DNA of 41,096 nt. It comes from Phycisphaerales bacterium (GTDB taxonomy: Bacteria; Bacteroidota; Bacteroidia; Chitinophagales; Chitinophagaceae). Location: the NCBI GenBank assembly GCA_030054025.1, contig JASGCQ010000013.1:1-41096 (forward strand). Reading direction: 5' to 3'. Both the position numbers and the translations under genes were made by a program. Within the stretch, counting starts at the first letter, position 1, and each line of letters starts with the position of its first letter. The notes under the pieces were generated by a model. The model searched no databases. It saw only the letters and a list, made by a program, of their open reading frames with translations, and was not told the origin of the DNA. Below, one piece after another: positions 1-41,096 of the stretch.

Positions 1-1
1 A

Positions 2-862
2 ACCCTGCAAAAATGGGGTGGTAGTTCTTGGTCAACAACAGCGGTGGCTGCGTTAGGTTACGGTACTTATAATTCTATGGTGATAGATAGTAGTGGTAAT
101 TTGTACCTGGCGTATAGAGATCGTGGCAATGGCTCTAGATTAACAGTGCACAAATGGACGAACAGTATTAGTACTTGGTCAGTGGTAGGCAGTGCTGGTT
201 TTTCGGCAGCTGCGGTTACTTACAATTCGTTGGTAAGAGATGGTGGTAGTGGTAATTTGTATGTGGCATATTCTGCAGGACAGGTATTTGCGCAATCGTT
301 CAATGTACCAGTGGTGCCACTACCGCTGCATTTGCTCCAATTTGAGGCGAAAGCCAATACAGATTGTGGGGTAGATATTCGTTGGACTACGGCTAGCGAA
401 AAGGACATCAATCGTTTTGTGGTGCAAGGCAGTAGCAATGCTAGCGATTGGGAAGACAAAGCTGTTGTACAACCCAGCAAGAATGCTTCGGGGCAACACC
501 AGTACCAATACCAAGATTTATTGGATCAAAGTGGCACTTACTATTACCGATTGATGTACGAGGAAAATGACGGTACAAAAATGTATAGCCCTGTGTCGGC
601 TTTGCGCCTCAGTTGCGCTACCAATAGCCCAAAGCTGTACCCTACAATGACACAAGACAAGGTAACTATTTGGTTGCCCGAAAGCTATGCCGATGCCCAA
701 ATCATGGTATTGAACCTGAACGGTCAGCACCAATATGTAGAACAAGAATCGAATGGGGCATATCGTGTTTTGCACTTAGCTGCCTTGGCGCAAGGCTTGT
801 ATTTTGTTCGTATTGTGCAGAACAATGGGAATACAGTGCATTTTAAAGTAATCAAACAATAA
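2..862 (+). CDS. T9SS-sorted secreted repeat protein (3' part, start outside window)
   Basis: The reading frame is open from base 2, so the gene begins before the window; the GTG at 44 is an internal codon. The visible 287 residues start with two similar ~50-residue blocks (tryptophan-rich start, then SGNLYLAY or SGNLYVAY), which look like beta-propeller blades. A fibronectin-like domain follows (WTTASEKDINRF, then YYYRL), and then an ~80-residue C-terminal domain ending GLYFVRI plus a short basic tail. That order, adhesion-like repeats then a linker Ig fold then a type A sorting domain, is typical of Bacteroidota proteins exported by the type IX system and left on the cell surface or released. 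No catalytic motif is visible. The ligand and function of the missing N-terminal part are unknown. A strong terminator follows 24 bases after the stop. Confidence 0.85.
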   Translation, partial: TLQKWGGSSWSTTAVAALGYGTYNSMVIDSSGNLYLAYRDRGNGSRLTVHKWTNSISTWSVVGSAGFSAAAVTYNSLVRDGGSGNLYVAYSAGQVFAQSFNVPVVPLPLHLLQFEAKANTDCGVDIRWTTASEKDINRFVVQGSSNASDWEDKAVVQPSKNASGQHQYQYQDLLDQSGTYYYRLMYEENDGTKMYSPVSALRLSCATNSPKLYPTMTQDKVTIWLPESYADAQIMVLNLNGQHQYVEQESNGAYRVLHLAALAQGLYFVRIVQNNGNTVHFKVIKQ

Positions 863-885
863 TAAACTATTAATTAAAGCATTTT

Positions 886-927
886 AAAAAGGGCTTTTGT
901 AGTACACCAATACAAAAGCCCTTTTTT
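886..927 (+). terminator. Rho-independent terminator of the T9SS protein gene
   Basis: Perfect stem GGGCTTTTGTA (891-901) with TACAAAAGCCC (911-921), a 9-base loop, A-tract before and six Ts after. It sits just downstream of the stop at 862 and faces the right way. Confidence 0.9.
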
Positions 928-1150
928 GGGTTCACATTTATTATGTGGGGGCTAGGCAAAAAGTTTGGATAACCTAAATAGAAAAAATTTGGGATCAACA
1001 CAAGACCAGTGACCTCTGGACTCCTTCTCCCTCGGATAAGGACAAAGGATGTAGGTTAGCAAACATAAGAAAAGCTGAAGAAATGATAGTCCTTGAAGTG
1101 TGCGACGCAACGAAGTTGGAGAATAAGCATCTACTGACCCCCAAAAACAA
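928..1150. other. Gene-free spacer, possible decayed or dispersed intergenic element
   Basis: No credible gene lies between the two terminators. A minus-strand frame stays open here but runs antisense into urocanase and has no family features. The stretch around 1010-1135 has a base composition unlike a simple AT-rich spacer and no partner copy in this window. It may be a member of a dispersed intergenic repeat, but that is a guess. Confidence 0.3.
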
Positions 1151-1185
1151 AAAGCCCGCCAACATGTGTCGACGGGCAATTTTTT
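1151..1185 (-). terminator. Rho-independent terminator of hutU
   Basis: Seven-base-pair stem GCCCGCC (1154-1160) with GACGGGC (1171-1177), including one G-U pair. Read on the minus strand it is followed by TTTTT. It lies 14 bases after the hutU stop and would end the leftward transcript. Confidence 0.85.
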
Positions 1186-1198
1186 GGAAGTGAATTTT

Positions 1199-2857
1199 TT
1201 ACCAAATATCCAATCCGAATTTTTCTGCATTTGCCTGTGCATCTTCATAGCCTGCATCTTGGTGGCGGAGTACGCCCATTGCAGGGTCGTTGTGCAATAC
1301 ACGCTTCAATCGTTCATCTGCATCAGCTGTACCATCGGCTACAATCACCATACCGGCGTGTAGGGAATAACCCATTCCTACGCCACCTCCGTGGTGAAAG
1401 CTCACCCAACTTGCTCCGCCCGCAGTGCTAATTAAGGCATTCAAAATTGGCCAATCAGCTACAGCATCACTGCCATCTTTCATCGCTTCTGTTTCGCGGT
1501 TGGGCGAGGCTACCGAACCACAATCGAGATGGTCGCGGCCAATTACAATAGGTGCTTTTACTTTGCCTTCGCGCACGAGTTGGTTGAAGAGCAAACCGGC
1601 TTTTTCGCGTTCACCCATGCCTAGCCAGCAAATACGTGCGGGTAAACCTTGGAAGGCGATTTTTTCTTTAGCCATTTTGAGCCAACGTTGCAATCCTTCA
1701 TTCTCAGGGAATAATTCAGCTAATGCTTTATCCGTAGTATAAATATCTTCGGGGTCGCCACTCAAAGCCACCCATCGGAAGGGGCCTTTACCTTCACAAA
1801 ATAAAGGACGTATATAAGCGGGTACAAATCCGGGGAAATTAAATGCATTCTCTACACCACGTTTATCATGGGCTTGACCGCGCAGGTTATTGCCATAATC
1901 GAAAGTGATGGCATCACGGCTTTGCAATTCGAGCATCAGTTTGACATGATGCGCCATGGTGTCTAGGGATAATTTTTTGTACTGTTCTGCATTTTTTTTG
2001 CGCAGTACATTGGCTTCCACCACAGTCATCCCTTCGGGGAAATAACCAATCAATTCATCATGTGCCGATGTTTGGTCTGTAAGTGTATCAGGTGTGATAT
2101 TGCGGTCAATTAATCGTTGTAACAAATCCACCGCATTACACACGACACCGATGGAAAGAGCTTCTCCGGCTGCTTTGGCACGAAGTGATTCGTCAATGGC
2201 TTCATCAATGTTGTGGAACATTTTATCGATATAGCGTGTGTCCAAACGCTTTTGAATACGCCATTCTTCTACTTCTGCAGCAAGGCATACACCTTCGTTC
2301 ATCGTGATGGCTAAGGGCTGAGCGCCACCCATACCACCAAGTCCAGCCGTAACATTCAAAGTGCCTTTTAATGAGCCATTGAAATGTATTTTAGCGAGTG
2401 ATAAGTAGGTTTCGTAAGTGCCTTGAACGATGCCCTGAGAACCGATATAAATCCAGCTTCCAGCGGTCATTTGTCCGTACATCATCAAGCCTTTGGCTTC
2501 TAGCTCGCGGAAATGCTCCCAAGTAGCCCAACGACCCACTAGGTTAGAATTTGCAATCAGTACACGTGGCGCATTTTTGTGCGAACGCAGCACACCAACA
2601 GGTTTGCCGCTCTGTACCATTAATGTTTCGTCTTCATTCAGATTACGCAAACAGTCTAAAATTTTGTCGAAGCTTTCCCAGTTGCGGGCAGCTTTTCCGA
2701 TACCACCATAGACCACCAAATCTTCGGGGCGCTCGGCCACTTCGGGGTCGAGGTTATTTTGAATCATTCGGTAAGCGGCTTCGGTTACCCAATCTTTGCA
2801 AGAAAGGGTAGTGCCTGTTGGTGATTTGATAACTCGTTTGCCCGTTTGTTTGTTCAT
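1199..2857 (-). CDS. hutU: Urocanate hydratase (urocanase)
   Basis: Second enzyme of histidine degradation: converts urocanate to 4-imidazolone-5-propionate in the cytoplasm using tightly bound NAD+. The 552-residue length matches the family (about 555). The motif [10 protein letters not shown] is intact and its cysteine falls at residue 410, the same number as the NAD-proximal catalytic cysteine of the Pseudomonas enzyme. Glycine-rich stretches [13 protein letters not shown] (about 168-180) and [12 protein letters not shown] near the C-terminus are also family hallmarks. The ATG start lies 15 bases after the stop of the upstream nucleotidyltransferase gene, so it may be co-transcribed with genes of unrelated function. 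No other hut gene (hutH, hutI, hutG) is present here, so the pathway is either scattered or continues elsewhere. Confidence 0.97.
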
Positions 2858-2872
2858 GTAAATGTGTTTTTA

Positions 2873-3343
2873 TTATTTGCTGTCAGTTAAATTTTGAATA
2901 TCGTCCAAATCTTTGTGTCTGCCGGCTACTTTTTTGGTTTGAATTAAATTATTGAGATGAATTAGACGAACATTTACTCCATCAACATTATGTATGTTTG
3001 ATGCTGCAAATAACTCTTCAAATGTTGCGCCTTTAATTTTGTTCATAATATCAATCGCTACCGGTTGTCGACCAAAAGTATAAACATCCATTTCATTATT
3101 GTACAGAAAATTATCTTCTGTCATATCAAAAAGAGGCATTCTGAAAATTGAAAAAGCCTTTTCAATTTTCTTGTAATTTTCTTTTGTTCTTTCTACTAAA
3201 ATATCTAAATCACCCGTTGTTCTTGAATATCCGTGAATAATTACTGAATATCCACCCACTAAGACATACTTCACTTCAGCAATATTCAAAGCGTTCAAAA
3301 AGTCAATAAAATCTTCATTAAAAATATTACCCATTACTTTCAT
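2873..3343 (-). CDS. MNT-type nucleotidyltransferase (DUF6036/AbiEii-like), probable toxin-antitoxin partner
   Basis: Minimal nucleotidyltransferase fold, 156 residues. The signature is plain: VGGYSVIIHG (residues 29-38) then TGDLDILV (43-50), i.e. a GG motif followed by DxD (D45, D47) for metal and NTP binding. The C-terminal KKVAGRHKDLDDI stretch resembles nucleotidyltransferases of the DUF6036 and AbiEii classes. Many such small proteins are one half of two-gene toxin-antitoxin modules in which they nucleotidylate a target or partner. The gene overlaps the small upstream gene by 17 bases in another frame, implying translational coupling. An in-frame ATG three codons later (3334) could also be the start. 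The region looks more AT-rich than its neighbours. Nucleotidyltransferase identity is well supported; the TA role is inferred. Confidence 0.8.
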   Translation of the reverse strand: MKVMGNIFNEDFIDFLNALNIAEVKYVLVGGYSVIIHGYSRTTGDLDILVERTKENYKKIEKAFSIFRMPLFDMTEDNFLYNNEMDVYTFGRQPVAIDIMNKIKGATFEELFAASNIHNVDGVNVRLIHLNNLIQTKKVAGRHKDLDDIQNLTDSK

Positions 3344-3533
3344 TTTTTCTCATCGAAAAGACTGTTTTGTCCATTCGGGGAGGATTATTAATGTCAAAAT
3401 TATAGGCAATACTGTTTAAGTAAAAACTAACTTTCAAACGCTCAATTATTGATTCTGTAGCAAAAGTTTTAGTCTTTTGCTCTTCCTTAAATGTTTGTGC
3501 TTTAAAAGCTGTTCGGTCGAATTTGTAGGACAT
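3327..3533 (-). CDS. Small conserved protein paired with the nucleotidyltransferase
   Basis: A 68-residue, ATG-started protein. The first half, with KFDRTAFKAQTF, reads like the start of a conserved small Bacteroidota family. The second half has ERLKVSFYLNSIAYNFD and then NNPPRMDKTVFSMR, a pattern I recognise from short hypothetical proteins encoded directly before DUF6036-type nucleotidyltransferases. It is strongly basic and has no signal peptide or membrane segment. Its stop lies 17 bases inside the downstream nucleotidyltransferase gene, so the pair is expressed together. A role as the antitoxin or target partner is an inference from gene order and size; no fold can be assigned from sequence alone. 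Confidence 0.7.
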   Translation of the reverse strand: MSYKFDRTAFKAQTFKEEQKTKTFATESIIERLKVSFYLNSIAYNFDINNPPRMDKTVFSMRKNESNG

Positions 3534-3547
3534 TTTTGAACTAAAAC

Positions 3548-4165
3548 TTAGTTAATACCCGGGTTTATAAACTGTTTTGTAGCAATATCATATTCTGCTT
3601 TGTAAGTCTTATTAATAATCCTAATTCCTAAATCTCCATTCAATTTCCATTTGTATTTAAATATAATTCGTTTAGTGATTCGATTGTAGAAATAAGCAAA
3701 ATTCGGATTTTCGATAAACATCATTTGACCTTTAGATCTTCTCTCAACTTTTTTCTTATCAGACTCAGGTACAATTTCTGCTATAAATTTATTGCGTAGC
3801 GTGTCGCCGTTCAATCCTTCGTAGTGTATTTCATTTAAGTCTTTTGTGTTTACTTTGAAAAAATCTAAAACTCCATAATAGTACTTTCTAACAAAATAAG
3901 TTTCGCTCGAATCTTTGTGTAAAGGGAGAATTGTTTCTAATCTATACTTTTTTGTATCTCTATATTTCCCGTTTACCAAGTAGTAAACAATAAATTCTTC
4001 AACTGAAAAAGTTCTTGCGAATTCTAAATGTTTACCTTCTTTAATTTCATTGGTATCTAATTTGGAAACGGATTTATAAAAACTCAAAGTCTCTTTTTTA
4101 GGAGATTGAGCATTTGCCAAACCATTAAACATTAAATAACAGAATAGGAGAAGAAGCTTTTTCAA
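3548..4165 (-). CDS. Secreted protein of unknown function
   Basis: 205 residues with a clear Sec signal peptide: KK, a leucine/phenylalanine-rich core and cleavage after ANA (about residue 19). The start is a TTG codon at 4163-4165; the next ATG would remove the charged and hydrophobic part of the signal, so TTG is preferred. The mature part is rich in lysine, tyrosine and charged residues and contains no motif I recognise. Several short strand-like segments (FIVYYLVNGKY, YFVRKYYYGVLDFF, IIFKYKWKL) suggest a small beta-rich periplasmic fold. It lies between the phosphohexomutase (23-base gap) and the small TA-like gene (14-base gap) on the same strand. Confidence 0.65.
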   Translation of the reverse strand: MKKLLLLFCYLMFNGLANAQSPKKETLSFYKSVSKLDTNEIKEGKHLEFARTFSVEEFIVYYLVNGKYRDTKKYRLETILPLHKDSSETYFVRKYYYGVLDFFKVNTKDLNEIHYEGLNGDTLRNKFIAEIVPESDKKKVERRSKGQMMFIENPNFAYFYNRITKRIIFKYKWKLNGDLGIRIINKTYKAEYDIATKQFINPGIN

Positions 4166-4188
4166 AACGACAATTTTTAAATAGCATT

Positions 4189-5592
4189 TTACAAAATCGT
4201 CGCCTTAATATTCTCCAAAATATCCGCAGTTTCTTCTTTGCTATTACCTTCGGAATATATGCGTAGCAATGGTTCTGTACCACTAGCACGAAGCATCATC
4301 CAGCCGCCATTATCCAAGTGGTATTTAACGCCATCAATGGTTTCTACTTTGTTGAAAGTGTATTTGCCAAATTGTTTGTATTCGCCAGCCAAAGCTTTTT
4401 TAATGATGCTTTCTTTCTTTTCGTTTTCAATCGTGAGGTCGAGGCGGTCGTAACTGAAAGTACCCACAACAGCATAAACCTCTTCGCATAATTGTTTCAA
4501 AGTTTTGCCCGTTTGGGTCATCAAATCATAGATTAACAAACCATCATAAATACCATCGCGCTCAGGGATGTGACCTTTTACCGCAATACCGCCACTTTCT
4601 TCGCCACCCACCAGCACATCTTCTTGTGTCATAATTTCAGAAATATATTTGAAACCAATTGGCGTTACTTCTACTGGCAATCCATAGGCTTCTGCCATAC
4701 GTTTTACACGGTCGGTTACCGAAAAGGCTATAGCTACCTTACCGCTTAGTCCTTTTACCTTGTGCAAATATTGAATGAGCAACAAAATAATATGGTGCGA
4801 ATCTACAAAATGACCATCTTCGTCATATAGTCCAATACGGTCGGCATCTCCATCAGTAGCCAAACCTAATTTTAACTCAGGCGTATTGGCCATTGTTTCG
4901 GATAATGCTCTAAGGTTTTTATCAATCGGTTCAGGTGCTTGACCCAAGAAACCTGGATTGTCATCACAATGAATCAAAACGGCATTAGACAATAGTTTGC
5001 GGATCACATTTTGCCCAGCACCAAACATGGCATCATAAGCTAGTTTGAAAGGTGAATTGTTTAATTTTTCAAAATCAAATTTGCCTTTCAGGTAAGTGAT
5101 GTACATCGCCTCAAGGTCTATATATTCTAGCATTCCCGCATTTTTAAAATGCTCAACGCTGTCTTTGCTTATTGTCACTTCATCAGGAATCAATGCTTCA
5201 ACTTCAGCAATTTCGCGAGGGCTTGTAGGGCCTCCATGAGGACCTTTTAATTTAAAGCCGTTATAACCGACAGGATTGTGAGATGCGGTAATCACCACGC
5301 CTTGTTGTGCTTTTAAATGTAAAACGCCCATTGAAATCATGGGAGTACTCACGAAACCCTTAGCTAGCAATACTTTGATGCCATTTGCACATAATACTTT
5401 TGCGGTTGTTTCTGCAAATAGCGCTCCTCCAAAACGGCAATCATGACCAACAACGACCGTGTTGTTGGTCTCTTTATTGTTCAGCCATGTGGCCAAGCCT
5501 TGTGCTACACGAGCTACATTATAAACGGTGTATTCTTGTGCTATAATGGCACGCCATCCGTCGGTGCCAAATTTGATTTTTTCAGTTTGCAT
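4189..5592 (-). CDS. Phosphoglucomutase/phosphomannomutase family enzyme
   Basis: Alpha-D-phosphohexomutase of 467 residues that moves phosphate between C1 and C6 of hexose phosphates, supplying sugar nucleotides for envelope polysaccharides. All four family motifs are present: the phosphoserine loop TASHNP (Ser104), the Mg2+ loop DGDADR (D247, D249, D251), the sugar-specificity loop GGEESGG (329-335) and the phosphate-binding RASGTEP (435-441). The N-terminus with KFGTDGWRA is typical of the phosphoglucomutase/phosphomannomutase branch. GlmM is an alternative, but the GEESGG loop is commoner in glucose/mannose enzymes. A good -7 box lies 35-42 bases upstream of the ATG, so this is likely the first gene of the leftward unit. 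Confidence 0.92.
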   Translation of the reverse strand: MQTEKIKFGTDGWRAIIAQEYTVYNVARVAQGLATWLNNKETNNTVVVGHDCRFGGALFAETTAKVLCANGIKVLLAKGFVSTPMISMGVLHLKAQQGVVITASHNPVGYNGFKLKGPHGGPTSPREIAEVEALIPDEVTISKDSVEHFKNAGMLEYIDLEAMYITYLKGKFDFEKLNNSPFKLAYDAMFGAGQNVIRKLLSNAVLIHCDDNPGFLGQAPEPIDKNLRALSETMANTPELKLGLATDGDADRIGLYDEDGHFVDSHHIILLLIQYLHKVKGLSGKVAIAFSVTDRVKRMAEAYGLPVEVTPIGFKYISEIMTQEDVLVGGEESGGIAVKGHIPERDGIYDGLLIYDLMTQTGKTLKQLCEEVYAVVGTFSYDRLDLTIENEKKESIIKKALAGEYKQFGKYTFNKVETIDGVKYHLDNGGWMMLRASGTEPLLRIYSEGNSKEETADILENIKATIL

Positions 5593-5626
5593 ATATCGTG
5601 AACTCTTTAGTTCGTTTTTGTGTGCG

Positions 5627-5634
5627 CAAAGGTA
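5627..5634 (-). promoter_or_regulatory. Promoter -7 box for the phosphohexomutase gene
   Basis: Minus-strand TACCTTTG, an exact match to the Bacteroidota -7 consensus TAnnTTTG, about 35 bases before the ATG at 5592. No clear -33 TTTG at the usual distance. A short inverted repeat (GAACT/AGTTC, about 5610-5623) lies in the leader. Confidence 0.5.
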
Positions 5635-5693
5635 CGTTTTTCGTATTATCCATAGCCTAATCAGCCTATTCTAACATCAAAAACTTTGATGTA

Positions 5694-5722
5694 TTGAGAA
5701 ACACACAAAATACTTACCTTTA
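5694..5722 (+). promoter_or_regulatory. Promoter for the envelope protein gene
   Basis: TTG at 5694-5696, an 18-base spacer, then TACCTTTA at 5715-5722 (one mismatch to TAnnTTTG). Transcription would begin near 5728, which rules out the upstream TTG at 5723 as the start codon and favours ATG 5765. Confidence 0.5.
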
Positions 5723-5764
5723 TTGCCTTATTTGGCTCATTGTTATCACTCGAACCATTCTTTT

Positions 5765-6580
5765 ATGCCGATTAAATTTATTACTAAGACATTGTTGGTA
5801 GGATTGTTTATGCTTTCTAGCACTGCCCTAATGGCTCAGACTGCAAAACCCTTTATCAATACTACGGTTAAAAAGCCAAAGCCTTTGACCAAAGAATTGA
5901 GTGCAGGGATTCGACTTAATACTGATGGATGGGGTTTATTCGTGGATAAAGGAAAGGTGATTTCACAAGATGCCAAAAGAATGGATCTGTTTCATGATGT
6001 AAGCTTGCTTCAGCTTGAATTTAGCGAAAGAAGACATCCAAAAGAATTGCGTCAATATGGCTGGGATGTAAAAAAACAAAGCGATAAGCAATATGTTTTT
6101 GGCAAAATCAACAATTTTTATGCACTAAAATTTAATTATGGTAGTCGCAAAATGATAGCTGGCAAACCTTATCCGCATTCTGTTTCTATTCATTGGGTAT
6201 ATGCGGGTGGACTTAGCCTGGGCTTCTTGAAGCCTTATTATATAGAAGCTTACACAAGTAAAGATGGTGGTAAAACTTATTCGAAAGAGCATATCAAGTA
6301 TTCTTCCTCCACCATGAGTTCTTTTTTAAACCCTGTTTATGTAGTCGGAGCATCAGGTTTTAGCACAGGTATTGGCGAAACTAAAATCATTCCTGGGCTT
6401 CATCTCAAATCTGCTTTACATTTTGATTATGCAATAGACAAATTTAAGGTTGCTGCGGTAGAGGTGGGTGCTACTGCAGAATTTTATATCCAAAATATTG
6501 AATTAATGGCCGATCAAAAGGCTGTACCATACTTTTTTAATCTTTACGCCAGCATTCAATTGGGCAAACGCTACAATTAA
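5765..6580 (+). CDS. Probable outer-membrane beta-barrel-like protein of unknown function
   Basis: From ATG 5765 the product is 271 residues and starts with a good signal peptide ([19 protein letters not shown], cleavage near LMAQ). The TTG at 5723 would put 14 polar residues in front of that signal and lies inside the promoter region. The mature part has repeated alternating strands ([57 protein letters not shown]) and ends in an aromatic/basic pattern, as seen in barrel proteins. The sequence [20 protein letters not shown] near the mature start resembles barrel-type Bacteroidota envelope proteins. No enzyme motif is visible. lipA follows after 29 bases. Confidence 0.6.
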
Positions 6581-6609
6581 AATTTTGCTCGCATTTTGTG
6601 CGTTTTCTT

Positions 6610-7536
6610 ATGCAAGAGTTAAATGTTATTAATAATACTATCAATCAAGACGAACCAAGACTGAAAAAACCGAATTGGTTGCGTGTCAAATTGCCAACCG
6701 GCGAGGGGTACAGGCACGTTCGAGGGTTGGTAGATACCCATAAATTGCACACCATTTGCGAAAGTGGAAATTGCCCTAATATGGGTGAGTGTTGGGGTGC
6801 AGGTACCGCCACCTTTATGATTTTGGGCAATATTTGTACGCGCTCTTGTGGTTTTTGCGCTGTAGCTACTGGGAAACCCTTGCCTCCTGACTGGGATGAG
6901 CCTCAACGTGTTGCTGAAGCAATTTATTTGATGAAGGTGAAGCACGCTGTAATTACCTCTGTAGATCGTGATGAACTGAAAGATGGAGGATCTATTATTT
7001 GGGCTAACACCATCAAGGCGGTAAGGCAATTGAATCCTGAAACGACACTCGAAACGCTTATACCCGATTTTAGAGGGCAATGGGAAAACCTGCAAAATGT
7101 AATTGATGTAGCACCTGAAGTAGTATCTCATAATATTGAAACGGTAGAACGCCTGACGAAGCAAGTACGCATACAAGCTAAATACCATAGGAGCATGGAA
7201 GTGCTCCGCCGATTGAAAGATGGCGGTATGCGCACCAAGAGTGGCATTATGCTCGGCTTGGGCGAGGCGAAAGAAGAGGTGCTGCAAACCATGCAAAATC
7301 TTGCCGATAATGGATTGGATGTACTGACCATCGGACAATATTTACAACCAACCCCTAAACACTTACCTGTAGTACGTTTTGTACATCCCGATGAATTTGC
7401 CGAATATAGAGAAGCTGGCTATAAAATGGGTTTGGATTTTGTAGAAAGCGGTCCCTTAGTTCGTTCGTCTTATCATTCCGAAAGGCATTTGATAAAGGGT
7501 GAGGGAAGAGCCAAATGGATGGAGGAGCAGCAATAA
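6610..7536 (+). CDS. lipA: Lipoyl synthase
   Basis: Radical-SAM enzyme that inserts two sulfurs into protein-bound octanoate to make the lipoyl cofactor of pyruvate and 2-oxoglutarate dehydrogenases and the glycine cleavage system. Both iron-sulfur sites are visible: auxiliary-cluster cysteines C50, C55 and C61 ([12 protein letters not shown]) and the radical-SAM CxxxCxxC at C76, C80 and C83. The C-terminal RSSY motif that ligates the auxiliary cluster is present. The GTG at 6598 adds four residues; ATG 6610 (MQEL) matches the usual Bacteroidota N-terminus. It shares one carbon-metabolism context with glyA in this window, but lipB and lplA are absent. Confidence 0.97.
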
Positions 7537-7550
7537 ATAATTGTAAATTC

Positions 7551-7585
7551 AAAAAATGGAAGACTATTTATAGTCGTCCATTTTT
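7551..7585. terminator. Bidirectional terminator between lipA and the ABC ATPase gene
   Basis: Two-part stem with one internal mismatch: GACTAT (7562-7567) with ATAGTC (7570-7575), then TGGA (7557-7560) with TCCA (7577-7580), flanked by an A-run on the left and a T-run on the right. It can end transcripts from both sides and includes the last codons of the ABC gene. Confidence 0.75.
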
Positions 7586-8181
7586 ATTTGATGTTGGCAA
7601 AAATCATATTCACGTTCTTCATTGGATGCTATAATAAGTAGCCGATTCGCCACATATTCTTTTATCCATTGTCGGTATTGGGCTACACCGGCTTGGTCTA
7701 AGTTGGTGCAAGGTTCATCAAGTAATAGGATTGGGCTATTACTAAAGATAGCCTGAGCTAATTTTACTCTTTGTTTCATGCCCGATGAAAAATTTCCTAT
7801 TTGTTGATGACTAGCAGCTTTAAGACCAATGAGTTCAATGACGGAATCAATGTTGCAACCAGATAAAATTGGTTTAAAACTGAAATGAAATTGCAGCATT
7901 TCATTCAGCGTCATCTCTTCAATCAATTCCATACCTGGAGCGCAAAAACTGATGTATCGAAACATTTTTTCTGCGGCTATGGGTTGTTCCATATCGCTGA
8001 AGGTTACTGTGCCTTTAGTAGGCGACTGCATGCCGGCTATAATGCGTAATAGGGTAGATTTTCCACTGCCATTCGCACCTAAAAGTGCATAGCTCTGGGG
8101 GCTTTCAAAATCTAATGAAACGCCTTTAAATATATTGTGTTGTATGAATCTTTTATGAACCGACTCAACTGAGATCTTCAT
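7564..8181 (-). CDS. ABC transporter ATP-binding protein in the lipid A operon
   Basis: A single ABC ATPase domain of 205 residues. Walker A GANGSGKST is at 35-43, the ABC signature FSSGMKQR at 131-138, and Walker B ILLLDEP at 151-157. The switch (H-loop) histidine expected after LIIA is replaced: the sequence reads LIIASNEE, with asparagine 187, a variation also seen in CcmA-like ATPases. No permease gene is adjacent. The ATG lies inside lpxA, overlapping its 3' end by 17 bases, so translation is probably coupled to the lipid A genes. It could energise export of an envelope lipid or a heme-related export as in CcmA, but the substrate cannot be read from the sequence. Confidence 0.88.
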   Translation of the reverse strand: MKISVESVHKRFIQHNIFKGVSLDFESPQSYALLGANGSGKSTLLRIIAGMQSPTKGTVTFSDMEQPIAAEKMFRYISFCAPGMELIEEMTLNEMLQFHFSFKPILSGCNIDSVIELIGLKAASHQQIGNFSSGMKQRVKLAQAIFSNSPILLLDEPCTNLDQAGVAQYRQWIKEYVANRLLIIASNEEREYDFCQHQIKMDDYK

Positions 8182-8965
8182 TGTTACGCCTTGTATATCC
8201 TCTCATAATACCTCTTCCCGTTTCGCGTATGAAGTTTACAATTTCATCTCTTTCGTCTGATACCGGAATCTCTGCTTCAATAATATCCAAAGCTTTACTC
8301 ACATTGTAGCCGCGAACAAATAGAATACGATAGATGTCGAGGATATGATTGATTTTTTGTGTGTCATAACCACGGCGTTTTAGCCCAACGGAATTTACAC
8401 CTGCATAAGAAATCGGTTCGCGAGCCGCTTTGATATATGGAGGTACATCTTTACGAACCAAAGAACCTCCAGTGACAAATGAATGGGAACCAATTCGTAC
8501 AAATTGTTGTACCGCTGTCAATCCGCCCAATACTACATTGTCGCCGATGGTAATGTGTCCGGCAAGTGTTGTATTGTTCGCAAAAATACAATGATTACCA
8601 ACAGCGCAATCATGTGCGATATGCGAGTAAGCCATAATTAGGCAATTATGACCGATTTCTGTTTTCTTTCGGTCTATGGTTCCTCGATTGATGGTTACAC
8701 ATTCGCGAATGGTACAATTGTCACCTATAATGGTTAGGGTGTCTTCTCCTCTGTATTTTAGGTCTTGTGGAATACCTGAAATGACTGCGGATGGAAAAAT
8801 TTTGCAATTTTTGCCGATGCGCGCACCTTCCATAATGGTGACGTTAGAAGCAATCCAAGTACCCTCGCCGATTTCTACATTTTTGTGAATGGTGGTAAAA
8901 GGATCAATGGTTACGTTAGGAGCAATTTTTGCTTCGGGATGAATATAAGTAAGTGGATGAATCAT
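8165..8965 (-). CDS. lpxA: UDP-N-acetylglucosamine O-acyltransferase
   Basis: First step of lipid A synthesis: transfers a 3-hydroxyacyl chain from ACP to the 3-OH of UDP-GlcNAc in the cytoplasm. 266 residues, close to the family length (about 262). The N-terminal part is a left-handed beta-helix of hexapeptide repeats (IGEGTWIASNVTIMEGARIG and onward), and the catalytic base is at H125 (AVGNH), the same number as in E. coli. The C-terminal helical region with SVGLKRRG is conserved. The ATG overlaps the lpxC-fabZ stop by one base (TAATG). Downstream it overlaps the ABC ATPase gene. The order lpxD, lpxC-fabZ, lpxA is typical of Bacteroidota. Confidence 0.97.
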   Translation of the reverse strand: MIHPLTYIHPEAKIAPNVTIDPFTTIHKNVEIGEGTWIASNVTIMEGARIGKNCKIFPSAVISGIPQDLKYRGEDTLTIIGDNCTIRECVTINRGTIDRKKTEIGHNCLIMAYSHIAHDCAVGNHCIFANNTTLAGHITIGDNVVLGGLTAVQQFVRIGSHSFVTGGSLVRKDVPPYIKAAREPISYAGVNSVGLKRRGYDTQKINHILDIYRILFVRGYNVSKALDIIEAEIPVSDERDEIVNFIRETGRGIMRGYTRRNNEDLS

Positions 8966-10380
8966 TATTTCTTTTCTTTTCTTACGAGTTGTGCAACTAA
9001 TTCTGCTTCTGTGACCAATTTGTTGCCCACATAAGCAGTTCCTTTCATTTCAAAAATACCGCGCCTAACAGGGCTGGATAATTCCATATTGATAATAAGG
9101 CTATCGCCTGGAATTACTTTTTGTTTGAATTTTACTTTGTCTATTTTCAAGAAATAAGTATCATAATTTTCAGGGTCTGAATAGTTATTCAATGCTAATA
9201 TACCACCTACTTGAGCCATTGCTTCTATTTGCAATACTCCGGGCATCACTGGGTTGCCAGGAAAATGTCCTGTAAAAAACTGCTCATTCATGGTTACATT
9301 TTTAATGCCAACTACATGTTTATCAGACATTTCGATGATTTTGTCCACCAATAAAAAGGGGTATTTGTGGGGTAATATACGCTCGATTTGGTTAATGTCA
9401 TAAACAGGTGATTGTGTAGGGTCGTAAGTGGGGATACCTGCCAAATGCTTGTTGGAGCGAATATATTGTTTGATTTTTTTTGCAAATTCTACATTGGTAG
9501 CGTGACCTGGTCTGCTAGCTATAATATGAGCATCGATGGGGTAGCCTACCAATGCCAAGTCGCCCACTACATCCAGTAATTTGTGGCGAGCAGGTTCATT
9601 GGGGAAGTTCATTTGCAAGTTGTTTAGAATACCTTCTTGCTTTACCTCAATCGTTTCTTTATTGAAGACTTTGGCTAAATGATTTAGCTCTTCTTGTGTT
9701 ACCGGCTTATCCACTACCACTATTGCATTACTCAAATCGCCTCCTTTGATGAGGTTGTTGTCGAGGAGATATTCTACTTCGTGCAAGAAGCAAAATGTTC
9801 TACAATTACCAATTTCTTTTTTGAATTCGGCAATATTTTTTAAAGAGGCGTGCTGTGTTCCCAAAATTGGTGAATTGAAATCAATCATCGTGGTGATTTG
9901 ATAATTTTGGGAAGGGATAGCCAACATATCTACATTTTTCACAGGGTCGTAATAATGTATATTGCTGTCGAGTTTATACACAACGCGTTTCGCATCCTGT
10001 TCTTGAGTACCTACACTCTCGATAGCTTCAATAAATTCACGACTACTACCGTCTAGTATTGGAACCTCCGGTGCATTGATTTCTATCAATGCATTGTCAA
10101 TACCGCATCCTACCAATGCAGCAAGTAAATGTTCAATAGTGCTGATGCGTGCTCCATTTTGTTCAATGGTAGTGCCTCGAGATGTATCCACAACAAGGTC
10201 GCAATCGGCTTTTACAATTGGTTTTTCAGGTAAATCAATTCGCTGAAAACGATAGCCCAAGCCTACATTGGCAGGCTTGATGGTAATAGTAACGTTGAAG
10301 CCTGTATGCAGACCTACGCCAGAAAAGGTAACGTCTTCTTTTATTGTGTGTTGGTTAGTAGAAGTTGAGTGAACTTGCAA
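8965..10380 (-). CDS. lpxC-fabZ: Bifunctional UDP-3-O-acyl-GlcNAc deacetylase / 3-hydroxyacyl-ACP dehydratase
   Basis: A natural fusion of 471 residues. Residues about 10-305 are LpxC, the committed step of lipid A synthesis: zinc ligands H84 (TIEHLLAAL), H266 and D270 (HKLLD), and catalytic H293 (GHATN). Residues about 330-470 are FabZ, the dehydratase of fatty-acid elongation: H372 in GHFPGNPVMPG and E386 in the LQIEAMAQ helix. The fusion couples the competing uses of 3-hydroxyacyl-ACP and is known in Bacteroidota and related phyla. The start is TTG at 10378-10380; no in-frame ATG or GTG fits the family N-terminus (QHTIKEDVTFSGVGLHTG). A 38-base gap separates it from lpxD. Confidence 0.96.
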   Translation of the reverse strand: MQVHSTSTNQHTIKEDVTFSGVGLHTGFNVTITIKPANVGLGYRFQRIDLPEKPIVKADCDLVVDTSRGTTIEQNGARISTIEHLLAALVGCGIDNALIEINAPEVPILDGSSREFIEAIESVGTQEQDAKRVVYKLDSNIHYYDPVKNVDMLAIPSQNYQITTMIDFNSPILGTQHASLKNIAEFKKEIGNCRTFCFLHEVEYLLDNNLIKGGDLSNAIVVVDKPVTQEELNHLAKVFNKETIEVKQEGILNNLQMNFPNEPARHKLLDVVGDLALVGYPIDAHIIASRPGHATNVEFAKKIKQYIRSNKHLAGIPTYDPTQSPVYDINQIERILPHKYPFLLVDKIIEMSDKHVVGIKNVTMNEQFFTGHFPGNPVMPGVLQIEAMAQVGGILALNNYSDPENYDTYFLKIDKVKFKQKVIPGDSLIINMELSSPVRRGIFEMKGTAYVGNKLVTEAELVAQLVRKEKK

Positions 10381-10418
10381 AATGTATAATTTTATTCTTC
10401 AAAAATAGGATATTCAAT

Positions 10419-11489
10419 TTAGCGGTCTACACCACTATTCACATTCTTTGCAGCGCTAAGCTCTGCAACTATTTTTTCTAATTCTTGAATTTTTTGTTGT
10501 AGTTCTGGCAAATGTCTGAAAATTGCTTGACTTTTCAGTACGCTTTTATAATCAAATGCTGGAGTGCCGTTTAAAACAGTATTGGGTGTCTCTACCGATT
10601 TTGAAACGCCGCTTTGAGCATTGATATTCGTATTGTCGGCAATGTGAATATGTCCGATGATGCCCACTTGCCCTCCAATCATGCATGATTTGCCAATTTT
10701 AGAGCTTCCGGCAACTCCAGTTTGTGCTGCAATGACAGTGTTTTCGTCTATCTCAACATTGTGTGCAATTTGTATTAGGTTGTCTAATTTTACTCCTTTA
10801 CGAATAATGGTATTGCCCATAGTTGCTCGGTCGATTGTTACATTAGAGCCAATTTCGACATCTTCTTCTATAATGACATTTCCAATTTGAGGGATTTTTT
10901 TGTAAGTACCATCACTTTGTGGTGCAAATCCAAACCCGTCTCCACCAATTACAGTACCCGAGTGGATCACTGTTCTTTTGCCAAGGATACAATCTTCATA
11001 AACTTTCACTCCTGCATATAATTTTACCCCGGCACCGATGTGTACATTTTTGCCAATATAGCAGTTAGGATATATTAGACTGCCATCTTCGATAATAGCC
11101 CCCTCTCCAATATAGCTAAATGCACCTACATACACGTCTTTACCTATTTGAGCAGTGGGTGCTATAAAACTAGGTTGTTCAATACCCCTGGGAACATTCA
11201 AGGCAACCATTTCATTGTATTTTTCTAATAGCAATGCAAAGCTTGCATAAGCGTCTGGAACGCGTATTAGCGTTGGTCTTGTGGTTTTTTGCAGCACCAA
11301 GCTGTTGTTAATCAGTACAACAGATGCCTCTGTGCTATATAGGTATTCTTCGTATTTAGGGTTAGAGATAAAACACAATGAGCCCGAATTTGCCTCTTCT
11401 ATTTTTGCTACGCCAATAACCTTAGCATCAGGATTTCCTTCTATTTTGCCACCTAACAAAGTAGCTATTTGTACCGCACTAAATTGCAT
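10419..11489 (-). CDS. lpxD: UDP-3-O-acylglucosamine N-acyltransferase
   Basis: Third acylation step of lipid A synthesis: adds the 2-N acyl chain from hydroxyacyl-ACP. 356 residues. An N-terminal uridine-binding domain (about 1-100, with GSLCFISNPKYEEYL) is followed by a hexapeptide-repeat beta-helix (about 108-315). The catalytic histidine is H243 in QIAHNVEID, matching H239 of the E. coli enzyme. A predicted C-terminal helix, LPELQQKIQELEKIVAEL, suits the trimer and ACP-binding role. It is the first gene of the operon, with a promoter just upstream, and is divergent from gldA. Confidence 0.96.
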   Translation of the reverse strand: MQFSAVQIATLLGGKIEGNPDAKVIGVAKIEEANSGSLCFISNPKYEEYLYSTEASVVLINNSLVLQKTTRPTLIRVPDAYASFALLLEKYNEMVALNVPRGIEQPSFIAPTAQIGKDVYVGAFSYIGEGAIIEDGSLIYPNCYIGKNVHIGAGVKLYAGVKVYEDCILGKRTVIHSGTVIGGDGFGFAPQSDGTYKKIPQIGNVIIEEDVEIGSNVTIDRATMGNTIIRKGVKLDNLIQIAHNVEIDENTVIAAQTGVAGSSKIGKSCMIGGQVGIIGHIHIADNTNINAQSGVSKSVETPNTVLNGTPAFDYKSVLKSQAIFRHLPELQQKIQELEKIVAELSAAKNVNSGVDR

Positions 11490-11518
11490 TCAAATGATTA
11501 TATAATTATGTAAAATCT

Positions 11519-11550
11519 TAAATTTATTGTTGGTGTTCAAAATGCCAAAA
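11519..11550 (-). promoter_or_regulatory. Promoter of the lpx operon
   Basis: On the minus strand: TTTTG (11550-11546), a 19-base spacer, then TAAATTTA (11526-11519), one mismatch to TAnnTTTG. It points to lpxD, leaving a leader of roughly 25 bases. Confidence 0.5.
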
Positions 11551-11630
11551 CCAAAACAGAACGATAAAGGTAATTAAAAACATTCCAAAATTGTACGGTT
11601 TAACAATTGTAAAACAGTAAATGATTGTAA

Positions 11631-11656
11631 TTACTGGCTTGGTATGAGGCCAGTAA
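11631..11656. repeat. Hairpin in the lpxD-gldA divergent region
   Basis: Perfect 8-bp inverted repeat TTACTGGC / GCCAGTAA around a 10-base loop. It is followed by As, not Ts, on the plus strand, so it is not a terminator for either gene. It may be an operator or a fold in a leader RNA. Confidence 0.4.
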
Positions 11657-11699
11657 AAAAAATGATTCTCGAAAACTGGTTTTTATGTAGGTTTGCGCT

Positions 11700-12623
11700 A
11701 TGTCTATCAGTGTACAATCGCTTACCAAAATATACGGTACTCAAAAAGCAGTGAATAATATTTCATTTGAAATACCCAAAGGTCAAATTGTAGGTTTTCT
11801 TGGGCCTAATGGCGCAGGGAAATCTACAACTATGAAAATGATCACCAGCTATTTACCCCCAACCCAAGGCACTGCTGTTGTTTGCGGATTTGATGTGCAG
11901 ACCCAGTCTATGGAATTACGCAAGCATATTGGCTACTTGCCCGAGCAAAACCCTTTGTATTACGAAATGTATGTGCGTGAATTTTTAGAGCTTACGGCAG
12001 GTATTCATCATATAGAAAAGAGCAAAAAAGCAGGTCGTATAGAAGAAATGGTGAAGATGACAGGGCTAAGTAAAGAAGCACACAAAAAAATCGGCACTTT
12101 AAGTAAAGGTTATAAACAACGTGTGGGCTTGGCACAGGCTATGATTCATAATCCCGATGTATTGATATTAGATGAACCTACTTCGGGTTTGGATCCCAAT
12201 CAGATTGTAGAAATCAGAGATTTAATTATCAATATTGGCAAGGAGAAAACCGTATTGCTTTCCACTCATATTATGCAAGAAGTAGAAGCGATGTGTAGCC
12301 GTGTGATTATCATCAATAATGGCAGCATCGTAGCCGATGATAATATTCAAAATCTCCAAAAAACAGGCAATAATAGCACCTTGTTGCTAAGTTTTGAGCG
12401 TGTGATACCCAAAGATTTGATTTTGAAAATTAAGGGAGTAGGTAAAGTTGAGGATATGGGGAATATGCGTTGGAAACTTTATACTACTAAGCCTGATGAA
12501 TTGCGCAAAGCAGTGATGCAATGGGCATTGAACAATGATGTTAATATCAGTTCTTTGCAATCTGAAACTCAAAGCATGGAAGACGTTTTCCGTAGTGCTA
12601 CCCAAGAATTACAAACAAAATAA
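11700..12623 (+). CDS. gldA: GldA-type ABC transporter ATP-binding protein (gliding motility)
   Basis: ABC ATPase of 307 residues. Walker A GPNGAGKST (35-43), signature LSKGYKQR (134-141), Walker B LILDEPTSGLD (155-165) and switch histidine H190 are all intact. The C-terminal ~90 residues form a regulatory extension. The sequence style (IYGTQKAVNNISF, then MITSYLPPTQG) matches GldA, the ATPase of the GldAFG complex needed for gliding in Flavobacterium. The partner permeases GldF and GldG are not in this window. Because GldA is close to other NatA/ABC-2 type ATPases, the specific name is probable, not certain. A TAGGTTTG box ends five bases before the ATG, which could give a leaderless mRNA, but no -33 box is clear. 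Confidence 0.8.
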   Translation: MSISVQSLTKIYGTQKAVNNISFEIPKGQIVGFLGPNGAGKSTTMKMITSYLPPTQGTAVVCGFDVQTQSMELRKHIGYLPEQNPLYYEMYVREFLELTAGIHHIEKSKKAGRIEEMVKMTGLSKEAHKKIGTLSKGYKQRVGLAQAMIHNPDVLILDEPTSGLDPNQIVEIRDLIINIGKEKTVLLSTHIMQEVEAMCSRVIIINNGSIVADDNIQNLQKTGNNSTLLLSFERVIPKDLILKIKGVGKVEDMGNMRWKLYTTKPDELRKAVMQWALNNDVNISSLQSETQSMEDVFRSATQELQTK

Positions 12624-12641
12624 AATTTACTCTTTTTATCT

Positions 12642-12674
12642 TTTGTAGCAGTATTGGCTATAGACATATTTTTG
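12642..12674 (+). promoter_or_regulatory. Promoter of the acyl-CoA carboxylase gene
   Basis: TTTG at 12642-12645, a 21-base spacer, then TATTTTTG at 12667-12674, an exact TAnnTTTG match. The ATG starts at 12679, so the predicted transcript start falls at or next to the A of the start codon. Confidence 0.7.
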
Positions 12675-12678
12675 ACAC

Positions 12679-14217
12679 ATGAACAAATTTGATTTACTGA
12701 AACAAAAACAACAAGAAGCATTATTAGGTGGCGGAGTCAAACGTATCGAAACCCAACACAAAAAAGGTAAACTGACAGCGCGAGAGCGCATTCAATTGTT
12801 GCTCGATGAAGGCAGTTTTGAAGAAGTGGGTCTGTTTGTGACCCATCGCAGCAAAGATTTTGGAATGGAGCAAGAGCTTTATCTGGGTGATGGTGTGGTA
12901 ACTGGATATGGAAAAATCAATAATCGACTTGTCTATATTTTTTCACAAGATTTCACAGTATTGGGCGGAAGTTTGTCTGAAACCCATGCCGAAAAAATTT
13001 GTAAAATACTAGACATGGCATTGCAAAACGGTGCACCTGTCATTGGACTGAATGATAGCGGTGGTGCTCGTATTCAAGAAGGGGTAGCATCTCTCGGCGG
13101 ATATGCAGATATTTTTCATCGCAATGTGCAATCGTCTGGTGTGATACCCCAATTGTCGGCGATCATGGGTCCTTGTGCAGGTGGGGCTGTTTATTCTCCT
13201 GCCATCACCGACTTTATCTCTATGGTAGAGCACACCTCGTATATGTTTGTTACTGGGCCTAGCGTTGTCAAAACTGTAACACATGAGAACATCAGTAGCG
13301 AAGAATTGGGTGGGGCAGCGGTACACGCATCTAAATCGGGGGTAACACATTTTACGCATAGCAATGAAGTCGAGTGTCTCAATCACCTCAAACGATTACT
13401 CAGCTATATCCCTCAAAATTGTGAAGAAGACGCTCCTGTATATCCTTATGAAGCAGCGGACGAAACTCGAGCTAAATTGAACAGTATTATTCCTGAAAAT
13501 CCCAATCAACCTTATGATATGAAGGAACTGATTGAGGAGCTGGTAGATGCCGACTCGTTTTTGGAAGTTCATCAGCATTATGCCGAAAATATTATCGTGG
13601 GCTTTGCTCGTATCGGCGGGCGCAGCATCGGTATTGTGGCGAATCAGCCTGCGAGTATGGCAGGTGTCTTGGATATCAATGCCAGCAAAAAGGCAGCTCG
13701 TTTTGTGCGCTTTTGTGATGCTTTTAATGTACCGCTTTTGGTATTGGTAGATGTACCCGGTTTCTTGCCTGGCACCGACCAAGAATGGAATGGTATTATA
13801 ACGAATGGTGCTAAATTGTTGTATGCCTTGAGCGAGGCTACGGTACCCAAAATCACCGTTATTACCCGAAAAGCCTATGGTGGAGCTTATGATGTAATGA
13901 ACTCTAAGCATATCGGTGCCGACCTCAACTATGCTTGGCCCACAGCCGAAATCGCTGTAATGGGTGCTAAAGGTGCTGCCGAAATTATTTTTAAAAATGA
14001 AATTGCGGCTGCGGATGATAAGGACGCTAAATGGAAAGAAAAAGAATTAGAATATACCGAAAAGTTTGCTAACCCTTATGGTGCTGCAGCTCGTGGTTTT
14101 ATTGACGAAATTATTGTTCCTGAAGTTACCAGAGTCAAACTTATTAAAGCATTCAAGATGCTCGAAAATAAAGTAGCAGTGCGCCCTAAGCGTAAGCATG
14201 GCAATATCCCTATGTAA
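12679..14217 (+). CDS. pccB: Acyl-CoA carboxylase, carboxyltransferase subunit (propionyl-CoA carboxylase beta type)
   Basis: Carboxyltransferase of 512 residues with tandem crotonase-like N and C halves, as in PccB/MmdA. It moves carboxyl from biotin to an acyl-CoA, most likely propionyl-CoA to methylmalonyl-CoA; the decarboxylase direction (MmdA) is the alternative. Visible oxyanion-hole motifs are GGARIQEG with [11 protein letters not shown] in the N half and VDVPGFLPG with [10 protein letters not shown] in the C half. The C-terminus ends with the family's KHGNIPM. The biotin carboxylase and biotin-carrier subunits are not nearby, so the complex must be assembled from genes elsewhere. It is followed after six bases by a YjbR gene and has a good promoter of its own. 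Confidence 0.92.
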
Positions 14218-14223
14218 TTAACT

Positions 14224-14574
14224 ATGGACATTGAAAAATTGCGCACATTAGCACTCTCTTTTAAAGCTGCTACCGAGGATATCAAATGGGAAGAACATTT
14301 ATGTTTTAGTGTGGCTGACAAAATCTTTTTAATTACTTCGCCTGATGAAGTCCCTATCAAGGCTTGTTTTAAAGTGAGTGAAGAAGATTTTGAAACTTTA
14401 TGCAGCAGAAGCGAAACATTTGGACAAGCAGCTCATTTTGCTAAGCGAAAATGGGTAGTGATTAAAGATATCAATAACCTCAGCCCAAAAGAATGGAAGC
14501 ACTATCTTCAATGCTCTTATGATAGTGTAGTGTCAAAACTTACTAAAAAATTGCGTGCCGAAATGGATTTGTAA
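14224..14574 (+). CDS. MmcQ/YjbR family protein
   Basis: 116 residues of the YjbR (MmcQ) family, a small alpha-beta CyaY-like fold once proposed to bind DNA; its real role is not settled. Family features visible are the LALSFKAATEDIKW N-terminal helix, the FSVADKIFLI strand, the KACFKVSEEDFETL segment and the AKRKWVVI strand with DINNLSPKEWKHYL helix. It begins six bases after the carboxyltransferase stop, so it is probably co-transcribed, but no functional link with that enzyme is known to me. Confidence 0.85.
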   Translation: MDIEKLRTLALSFKAATEDIKWEEHLCFSVADKIFLITSPDEVPIKACFKVSEEDFETLCSRSETFGQAAHFAKRKWVVIKDINNLSPKEWKHYLQCSYDSVVSKLTKKLRAEMDL

Positions 14575-14595
14575 TAGACTGTTTATTGCAGTGGT

Positions 14596-14808
14596 TTAGG
14601 GGTTCTGTTTCTGTTTGAGATACACAGTAGTAATTGTTCTTGCCCAATATCGCGGTATATCATATTCTTTTTGTAAATGAGCCACAATATCATTCAATTT
14701 TATATCCGAAGCGTTTAGCTTATCTAATATTTGTATCCAATCTGCAATGTTTTTGTCCGACTTTTCTATGGCTTGTTCGTCCGATACATTCCAATAATTT
14801 TGTTTCAC
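14596..14808 (-). CDS. Small DUF4287-like protein
   Basis: 70 residues with GTG start at 14806-14808. The pattern WNVSDEQAIEKSDKN, WIQILDKL, then IVAHLQKEYDIPRYWAR resembles the DUF4287 small-domain family, which often appears alone or attached to SRPBCC domains. The highly charged helices suggest a compact helical fold; no catalytic residues are apparent. It follows the VOC gene by 19 bases on the same strand and converges on the YjbR gene. Confidence 0.65.
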   Translation of the reverse strand: MKQNYWNVSDEQAIEKSDKNIADWIQILDKLNASDIKLNDIVAHLQKEYDIPRYWARTITTVYLKQKQNP

Positions 14809-14827
14809 TCCTAGCTTTTTTATAGCG

Positions 14828-15250
14828 TTATGATTTTAAATTATCGTTCTCGTCCAATTCCCAAAAAGGATTAAAAGCTACCTCAAATAGATGTCCATCT
14901 AAATCTTTGAAATAGCCACTATAGCCTCCCCAAAATACTTTTTGTGCCTGCTTGATAATACGTGCACCTAATTGTTCCACTTTTGCTAATACCTCATCTA
15001 CTTCAGCTTCCGACCGAGCATTGTAGGCAATAGTAACGCCTGAAAACCCAGTTGGTTCATTGGCTACTTGTGCATCTTCGGCTAATAAGTGACGTGGGTA
15101 AAGCGCTAATACCATACCCCCAAGCGGGAAAAAAGCAATGTCATCTTGACTAAAAGGAGATTTTTTCCATCCTAATCCCACTTCATAAAAGTGTAGTGCC
15201 TTTTTAAAATCGGAAACGCCTAAGGTAATGATGTTTAGTTTTTGCCTCAT
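14828..15250 (-). CDS. VOC family (glyoxalase-like) protein
   Basis: 140 residues with two beta-alpha-beta-beta-beta modules of the vicinal oxygen chelate fold. The first module has NIITLGVSDFKKALHFYEVGLGW, the second ends GGYSGYFKDLDGHLFEVAFNP. The glutamate of LFEVA is a usual metal ligand. Members include glyoxalases, dioxygenases and resistance proteins; the substrate here cannot be assigned. The ATG at 15250 is preferred over the TTG one codon earlier. It lies 35 bases after the prohibitin-like gene and before the small DUF4287-like gene, likely a three-gene unit. Confidence 0.88.
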   Translation of the reverse strand: MRQKLNIITLGVSDFKKALHFYEVGLGWKKSPFSQDDIAFFPLGGMVLALYPRHLLAEDAQVANEPTGFSGVTIAYNARSEAEVDEVLAKVEQLGARIIKQAQKVFWGGYSGYFKDLDGHLFEVAFNPFWELDENDNLKS

Positions 15251-15285
15251 CAAGTATATAGCTTTCTATTGTAAGGTAGGTTCAA

Positions 15286-16191
15286 TTAGTTATTTCCTAA
15301 AATAATAGGAGCACCTTTACTATTGCCCATAATGATGACTTTGGTATTGGGCGATTTGGCGATTTCTTTTTGTGCCAATATAGATTCGTATTGTAATTGT
15401 TTGTCGCTCAGTCCTGCGGACAATATACGTTGGTAATCGGCAATACCTTGCGCCTCTACACGCTTGCGCTCGGCTTCTTGTCTTTCTTTTTGCAGTACGA
15501 AGGTCATCTTTTGTGCATCTTGCTCGGCATTGATTTTCGATTCGATACTGGCTTTTACTGAGGCGGGCAATGTAATGTTGCGTACTAATAATTGTTCCAA
15601 TTCCAGTCCTCTTTTAGCAAAATTAGTTTTAATAGTTTCGAAAACTTTGGCTTGAAATTCCTCGCGTTTGCTTGAGTATAATGATACTGCATCGTAAGAC
15701 ACAGCATTGTCTCGGATGACTGTTCGGGATACAGGACGTACAATTTTCTCCAAATAATCGGTGCCGATTTCGCGTAAAATAGAAGGTGCTTTTTCAGACT
15801 TTACCCGAAATAATACCGAAAGGTCAATGACTACCTCCAAGCCATCTGCCGTCAATACACGGATGGCGTCATCACCTTTGACATCACCTTCGCTATGCAC
15901 CGCCGACATGGTATAGTTCTGAGTCTTTACATCAAAAGAAGTAATATCTACCAGCGGATTGATAACATGAAGCCCGCTATAAAGTACATTGTTGTCCACC
16001 TTGCCAAATAAGGATTTGACACCCACACGACCCGCATCAATCACTTTAAACATAGAGAAGGACGATCCGAGTACTACAATGGCAAGTCCTCCTACTTTAA
16101 CGATATTATGAAAGCGAGTAAAAGGGCTGTTTTGTTTGGCTAAACCAAAGCCTACAAGTATAATGACTATGCCTAAAATGATGAGCAACAT
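15286..16191 (-). CDS. Prohibitin-like SPFH domain protein
   Basis: 301 residues. A short N-terminal hydrophobic segment (LLIILGIVIILVGFGLA) and a second one (about 31-48) anchor it in the inner membrane. The SPFH domain follows, with VIDAGRVGVKSLFGKV at the start. The C-terminal part is a charged coiled coil (INAEQDAQKMTFVLQKERQEAERKRVEAQGIADYQRI) typical of prohibitins and HflK/HflC relatives. Such proteins form rings that scaffold membrane proteases or organise membrane domains. It is divergent from the transglutaminase-like gene, with about 155 bases between the two starts. Confidence 0.9.
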   Translation of the reverse strand: MLLIILGIVIILVGFGLAKQNSPFTRFHNIVKVGGLAIVVLGSSFSMFKVIDAGRVGVKSLFGKVDNNVLYSGLHVINPLVDITSFDVKTQNYTMSAVHSEGDVKGDDAIRVLTADGLEVVIDLSVLFRVKSEKAPSILREIGTDYLEKIVRPVSRTVIRDNAVSYDAVSLYSSKREEFQAKVFETIKTNFAKRGLELEQLLVRNITLPASVKASIESKINAEQDAQKMTFVLQKERQEAERKRVEAQGIADYQRILSAGLSDKQLQYESILAQKEIAKSPNTKVIIMGNSKGAPIILGNN

Positions 16192-16299
16192 AAAATAAAT
16201 TTGGTAACATAAAGGTATGGTTTTTTGTAAAGAGTGAAGGATAATTTGAATTGTTTTTCGTAAAAATCAGGGCAATATTCAAAATTTACGTTAAAAGCT

Positions 16300-16329
16300 T
16301 TTGGGCACCAAGAAAAGGTCGTAGGTTTG
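16300..16329 (+). promoter_or_regulatory. Promoter of the transglutaminase-like gene
   Basis: TTTG at 16300-16303, an 18-base spacer, and TAGGTTTG at 16322-16329 match the Bacteroidota consensus. Transcription would start near 16335, so the ATG at 16347 is the start codon and the open frame upstream (from TTG 16251) is not translated. Confidence 0.7.
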
Positions 16330-16346
16330 ACCATGTAATATCGCCT

Positions 16347-18965
16347 ATGAAAATTCGAGGGGTATCATCAGCCAACGAAACAATAGCCAAATTTGTTTTC
16401 CTCATCTTGCCTACTGCTTGTGTGGGTTATTTTTTGTTGTGGAATGCCAATAGCTATTTTTCAATCCTGCAAAACCAAGCCGTGGAGCAGTCGTTCTATT
16501 GGTTTGTCGGTATGGCTTTGTCTCTGCTTTTTTATGCCTTTAGGTTTCGGTTTTTGACCACGTTTGCTATCTTGTTATTGGCCTTTACGGTCATCTACAA
16601 GGGGCTGGATGCTATCGCAGTTGGAGAGTTTGATACCTTTTTTCTATCTGTTCGTTTTTTGGTTTTCAGCACACTTTTTTCGGCGGGTTGGCTCATAGGT
16701 GCGGCTTTCGCACGTTGGCGTTATGCCCATTATATCATTGCTGCTAGCATCTTGATAGCTTGTGTGTTGCTGATAGCCAAACAAAAAACAGAAAGCACAG
16801 AACAATTGTTTGCTGCCTTTTTGCCCACAGTGGCCTATGCGTTTTATATCATTTTTGCTACAGAGCAAATCTACAATTACAAAGACAAGTCGCAACGTTT
16901 TTGGTGGTTTATGAGTCGCAGAATTGTGTTGTTTTTGTTGCTTATAGCTTTGGTAGGCGGCATTGTGACTCATCAAATGAAACGCAGATTTGATGCAGCT
17001 GTTGCGGAGGCAGGCGGCAAGGGCGAGAAGGGAGATGATAATGGCTTGTTGAAAAAAAATAAGGACGGCAAATTTGATCTCAAGAATTATGCACAACTGC
17101 GCAACAAGCAAGGCCGTGGTAACGAATTGCTGTTTGCCGCACATATTGATAATTTTTTTTCAGGTACGGATATTCCCAATCCATTGTACCTCACGGCTTA
17201 TTATTATACCAAATTCGATACTACCACAGAGACTTTTGAACGCGACGAAAAAATCCCTAAAAACGATTTGTTTTTGCCCGACCCTTCTAAAATTCCTATG
17301 TATGCCACCCGTAAGGATTCTAGCGTTATTAAGAATGGTATGGGCGATAAACTAAGAAGGGTAGTAGAGGTAGAGATTTACAACAAACAACTGACAGCGA
17401 GCACTTATTTGGCCCCGAGCATTGGTTTTTTTGTTCAGCCTATCGCTATCGAAAAAGATTTTAGAGGTCAATTTGCTAGTGCCTTTAGAGCAAAGGGTTA
17501 TGTATCGGAACTCAATAGTGCCTATTTTATCTACAATGCTAAAGACCCTCAAATCAAGCTATTTCAAGAGCAACGTTTCGAAGTGTTGCGGCGTGCAGAA
17601 TCCTATGATAAAGTGGATAGTAAGTTTATGGCTTATTATACCCAAATGCCGAAAGACGAAAAGTTTCAACGCATTTCGGCGTTGGCAGCCAAAGTCGCCG
17701 CCAACGCCAAAACTCCTGTGGACAAGGTATTGGCGATAAGAGACTATTTCTTGTCGAAAGACGAAGAAGGCAATCCTTTGTTTACTTATACCGACAATCC
17801 GGGTGTTCCGGATATTCCAAGTGCCTCTAAGCTCATGTATTTTTTGTTTGATAATCACAAAGGTTATTGTGCTTATTATGCAGGGGCTACCTTGTTTTTG
17901 CTGCGTTCGTTGGGGGTGCCCTCGCGTATAGCAGCAGGTTTTTTGACCATAGACCGGAGCGATAAGAATAAAGGTTGGTATTGGTATTATGCCGATCAAG
18001 CGCATGCTTGGGTGCAGGTGTATATAACGGGTTACGGTTGGTTGGATTTTGATACAACCGTTGGCGATGAAGATGCGCAGCAAAGCCCTTCGCCCGATGG
18101 TACGCCGCCTATGCAACCTCCTCACGCTTGGTTTGCCAGTGAAGGGCAGATAGTGGGTATTGATTTGCAAAAGAGAACGATAAAATTAAAAACTGCGGAT
18201 TTTTTATTTCATGATCAGGAGTACAAGTTAGAAAATACTGCACGCGAGATTGTGTTGGATGTAAGTATTGCGAATATTCAAAAAGATAGTGTCAATATTG
18301 ACTTGAGTAAGGTGAGAGTGGGCGATTCGGCTACAGCGGTGAGCTATGCCGAAGCTCTGAAAAAAATGAAACCCTTGGGCGATGATGAAAGCCCTTTTGC
18401 CTTGCTCGACAGAATGCCGAAATTAATACCGATAGATGATGTCTATTTCAAAAAAACGCCAGAACAAATCAAAGAAGAACTATTAAAGAAAGCGGATACA
18501 ACATCAACTTTTTCGTGGAAGCTGTTTTTTGTTTGCGGCGGTATTGTATTGGGCATTTTGCTACTACTGTTTTTACTCATCCCCGTATTGATATTGGCTT
18601 ACTATAAATGGCGTGTCAAAACAGCAACTGTGCCTGAAAAACAAATTTATTGGCAGTATCGAGGCTTTGGATTTTTCTTGCATCAATTGGGTTATTTCAG
18701 AGGGAATGTTACCCCGCTATTTTATGCACAGCATGTTGTAGATGTTCATTTCAAGATCAATTTCAGCAGCTTTATGAATAGTTATTTGAACGTGAAATAT
18801 ACGGGAAAAGCATTGAGTCGAGAAGAATACAGAAAGATAAAATGTTTTATGCCGCAGGCGATGCAGCAAATCAAAATAAAAATACCAACCCAAAGTAGGC
18901 TAAGTGCTTTTTTAAGACCACTGCGTGCATTTACTTTTTATATCAACCAATCTACAAATCAATAG
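16347..18965 (+). CDS. Multi-pass membrane protein with transglutaminase-like protease domain
   Basis: 872 residues from ATG 16347. Several N-terminal hydrophobic segments (within about 1-205) anchor a large soluble part, as in TgpA-type proteins. The transglutaminase-like core has catalytic C508 (HKGYCAYYAG), H553 (AHAWVQV) and D567 (GWLDFDTT). After it, a final membrane helix (about 722-752) leads to a ~120-residue C-terminal tail, probably cytoplasmic. Such proteins are thought to be envelope cysteine peptidases or cross-linking enzymes; the target is not known. The saccharopine dehydrogenase gene starts 10 bases after the stop, so the two may share a transcript. A longer start (TTG 16251) was rejected because the promoter lies inside that extension. 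Confidence 0.85.
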   Translation: MKIRGVSSANETIAKFVFLILPTACVGYFLLWNANSYFSILQNQAVEQSFYWFVGMALSLLFYAFRFRFLTTFAILLLAFTVIYKGLDAIAVGEFDTFFLSVRFLVFSTLFSAGWLIGAAFARWRYAHYIIAASILIACVLLIAKQKTESTEQLFAAFLPTVAYAFYIIFATEQIYNYKDKSQRFWWFMSRRIVLFLLLIALVGGIVTHQMKRRFDAAVAEAGGKGEKGDDNGLLKKNKDGKFDLKNYAQLRNKQGRGNELLFAAHIDNFFSGTDIPNPLYLTAYYYTKFDTTTETFERDEKIPKNDLFLPDPSKIPMYATRKDSSVIKNGMGDKLRRVVEVEIYNKQLTASTYLAPSIGFFVQPIAIEKDFRGQFASAFRAKGYVSELNSAYFIYNAKDPQIKLFQEQRFEVLRRAESYDKVDSKFMAYYTQMPKDEKFQRISALAAKVAANAKTPVDKVLAIRDYFLSKDEEGNPLFTYTDNPGVPDIPSASKLMYFLFDNHKGYCAYYAGATLFLLRSLGVPSRIAAGFLTIDRSDKNKGWYWYYADQAHAWVQVYITGYGWLDFDTTVGDEDAQQSPSPDGTPPMQPPHAWFASEGQIVGIDLQKRTIKLKTADFLFHDQEYKLENTAREIVLDVSIANIQKDSVNIDLSKVRVGDSATAVSYAEALKKMKPLGDDESPFALLDRMPKLIPIDDVYFKKTPEQIKEELLKKADTTSTFSWKLFFVCGGIVLGILLLLFLLIPVLILAYYKWRVKTATVPEKQIYWQYRGFGFFLHQLGYFRGNVTPLFYAQHVVDVHFKINFSSFMNSYLNVKYTGKALSREEYRKIKCFMPQAMQQIKIKIPTQSRLSAFLRPLRAFTFYINQSTNQ

Positions 18966-18975
18966 CACCAGATTT

Positions 18976-20178
18976 ATGCTTATAGGATTAATCAGAGAAA
19001 GAAAAAACCCACCCGATACACGTGTAGCTTTTACCCCCAAACAGTGTATGAATATTATGCAACAGCATTCGGATATCCGCATTGTTGTGGAGTCTTCGCC
19101 CAATAGATGTTACAGCGATGATGAATATAAAACAGCAGGAGTGGCAGTGGTGGACGATGTCAGTGCTTGTGATGTTTTGGTAGGAATAAAGGAAGTGCCT
19201 ATTGATAGCTTGATAGAGGGTAAGACTTATTTTTTCTTCTCGCATACCAAAAAAATGCAACCCTATAATAAACCATTGATGCAGGCTTTGATTCGTAAAA
19301 AAATTAGGCTGATAGACTACGAATGTCTTACGCATCAGGATGGACAAAGGGTTTTGGGCTTTGGGTTTTTTGCTGGTGTGGTAGGGGCGCATAATGGCAT
19401 ATTGACTTACGGTAAGAAGCACCAATTGTTTGAGTTGCCCAAAGCCAATGAAATCAATAACTATACTGAATTGCTTTGTTTTTACGAGCATTTAAAATTG
19501 CCCAATTTTAAAATCGCAGTTACAGGTTCTGGTAAGGTTGCTTCCGGTATCTTGGAAATTATGTCACATCTTGATATTCAGTCTATAGAGCCGGGCGATT
19601 TTATTTCTAAAGATTATGATTATCCCGTTTATACCCATCTTAAAGGGGGCTATTTGTATCAGCACAAGGTGACGAAGAAGTATAGCAGAGAAGACTTTCA
19701 CCAACATCCCGAAAAATACGAGAGTTTGTTTCAGCAGTATTTACCCTATACCGATATTTTGATGAATGGTATATATTGGGATCGAAAAATTCCACGATTG
19801 TTTGAGACAGAAGATGTGAGTAATGAAGATTTTAGAATGAGTGTGATTGCTGACATTACTTGTGACCCTGATGGCTCTGTCCCCATTAATGTAGGGGCTT
19901 CTACTATCGCCAACCCTGTATATGGTATTGACAGAAAGACTTTGCAAAAGGTAGATCCCTTTCAAAACAATACAGAGATAATTGATGTTATGGCGGTTGA
20001 TAATTTACCCAACGAATTGCCTCGTGATGCGTCTAAATATTTTGGTGCACATTTCGAAAAGTACATATTGGATTCGTTATTGTCTGGCTATAATCACGAT
20101 TTGATTATGCGTGCTACTATTTGTGCAGAAGGCAAACTCACGAAACGCTACGAGTATATGAAAAATTATGCTTACTAA
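18976..20178 (+). CDS. Saccharopine dehydrogenase, lysine-forming type (LYS1/LKR-like)
   Basis: 400 residues from ATG 18976. The N-terminal alanine-dehydrogenase-like domain opens with GLIRERKNPPDTRVAFTP. A Rossmann domain follows (VTGSGKVASGILEI). The motif DPDGSVPINVGAST near the end is characteristic of saccharopine dehydrogenases and lysine-ketoglutarate reductases. The enzyme would join lysine and 2-oxoglutarate to saccharopine, or run in reverse. A LYS9-like gene lies 3 kb downstream on the same strand, so a degradative saccharopine pathway is likely. An upstream TTG (18925) lies inside the previous gene and is not used. Confidence 0.82.
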   Translation: MLIGLIRERKNPPDTRVAFTPKQCMNIMQQHSDIRIVVESSPNRCYSDDEYKTAGVAVVDDVSACDVLVGIKEVPIDSLIEGKTYFFFSHTKKMQPYNKPLMQALIRKKIRLIDYECLTHQDGQRVLGFGFFAGVVGAHNGILTYGKKHQLFELPKANEINNYTELLCFYEHLKLPNFKIAVTGSGKVASGILEIMSHLDIQSIEPGDFISKDYDYPVYTHLKGGYLYQHKVTKKYSREDFHQHPEKYESLFQQYLPYTDILMNGIYWDRKIPRLFETEDVSNEDFRMSVIADITCDPDGSVPINVGASTIANPVYGIDRKTLQKVDPFQNNTEIIDVMAVDNLPNELPRDASKYFGAHFEKYILDSLLSGYNHDLIMRATICAEGKLTKRYEYMKNYAY

Positions 20179-20219
20179 GATGCTTTGCAATTCTTGTGCA
20201 TGAAACACGGTCTTCTTTT

Positions 20220-20810
20220 ATGAATTATTTAGGTCATGCCTATCTCTCTTTTGGCAATGCAGAAGTGCTTTGTGGCAATATGATAGGCGATTTTGTCAAG
20301 GGTTTGGATGCTTTAGAGTTATATCCTTTGGGTATTAAGAAAGGCATTTTGTTGCATCGTAAGATAGATGATTTCACCGATCATCATTGCGCAATGAACG
20401 AGGCTAAAATGATTTTTAGGTCAATTTATGGATTGTACTCCGGTGCCGTTGTTGATACTTTAATGGATCATTTTGTAGCCAATGATATCGCACTTTTTGC
20501 TGATGAAATAATTTTGCAAGGTTTTGTGCAGCAAGTATATGCCCAATTGGATAAACAACAACAATATTTCCCATCCAAATTTCACCCTTATTTCGAAAGT
20601 ATGGTAGCGCATAATTGGCTTTTTCACTATCGAAGTGAACATGGTGTACAACGGTCGTTAAATGGATTGATGCGTCGTGCCAAGCACATTAAAGAAATAG
20701 ATTCCGCTTTTCGCTTGCTCCAACAAAACAAAAGTGAACTACAATCATATTACGATGTATTTATCAGAGATATTATTTCTTTTGTTAAAATTGAGCTAGA
20801 GGTAAATTGA
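20220..20810 (+). CDS. acpH: ACP phosphodiesterase (AcpH-like, DUF479)
   Basis: 196 residues from ATG 20220, close to the E. coli AcpH length. It removes the 4'-phosphopantetheine group from acyl carrier protein. The family signature is clear: MNYLGHAYLSFG at the N-terminus, GNMIGDFVKG, then GILLHRKIDDFTDHH with histidine and aspartates of an HD-like metal site, and YSGAVVDTLMDHFVAND. The TTG at 20121 overlaps the upstream gene and adds unrelated residues, so it was not used. It lies 41 bases after the LYS1-like gene. Confidence 0.88.
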   Translation: MNYLGHAYLSFGNAEVLCGNMIGDFVKGLDALELYPLGIKKGILLHRKIDDFTDHHCAMNEAKMIFRSIYGLYSGAVVDTLMDHFVANDIALFADEIILQGFVQQVYAQLDKQQQYFPSKFHPYFESMVAHNWLFHYRSEHGVQRSLNGLMRRAKHIKEIDSAFRLLQQNKSELQSYYDVFIRDIISFVKIELEVN

Positions 20811-20824
20811 ACAAATTGTAAACT

Positions 20825-20832
20825 TATATTTG
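20825..20832 (+). promoter_or_regulatory. Possible -7 box for the serine hydrolase gene
   Basis: TATATTTG, exact TAnnTTTG match, 28 bases before the ATG at 20861. The nearest upstream TTG (20807-20809) is 15 bases away, shorter than usual, so support is partial. Confidence 0.4.
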
Positions 20833-20860
20833 CAGCTATAGTATTTCGTATTATTTTAGA

Positions 20861-22057
20861 ATGAAGATTTTGAAGAAGACTTTTTACATCGCATTTATAT
20901 TTTCAGCTTTGCTCATTGCATGTCAATCTCATAATGATAAAGTAAGTGCAAAACCCAATTTCTCATTGTCTCCCATAGAGATGGGGGCTATCAAGTTGTC
21001 TTATTCCGACACGAATAGTGCTGCATGGAAAGCCATAGCCAAAAGGTTAGATTCTTTTTATGCTGTTCAAGCTCGTATGGGTTTTAATGGAAGTGTTTTA
21101 ATCGGTTATCAAGGTAATATCTTGTACGAAAAATACGTTGGATACGCCGATAAAAGTAAAGGAATGCCACTTTCGCCCGAAAATGAGGTGCAATTAGCAT
21201 CCATTTCTAAAACCTTTACTGGTGCTGCAATTTTGTATTTGAATCAAAATAAATATTTGGATATTGATCATTTGGTCACGGAGTATATCAAAGATTTTCC
21301 CTATCCCGATGTTACGCTCAGAATGTTACTCTGTCACCGTTCTGGTATTCCTGATTATACACATTGGGTGCCTACCTATCGAAAAAATCTGGAGCCTATT
21401 TACAACGAGGAGGTGCTGCACTTGATGGCAAAGTTCAAGCCAAGAGTAGATTTTAAAGCTAATACACGCTTTAAATATTGCAATACCAACTACTTGGTGC
21501 TTGCCAGTATTATTGAAGAAGTCACGGAAATGAGTTTTGATGCCTTTTTAAAACAATATATTTTTCAACCGCTCGGTATGAGCCACAGTTTCGTATATGA
21601 CCCTGCTAAAGGATTGCCTAGCACCGCTACCATCAGTTATTTGGGAGGTTATGTACCCAATCCAGTCATGTTTGCCGATGGTGTCTATGGCGATAAAGGC
21701 ATTTACAGTACGGTAGAAGATATGTACCGTTGGGATCAATCGTTTTATCAAAATAAGTTTTTGAGCAACGAAACCTTAGAGATGGCTTATGGACCTTGTT
21801 CTTTTGAGAAACTGGGCGTTAAAAATTATGGTTTGGGTTGGCGAATGTTGTGCTATCCAGATGGTTATAAAATTATCTATCATAACGGTTGGTGGCACGG
21901 AAATAACACTTGCTTTTATCGTTTTATCAAAGATAATTTTACGATTATTGTATTGGGTAATAAAGCTTCGCAGGCTATTTATCGTCAGCCCCCCGCATTG
22001 TACAGTATAGTAAAAAATATAGACCCTGTTTCGGGGGTTGATGATGGAATGGAGTAG
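20861..22057 (+). CDS. Class C beta-lactamase-fold serine hydrolase, lipoprotein
   Basis: 398 residues. The N-terminus is a lipoprotein signal with lipobox LLIAC (lipidated C21). The penicillin-binding/beta-lactamase catalytic motifs are S114-x-x-K117 (SISK), Y206-C-N208, and an HNGWWHG loop in place of the KTG box. The LLCHRSGIPDY segment is typical of the serine hydrolase (Pfam Beta-lactamase) family. Members hydrolyse peptides, esters or beta-lactams, and many act on cell-wall peptides; the substrate is not evident. Its last codons run into the GAGTA repeat, and the stop TAG lies in the first repeat copies. It precedes a LysM/DPBB gene after 52 bases. Confidence 0.88.
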   Translation: MKILKKTFYIAFIFSALLIACQSHNDKVSAKPNFSLSPIEMGAIKLSYSDTNSAAWKAIAKRLDSFYAVQARMGFNGSVLIGYQGNILYEKYVGYADKSKGMPLSPENEVQLASISKTFTGAAILYLNQNKYLDIDHLVTEYIKDFPYPDVTLRMLLCHRSGIPDYTHWVPTYRKNLEPIYNEEVLHLMAKFKPRVDFKANTRFKYCNTNYLVLASIIEEVTEMSFDAFLKQYIFQPLGMSHSFVYDPAKGLPSTATISYLGGYVPNPVMFADGVYGDKGIYSTVEDMYRWDQSFYQNKFLSNETLEMAYGPCSFEKLGVKNYGLGWRMLCYPDGYKIIYHNGWWHGNNTCFYRFIKDNFTIIVLGNKASQAIYRQPPALYSIVKNIDPVSGVDDGME

Positions 22058-22086
22058 AGTAGAGTAGAGTAGAGTAGAGTAGAGTA
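22052..22086. repeat. GAGTA pentanucleotide tandem repeat, 7 copies
   Basis: Seven perfect copies of GAGTA. The stop codon TAG of the serine hydrolase spans the first and second copies (GAG TAG). Repeat-number change would leave the protein end as it is but would move the spacing to the next gene. Confidence 0.95.
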
Positions 22087-22109
22087 AGGTTACCTTATTT
22101 TGTATCGAA

Positions 22110-23000
22110 ATGAATAAAATTTATTATATACTTTTTTTTATTTTCAGAAGTGCTTTGTTTTGTGCTGCTCAAAATGTGGAAAAAGATAGCCTATTTGTAG
22201 GTGTAAAAGACCAAAGAGTCATGCTTCTTCATTTTGTAAAAAAAGAGGAAACTCTATATAGTATTGCCTTAAAGTATGCAGTCCCAGCCATTGTACTAAG
22301 TCAAAATAATGATGTTTCGTTTTATGAAAAATTAGAGGTAGGAAGGAAATTGTTTATCCCACTAGGAAACTACAATTATTTTAAAACCAAGCCCGACAAA
22401 CAATCGCGTGCATTGTACTATAAAGTATCTGCGAATGACCGCTATGAGCAATTGGCAAAGTATATGGATTTGCCAGAATCGGTATTGAGGACTTTGAATC
22501 TTAATAAAGAATTGAATAGCTTAACCAGTTCAATTGCACTTGTGGGATGGATTGCTTTTCAAGAAGATGAAGCAACTAATATGGCAACTGCTAAAGCAAA
22601 TCTAGGAATAGTATCTGCTACAGATTCGAAAACCAATACCATTTCTCCTATTGTAAAAAAAGACAGTGTAAGTGTCCCTCCCTCTGAATTGGAGATTAAA
22701 TATAATTATCAAACTTCTAACGGCACCAATGTACTTAGTTGGGAAGGGATGGTTACTTTTTTTAAACCGCAGACCAATATTAATAGCAAATTGCTTTTTG
22801 CCTTCAGTAATGATATTCCTATCGGCAGAATTGTCAAAATAGAAAATCCAAGTAACAAAAATTTTGTCTTTGCAAAAATAATCGGCAATCTACCTAATAC
22901 CAAGCAATACACCAATGCCAAAATTGGTCTGGATGGTAGGGCGAGATTGTTGTTGGCAACAAGAGAAATTAAGTTATGGTGTAATTATTATTACAGATAA
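22110..23000 (+). CDS. Secreted LysM and double-psi beta-barrel protein
   Basis: 296 residues. A signal peptide (IYYILFFIFRSALFCAAQ) is followed by two LysM-like segments (HFVKKEETLYSIALKYAV and then YYKVSANDRYEQLAKYMD), which bind peptidoglycan. The C-terminal part (about 205-296: GMVTFFKP, IPIGRIVKIENPSNKNFVFAKIIGNLP) has the pattern of an RlpA-like double-psi beta-barrel domain. Such proteins act in the periplasm on or at peptidoglycan. The catalytic histidine/aspartate of classic RlpA lytic transglycosylases is not obvious, so enzymatic activity is uncertain. It lies between the serine hydrolase and the LYS9-like gene, both on the same strand. Confidence 0.8.
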   Translation: MNKIYYILFFIFRSALFCAAQNVEKDSLFVGVKDQRVMLLHFVKKEETLYSIALKYAVPAIVLSQNNDVSFYEKLEVGRKLFIPLGNYNYFKTKPDKQSRALYYKVSANDRYEQLAKYMDLPESVLRTLNLNKELNSLTSSIALVGWIAFQEDEATNMATAKANLGIVSATDSKTNTISPIVKKDSVSVPPSELEIKYNYQTSNGTNVLSWEGMVTFFKPQTNINSKLLFAFSNDIPIGRIVKIENPSNKNFVFAKIIGNLPNTKQYTNAKIGLDGRARLLLATREIKLWCNYYYR

Positions 23001-23086
23001 TATATTGCCACATGTTTTATCTTAAAATTATTTTTTTTTATGGCACATTTTTTGAGTATTACATTTTTAATTAACATTTAATTTAT

Positions 23087-24424
23087 ATGGTTTCAGTATT
23101 AGTAGTTGGGGCAGGAAAGAGTTCGACTTTCTTAATTGATATTCTTTTAAAGAACACACAAAAACGATCGAGTGTATGGAATGTAACAATAGCAGATAGT
23201 GATGAAAAAGCCTTGAAATACAAGGTTAGAAACTATCCAAATGCAAAGATTGCCGTTTTGGATATCAACAATTCTTCGCAAAGGCAAAAACTTGTAAAGC
23301 ATGCAGATATAGTGGTGTCGCTTATGCCTCCAGATTTACATATTTTATTAGCAAAAGATTGTCTTCAATTCAAAAAAAACTTAATCACATCTTCTTACGC
23401 TTCTGAAGAAATGCGCACATTGGATGCAAAGGTAAAAGAAGCAGGTTTGATGTTTATGTGCGAAATGGGTTTGGATCCGGGCATAGATCACATGACTGGG
23501 AGTAATATTTTCAATAGCATTCGTAAAGTAGCTTCTGAAATTTTATCTTTCAAATCTTATTGTGGCGGACTAATTGCTCCAGAGAGCGACGATAATCCTT
23601 GGCATTATAAGTTTAGTTGGAATCCGAAGAATATTATTAATGCAGGAAAAGACGGTGCCACATTTCTCAAGTCTGGAGTTGTAACAAAAGTTGCGTATCA
23701 AGATTTGTTTGCTCAAAACGACACTATTGAGTGTGAAGGTGTAGGTAAATTGGCTTATTATCCCAATAGAGATTCTATGAGGTACATAGATTTATACCAT
23801 TTGCACGAAGCCAAAGATTTTATGCGAGCAACCCTTCGTCATACTGATTTTTGCAAAGGTTGGAATGCTCTTATTGCAATGGGTCTTACAGATTTCGACC
23901 GGCAATTCGATACCGATAATATTTCATTTAATACATGGATAAAACAAGCTACAGGTTACAATGATACAAGCATGTCTGTAGAAGATTTTGTTTGGAAAGT
24001 GACTGGAATAAAAGACGATAAAACCAAGAAAATGATTCAATGGTTGAATTTGTTGTCCGAAGATACTATCAAAAATGGCATGAAAAGTTCTGGTGATATT
24101 CTGCTCAACATTTTGAATAATAAGTGGAAGATGCACCCCCAAGATAAAGATATGGTGGTGATGCAACACGAGATTGAGTATATGCACAAAGGGATTGTCA
24201 ATAAACTGGTGAGTAGCATGGTCGTAAAGGGCGAGGATAGTGAATTCTCTGCTATGGCCAAAACGGTGGGTATGCCTATGGCTATTCTTACAGATTTGGT
24301 AGTTAACAATCAAATCAGAATACCTAAAGGCGTATTAATTCCTTCTATGATAGAAGTATATAGACCTGTATTGAATAGATTAGAAAAAGTAGGTATCGAA
24401 TTTCACGAAAGTATCAGCTTCTAA
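23087..24424 (+). CDS. Saccharopine dehydrogenase, LYS9/SDH-like
   Basis: 445 residues. A Rossmann domain begins at the N-terminus (VLVVGAGKSS), the conserved middle has LMFMCEMGLDPGIDHM, and the C-terminal saccharopine dehydrogenase domain contains SYCGGLIAPESDDNPWHYKFSW. In the pathway it oxidises saccharopine to 2-aminoadipate 6-semialdehyde and glutamate. Together with the LYS1-like gene at 19 kb it would reproduce both halves of the fused LKR/SDH enzyme of plants and animals. Its last four bases overlap the end of the convergent lipoprotein gene. A hairpin inside that neighbour probably ends its transcript. Confidence 0.88.
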   Translation: MVSVLVVGAGKSSTFLIDILLKNTQKRSSVWNVTIADSDEKALKYKVRNYPNAKIAVLDINNSSQRQKLVKHADIVVSLMPPDLHILLAKDCLQFKKNLITSSYASEEMRTLDAKVKEAGLMFMCEMGLDPGIDHMTGSNIFNSIRKVASEILSFKSYCGGLIAPESDDNPWHYKFSWNPKNIINAGKDGATFLKSGVVTKVAYQDLFAQNDTIECEGVGKLAYYPNRDSMRYIDLYHLHEAKDFMRATLRHTDFCKGWNALIAMGLTDFDRQFDTDNISFNTWIKQATGYNDTSMSVEDFVWKVTGIKDDKTKKMIQWLNLLSEDTIKNGMKSSGDILLNILNNKWKMHPQDKDMVVMQHEIEYMHKGIVNKLVSSMVVKGEDSEFSAMAKTVGMPMAILTDLVVNNQIRIPKGVLIPSMIEVYRPVLNRLEKVGIEFHESISF

Positions 24425-24846
24425 TCTACTGTTTTTTCTACTTTAGTAATTATAAAACTAATAGTATCGGCTTGCAATTTGGATTCAAATTGCAAGCCTT
24501 TTAGTTCTGCACCGCTGTACCCAAGTCCTTGAGTTTTGCGAATGTCAGCAAGTGCTACATCGGGCATTACCCGAAACATGGCTTTGAAGCACCTTCCGTG
24601 AGCCGACTTTACATCGACCAACAAAAATTCTTGCGTTCTGATTTTTATATATTGATTTAAGTAGTACCTCGTTTCGAGAAAATCTTCTAATGCCGTTTTT
24701 ACAGCGGCTTTATAAGAGCTGCTTGTGTAGTTATTTCCCGTTACAGAAAGCGCCGTTTCGCACTGAATAACATCATTGGTGCAGGCACAAAAAAATAGCA
24801 ACAGGCTTGACACTGTTACTATTTTTTTGTTGGTATTTAATTTCAT
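24421..24846 (-). CDS. Small putative lipoprotein
   Basis: 141 residues. The N-terminus has a hydrophobic stretch and a cysteine (VSSLLLFFCACTN) fitting a lipoprotein signal, although the exact lipidated cysteine is unclear. The rest has a pattern of alternating strands and charged residues (FLLVDVKSAHGRCFKAMFRVMP) that I do not recognise. It starts 14 bases after the glyA stop and may be translated from the glyA transcript. A perfect 13-bp inverted repeat lies inside its coding sequence at 24469-24498 and encodes LKGLQFESKLQAD. Confidence 0.6.
   Translation of the reverse strand: MKLNTNKKIVTVSSLLLFFCACTNDVIQCETALSVTGNNYTSSSYKAAVKTALEDFLETRYYLNQYIKIRTQEFLLVDVKSAHGRCFKAMFRVMPDVALADIRKTQGLGYSGAELKGLQFESKLQADTISFIITKVEKTVD
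24469..24502 (+). terminator. Hairpin terminator for the LYS9-like gene, inside the opposing gene
   Basis: Perfect 13-bp stem GGCTTGCAATTTG / CAAATTGCAAGCC with a 4-base loop, followed by TTTT on the plus strand. It lies 45 bases past the LYS9-like stop, within the coding region of the convergent lipoprotein gene. The T-tract is short, so strength is uncertain. Confidence 0.65.
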
Positions 24847-24860
24847 CTTTAAGATACTTT

Positions 24861-26141
24861 CTAGCCCATCTCAGGATACATCGTGAATCCACTCATGAAT
24901 TCATTGACTTCGCCTTTTACAGCAGCAATCACTGTTTCGTTATCGGGGCTGGTCAAAACTTTATCTAACCAATCCACTACGAGTGCCATATCTTTTTCTT
25001 TCAAACCTCTTGTGGTGATAGCAGGTACACCTACACGAATACCAGAGGTAACAAAAGGCGATTTGTCATCAAAGGGTACCATGTTTTTATTCAGGGTAAT
25101 GTCTGCTTTAACCAGTGTGTTTTCCGCTTTTTTACCAGAGATATTTTTATTGCGCAAGTCTATTAAAAGCAAGTGATTGTCTGTACCACCCGAAATGATA
25201 TTATAACCTTTGCTCAAGAAAGCTTCTGCCGCAGCTTGGGCATTATGTTTCATTTGTAAGGCATAAGTCTTGAATTCATCTTGTAAAATCTCGAAGAAGG
25301 AAACTGCCTTGGCGGCAATAACATGCTCTAATGGACCGCCTTGAATGCCGGGAAAAACTGCCAAGTCGAGCAATTGACTAAGCATACGTGTTTCGCCTTT
25401 TGGACCTACTGCACCCCAATTGTTTTCAAAATCATGCTTCATCATGATGATACCACCACGAGGTCCACGTAAAGTTTTGTGGGTGGTAGAGGTTACAAAA
25501 TGACAATGATCGAAGGGTGAGTTTAATAGTCCCGCAGCAATCATGCCCGCAGGGTGGGCTATATCTGCTAATACCATGGCTTCTACTTTGTCGGCTGTCG
25601 CACGGATACGTGCATAATCCCAATCGCGGCTATAAGCAGAAGCACCACAAATTATCAATCGAGGTTTTACTTCCAATGCTTTTGCTTCTAAAGCATCATA
25701 ATCTACAAGACCATCTTCGGCTTTTACTCCGTAATGATGTGCATTATAAATCTTGCCCGAATAGGTTACAGGCGAACCATGCGTCAGATGACCACCCATG
25801 CTTAGGTCAAGACCAAGAATTGTGTCGCCGGGCTTTAATACGGCAAACATTACCGCTGTATTGGCTTGTGCACCACTATGAGGCTGAACGTTTACATAAT
25901 CTACACCAAATACTTGCTTAGCACGGTCAATAGCTAATTGTTCACTTTTATCTACCACTTCACATCCGCCATAATAACGCTTACCCGGATAGCCTTCGGC
26001 GTATTTATTGGTCATTACATTGCCCATGGCTTGCATTACTTGCAGGCTGGTGAAGTTTTCTGATGCAATCAATTCTAATCCTCTGCGTTGACGTTCTAAT
26101 TCTTCGCGGATGAGGTCAAATATTTCTTTATCGTGTGTCAT
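24861..26141 (-). CDS. glyA: Serine hydroxymethyltransferase
   Basis: PLP enzyme that interconverts serine and glycine with tetrahydrofolate, the main source of one-carbon units. 426 residues from ATG 26141. PLP-binding Lys222 lies in [14 protein letters not shown]193 and H196 (ADIAHPAG) hold the cofactor ring; the N-terminal [12 protein letters not shown] and [14 protein letters not shown] motifs are intact. The longer TTG start at 26192 coincides with the promoter -33 region, so it is not used. The gene has its own promoter 90 bases downstream of the yccF-like gene and is followed by a small lipoprotein gene. Confidence 0.97.
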
Positions 26142-26161
26142 TTTTTTCGTCGTTTCGTGGG

Positions 26162-26192
26162 CTAAATTACTGTAAAATATGCGGCGATACAA
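26162..26192 (-). promoter_or_regulatory. Promoter of glyA
   Basis: Minus strand: TTG (26192-26190), a 20-base spacer, then TAATTTAG (26169-26162), one mismatch to TAnnTTTG. It lies about 20 bases before the ATG at 26141 and decides against the TTG start at 26192. Confidence 0.5.
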
Positions 26193-26231
26193 TAGTTAGT
26201 GTCAATGAGATAATTTGATGTTGGCTATGTG

Positions 26232-26600
26232 TTACACAATCTTCTTACCAAAAGGCATTAAGGACAATTCGATGAGTTTGAAATGTTGTTTGGCAAAGGG
26301 TAAACCTATAATGGTAATGGCTAAAATTATTCCCCAACACAAATGTATCATCGCAGTATATAGACCACCAAAAAGTAACCAGATAATATTAGCAAAAAGC
26401 GAAAGGCAGCCCGAAGAACTATTTGTAGTCACCACTTTTCTGCCAAAAGGTGCTAAAACCATTCCTGCTATTTTGAAGCATTGCAGTCCAAAGGGAATTC
26501 CTACAACAGTGAAGCAGAGTATAAGCCCTCCGAAAAAATAACCCAATGCGGCAAAGAATCCGCCGAAAATGATCCAAATAAGGTTGCCGATAAAATTCAT
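26232..26600 (-). CDS. YccF family inner-membrane protein
   Basis: 122 residues made of two tandem homologous hydrophobic units. Each has a NLIWIIFGG-like start (residues about 5-13 and 71-79), a glycine-rich membrane helix, a GIPFG or GLPFA turn, and an APFGRKVV or MPFGKKIV end. This is the YccF (DUF307) inner-membrane domain pair. Function is unknown. It lies three bases after the flavoprotein gene, so it is co-transcribed with it and rnhA. Confidence 0.9.
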   Translation of the reverse strand: MNFIGNLIWIIFGGFFAALGYFFGGLILCFTVVGIPFGLQCFKIAGMVLAPFGRKVVTTNSSSGCLSLFANIIWLLFGGLYTAMIHLCWGIILAITIIGLPFAKQHFKLIELSLMPFGKKIV

Positions 26601-26603
26601 TTA

Positions 26604-27821
26604 TTATTGATTTTGATTTGCGATTGATTTCGCGGCTATCCATCCGCTTGTCCAGGCATTTTGGAAGTTAAAACCGCCTGTAATGCCGTCCACGTCGGTA
26701 ATTTCACCCGCATAATAAATGCCCTTTTGATTTCGGCTTTCCATCGTTTTTGGGTCAATATCTTTGAGTAGCACACCACCACAAGTTACAAATTCTTCTT
26801 TAAAAGTGGTTTTGCCTTTTACTTCATATACATCACGCAATAGGGTTTCAATCAATTTGTTTTGTTGTGCTGCAGGTAAATCACCCCAACGGGTATTTTC
26901 GGCAATGCCAATACGCATGATAAAATATTCCCAAAGTCGTTTGGGTAGCCCAAAGGGATTTTTATGAGCGACCAATTGCTTGCCTTCATATTGCCTCAAA
27001 GTAGTAATTTGTTCTTTCAAATCTTGTTCTGTAGCTTCTCTGAGCCAATTGATACTGATATTAAAATGATAATTTTTTTCGCTCAAGGCACGCGCTGCCC
27101 ATGCCGAGCAACGTAATATAGCGGGTCCAGAAAAACCCCAATGCGTAATGAGCAAAGGACCTTGCTCTCTGAACTTTGTTCCTGCAATTTTTACTGAAGC
27201 CTCAGTCACCACACCCATCAATTCGGTGATGGGATGCTTGGGTAAATTAAAGGTGAATAAAGAGGGTACTGGATCTTCCACTTTTTGTGGTAGGGCTTCT
27301 ATCCAACTATACTGTTCCAATTTCGGAAAACCTCCTGTTGCAATCAGTATTTTATCCGCAAGGTATTGACTCTTGTCGGCAAAATGTATCAGGTATTGCG
27401 CGTCTTTGGCTTCAATTTTAATCACTCCTTTTGAAAATCGCACCTGAACTTTCTGTCGCATCATTTCTCCCCAAATACAATCTATTATTGTTTGCGAATC
27501 GTCAGTATCAGGGAACATTCTGCCGTCGCTTTCTTCTTTAAGATTTACACCACGTTTTTCAAACCATGCTATGGTGTCTTTGGGGTTGAATTGATGAAAA
27601 GTTTTGCGTAGCAATTGCTTGCCACGAGGGTATTTCTCCACCAAATCAGCTACATCAAAACAAGCATGGGTCACATTGCATCGCCCACCGCCACTCACCT
27701 TGATTTTTTGCATGGCACGAGCAGCTTTTTCAAATACCACCACTTCATTATCGGGATGATATGGGATATTGGCAGCAGCAAAACAACCCGCAGCTCCGGC
27801 ACCGATGATGGCTATTTTCAT
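26604..27821 (-). CDS. HI0933/YhiN-family FAD-dependent oxidoreductase
   Basis: 405 residues from ATG 27821. The N-terminus has the FAD-binding dinucleotide motif IIGAGAAG (5-12), then KVSGGGRCNVTHA, the hallmark of the HI0933-like flavoprotein family. The C-terminal YYAGEITDVDGITGGFNFQ closes the FAD site. The biochemical role of this family is not settled. The GTG/ATG positions upstream (to 27878) would overlap rnhA and add a basic tail, so they were rejected. It lies two bases after the rnhA stop and is likely translationally coupled. Confidence 0.9.
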   Translation of the reverse strand: MKIAIIGAGAAGCFAAANIPYHPDNEVVVFEKAARAMQKIKVSGGGRCNVTHACFDVADLVEKYPRGKQLLRKTFHQFNPKDTIAWFEKRGVNLKEESDGRMFPDTDDSQTIIDCIWGEMMRQKVQVRFSKGVIKIEAKDAQYLIHFADKSQYLADKILIATGGFPKLEQYSWIEALPQKVEDPVPSLFTFNLPKHPITELMGVVTEASVKIAGTKFREQGPLLITHWGFSGPAILRCSAWAARALSEKNYHFNISINWLREATEQDLKEQITTLRQYEGKQLVAHKNPFGLPKRLWEYFIMRIGIAENTRWGDLPAAQQNKLIETLLRDVYEVKGKTTFKEEFVTCGGVLLKDIDPKTMESRNQKGIYYAGEITDVDGITGGFNFQNAWTSGWIAAKSIANQNQ

Positions 27822-27823
27822 TG

Positions 27824-28303
27824 TTAAAATAATGTATGAAGTGCTTCTTCTTGTTCGTAACCTTCGTCTATCAGCCATTGACGACTATCTGCAGCAGCAG
27901 TTGCGAGTTCATCGCAGCGATTATTGTAGGGATTATCGGCATGACCTTTTACCCAAACAAATTTAATATTGTGCGCCAAAGAGAGTTGATGGTAAAGCCT
28001 CCAAAGGTCAGCATTTTTTTTGCCTTTGAAATTGGTGCGAAGCCATCTTTGCAACCATCGTTTTTCCACCGTGTTCACTACATAACTGCTGTCGGAATGA
28101 ATGATGACATTTACGCCCGTTTTGGTCAATGCTTGTAATGCGGCAATCACCGCCATCAGCTCCATACGGTTGTTGGTGGTACGCCTATAACCTTGAGATA
28201 GTTCCTTTGACTTGCTGCCCCACATCAATATGGTCCCATAGCCACCAGGGCCCGGATTACCTCTTGAGGAGCCGTCTGTATAGATGAGGAGTTTGTCGGA
28301 CAT
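27824..28303 (-). CDS. rnhA: Ribonuclease HI
   Basis: Removes RNA from RNA-DNA hybrids, including R-loops and Okazaki primers. 159 residues, typical for E. coli-type RNase HI. Catalytic carboxylates D10 (IYTDGSSRGNPG), E48 (RMELMA), D71 (HSDSSYV) and D131 (NNRCDELA) are all present, as is H121 (VKGHADNPYNN). The basic handle region (KRWLQRW, residues 81-87) is also retained. It is the first gene of the unit rnhA, flavoprotein, YccF and diverges from mqnA with 46 bases between the starts. Confidence 0.96.
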   Translation of the reverse strand: MSDKLLIYTDGSSRGNPGPGGYGTILMWGSKSKELSQGYRRTTNNRMELMAVIAALQALTKTGVNVIIHSDSSYVVNTVEKRWLQRWLRTNFKGKKNADLWRLYHQLSLAHNIKFVWVKGHADNPYNNRCDELATAAADSRQWLIDEGYEQEEALHTLF

Positions 28304-28324
28304 TATGTTAATCTTCTATTGCGC

Positions 28325-28344
28325 TATATTTGCGCACAAATGTA
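28325..28344. promoter_or_regulatory. Face-to-face -7 boxes of a divergent rnhA/mqnA promoter
   Basis: Plus-strand TATATTTG at 28325-28332 and minus-strand TACATTTG at 28344-28337 form a near-palindrome with a four-base centre (CGCA). Each fits TAnnTTTG and each points to one of the two divergent genes. A TTTG at 28292-28295 is too far upstream to be a standard -33 box. Confidence 0.5.
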
Positions 28345-28349
28345 AGTCC

Positions 28350-29093
28350 TTGAAGAGCAAAATAAAAGTTGGTGCTGTAAGTTATTTGAATACAAAGCCA
28401 TTATTGTACGGTATTGAGCGTTCTCCCATCTACGATACAATTGAATTAAGCCTTGCTTATCCTGCACAATTGGCGCAACAATTAAGAGCGGGTAGTATTG
28501 ACATGGCATTGCTACCCGTTGCCGCATTGCAAGAAATTGAAGGTGCAAAAATAGTGGGTGATTATGGTATCGCTGCTCATGGCAATGTGGTATCAGTTGC
28601 GCTTTTTAGTCAGGTGCCTATTGGCGAAATAGATACGGTCATTCTTGATTATCAGTCGCGCACTTCTGTCCGATTGACACAATTATTATTTGCTGAATAT
28701 TGGCAAAAAGAAGTTCGTTTTGAAGCTGCAACAGCCGATTTTATCAACGAAATAAACGGCAGCACAGCAGCGGTCATTATTGGCGATCGAGCATTGGAGC
28801 AATTACCCAACTTTAAGTATAGTTATGACCTTTCTGCGGCTTGGAAATCTTTTACCAAATTGCCCTTTGTATTTGCTGCTTGGGTGGCTAACAAAGATTT
28901 GCCCCTAGAGTTTATGACCGCATTCAATGCTGCAAATGCTTTGGGGCTTGAGCATCTCGATGAAATTGCAAAAGCGAATCATATTCCTTATTACAGTCTT
29001 AAAACCTATTATCACGACAATATTTGCTACCATCTAGGCGAGGCCGAAAAGAAAGGTTTAGCTTTGTTTTTAGAAAAAGTTGCCGCTACTTAA
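28350..29093 (+). CDS. mqnA: MqnA-type chorismate dehydratase (futalosine menaquinone pathway)
   Basis: Periplasmic-binding-protein-like fold enzyme; MqnA turns chorismate into 3-enolpyruvoylbenzoate, the first step of the futalosine route. The motif GAVSYLNTKPLLYG near the N-terminus is the family signature, followed by AGSIDMALLPVAAL. The start is uncertain: TTG 28350 (247 residues) fits the -7 box and family N-terminus (MKSKIKVGAV), while ATG 28305 would add 15 residues across the promoter. No other mqn gene (mqnB, C, D) is here. MqnD is a paralogue, but the SYLNTKPL motif and length favour MqnA. Confidence 0.8.
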   Translation: MKSKIKVGAVSYLNTKPLLYGIERSPIYDTIELSLAYPAQLAQQLRAGSIDMALLPVAALQEIEGAKIVGDYGIAAHGNVVSVALFSQVPIGEIDTVILDYQSRTSVRLTQLLFAEYWQKEVRFEAATADFINEINGSTAAVIIGDRALEQLPNFKYSYDLSAAWKSFTKLPFVFAAWVANKDLPLEFMTAFNAANALGLEHLDEIAKANHIPYYSLKTYYHDNICYHLGEAEKKGLALFLEKVAAT

Positions 29094-29105
29094 AATTTAT
29101 AAATA

Positions 29106-29963
29106 ATGAGCCCTTATAAATTATCCTTGGTTGAATGCCCGCGTGATGCCATGCAAGGTTGGGCGCATTTTATACCTACCGAACAAAAAGTAAAATACCT
29201 CAACAAATTGCTTGAAGTAGGTTTTGATGTACTCGATTTTGGTTCTTTTGTTTCGGCAAAAGCCATACCCCAATTGGCAGATACCAAAGAGGTGATACCG
29301 CAACTCAAGCTCAATGGCAAGACTAAATTGTTGGCCATTGTAGCCAATACTCGTGGCGCAGAGGAGGCGATGCAGTATGACGAAATCACCTATATCGGTT
29401 TTCCCTTTTCTATTTCTGAAACTTTTCAGCTGCGCAATACCAACAAAACGATTGCGCAATCTCTAGCACAGCTTGAAGGGATGCAAAGCCTTTGTCTGCA
29501 ACATGGCAAGCAATTGGTGGTGTATATTTCTATGGGTTTTGGTAATCCTTACGGCGATGAGTACTCGGCGCAAGTGGCTATAGATTGGGTAGGCAAACTC
29601 ACCCAAATGGGTATTCAAACCATTGCTTTGGCAGACACAGTGGGCGTAGCCAAGCCCGATACCATTGAGTACATTTATCAACATCTGATTCCCGAATTCC
29701 CCAATACAGCTATTGGTGCGCATTTTCATTCTATGCCAACGACATGGCGCAAAAAATTTGAAGCTGCTTATCAAAATGCTTGTTGGCGTTTCGACAGTTC
29801 TATCAAAGGGATTGGTGGTTGCCCTATGGCAGAAGACGAGTTGGTGGGCAATATAGCTACAGAAAATATTTTGCAATGGTGTGCCGAAAAGAACATTGAC
29901 TTAGGGCTCAATCAAACTGCTTTTGCCGAAGCAATGATTATGGCAGGCGAAGTGTTTGTGTAG
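29106..29963 (+). CDS. mvaB: Hydroxymethylglutaryl-CoA lyase
   Basis: Splits HMG-CoA to acetoacetate and acetyl-CoA, the last step of leucine breakdown. 285 residues in a DRE-TIM barrel. The N-terminal ECPRDAMQG supplies the catalytic R13-D14; the metal site HFH is at 206-208; the mobile-loop cysteine is C239 in GIGGCPMAED. The family motif GFPFSISETFQLRNT is complete. It lies 12 bases after mqnA, on the same strand, without a functional link. Together with the PccB-type gene it fits branched-chain and odd-chain acyl-CoA catabolism. Confidence 0.92.
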   Translation: MSPYKLSLVECPRDAMQGWAHFIPTEQKVKYLNKLLEVGFDVLDFGSFVSAKAIPQLADTKEVIPQLKLNGKTKLLAIVANTRGAEEAMQYDEITYIGFPFSISETFQLRNTNKTIAQSLAQLEGMQSLCLQHGKQLVVYISMGFGNPYGDEYSAQVAIDWVGKLTQMGIQTIALADTVGVAKPDTIEYIYQHLIPEFPNTAIGAHFHSMPTTWRKKFEAAYQNACWRFDSSIKGIGGCPMAEDELVGNIATENILQWCAEKNIDLGLNQTAFAEAMIMAGEVFV

Positions 29964-30137
29964 CTGTTATGAAGCCTAAAATATACATTCTTACTGCTCT
30001 TGGTGCAGATGATTGGGTAATTCAATTGCAATCTAATAACTACTAGTCAAAGGTATATTGGCACGGTTTTGTAAACTAAAAAGTGTATTTTTATCCTTAA
30101 TAACAAACATTTTACAAACAAACTACCCAATTTTCTT

Positions 30138-30488
30138 ATGGAATCACTTACCAAAGCAGAATGCACAAAATCACTATTACCTATTCGTGATGCACTTGAT
30201 GTGATTAACGGGAAATGGAAATTACATATCATTGCCTCACTGATGCACGGCAATCATCGTTTTAAAGATTTACTACGAGACATCAGTGGTATTACGGCAA
30301 AAATGCTCTCTCAAGAACTGAAGAGTTTAGAAATTAATGATTTAGTGGACAGAAAAGTACATACTTCATCGCCTGTTGTCGTAGAATATATGCTAACTGA
30401 ATACGGAAAAACCTTACAAAAATTGATGGACGAGTTGCGTCTTTGGGGTACAGAACATCGTAAAAGAATAATTGGAAAAAATAAATAA
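30138..30488 (+). CDS. HxlR family transcriptional regulator
   Basis: 116 residues with a single winged-helix DNA-binding domain. The HxlR pattern is clear: LDVINGKWKLHIIASLMHGNHRFKDLLRDISGITAKMLSQELKSLEINDLVDR, then the wing, with VEYMLTEYGKTL at the end. One cysteine (C9) lies near the N-terminus where HxlR proteins often carry a redox-sensitive residue; this is only suggestive. Most HxlR regulators control an adjacent oxidoreductase, but neither neighbour (mvaB upstream, a secreted PNGase-like protein downstream) is an obvious target. A 174-base gap separates it from mvaB. Confidence 0.92.
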   Translation: MESLTKAECTKSLLPIRDALDVINGKWKLHIIASLMHGNHRFKDLLRDISGITAKMLSQELKSLEINDLVDRKVHTSSPVVVEYMLTEYGKTLQKLMDELRLWGTEHRKRIIGKNK

Positions 30489-30560
30489 ATAAAAGGTTGT
30501 AGTATTATAAACTTTTTTGTTTTAAATTTACCCTTCTTTCTGAACTCATAAATTTAAGCA

Positions 30561-32480
30561 ATGAAATTATTGAACACACTATTATTACTTACCCTTCTTT
30601 GCCGCTTTTCATACGCCGCTCCGGGTGATACTACATGGATACAAGCTCACTATACGAAGCAATTAGGTGATGCACCTTCTAATCACGATACTGCTGTCAA
30701 CTTCCCGAACGGAACTACAAAATATCGAAAGATTATCATGGTATTTACCTTAGGTAAATATGTATGTCCGGGTACCCCCGCTTTCTGTTCAGATTGGGAT
30801 TATACCGTTCAAACTTATTTGATGAACAAGCGTGGAGATACACTTGAATTGGGCAGACTTATCACGCCATATGGCAAGGGTCCTCGTATGCCTGCCGGGT
30901 GGACGCAGAATTATTATTTTGATGTTACAGATTTTGCTCCTGCACTCATCGACTCAAACTTAATACGTGTACACTATTCTGGCTATACGGGTGGATACAC
31001 TGCAAACATACGTTTTGCAATGATTGAAGGTACACCTGAACGTAATGTTGTTGGGTTGAAAACCTTGTGGAAAGGTAGTTATGCATTTGGTCTTGCTAGC
31101 GACCCCATTGACAATCATGTAACTGCGGTGTCGCTTACAGCACCTGCTGCAACCCAATCGGCTACTTATCGTTTCAATGTTACCGGTCATGGTAGCGATA
31201 CAAACGGTTGTTCTGAGTTTTGTGCAAAATATTATCGTGTTTTGAAAGATGGTTCGATAGTGAATACAAAAACAATGTGGAGAGACAATTGCGGAAAAAA
31301 TGAATTGTACCCTCAAAGTGGTACTTGGATTTACGACAGAGGCAATTGGTGTCCCGGAGCATTGGTCAATACCAATTTCCATCCCATACCATCCGTTACG
31401 GCAGGTTCCAACTTTGCCTTATCCATGGCATTTGAGCCTTATACCTCATCTGGTGCTGCATCTTATACCATCTTTGGAACAATGGTCTATTATGCAGGGA
31501 TGAATAAAACCTTGGATGCCTCGATTGAAGATATCATTGCTCCTACCGACAACGATAATTACTTTAGAGAAAATGCTCGTGTGGGTTATACAACAATCAA
31601 AATCCGCAACTCGGGTAGCACTACTGTTTCAAGCATCAATTTTGAATATGGTGTTACAGGTCAGCCACTCACAAAAGCTACTTGGTCTGGAACTTTAGCC
31701 CCCTTGACCGATACAATCATTGATTTGCCCTATGCCAAATCTTTATTGAAAGCCACAGGAACCAAACTGCCTTATGAAGTCAATATCCTCAAAGTGAATG
31801 ATGCTACGGATAATGACCTAACTAATAACAAGGTTACAACTGTGTTTACCCCGGCACCACAATGGTCTAATACATTTACGATTATCTTAAAGACTAATAA
31901 GTCTGTAATAGGAACACTTAGTGAAACGGAATGGAAAATTACAGATAGTTCAGGTACGGTAGTTGCCAAACGAATCAACAATGCGCCCGACGCTTCTTAC
32001 TTTGATACATTGACGCTTGAAACCGGAGTGTATAAATTATCGGTAACCGATGCCGGCTGTGATGGATTGAGCAATGCCTCAGGCGGTACCGGTTCTATTC
32101 AAGTAAAACCAACGCCCTTTACTACTCATGCTTTGAAAGGTCTATTTGCCGGAGATTTTGGTTGCGGTTTTGATCAATATTTTACAGTGGGCAATCCTAC
32201 AGCTATCAGAGAACTCAACGCATATAATGATGTAGTCATGTCGGTCTATCCTAATCCCGCAGCTGATAAAATCACTATCTCATTCGAAGGTCTATCAAAA
32301 GTAGAAGGCAGCTTAAATATTACGGATAATATGGGCAGAACGATATTAAAGCAACAAATCCATACCAATAATGTTTCTTTTAGCACTGAGTCATTTTCTA
32401 ATGGTTTGTATTTTGTGAATTTCAAAACTCAAGAAGAAAATATGCCACAGATGATTAGCAAATTAGTGATTGTTAAGTAA
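30561..32480 (+). CDS. T9SS-sorted PNGase F-like (peptide N-glycosidase F related) protein
   Basis: 639 residues. Signal peptide (cleavage near residue 20), then a PNGase F-like pair of jelly rolls (about 22-320), a beta-rich middle region, and a C-terminal type A sorting domain (about 562-639, YPNPAADKITI and GLYFVNF). Compared with Flavobacterium PNGase F as I recall it: CSDWD matches CDEWD, so the catalytic aspartate D60 is D80 here; GCSEFC matches GCAEWC, so E206 is E219; but the E118 position is a glycine (G141 in HYSGYTG). The motif GTWIYDRGNWCPG (254-266) is also family-typical. It may release N-glycans from glycoproteins outside the cell; loss of E118 makes activity uncertain. Confidence 0.85.
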   Translation: MKLLNTLLLLTLLCRFSYAAPGDTTWIQAHYTKQLGDAPSNHDTAVNFPNGTTKYRKIIMVFTLGKYVCPGTPAFCSDWDYTVQTYLMNKRGDTLELGRLITPYGKGPRMPAGWTQNYYFDVTDFAPALIDSNLIRVHYSGYTGGYTANIRFAMIEGTPERNVVGLKTLWKGSYAFGLASDPIDNHVTAVSLTAPAATQSATYRFNVTGHGSDTNGCSEFCAKYYRVLKDGSIVNTKTMWRDNCGKNELYPQSGTWIYDRGNWCPGALVNTNFHPIPSVTAGSNFALSMAFEPYTSSGAASYTIFGTMVYYAGMNKTLDASIEDIIAPTDNDNYFRENARVGYTTIKIRNSGSTTVSSINFEYGVTGQPLTKATWSGTLAPLTDTIIDLPYAKSLLKATGTKLPYEVNILKVNDATDNDLTNNKVTTVFTPAPQWSNTFTIILKTNKSVIGTLSETEWKITDSSGTVVAKRINNAPDASYFDTLTLETGVYKLSVTDAGCDGLSNASGGTGSIQVKPTPFTTHALKGLFAGDFGCGFDQYFTVGNPTAIRELNAYNDVVMSVYPNPAADKITISFEGLSKVEGSLNITDNMGRTILKQQIHTNNVSFSTESFSNGLYFVNFKTQEENMPQMISKLVIVK

Positions 32481-32510
32481 TCTTATCGAAATGATTAGGC
32501 TGATTATATT

Positions 32511-33218
32511 ATGAAAACACGCCACATCAAATTTTTGTCCTTTGCGCTTGTTCTACTTGGTACCCTTATCTTATTTCCGTCATGTACCAAAAAGAACGGA
32601 GAAAATCAAGGCTTAACCAACGATAATTACAAGCCATTTGATCTGATGCCTCGAAACTTGGGTTCTTGGTGGCTCTATGCCGCAAGTGATGGTTCCGTTT
32701 TTTATCGATATAGTACAGGTAGGGATTCTAACGTAGCAGGACTTACCTATAGTTATTATTATCGCATTGATACTACCTCATTGGATAGATTGCAGACCCC
32801 AGAATACTTTGGGAAAAATAGCGATAAATACATCTCCTTAATTGATGTAGATGGTGGTCAGAAAGATTATATCACTTATGTTATTTTAAAGGATACCTCT
32901 TATGTTGGGCAATCTTGGATTAATACTGAGGACAAAAAAATACAAGGGTGGAATTTGAACATGCTCATAGAGAGCGACGTAAGAAGTATTACCGAAGAAC
33001 TGACGTATAATGGAAAAACATACGACAGTGTTATCTATGTATATAATAAATTAAAGGCAAAGTCTGTAATAATGCCAGCATACGTCAATTGTGGGGGACT
33101 CGAAGTATGGTTTAAAAAAGGTGTGGGTATCATTCGAGAAAAAGGGTATATTAATTTGATTAATCTAGTGTCAAAAAACTACGAAGATTGGATTCTGGAT
33201 TACCATTTTGTGCCTTAG
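32511..33218 (+). CDS. Putative lipoprotein of unknown function
   Basis: 235 residues. The N-terminus has a lipoprotein signal ending FPSC (C25). The mature part contains YKPFDLMPRNLGSWWLY and later AYVNCGGLEVWFKKGVGIIREKG, a layout seen in Bacteroidota lipoproteins with a small beta-rich domain. No catalytic residues can be proposed. It follows the PNGase F-like gene by 30 bases on the same strand, so the two may be co-expressed; a shared role in surface glycoprotein handling is only a guess. Confidence 0.7.
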   Translation: MKTRHIKFLSFALVLLGTLILFPSCTKKNGENQGLTNDNYKPFDLMPRNLGSWWLYAASDGSVFYRYSTGRDSNVAGLTYSYYYRIDTTSLDRLQTPEYFGKNSDKYISLIDVDGGQKDYITYVILKDTSYVGQSWINTEDKKIQGWNLNMLIESDVRSITEELTYNGKTYDSVIYVYNKLKAKSVIMPAYVNCGGLEVWFKKGVGIIREKGYINLINLVSKNYEDWILDYHFVP

Positions 33219-33283
33219 CATGGCTAAGAAAGTAAAAAGCCTAAAGGAATAATTTGAGTATAAATGCGAAATTTGAATATTTT

Positions 33284-33314
33284 TTTGGAAAACAAACAAA
33301 ATATCCTACTTTTG
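33284..33314 (+). promoter_or_regulatory. Promoter of the ribosomal protein operon
   Basis: TTTG at 33284-33287, a 19-base spacer and TACTTTTG at 33307-33314: a perfect fit to TTTG-N19-TAnnTTTG. The predicted start near 33320 gives a leader of about 85 bases before rplK, room for L1 autoregulation, though I cannot identify the L1 site. Confidence 0.8.
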
Positions 33315-33403
33315 CACTCCAATTCTCAAGATTGCTCTTATATTAAGTTTGCATTTGGAAGATTTGTTTCATACAATTCGTTAATACCAAAAAAATTAAA
33401 AAC

Positions 33404-33850
33404 ATGGCAAAAGAAATTACAGGCTATGTAAAGCTGCAATGTAAAGGCGGCCAAGCAAATCCCGCACCTCCAATCGGACCTGCATTAGGTTCTAAAGGTG
33501 TAAACATTATGGAGTTCTGCAAGCAGTTTAATGCGCGTACTCAGGACAAACCAGGAAAAGTACTTCCAGTTCTCATTACCGTTTATGCCGACAAATCATT
33601 TGATTTTGTTATCAAAACCCCTCCGGCAGCAGTACAGTTGATGGAATTGTCAAAAGTATCTAAAGGTTCTAAAGAGCCAAACCGCCAAAAAGTGGGTAAA
33701 GTTACATGGGCTCAAGTAGAAGAAATTGCCAAAGACAAAATGAGCGACCTCAATTGCTTTACACTAGACAGTGCCATGAAAATGGTAGCCGGTACAGCAC
33801 GCAGCATGGGTCTTACCGTTGAAGGCAACGCTCCTTGGATGAATAACTAA
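33404..33850 (+). CDS. rplK: 50S ribosomal protein L11
   Basis: 148 residues, slightly longer than the usual 141-147. The signature [32 protein letters not shown] is intact; the proline-rich part is the thiostrepton-region face and the C-terminal domain (about 75-142) binds the GTPase-centre RNA. First gene of the rplK-rplA-rplJ-rplL operon, with its own promoter. The gene is normally preceded by secE and nusG; here it follows a lipoprotein gene. Confidence 0.98.
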
Positions 33851-33891
33851 TCCGGCAGCAATTTTCATTTTATTTCAAAAACATTGTAACA

Positions 33892-34581
33892 ATGGCAATC
33901 ACTAAAAAAAGAAAAGTCGCAGAGGCTAAAGTAGATAAAAATAAACTCTACTCACTTACCGAGGCTAGTGCTTTGGTAAAAGAATTGAACTGTACTAAAT
34001 TTGATAGTTCAGTTGATATCCATATCCGTTTGGGCGTAGATCCTAAAAAAGCAGACCAAGCTTTGCGTGGTACAGTATCATTACCTCATGGTACCGGTAA
34101 AACAAAACGCGTATTGGTATTGTGCACGCCTGATAAAGAAGCTGAAGCCAAAGCAGCAGGTGCAGATTTCGTTGGATTGGACGAGTTCGTTCAAAAAATC
34201 GAAAGTGGTTGGACAGACGTTGACGTAATCATCGCTACACCATCTGTAATGCCTAAAATTGGTAAATTGGGTAAAGTATTAGGCCCTCGCAACTTGATGC
34301 CGAATCCTAAAACCGGTACAGTAACCAATGATGTTGCTAATGCTGTAACTGATGTTAAAGGCGGTAAAATTGCATTTAAAGTAGATAAAGCAGGTATTAT
34401 TCATGCGTCTGTAGGTCGAGTGTCTTTCGAGCCATCAAAACTTGCAGAGAATATTCAGGAATTAGTGAATACACTCGTCAAAATGAAGCCATCTACAGCA
34501 AAAGGTACTTATCTTAAAGGAGTAAGCATGGCGTCGTCAATGAGCCCTGGAGTGGCAATAGACACTAAAACGGTAGCCTAA
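33892..34581 (+). CDS. rplA: 50S ribosomal protein L1
   Basis: 229 residues, standard length. The L1 stalk protein, contacting 23S rRNA helices near the E site and usually repressing its own operon. The core motif [17 protein letters not shown] (about 127-143) is complete, as is [14 protein letters not shown]. It starts 41 bases after rplK. Confidence 0.98.
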
Positions 34582-34625
34582 TTAAGCGATTAAAATTATT
34601 CCTAAATCATTAAAAAATTCAAGCA

Positions 34626-35141
34626 ATGAATACTGCTCAAAAAACTGAAGCAATAGAACTGTTGAAAGAAAAATTTTCTCAATACAGCAACTTTTATATC
34701 ACTAATACCGAATCTCTTACGGTAGCACAGGTGAGCAAGCTACGCCGCGTTTGTTTCGAGAAAAATGTCGAAATGAAAGTAGCCAAAAACACCCTTATCA
34801 AAAAAGCATTACAATCGCTTAATGATGAGAAATACGCTGATATTTACGGAGCTCTTCATGGCGTAACGGCATTGATGTTCTCAGACTCTCCCAAAGAGCC
34901 TGCTGTTATCATCAGCGCATTCCGCAGCGAAGAGAAAAACGAAAGACCAACCTTGAAGGCCGCCTTTATCGGCGAAGATATCTTTATGGGCGATAATCAA
35001 TTGACCGCTCTTAAAAATATCAAAACCAAAAACGAGCTTATCGGCGAAGTTATCGGTTTACTTCAATCTCCCGCCCGTCGTGTTATTGCAGCCTTGTTGC
35101 ACAACGCAGAAAGCAAAGGAGAAACAGCAGCTGCAGAATAA
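34626..35141 (+). CDS. rplJ: 50S ribosomal protein L10
   Basis: 171 residues. Forms the base of the stalk with L7/L12. The N-terminal rRNA-binding domain has KLRRVCFEKNVEMKVAKNTLIKKAL, and the C-terminal helix (about 135-171, LIGEVIGLLQSPARRVIAALL) is where L7/L12 dimers dock. It follows rplA by 44 bases. No attenuator hairpin is obvious in the 111 bases before rplL. Confidence 0.97.
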   Translation: MNTAQKTEAIELLKEKFSQYSNFYITNTESLTVAQVSKLRRVCFEKNVEMKVAKNTLIKKALQSLNDEKYADIYGALHGVTALMFSDSPKEPAVIISAFRSEEKNERPTLKAAFIGEDIFMGDNQLTALKNIKTKNELIGEVIGLLQSPARRVIAALLHNAESKGETAAAE

Positions 35142-35252
35142 TTTTGCACTTGCTTGCCGAACACTATGTTCTGCACACAAAATACGGCTTCCAAGCTCGC
35201 ATATATTTACCAAATAACATTTTTAAAACAACAACATTAAAACAACATAACA

Positions 35253-35624
35253 ATGGCAGACATTAAAGCATTAGCAGAACAATTAGTAAACTTGACAGTA
35301 AAAGACGTTCAAGAACTTGCTGACGTATTGAAAGCAGACTACGGAATAGAGCCAGCAGCAGCAGCAGTAGTAGCTGTAGCAGGCGGTGGTGGAGCAGCAG
35401 CAGCTGAAGAAAAAACATCTTTTGATGTAATTTTGAAAAATGCAGGAGCTTCTAAATTGAACGTAGTAAAAACGGTAAAAGACTTAACAGGTCTTGGACT
35501 TAAAGAAGCTAAAGAATTAGTAGATGGTGCTCCAAAGCCAGTAAAAGAAGGTGTGAGCAAAGCCGAAGCTGAGGATATCAAAGCAAAATTGATTGAAGCA
35601 GGTGCTGAAGTTGAAATCGCTTAA
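35253..35624 (+). CDS. rplL: 50S ribosomal protein L7/L12
   Basis: 123 residues. The N-terminal dimerisation domain is followed by an alanine/glycine-rich hinge (about 33-50) and the C-terminal factor-binding domain ([36 protein letters not shown]). Last gene of the operon; a strong terminator follows after 24 bases. In most bacteria rpoB and rpoC come next; they are absent here. Confidence 0.98.
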
Positions 35625-35648
35625 TTTCCTTTCCATTCATGAATTTTT

Positions 35649-35681
35649 AATAAGGCGATACAATTGTATCGCCTTATTTTT
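35649..35681 (+). terminator. Terminator of the rplKAJL operon
   Basis: Perfect palindrome from 35649 to 35678 centred on CAATTG, with stem AAGGCGATACA and a run of Ts after it. It separates the ribosomal operon from the methyltransferase gene. Confidence 0.9.
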
Positions 35682-35736
35682 ATATTGTGTAATCAGTATC
35701 TAAGCATAAAACAAGCTACTTTCGCAGCCGAAAAAT

Positions 35737-36471
35737 ATGGAACAACAATCATGGTTCGAATCTTGGTTCAATTCGCCTTACTATAATGTGCTGTATCAAC
35801 ACAGAGATGATGCAGAAGCTGAACTGTTTGCTGAGGCTTTAATGCGATACCTGACTCCTCCAATAGGGAGCAGAATGGTGGATATCGGTTGTGGTGAAGG
35901 GCGCTTCTCGGTTCAATTTGCCCAAGAAGGTTTTGATGTAGTAGGCGTAGATATTGCAGCTAACAGAATAGAAAAGGCATTGGAGTACGAACGTGATAAT
36001 TTACATTTTTTCGTACATGACATGCGCTTGCCTTTCTATATCAATTACTTTGATTTTGCTTTCAATCTATTTACCAGTTTTGGATATTTTGCACATCAAA
36101 GTGATAACATAAGAGCCGCGAGAGCATTTGCATTGGGCTTAAAAAAGGGAGGGTATCTAGTTGTAGATTATTTGAACAAGGAATGGGTTTTACAACAATT
36201 AAAGCCACATGATATTATTGAGCGTGAGGGAGTATCTTTTGATATTCGTAAACATTTTGATGGTCAACATATCATCAAAGGAATTTGTTTTCTTGATTGT
36301 GAAGGCATCTTTAGGCAATATACGGAGCGCGTTTCTGCCTTCTCTCTAAGCGATTTTACCCAACTCTTTGCGTCGGTAGGGCTTACATTGGAAGCTACCT
36401 TTGGTAATTATACTTTAGATACTTTTGATGATAAAGTATCGCCCCGATTAATAATGGTATTTAAAAAATAG
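35737..36471 (+). CDS. Class I SAM-dependent methyltransferase
   Basis: 244 residues. Motif I VDIGCGEGRF (48-57) binds SAM, followed by the acidic end of strand 2 (VVGVDIAANRI) and motif post-I (FFVHDMRLPFY). The later segment FDFAFNLFTSFGYF is common in small-molecule or ubiquinone/menaquinone-type methyltransferases. Substrate unknown. The next gene (PAP2) starts three bases after the stop, so the two are translated together; both could act in lipid metabolism. A TACTTTCG box just upstream is a weak promoter candidate. Confidence 0.85.
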   Translation: MEQQSWFESWFNSPYYNVLYQHRDDAEAELFAEALMRYLTPPIGSRMVDIGCGEGRFSVQFAQEGFDVVGVDIAANRIEKALEYERDNLHFFVHDMRLPFYINYFDFAFNLFTSFGYFAHQSDNIRAARAFALGLKKGGYLVVDYLNKEWVLQQLKPHDIIEREGVSFDIRKHFDGQHIIKGICFLDCEGIFRQYTERVSAFSLSDFTQLFASVGLTLEATFGNYTLDTFDDKVSPRLIMVFKK

Positions 36472-36474
36472 TAT

Positions 36475-37056
36475 ATGCAGGAAAGTTCCTTACATTCCCT
36501 ACTGCAAGAAGATCAGAAGCTATGGTATCATATCAATGTATTATGGCAAAATGAAGTATTGAATACACTGACTCCTATCCTCCGCAATCCCTTAACGTGG
36601 CTGCCCCTGTATGTCTTTTTAGCAATTTTTATACCTTACAAATTTGGCAAAAAAGGTATATACTGGTGTTTGTCATTTATCATTACTTTTGCCCTAAGCG
36701 ATTATACTAGTGCTTCTATTATCAAACCTTTGGTGCATCGCATAAGACCTTGTAATGATGCTGTTTTGCAAAAAACAGTTCATTTATTGATTGATTGTGG
36801 AGGTGGTTATAGTTTTCCTTCGGCGCATGCCACCAATCATTTTGCGCTTGCTTTTTTTATGATTTTTAGTTTGGGTCATCTTTACAGATGGATGTGGTTG
36901 CCGGCATTTATTTGGGCATTTTCGGTAGCCTATGCACAAGTATATGTGGGCGTTCATTATCCTTTGGATGTAATATGTGGCGGGCTGTTGGGGATTTTTA
37001 TAGGTGTCAGCACTGGTGTGTTTTTTAAGAATAAAATTGGGTTGGGTAAAAAGTAA
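36475..37056 (+). CDS. PAP2 superfamily membrane phosphatase
   Basis: 193 residues with about five hydrophobic segments. The acid-phosphatase motifs are KPLVHRIRP (84-92), PSAH (115-118) and YAQVYVGVHYPLD (153-165). In the third motif the usual arginine is glutamine Q155; H161 and D165 remain. Such enzymes dephosphorylate undecaprenyl diphosphate or lipid A phosphates at the periplasmic face. The Bacteroidota-type AQVYVGVHYPLD version is common, so activity is likely despite the substitution. Downstream lies a block of inverted-repeat DNA. Confidence 0.88.
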   Translation: MQESSLHSLLQEDQKLWYHINVLWQNEVLNTLTPILRNPLTWLPLYVFLAIFIPYKFGKKGIYWCLSFIITFALSDYTSASIIKPLVHRIRPCNDAVLQKTVHLLIDCGGGYSFPSAHATNHFALAFFMIFSLGHLYRWMWLPAFIWAFSVAYAQVYVGVHYPLDVICGGLLGIFIGVSTGVFFKNKIGLGKK

Positions 37057-37060
37057 GTCC

Positions 37061-37263
37061 ATTTAGGCAATGTTTCAGAGTTAGTGGTAGCTTTCTAATT
37101 TTTTATTTTTGATTGGTTTTTGAATTTGTAAAAATTAAATTTATCAGATATTCAAAATCCGAATCGCTCGTCCTTTTTATTATTTGCTCACCTTAAAAAA
37201 AACAATCAAAAATAAAAAAAAGAGACAAGGGACGGACGGCAAACGCACAAAGCAAGCGCACAT
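37061..37263 (+). repeat. Repeat A', left copy
   Basis: Gene-free. Matches the reverse complement of 39778-39939 with indels. Clear blocks are AATGTTTCAG with GTTAGTG (37069-37086), CTCGTCCTTTTT with TTTGCTCACC (37167-37192), and GAGACAAGGGAC through GCAAGCGCACAT (37222-37263). The middle is diverged. Minus-strand frames over it are not protein-like. Confidence 0.75.
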
Positions 37264-37264
37264 T

Positions 37265-37364
37265 TTTTGTAACCGCAAAATTCAGCAAAGAATATCCCGA
37301 TTTCTTATTCAGCAATATTGATGACTTTTTAAAGCAATAGACTTTTACCTTTGAGCCAATTAGG
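37265..37364 (+). pseudogene. Repeat B': displaced copy of the rmlD-like gene's 3' end
   Basis: 100 bases, 97 identical to the reverse complement of 39936-40035. It encodes the last 23 residues of the rmlD-like protein (VTAKFSKEYPDFLF to FLKQ), then the same stop and a following TACCTTTG. One mismatch is a synonymous valine codon (GTA against GTG). No start codon or upstream part exists here, so it is a fragment. Confidence 0.9.
37346..37353 (+). promoter_or_regulatory. -7 box upstream of mutS2, within repeat B'
   Basis: TACCTTTG, an exact TAnnTTTG match, 24 bases before the mutS2 ATG. No clear -33 element. The same box is present in the other repeat copy behind rmlD. Confidence 0.45.
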
Positions 37365-37376
37365 ACCCAATAGATT

Positions 37377-39491
37377 ATGTTGCAATTGTACCCTGCCAAT
37401 GCAGGCGATTCTTTAGAGTTTAGTAAAGTAAAACAATTATTGTTGGAAAAATGCCGTACCGATGCGGCTAAGGAGTGTGTGTGCGAACTCAAATTCAATT
37501 CGCACTTAGCCTTTATCGAAAAAGCATTATTGCAAACATCGGAGTATCGCTCTATACTCAGCGGAACAGATTATTTTCCCTCCGATTTTAATCAGAATGT
37601 GCAAAAAGAATTGCAGCTCTTGGCACTCAGCGGCGCCAGCCTTTCGGGCGAACAATTAAGGGGCTTGAGCAACCTTGCGTTGAGCATCAAAAGCATCTTG
37701 AATTGGTTCGCCGGACACAACAAGCTCTTTCCTCAATTACAAGCACTTTCTGAAAAAATTCATTATTATGAAGAGATTGCCCAAATCGTTACCGCCGTAG
37801 TGGATGAGCAAGGCAATGTACGCGATAATGCTTCGAAAGAATTGATGAGTATCCGCATGGAGCTCTCCAAACAACGCAACCAACTACGCAAATTGTTTGA
37901 GTCCATCCTCCGCAAGTTGAGTAAGCAAGGCTATCTTGCCGATATATCTGAAGGTTTTTTAAACGGCAGAAGAACAGTCGCCATCACCGCAGAACACAAG
38001 CGTATCGTAAAAGGTATTTTGCATGGAGAAAGCGACACCCACAAAACAGTATTTATTGAGCCCGAAGAAACGATTGAATTAAACAACGAAATCTTCTCGT
38101 TGGAGCGTGCTGAATCGCGCGAGATTCACCGCATACTATCGCAAACTACGGCAAGCCTTTCGACCTATCAGCCACAATTGGCCAGCTATTACCATTTGTG
38201 TGGGCTCTACGATTTCATCCGTGCAAAGGCATTATTGGCGGTGGATATGAATGCCTTTATGCCCCGATTGAGTGCTCATCCTTCTGTGCAACTCATCAAA
38301 GCATTTCACCCCATCCTTTTTCTAAACAACAAAAGGAACAACAAAACCATTGTCCCGACCAATATACAGCTCGATAGAGAACAGCGGATTCTCATCATCA
38401 GCGGTCCCAACGCAGGGGGCAAAACGGTAACAATGAAAACCGTTGGATTGCTACAATTGATGCTGCAAGCAGGATTGCTAGTGCCTGTGGATCCCAACTC
38501 TGAAATGGGGGTTTTTAAACAAATCATGATTCATATTGGCGATACACAGTCTATAGAACAAGAATTGAGTACCTACAGTGCGCATCTCCGCGACATGAAA
38601 TATTTCATGGACTTTGCCAATGGCAAAACTTTGCTCTTTATTGACGAATTGGGCAGCGGCTCCGACCCCAATCTGGGCGGTGCTTTTGCCGAAGCTATTG
38701 TAGAAGAGTTGGCACGCAAACATGCACTGGGAATAGTTACTACCCATTATCTCAACCTCAAATTAATGGCGGGTAAAGTGCATGGTATCATGAATGGGGC
38801 TATGGTTTTCGACGAAGAAAAATTAGAGCCTTTGTACCAACTCTCCATCGGCAAGCCAGGCAGCTCCTATACCTTTGCTATTGCCCAGCGCAGCGGCTTG
38901 GATGCTAAAATCATTGGCAGAGCCAAACAACTCACTGAGCGGGGACATTTCAAATTGGATAAGATGCTCTTGCAGACCGAGCAACAAGTGATTCAGTTAT
39001 CGGACAAGGAAAAAGCCCTGAACAAATTGCTCAAAGACAATGAAAAGCTGAAGAAAGAAATGGAGCATCTGAATGACAAAGAGCGGGTGAAACAACAGCA
39101 AGATGCCCTAAAATTGCAGAACCTCATCAAGAAAGAAGAATTGGACTATCTGCGCGAAATGGAACGCAATTTCAAGCAAATCATACTCGATTGGAAGAAG
39201 ATTGAGAATAAAAACGAAGTCATAAAAAATGCAGAATCTGTCCTCTTCAAAAAGAAGCAAATTCAAAGCAATCAAAGTGCGGCACGCAAAGCCGATAAAA
39301 ATTTTGAAATCGTAGGCGGATCCGCCAAAATAGGCGACCTCCTCCGCCACAAAGCCAAGCACCAAGTAGGTATCCTCAAAGAATTAAAAGACAAATATGC
39401 CTTGATTATGATTGGTAAAATGCCCTTCAAAGTGCTCATCGAAGAATGGGTAGTGGTGCGTAAAAAAGAAGACGAAGGGAAGAAAAAATAA
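37377..39491 (+). CDS. mutS2: MutS2-type ATPase lacking the Smr domain
   Basis: 704 residues. MutS2 proteins bind branched DNA or stalled/collided ribosomes and, in other bacteria, suppress recombination. The core is intact: Walker A GPNAGGKT (343-350), Walker B TLLFIDELGSGSDP (418-431), and the TTHYLNLK histidine. The N-terminal lever/clamp region (1-310) and a long charged coiled coil (about 530-630) follow the family. The C-terminus ends in a small KOW-like segment (GDLLRHKAKHQVGILKELKDKYALIMIG) and a lysine tail; the ~80-residue Smr nuclease domain of Bacillus-type MutS2 (about 785 residues) is absent. No remnant of Smr is visible downstream. It is flanked by inverted repeats. Confidence 0.92.
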   Translation: MLQLYPANAGDSLEFSKVKQLLLEKCRTDAAKECVCELKFNSHLAFIEKALLQTSEYRSILSGTDYFPSDFNQNVQKELQLLALSGASLSGEQLRGLSNLALSIKSILNWFAGHNKLFPQLQALSEKIHYYEEIAQIVTAVVDEQGNVRDNASKELMSIRMELSKQRNQLRKLFESILRKLSKQGYLADISEGFLNGRRTVAITAEHKRIVKGILHGESDTHKTVFIEPEETIELNNEIFSLERAESREIHRILSQTTASLSTYQPQLASYYHLCGLYDFIRAKALLAVDMNAFMPRLSAHPSVQLIKAFHPILFLNNKRNNKTIVPTNIQLDREQRILIISGPNAGGKTVTMKTVGLLQLMLQAGLLVPVDPNSEMGVFKQIMIHIGDTQSIEQELSTYSAHLRDMKYFMDFANGKTLLFIDELGSGSDPNLGGAFAEAIVEELARKHALGIVTTHYLNLKLMAGKVHGIMNGAMVFDEEKLEPLYQLSIGKPGSSYTFAIAQRSGLDAKIIGRAKQLTERGHFKLDKMLLQTEQQVIQLSDKEKALNKLLKDNEKLKKEMEHLNDKERVKQQQDALKLQNLIKKEELDYLREMERNFKQIILDWKKIENKNEVIKNAESVLFKKKQIQSNQSAARKADKNFEIVGGSAKIGDLLRHKAKHQVGILKELKDKYALIMIGKMPFKVLIEEWVVVRKKEDEGKKK

Positions 39492-39777
39492 AGCACGGCT
39501 TGAATAATTCTCATCTTAAATTGAGATAGCCCTTTAAAACATTTATCAATACCGAAAAATTGGGTTATACCAATTAGATAACCAATGGGGCATGATGTAT
39601 GGGTTCATAAATTATAGGGCAAATGCAACGATATTGGCAGTAATACAGTTAAAGTATTACATCGTAGTTCGGCAGTTCATCTACACCCACATATTAAAAT
39701 GCTGCAATGGATATTAAACCCAAATTTTGTAGTAGCGGTATTTTTGAATAATCTGACCCAAAAACACCCTCCTTTCA
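39492..39777. other. Gene-free spacer after mutS2
   Basis: No supported gene. A small inverted repeat GGTTAT/ATAACC lies at about 39564-39584. Short plus-strand frames (from 39699 and 39778) run into the repeat and look accidental. No clear terminator for mutS2 is visible. Confidence 0.4.
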
Positions 39778-39939
39778 ATGTGCGCTTGCTTTGTGTGTTT
39801 GCCGTCTGTCCCTTGTCTCTTTTTTTATTTTCGTTTTGGTTTTTTGAGGGTGAGCAAATACAAAAAAGGACGAGTGACGCCGCTTTCTATTTTTATTTCT
39901 CTTGTTTTTTCCATCACTAACGCTGAAACATTACCCCTA
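39778..39939 (-). repeat. Repeat A, right copy (inverted relative to A')
   Basis: Reverse-complement match to 37061-37263, strongest over 39778-39817 (GCGCTTGCTTTGTG and GTCCCTTGTCTC) and 39850-39880 (GGTGAGCAAATA, then AGGACGAGTG). It directly follows repeat B when read on the minus strand. Confidence 0.75.
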
Positions 39940-40035
39940 ATTGGCGCAAAGGTAAAAGCCTATTGCTTTAAAAAGTCATCAATATTGCTGAATAAGAAAT
40001 CGGGATATTCTTTGCTGAATTTTGCGGTCACAAAA
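39936..40035 (-). repeat. Repeat B, right copy (3' end of the rmlD-like gene)
   Basis: Inverted counterpart of 37265-37364 with three mismatches in 100 bases. It covers the final 25 codons including the stop of the rmlD-like gene and 24 bases of its downstream flank, including a minus-strand TACCTTTG. Confidence 0.9.
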
Positions 40036-40823
40036 CCGCCCAGTAGCGGACGTGCTGCAGGCTGATTGAGTTCGGCAGTGCTGAGTGGAATTAAATCATA
40101 TACAGCATTGGGGAAATATTGTAACACTCTCAAGGCAAGTGCAACACGGTTCATGTAGTCGGTGCCGCCGATATGGTAGATGCCGCTTTTGCCATCGCGC
40201 AGCAATGCAAACATGGCACGGGCTATGTCCATAGCATTGGTGGGCGAAGCAAATTGATCGTAGGGGAGTTTGAGGGTCAATTTTTGTTCCTCTTTGCATT
40301 GCTGTACAATGCGCGAAACGAAATTTTTGCCACGATCCTCATTGCCATAGATATTGGTAACACGCAAGACTAGGGTATTGGCTACTTGAGCCAATGCCAA
40401 TTGCTCGGCTTCTAGTTTGTGGCGAGCATATACGCTCAATGGGTTGAGTGGAGCATCTTCGCTATAAGGCCCGTCTTTGCCATCGAACACATAATCGGTG
40501 GAGATATAGACCAAGCGTGCTTTGCATTGTTGTGCCAGAGCTATGATATTGATGGTGCTTTGTACGGTTTTTTGATAGCTTTCTTCCACGTTTGCTTCGC
40601 AATAATCTACATGAGTAAGTGCGCCGCAATGTACCAATACATCGGGTTTCCAGCCGATGATGTCAAAATTATCGGCATGGTTGGGCTCTAAGGTGTTGTA
40701 AAATACGGTGCCTTCTGTAGCATAGGAGAAATAAGAACCTTTTACCTCCCAGCCTTGTGCGGCAAAATGCTGCATACAATTACTGCCTACTAATCCCGAT
40801 GCGCCAACAATAAATACTTTCAT
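39960..40823 (-). CDS. RmlD-like SDR reductase (dTDP-4-dehydrorhamnose reductase family)
   Basis: 287 residues of the extended short-chain dehydrogenase family. The N-terminal Rossmann motif is GASGLVGS (8-15), the catalytic motif YARHK is at about 131-135 with a preceding YISTDYVFDGKDGPYSE, the family's signature of RmlD and MAT2B-like proteins. It would reduce a nucleotide-sugar keto group for surface polysaccharide synthesis, but no other rhamnose genes are nearby, so the substrate is uncertain. The last 25 codons including the stop are duplicated in inverted form before mutS2. Confidence 0.85.
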   Translation of the reverse strand: MKVFIVGASGLVGSNCMQHFAAQGWEVKGSYFSYATEGTVFYNTLEPNHADNFDIIGWKPDVLVHCGALTHVDYCEANVEESYQKTVQSTINIIALAQQCKARLVYISTDYVFDGKDGPYSEDAPLNPLSVYARHKLEAEQLALAQVANTLVLRVTNIYGNEDRGKNFVSRIVQQCKEEQKLTLKLPYDQFASPTNAMDIARAMFALLRDGKSGIYHIGGTDYMNRVALALRVLQYFPNAVYDLIPLSTAELNQPAARPLLGGFVTAKFSKEYPDFLFSNIDDFLKQ

Positions 40824-40839
40824 AGAAAAAATGTTGCTG

Positions 40840-40847
40840 CAAAAATA
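40840..40847 (-). promoter_or_regulatory. -7 box for the rmlD-like gene
   Basis: Minus-strand TATTTTTG, an exact TAnnTTTG match, 17 bases before the ATG at 40823. No clear -33 TTTG at the usual spacing. Confidence 0.5.
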
Positions 40848-41034
40848 AAGCTTCTAAATGAAATCGGGATTGAATTTAGGAGTCCTTGATTAGCCCAAAA
40901 AGTTCAATAGGCTTTAATCTTCTAATGACCGTCAATAGGTTTTTTTGTTTCTAGGTGTTTGAATGTGAATGTATTGCGTTTCATATTAAGGATTGAAAAA
41001 AGTTGTAAATAAGCTGTAAGAAAATCTTACGCCC

Positions 41035-41096
41035 ATGAGTACCCTAAAAATAGAATACACCGACAAAGAAATTACCGCCAATGGTGGCATAGCCTT
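41035..41096 (+). CDS. Probable transposase, N-terminus only (runs off window)
   Basis: ATG at 41035 opens a frame to the window end: MSTLKIEYTDKEITANGGIA. This resembles the start of IS1380-type transposases of Bacteroidota (a YTDKEIT then GG motif), as far as 20 residues allow. Just upstream lies an inverted repeat GTAAGA/TCTTAC (41016-41030) that could be part of an element end or leader. An insertion-sequence identity is plausible but unproven; it could instead be an unrelated gene. Confidence 0.5.
   Translation, partial: MSTLKIEYTDKEITANGGIA

Follow-up and report, generated by a model that had tools for sequence, protein, structure and literature searches.

The presence of mutS2 between two nearly identical inverted repeats raises the question of whether the gene occupies a segment that flips back and forth by recombination or one that was turned around in a past rearrangement. 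The window, that is, the whole stretch of DNA analysed here (41,096 nucleotides), corresponds to the entire contig C80 of one metagenome assembly, with a genome of 2.49 Mb distributed over 127 contigs.

The mutS2 locus and its inverted arms

From left to right, the region carries rplL (35253-35624), a methyltransferase gene, a PAP2-family gene, mutS2, an rmlD-like gene and the end of an insertion-sequence-like element. The mutS2-like gene (37377-39491, plus strand) encodes a protein of 704 amino acids that lies above the TIGR01069 equivalog cut-off (589 bits vs 400). The rmlD-like gene (39960-40823, minus strand) is complete and belongs to the dTDP-4-dehydrorhamnose reductase family; its product is assigned to RmlD by Pfam (PF04321, 188.7 bits) and the gene is 84-89% identical to its sister copies. 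Since its TIGR01214 score remains under the equivalog cut-off (182.6 vs 224), "rmlD-like" is the proper wording. Between the 3' end of mutS2 and the right-hand repeats lies a stretch of 285 nt, named D (39492-39776), that has no counterpart among the loci of relatives compared and stands where the aminotransferase and LpxD neighbors are usual. The search for RNA features gave no Rfam match. At the left, rplL is followed by the methyltransferase and PAP2 genes (35253-36471), and the expected rpoB is not next within the window, possibly reflecting another rearrangement. At the right, the multi-copy insertion-sequence-like element is represented by its left end (40890-41096, plus strand), which runs to the contig end. 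This end is matched about 28 times in the genome, in many cases exactly at a contig end, so the element likely limits the assembly and may also drive rearrangement. It is presumably IS1380-like, judging from the start of its protein only, and a deleted relative of it in L242 has matching terminal inverted repeats.

The two repeats that enclose mutS2 are a left arm (I1', 37265-37364, plus strand) and a right arm (I1, 39936-40035, minus strand). As first noticed in the earlier note, each is the reverse complement of the other with three mismatches, and the comparison was reproduced exactly: 100 nt, 97% identity, 2571 nt between the arms, differences at 37271 (A/G), 37341 (A/G) and 37354 (A/C), and a longest exact run of 69 bases. 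The left arm consists of the last 25 codons and the stop of an rmlD-like gene (remnant at 37265-37340) followed by 24 nt of intergenic DNA, and the right arm comprises the 3' end of the complete rmlD-like gene together with a second copy of a promoter box, TACCTTTG. Both elements had been assigned to both arms in the earlier note, and both are indeed found there. In the 41-kb window only two inverted pairs of at least 40 bases exist, which excludes chance as the origin of the arms. The second pair, absent from the earlier note, measures 110 nt with 84% identity (37155-37264 and 39777-39886), abuts both arms and corresponds to copies of a dispersed repeat, hereafter element E.

Ancestral gene order and derived arrangement

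The orientation from which the present layout arose can be deduced from relatives. In three of five genomes of the same genus (G001, G003 and G005), rmlD immediately precedes mutS2 on one strand, the protein matches being 40-47 bases apart, whereas in the window the two genes converge. A fourth genome (G002) also has rmlD followed by mutS2, with about 1.1 kb inserted between them, and in the fifth (G004) the genes are apart. The adjacency was also considered as a wide family trait and rejected, being absent from the loci compared outside the genus. The distance from the rmlD stop to the mutS2 ATG is 36 nt both at the left copy in the window and in G005. Together with the gene order of the relatives, this equal gap indicates that the left copy is the original upstream junction of mutS2 and that the present order is derived. 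In agreement with this, the left arm and mutS2 align to G005 unbroken from 37265 to 39488, while the right arm and the rmlD-like gene align to the same genome from 39943 to 40856, so that either side extends into a different half of the ancestral junction and the two halves overlap precisely in the repeat. These comparisons of gene order support an inversion of mutS2 next to rmlD, from an ancestral state with rmlD and then mutS2 on one strand, as the earlier note had suspected.

Between the arms and the relatives there are 7-17 differences per 100 positions, compared with 3 between the two arms, which makes the duplication appear younger than the species split. The base at 37354 is derived in the left arm, and at 37341 the right arm agrees with G005 and G001. 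Alignments of sister species to the window contain no duplicate of the arm, but E copies stand at both window junctions.

In all five relatives of the same genus, a converging aminotransferase gene comes next after mutS2, and then an LpxD-like gene. In the present genome these two genes are located on another contig (C48), which starts inside the aminotransferase gene, and the methyltransferase-PAP2 pair is located away from mutS2 in the relatives. The separation of mutS2 from its usual neighbors implies at least one further rearrangement at the locus.

Conservation of the probable mutS2 promoter

The box present in the left arm, TACCTTTG (37346-37353, plus strand), fits the Bacteroidota -7 element, TAnnTTTG or TAHHTTTG (PMC6847099). 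Of 27 mutS2 homologues, 22 carry a TAHHTTTG box in the 80 nt preceding the gene, in most cases some 30 nt before the start, compared with 1.5% of control stretches. On the basis of this comparison of homologous upstream regions, the box is very probably the promoter of mutS2 itself, belonging to this gene and not to rmlD, and the proposal that mutS2 keeps its promoter box holds. The copy in the right arm (39947-39954, minus strand) is an orphan that points across D and one copy of element E (E2) at the 3' end of mutS2 in the antisense direction, and from 39947 to 39491 the minus strand contains no terminator-like site. The duplicated piece spans the rmlD stop codon as well as the mutS2 promoter, and both genes remained complete for this reason.

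Element E and the origin of the second arm

The core of E is present in five copies in the genome, two of them at this locus. The first, E1 (37066-37264, plus strand), abuts the left arm and resembles in its left part the copies on C122 and C62, the former being longer (about 357 nt). The second, E2 (39777-39935, minus strand), abuts the right arm in the opposite orientation, has the layout of the copy on C31 and shares 97.6% core identity with the copy on C111. The two are 86% identical in their shared core and have different inner parts. A joint duplication of E1 and E2 with the arms was therefore rejected on subtype and identity, the core of E having 14 differences in 101 positions and the arms 3 in 100 (Fisher p about 0.02, computed with 13/105). 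Element E is older than the arms, and, as E1 and E2 represent different subtypes, the event that duplicated the arms did not generate them, and one has to suppose that two E copies were already in place. More generally, E is a small, rare dispersed repeat whose internal deletions vary. Fragments of it are found next to reading frames, or at their start, on C31, C107, C8 and C123, and a nearby frame on C31 appears RHS-like by eye.

These data are probably best explained by a single inversion of mutS2 during which the 100 bases of the rmlD/mutS2 boundary were copied inversely to the other breakpoint. Starting from rmlD and mutS2 head to tail, the mutS2 segment would have inverted once and the 100 boundary bases would have been transferred, in inverse orientation, to the far breakpoint, either through staggered breaks that were filled in or through a template switch during replication. 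The break at that side probably occurred at a copy of E or between such copies. We infer that duplication and inversion formed one event, and the arms seem to have resulted from the inversion, not to have caused it. Against a single event stand the different subtypes of E1 and E2, the additional loss by mutS2 of its conserved neighbors and the availability of one metagenome assembly only.

The same end state would be reached if the whole rmlD-mutS2 pair had been inversely duplicated and one copy had later lost mutS2 and the other most of rmlD, with E at the deletion edges. The E elements do coincide exactly with the points at which rmlD breaks off on the left and mutS2 on the right. However, this route demands a large duplication plus two deletions, and beyond the 100 bases no remnants of the lost halves were found, all of which makes it unlikely. 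It is still less probable that the orientation of mutS2 is an artifact of assembly across one of the repeats, E or I1. The origin of the contig in a metagenome assembly of 127 contigs, many of which end in a repeat, and the up to 41 exact bases common to the E copies are consistent with such a misassembly, but three positions distinguish the arms and E1 and E2 diverge widely, which gives each context a sequence of its own, and the exact run of 69 bases is presumably below usual read lengths.

Does the segment still flip?

Invertible promoters of Bacteroidota, or invertons, consist of short inverted repeats on which a site-specific recombinase acts to switch a gene on or off. The mutS2 locus resembles them in having a promoter-bearing segment near inverted repeats. 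Unlike in invertons, the promoter here travels together with mutS2, and the window yielded no recombinase: its main open reading frames, scanned with Pfam, include neither an integrase nor an invertase. A flip could also proceed without a dedicated enzyme, by RecA-type homologous recombination between the 100-base arms in part of the population. With 69 exact bases, the arms have the length and similarity needed for occasional recombination, and a flip would restore the ancestral rmlD-mutS2 junction exactly. This explanation is nonetheless unlikely, given that the window encodes no recombinase, that the arms still differ at three fixed positions and that the origin of the second arm would be left unexplained. 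Moreover, on sequence grounds, mutS2 has its own box and rmlD is complete in both orientations; a flip would alter neither the reading frames nor the promoters, leaving no obvious switch output. Nor can the loss of the downstream neighbors of mutS2 be explained by simply flipping the segment between the arms.

The idea of two interchanging orientations, put forward in the earlier note, is thus not borne out, both because the window holds no recombinase and because the downstream neighbors were lost too. Only one orientation is known, there is no support for a live two-state switch at mutS2, and we infer that the locus is now essentially fixed. A more elaborate possibility, in which the arms still recombine, both orders coexist in the population and the orphan box directs antisense transcription into the 3' end of mutS2, would provide orientation-dependent control of the gene without a dedicated recombinase, and it is very improbable.

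MutS2 without an Smr domain

The earlier note had considered the location remarkable in view of the link between MutS2 and recombination control. This argument is weak, as the MutS2 of the window lacks an Smr domain: there is no PF01713 match, Pfam recognizes MutS_V only, and the TIGR01069 profile match ends at position 696 of 790. The one Smr match of the genome lies in a separate frame of 340 amino acids. In addition, MutS2 of Bacillus subtilis acts in ribosome rescue (PMC10897456).

The absence of Smr extends to other members of the group. In this genus (the window and the relatives L018 and L109), MutS2 has 704 amino acids and no Smr, and a 704-aa homologue in Puia gives no Smr match either. 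Almost every genome of the family has Smr as a protein frame of its own, about 340 amino acids long. A MutS2 with Smr occurs in a relative belonging to another family of the order, and in several families of the order Smr is fused to MutS2 (785-850 aa). From these protein comparisons it looks as if Smr was split from or lost by MutS2 family-wide.

Relation to known inversions and implications

DNA duplication associated with inversion, with inverted duplicates at the breakpoints, has been described in bacteria, in passages of PMC8963470 and PMC4671568 that cite Furuta 2011 on Helicobacter pylori. As in the process outlined in those passages, the mutS2 locus has an inverted segment with the DNA of one breakpoint present in inverse copies at both ends, and few steps are required. 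Unlike the cases presented there, the duplicate comprises 100 bases and no whole gene, and a dispersed repeat stands at both breakpoints. The inversion is also small, about 2.5 kb vs about 128 kb in Thermus (PMC8963470). Inversions with inverted breakpoint duplicates generated by staggered breaks are also known in flies (PMC4965816). As in Drosophila, the duplicates preserve a working copy of the boundary genes; differently from Drosophila, the mutS2 inversion occurred in a bacterium, with repeat E at the other end and with E1 and E2 not being duplicates of each other.

The locus is a bacterial rearrangement of an ordinary kind that left a neat signature. It represents a clear and polarised case in which a small inversion in a bacterium duplicated its own breakpoint, with both boundary genes retaining their ends and promoter. 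The inverted repeats left by such inversions mimic a switch, which calls for caution when invertible loci are called from repeats alone.
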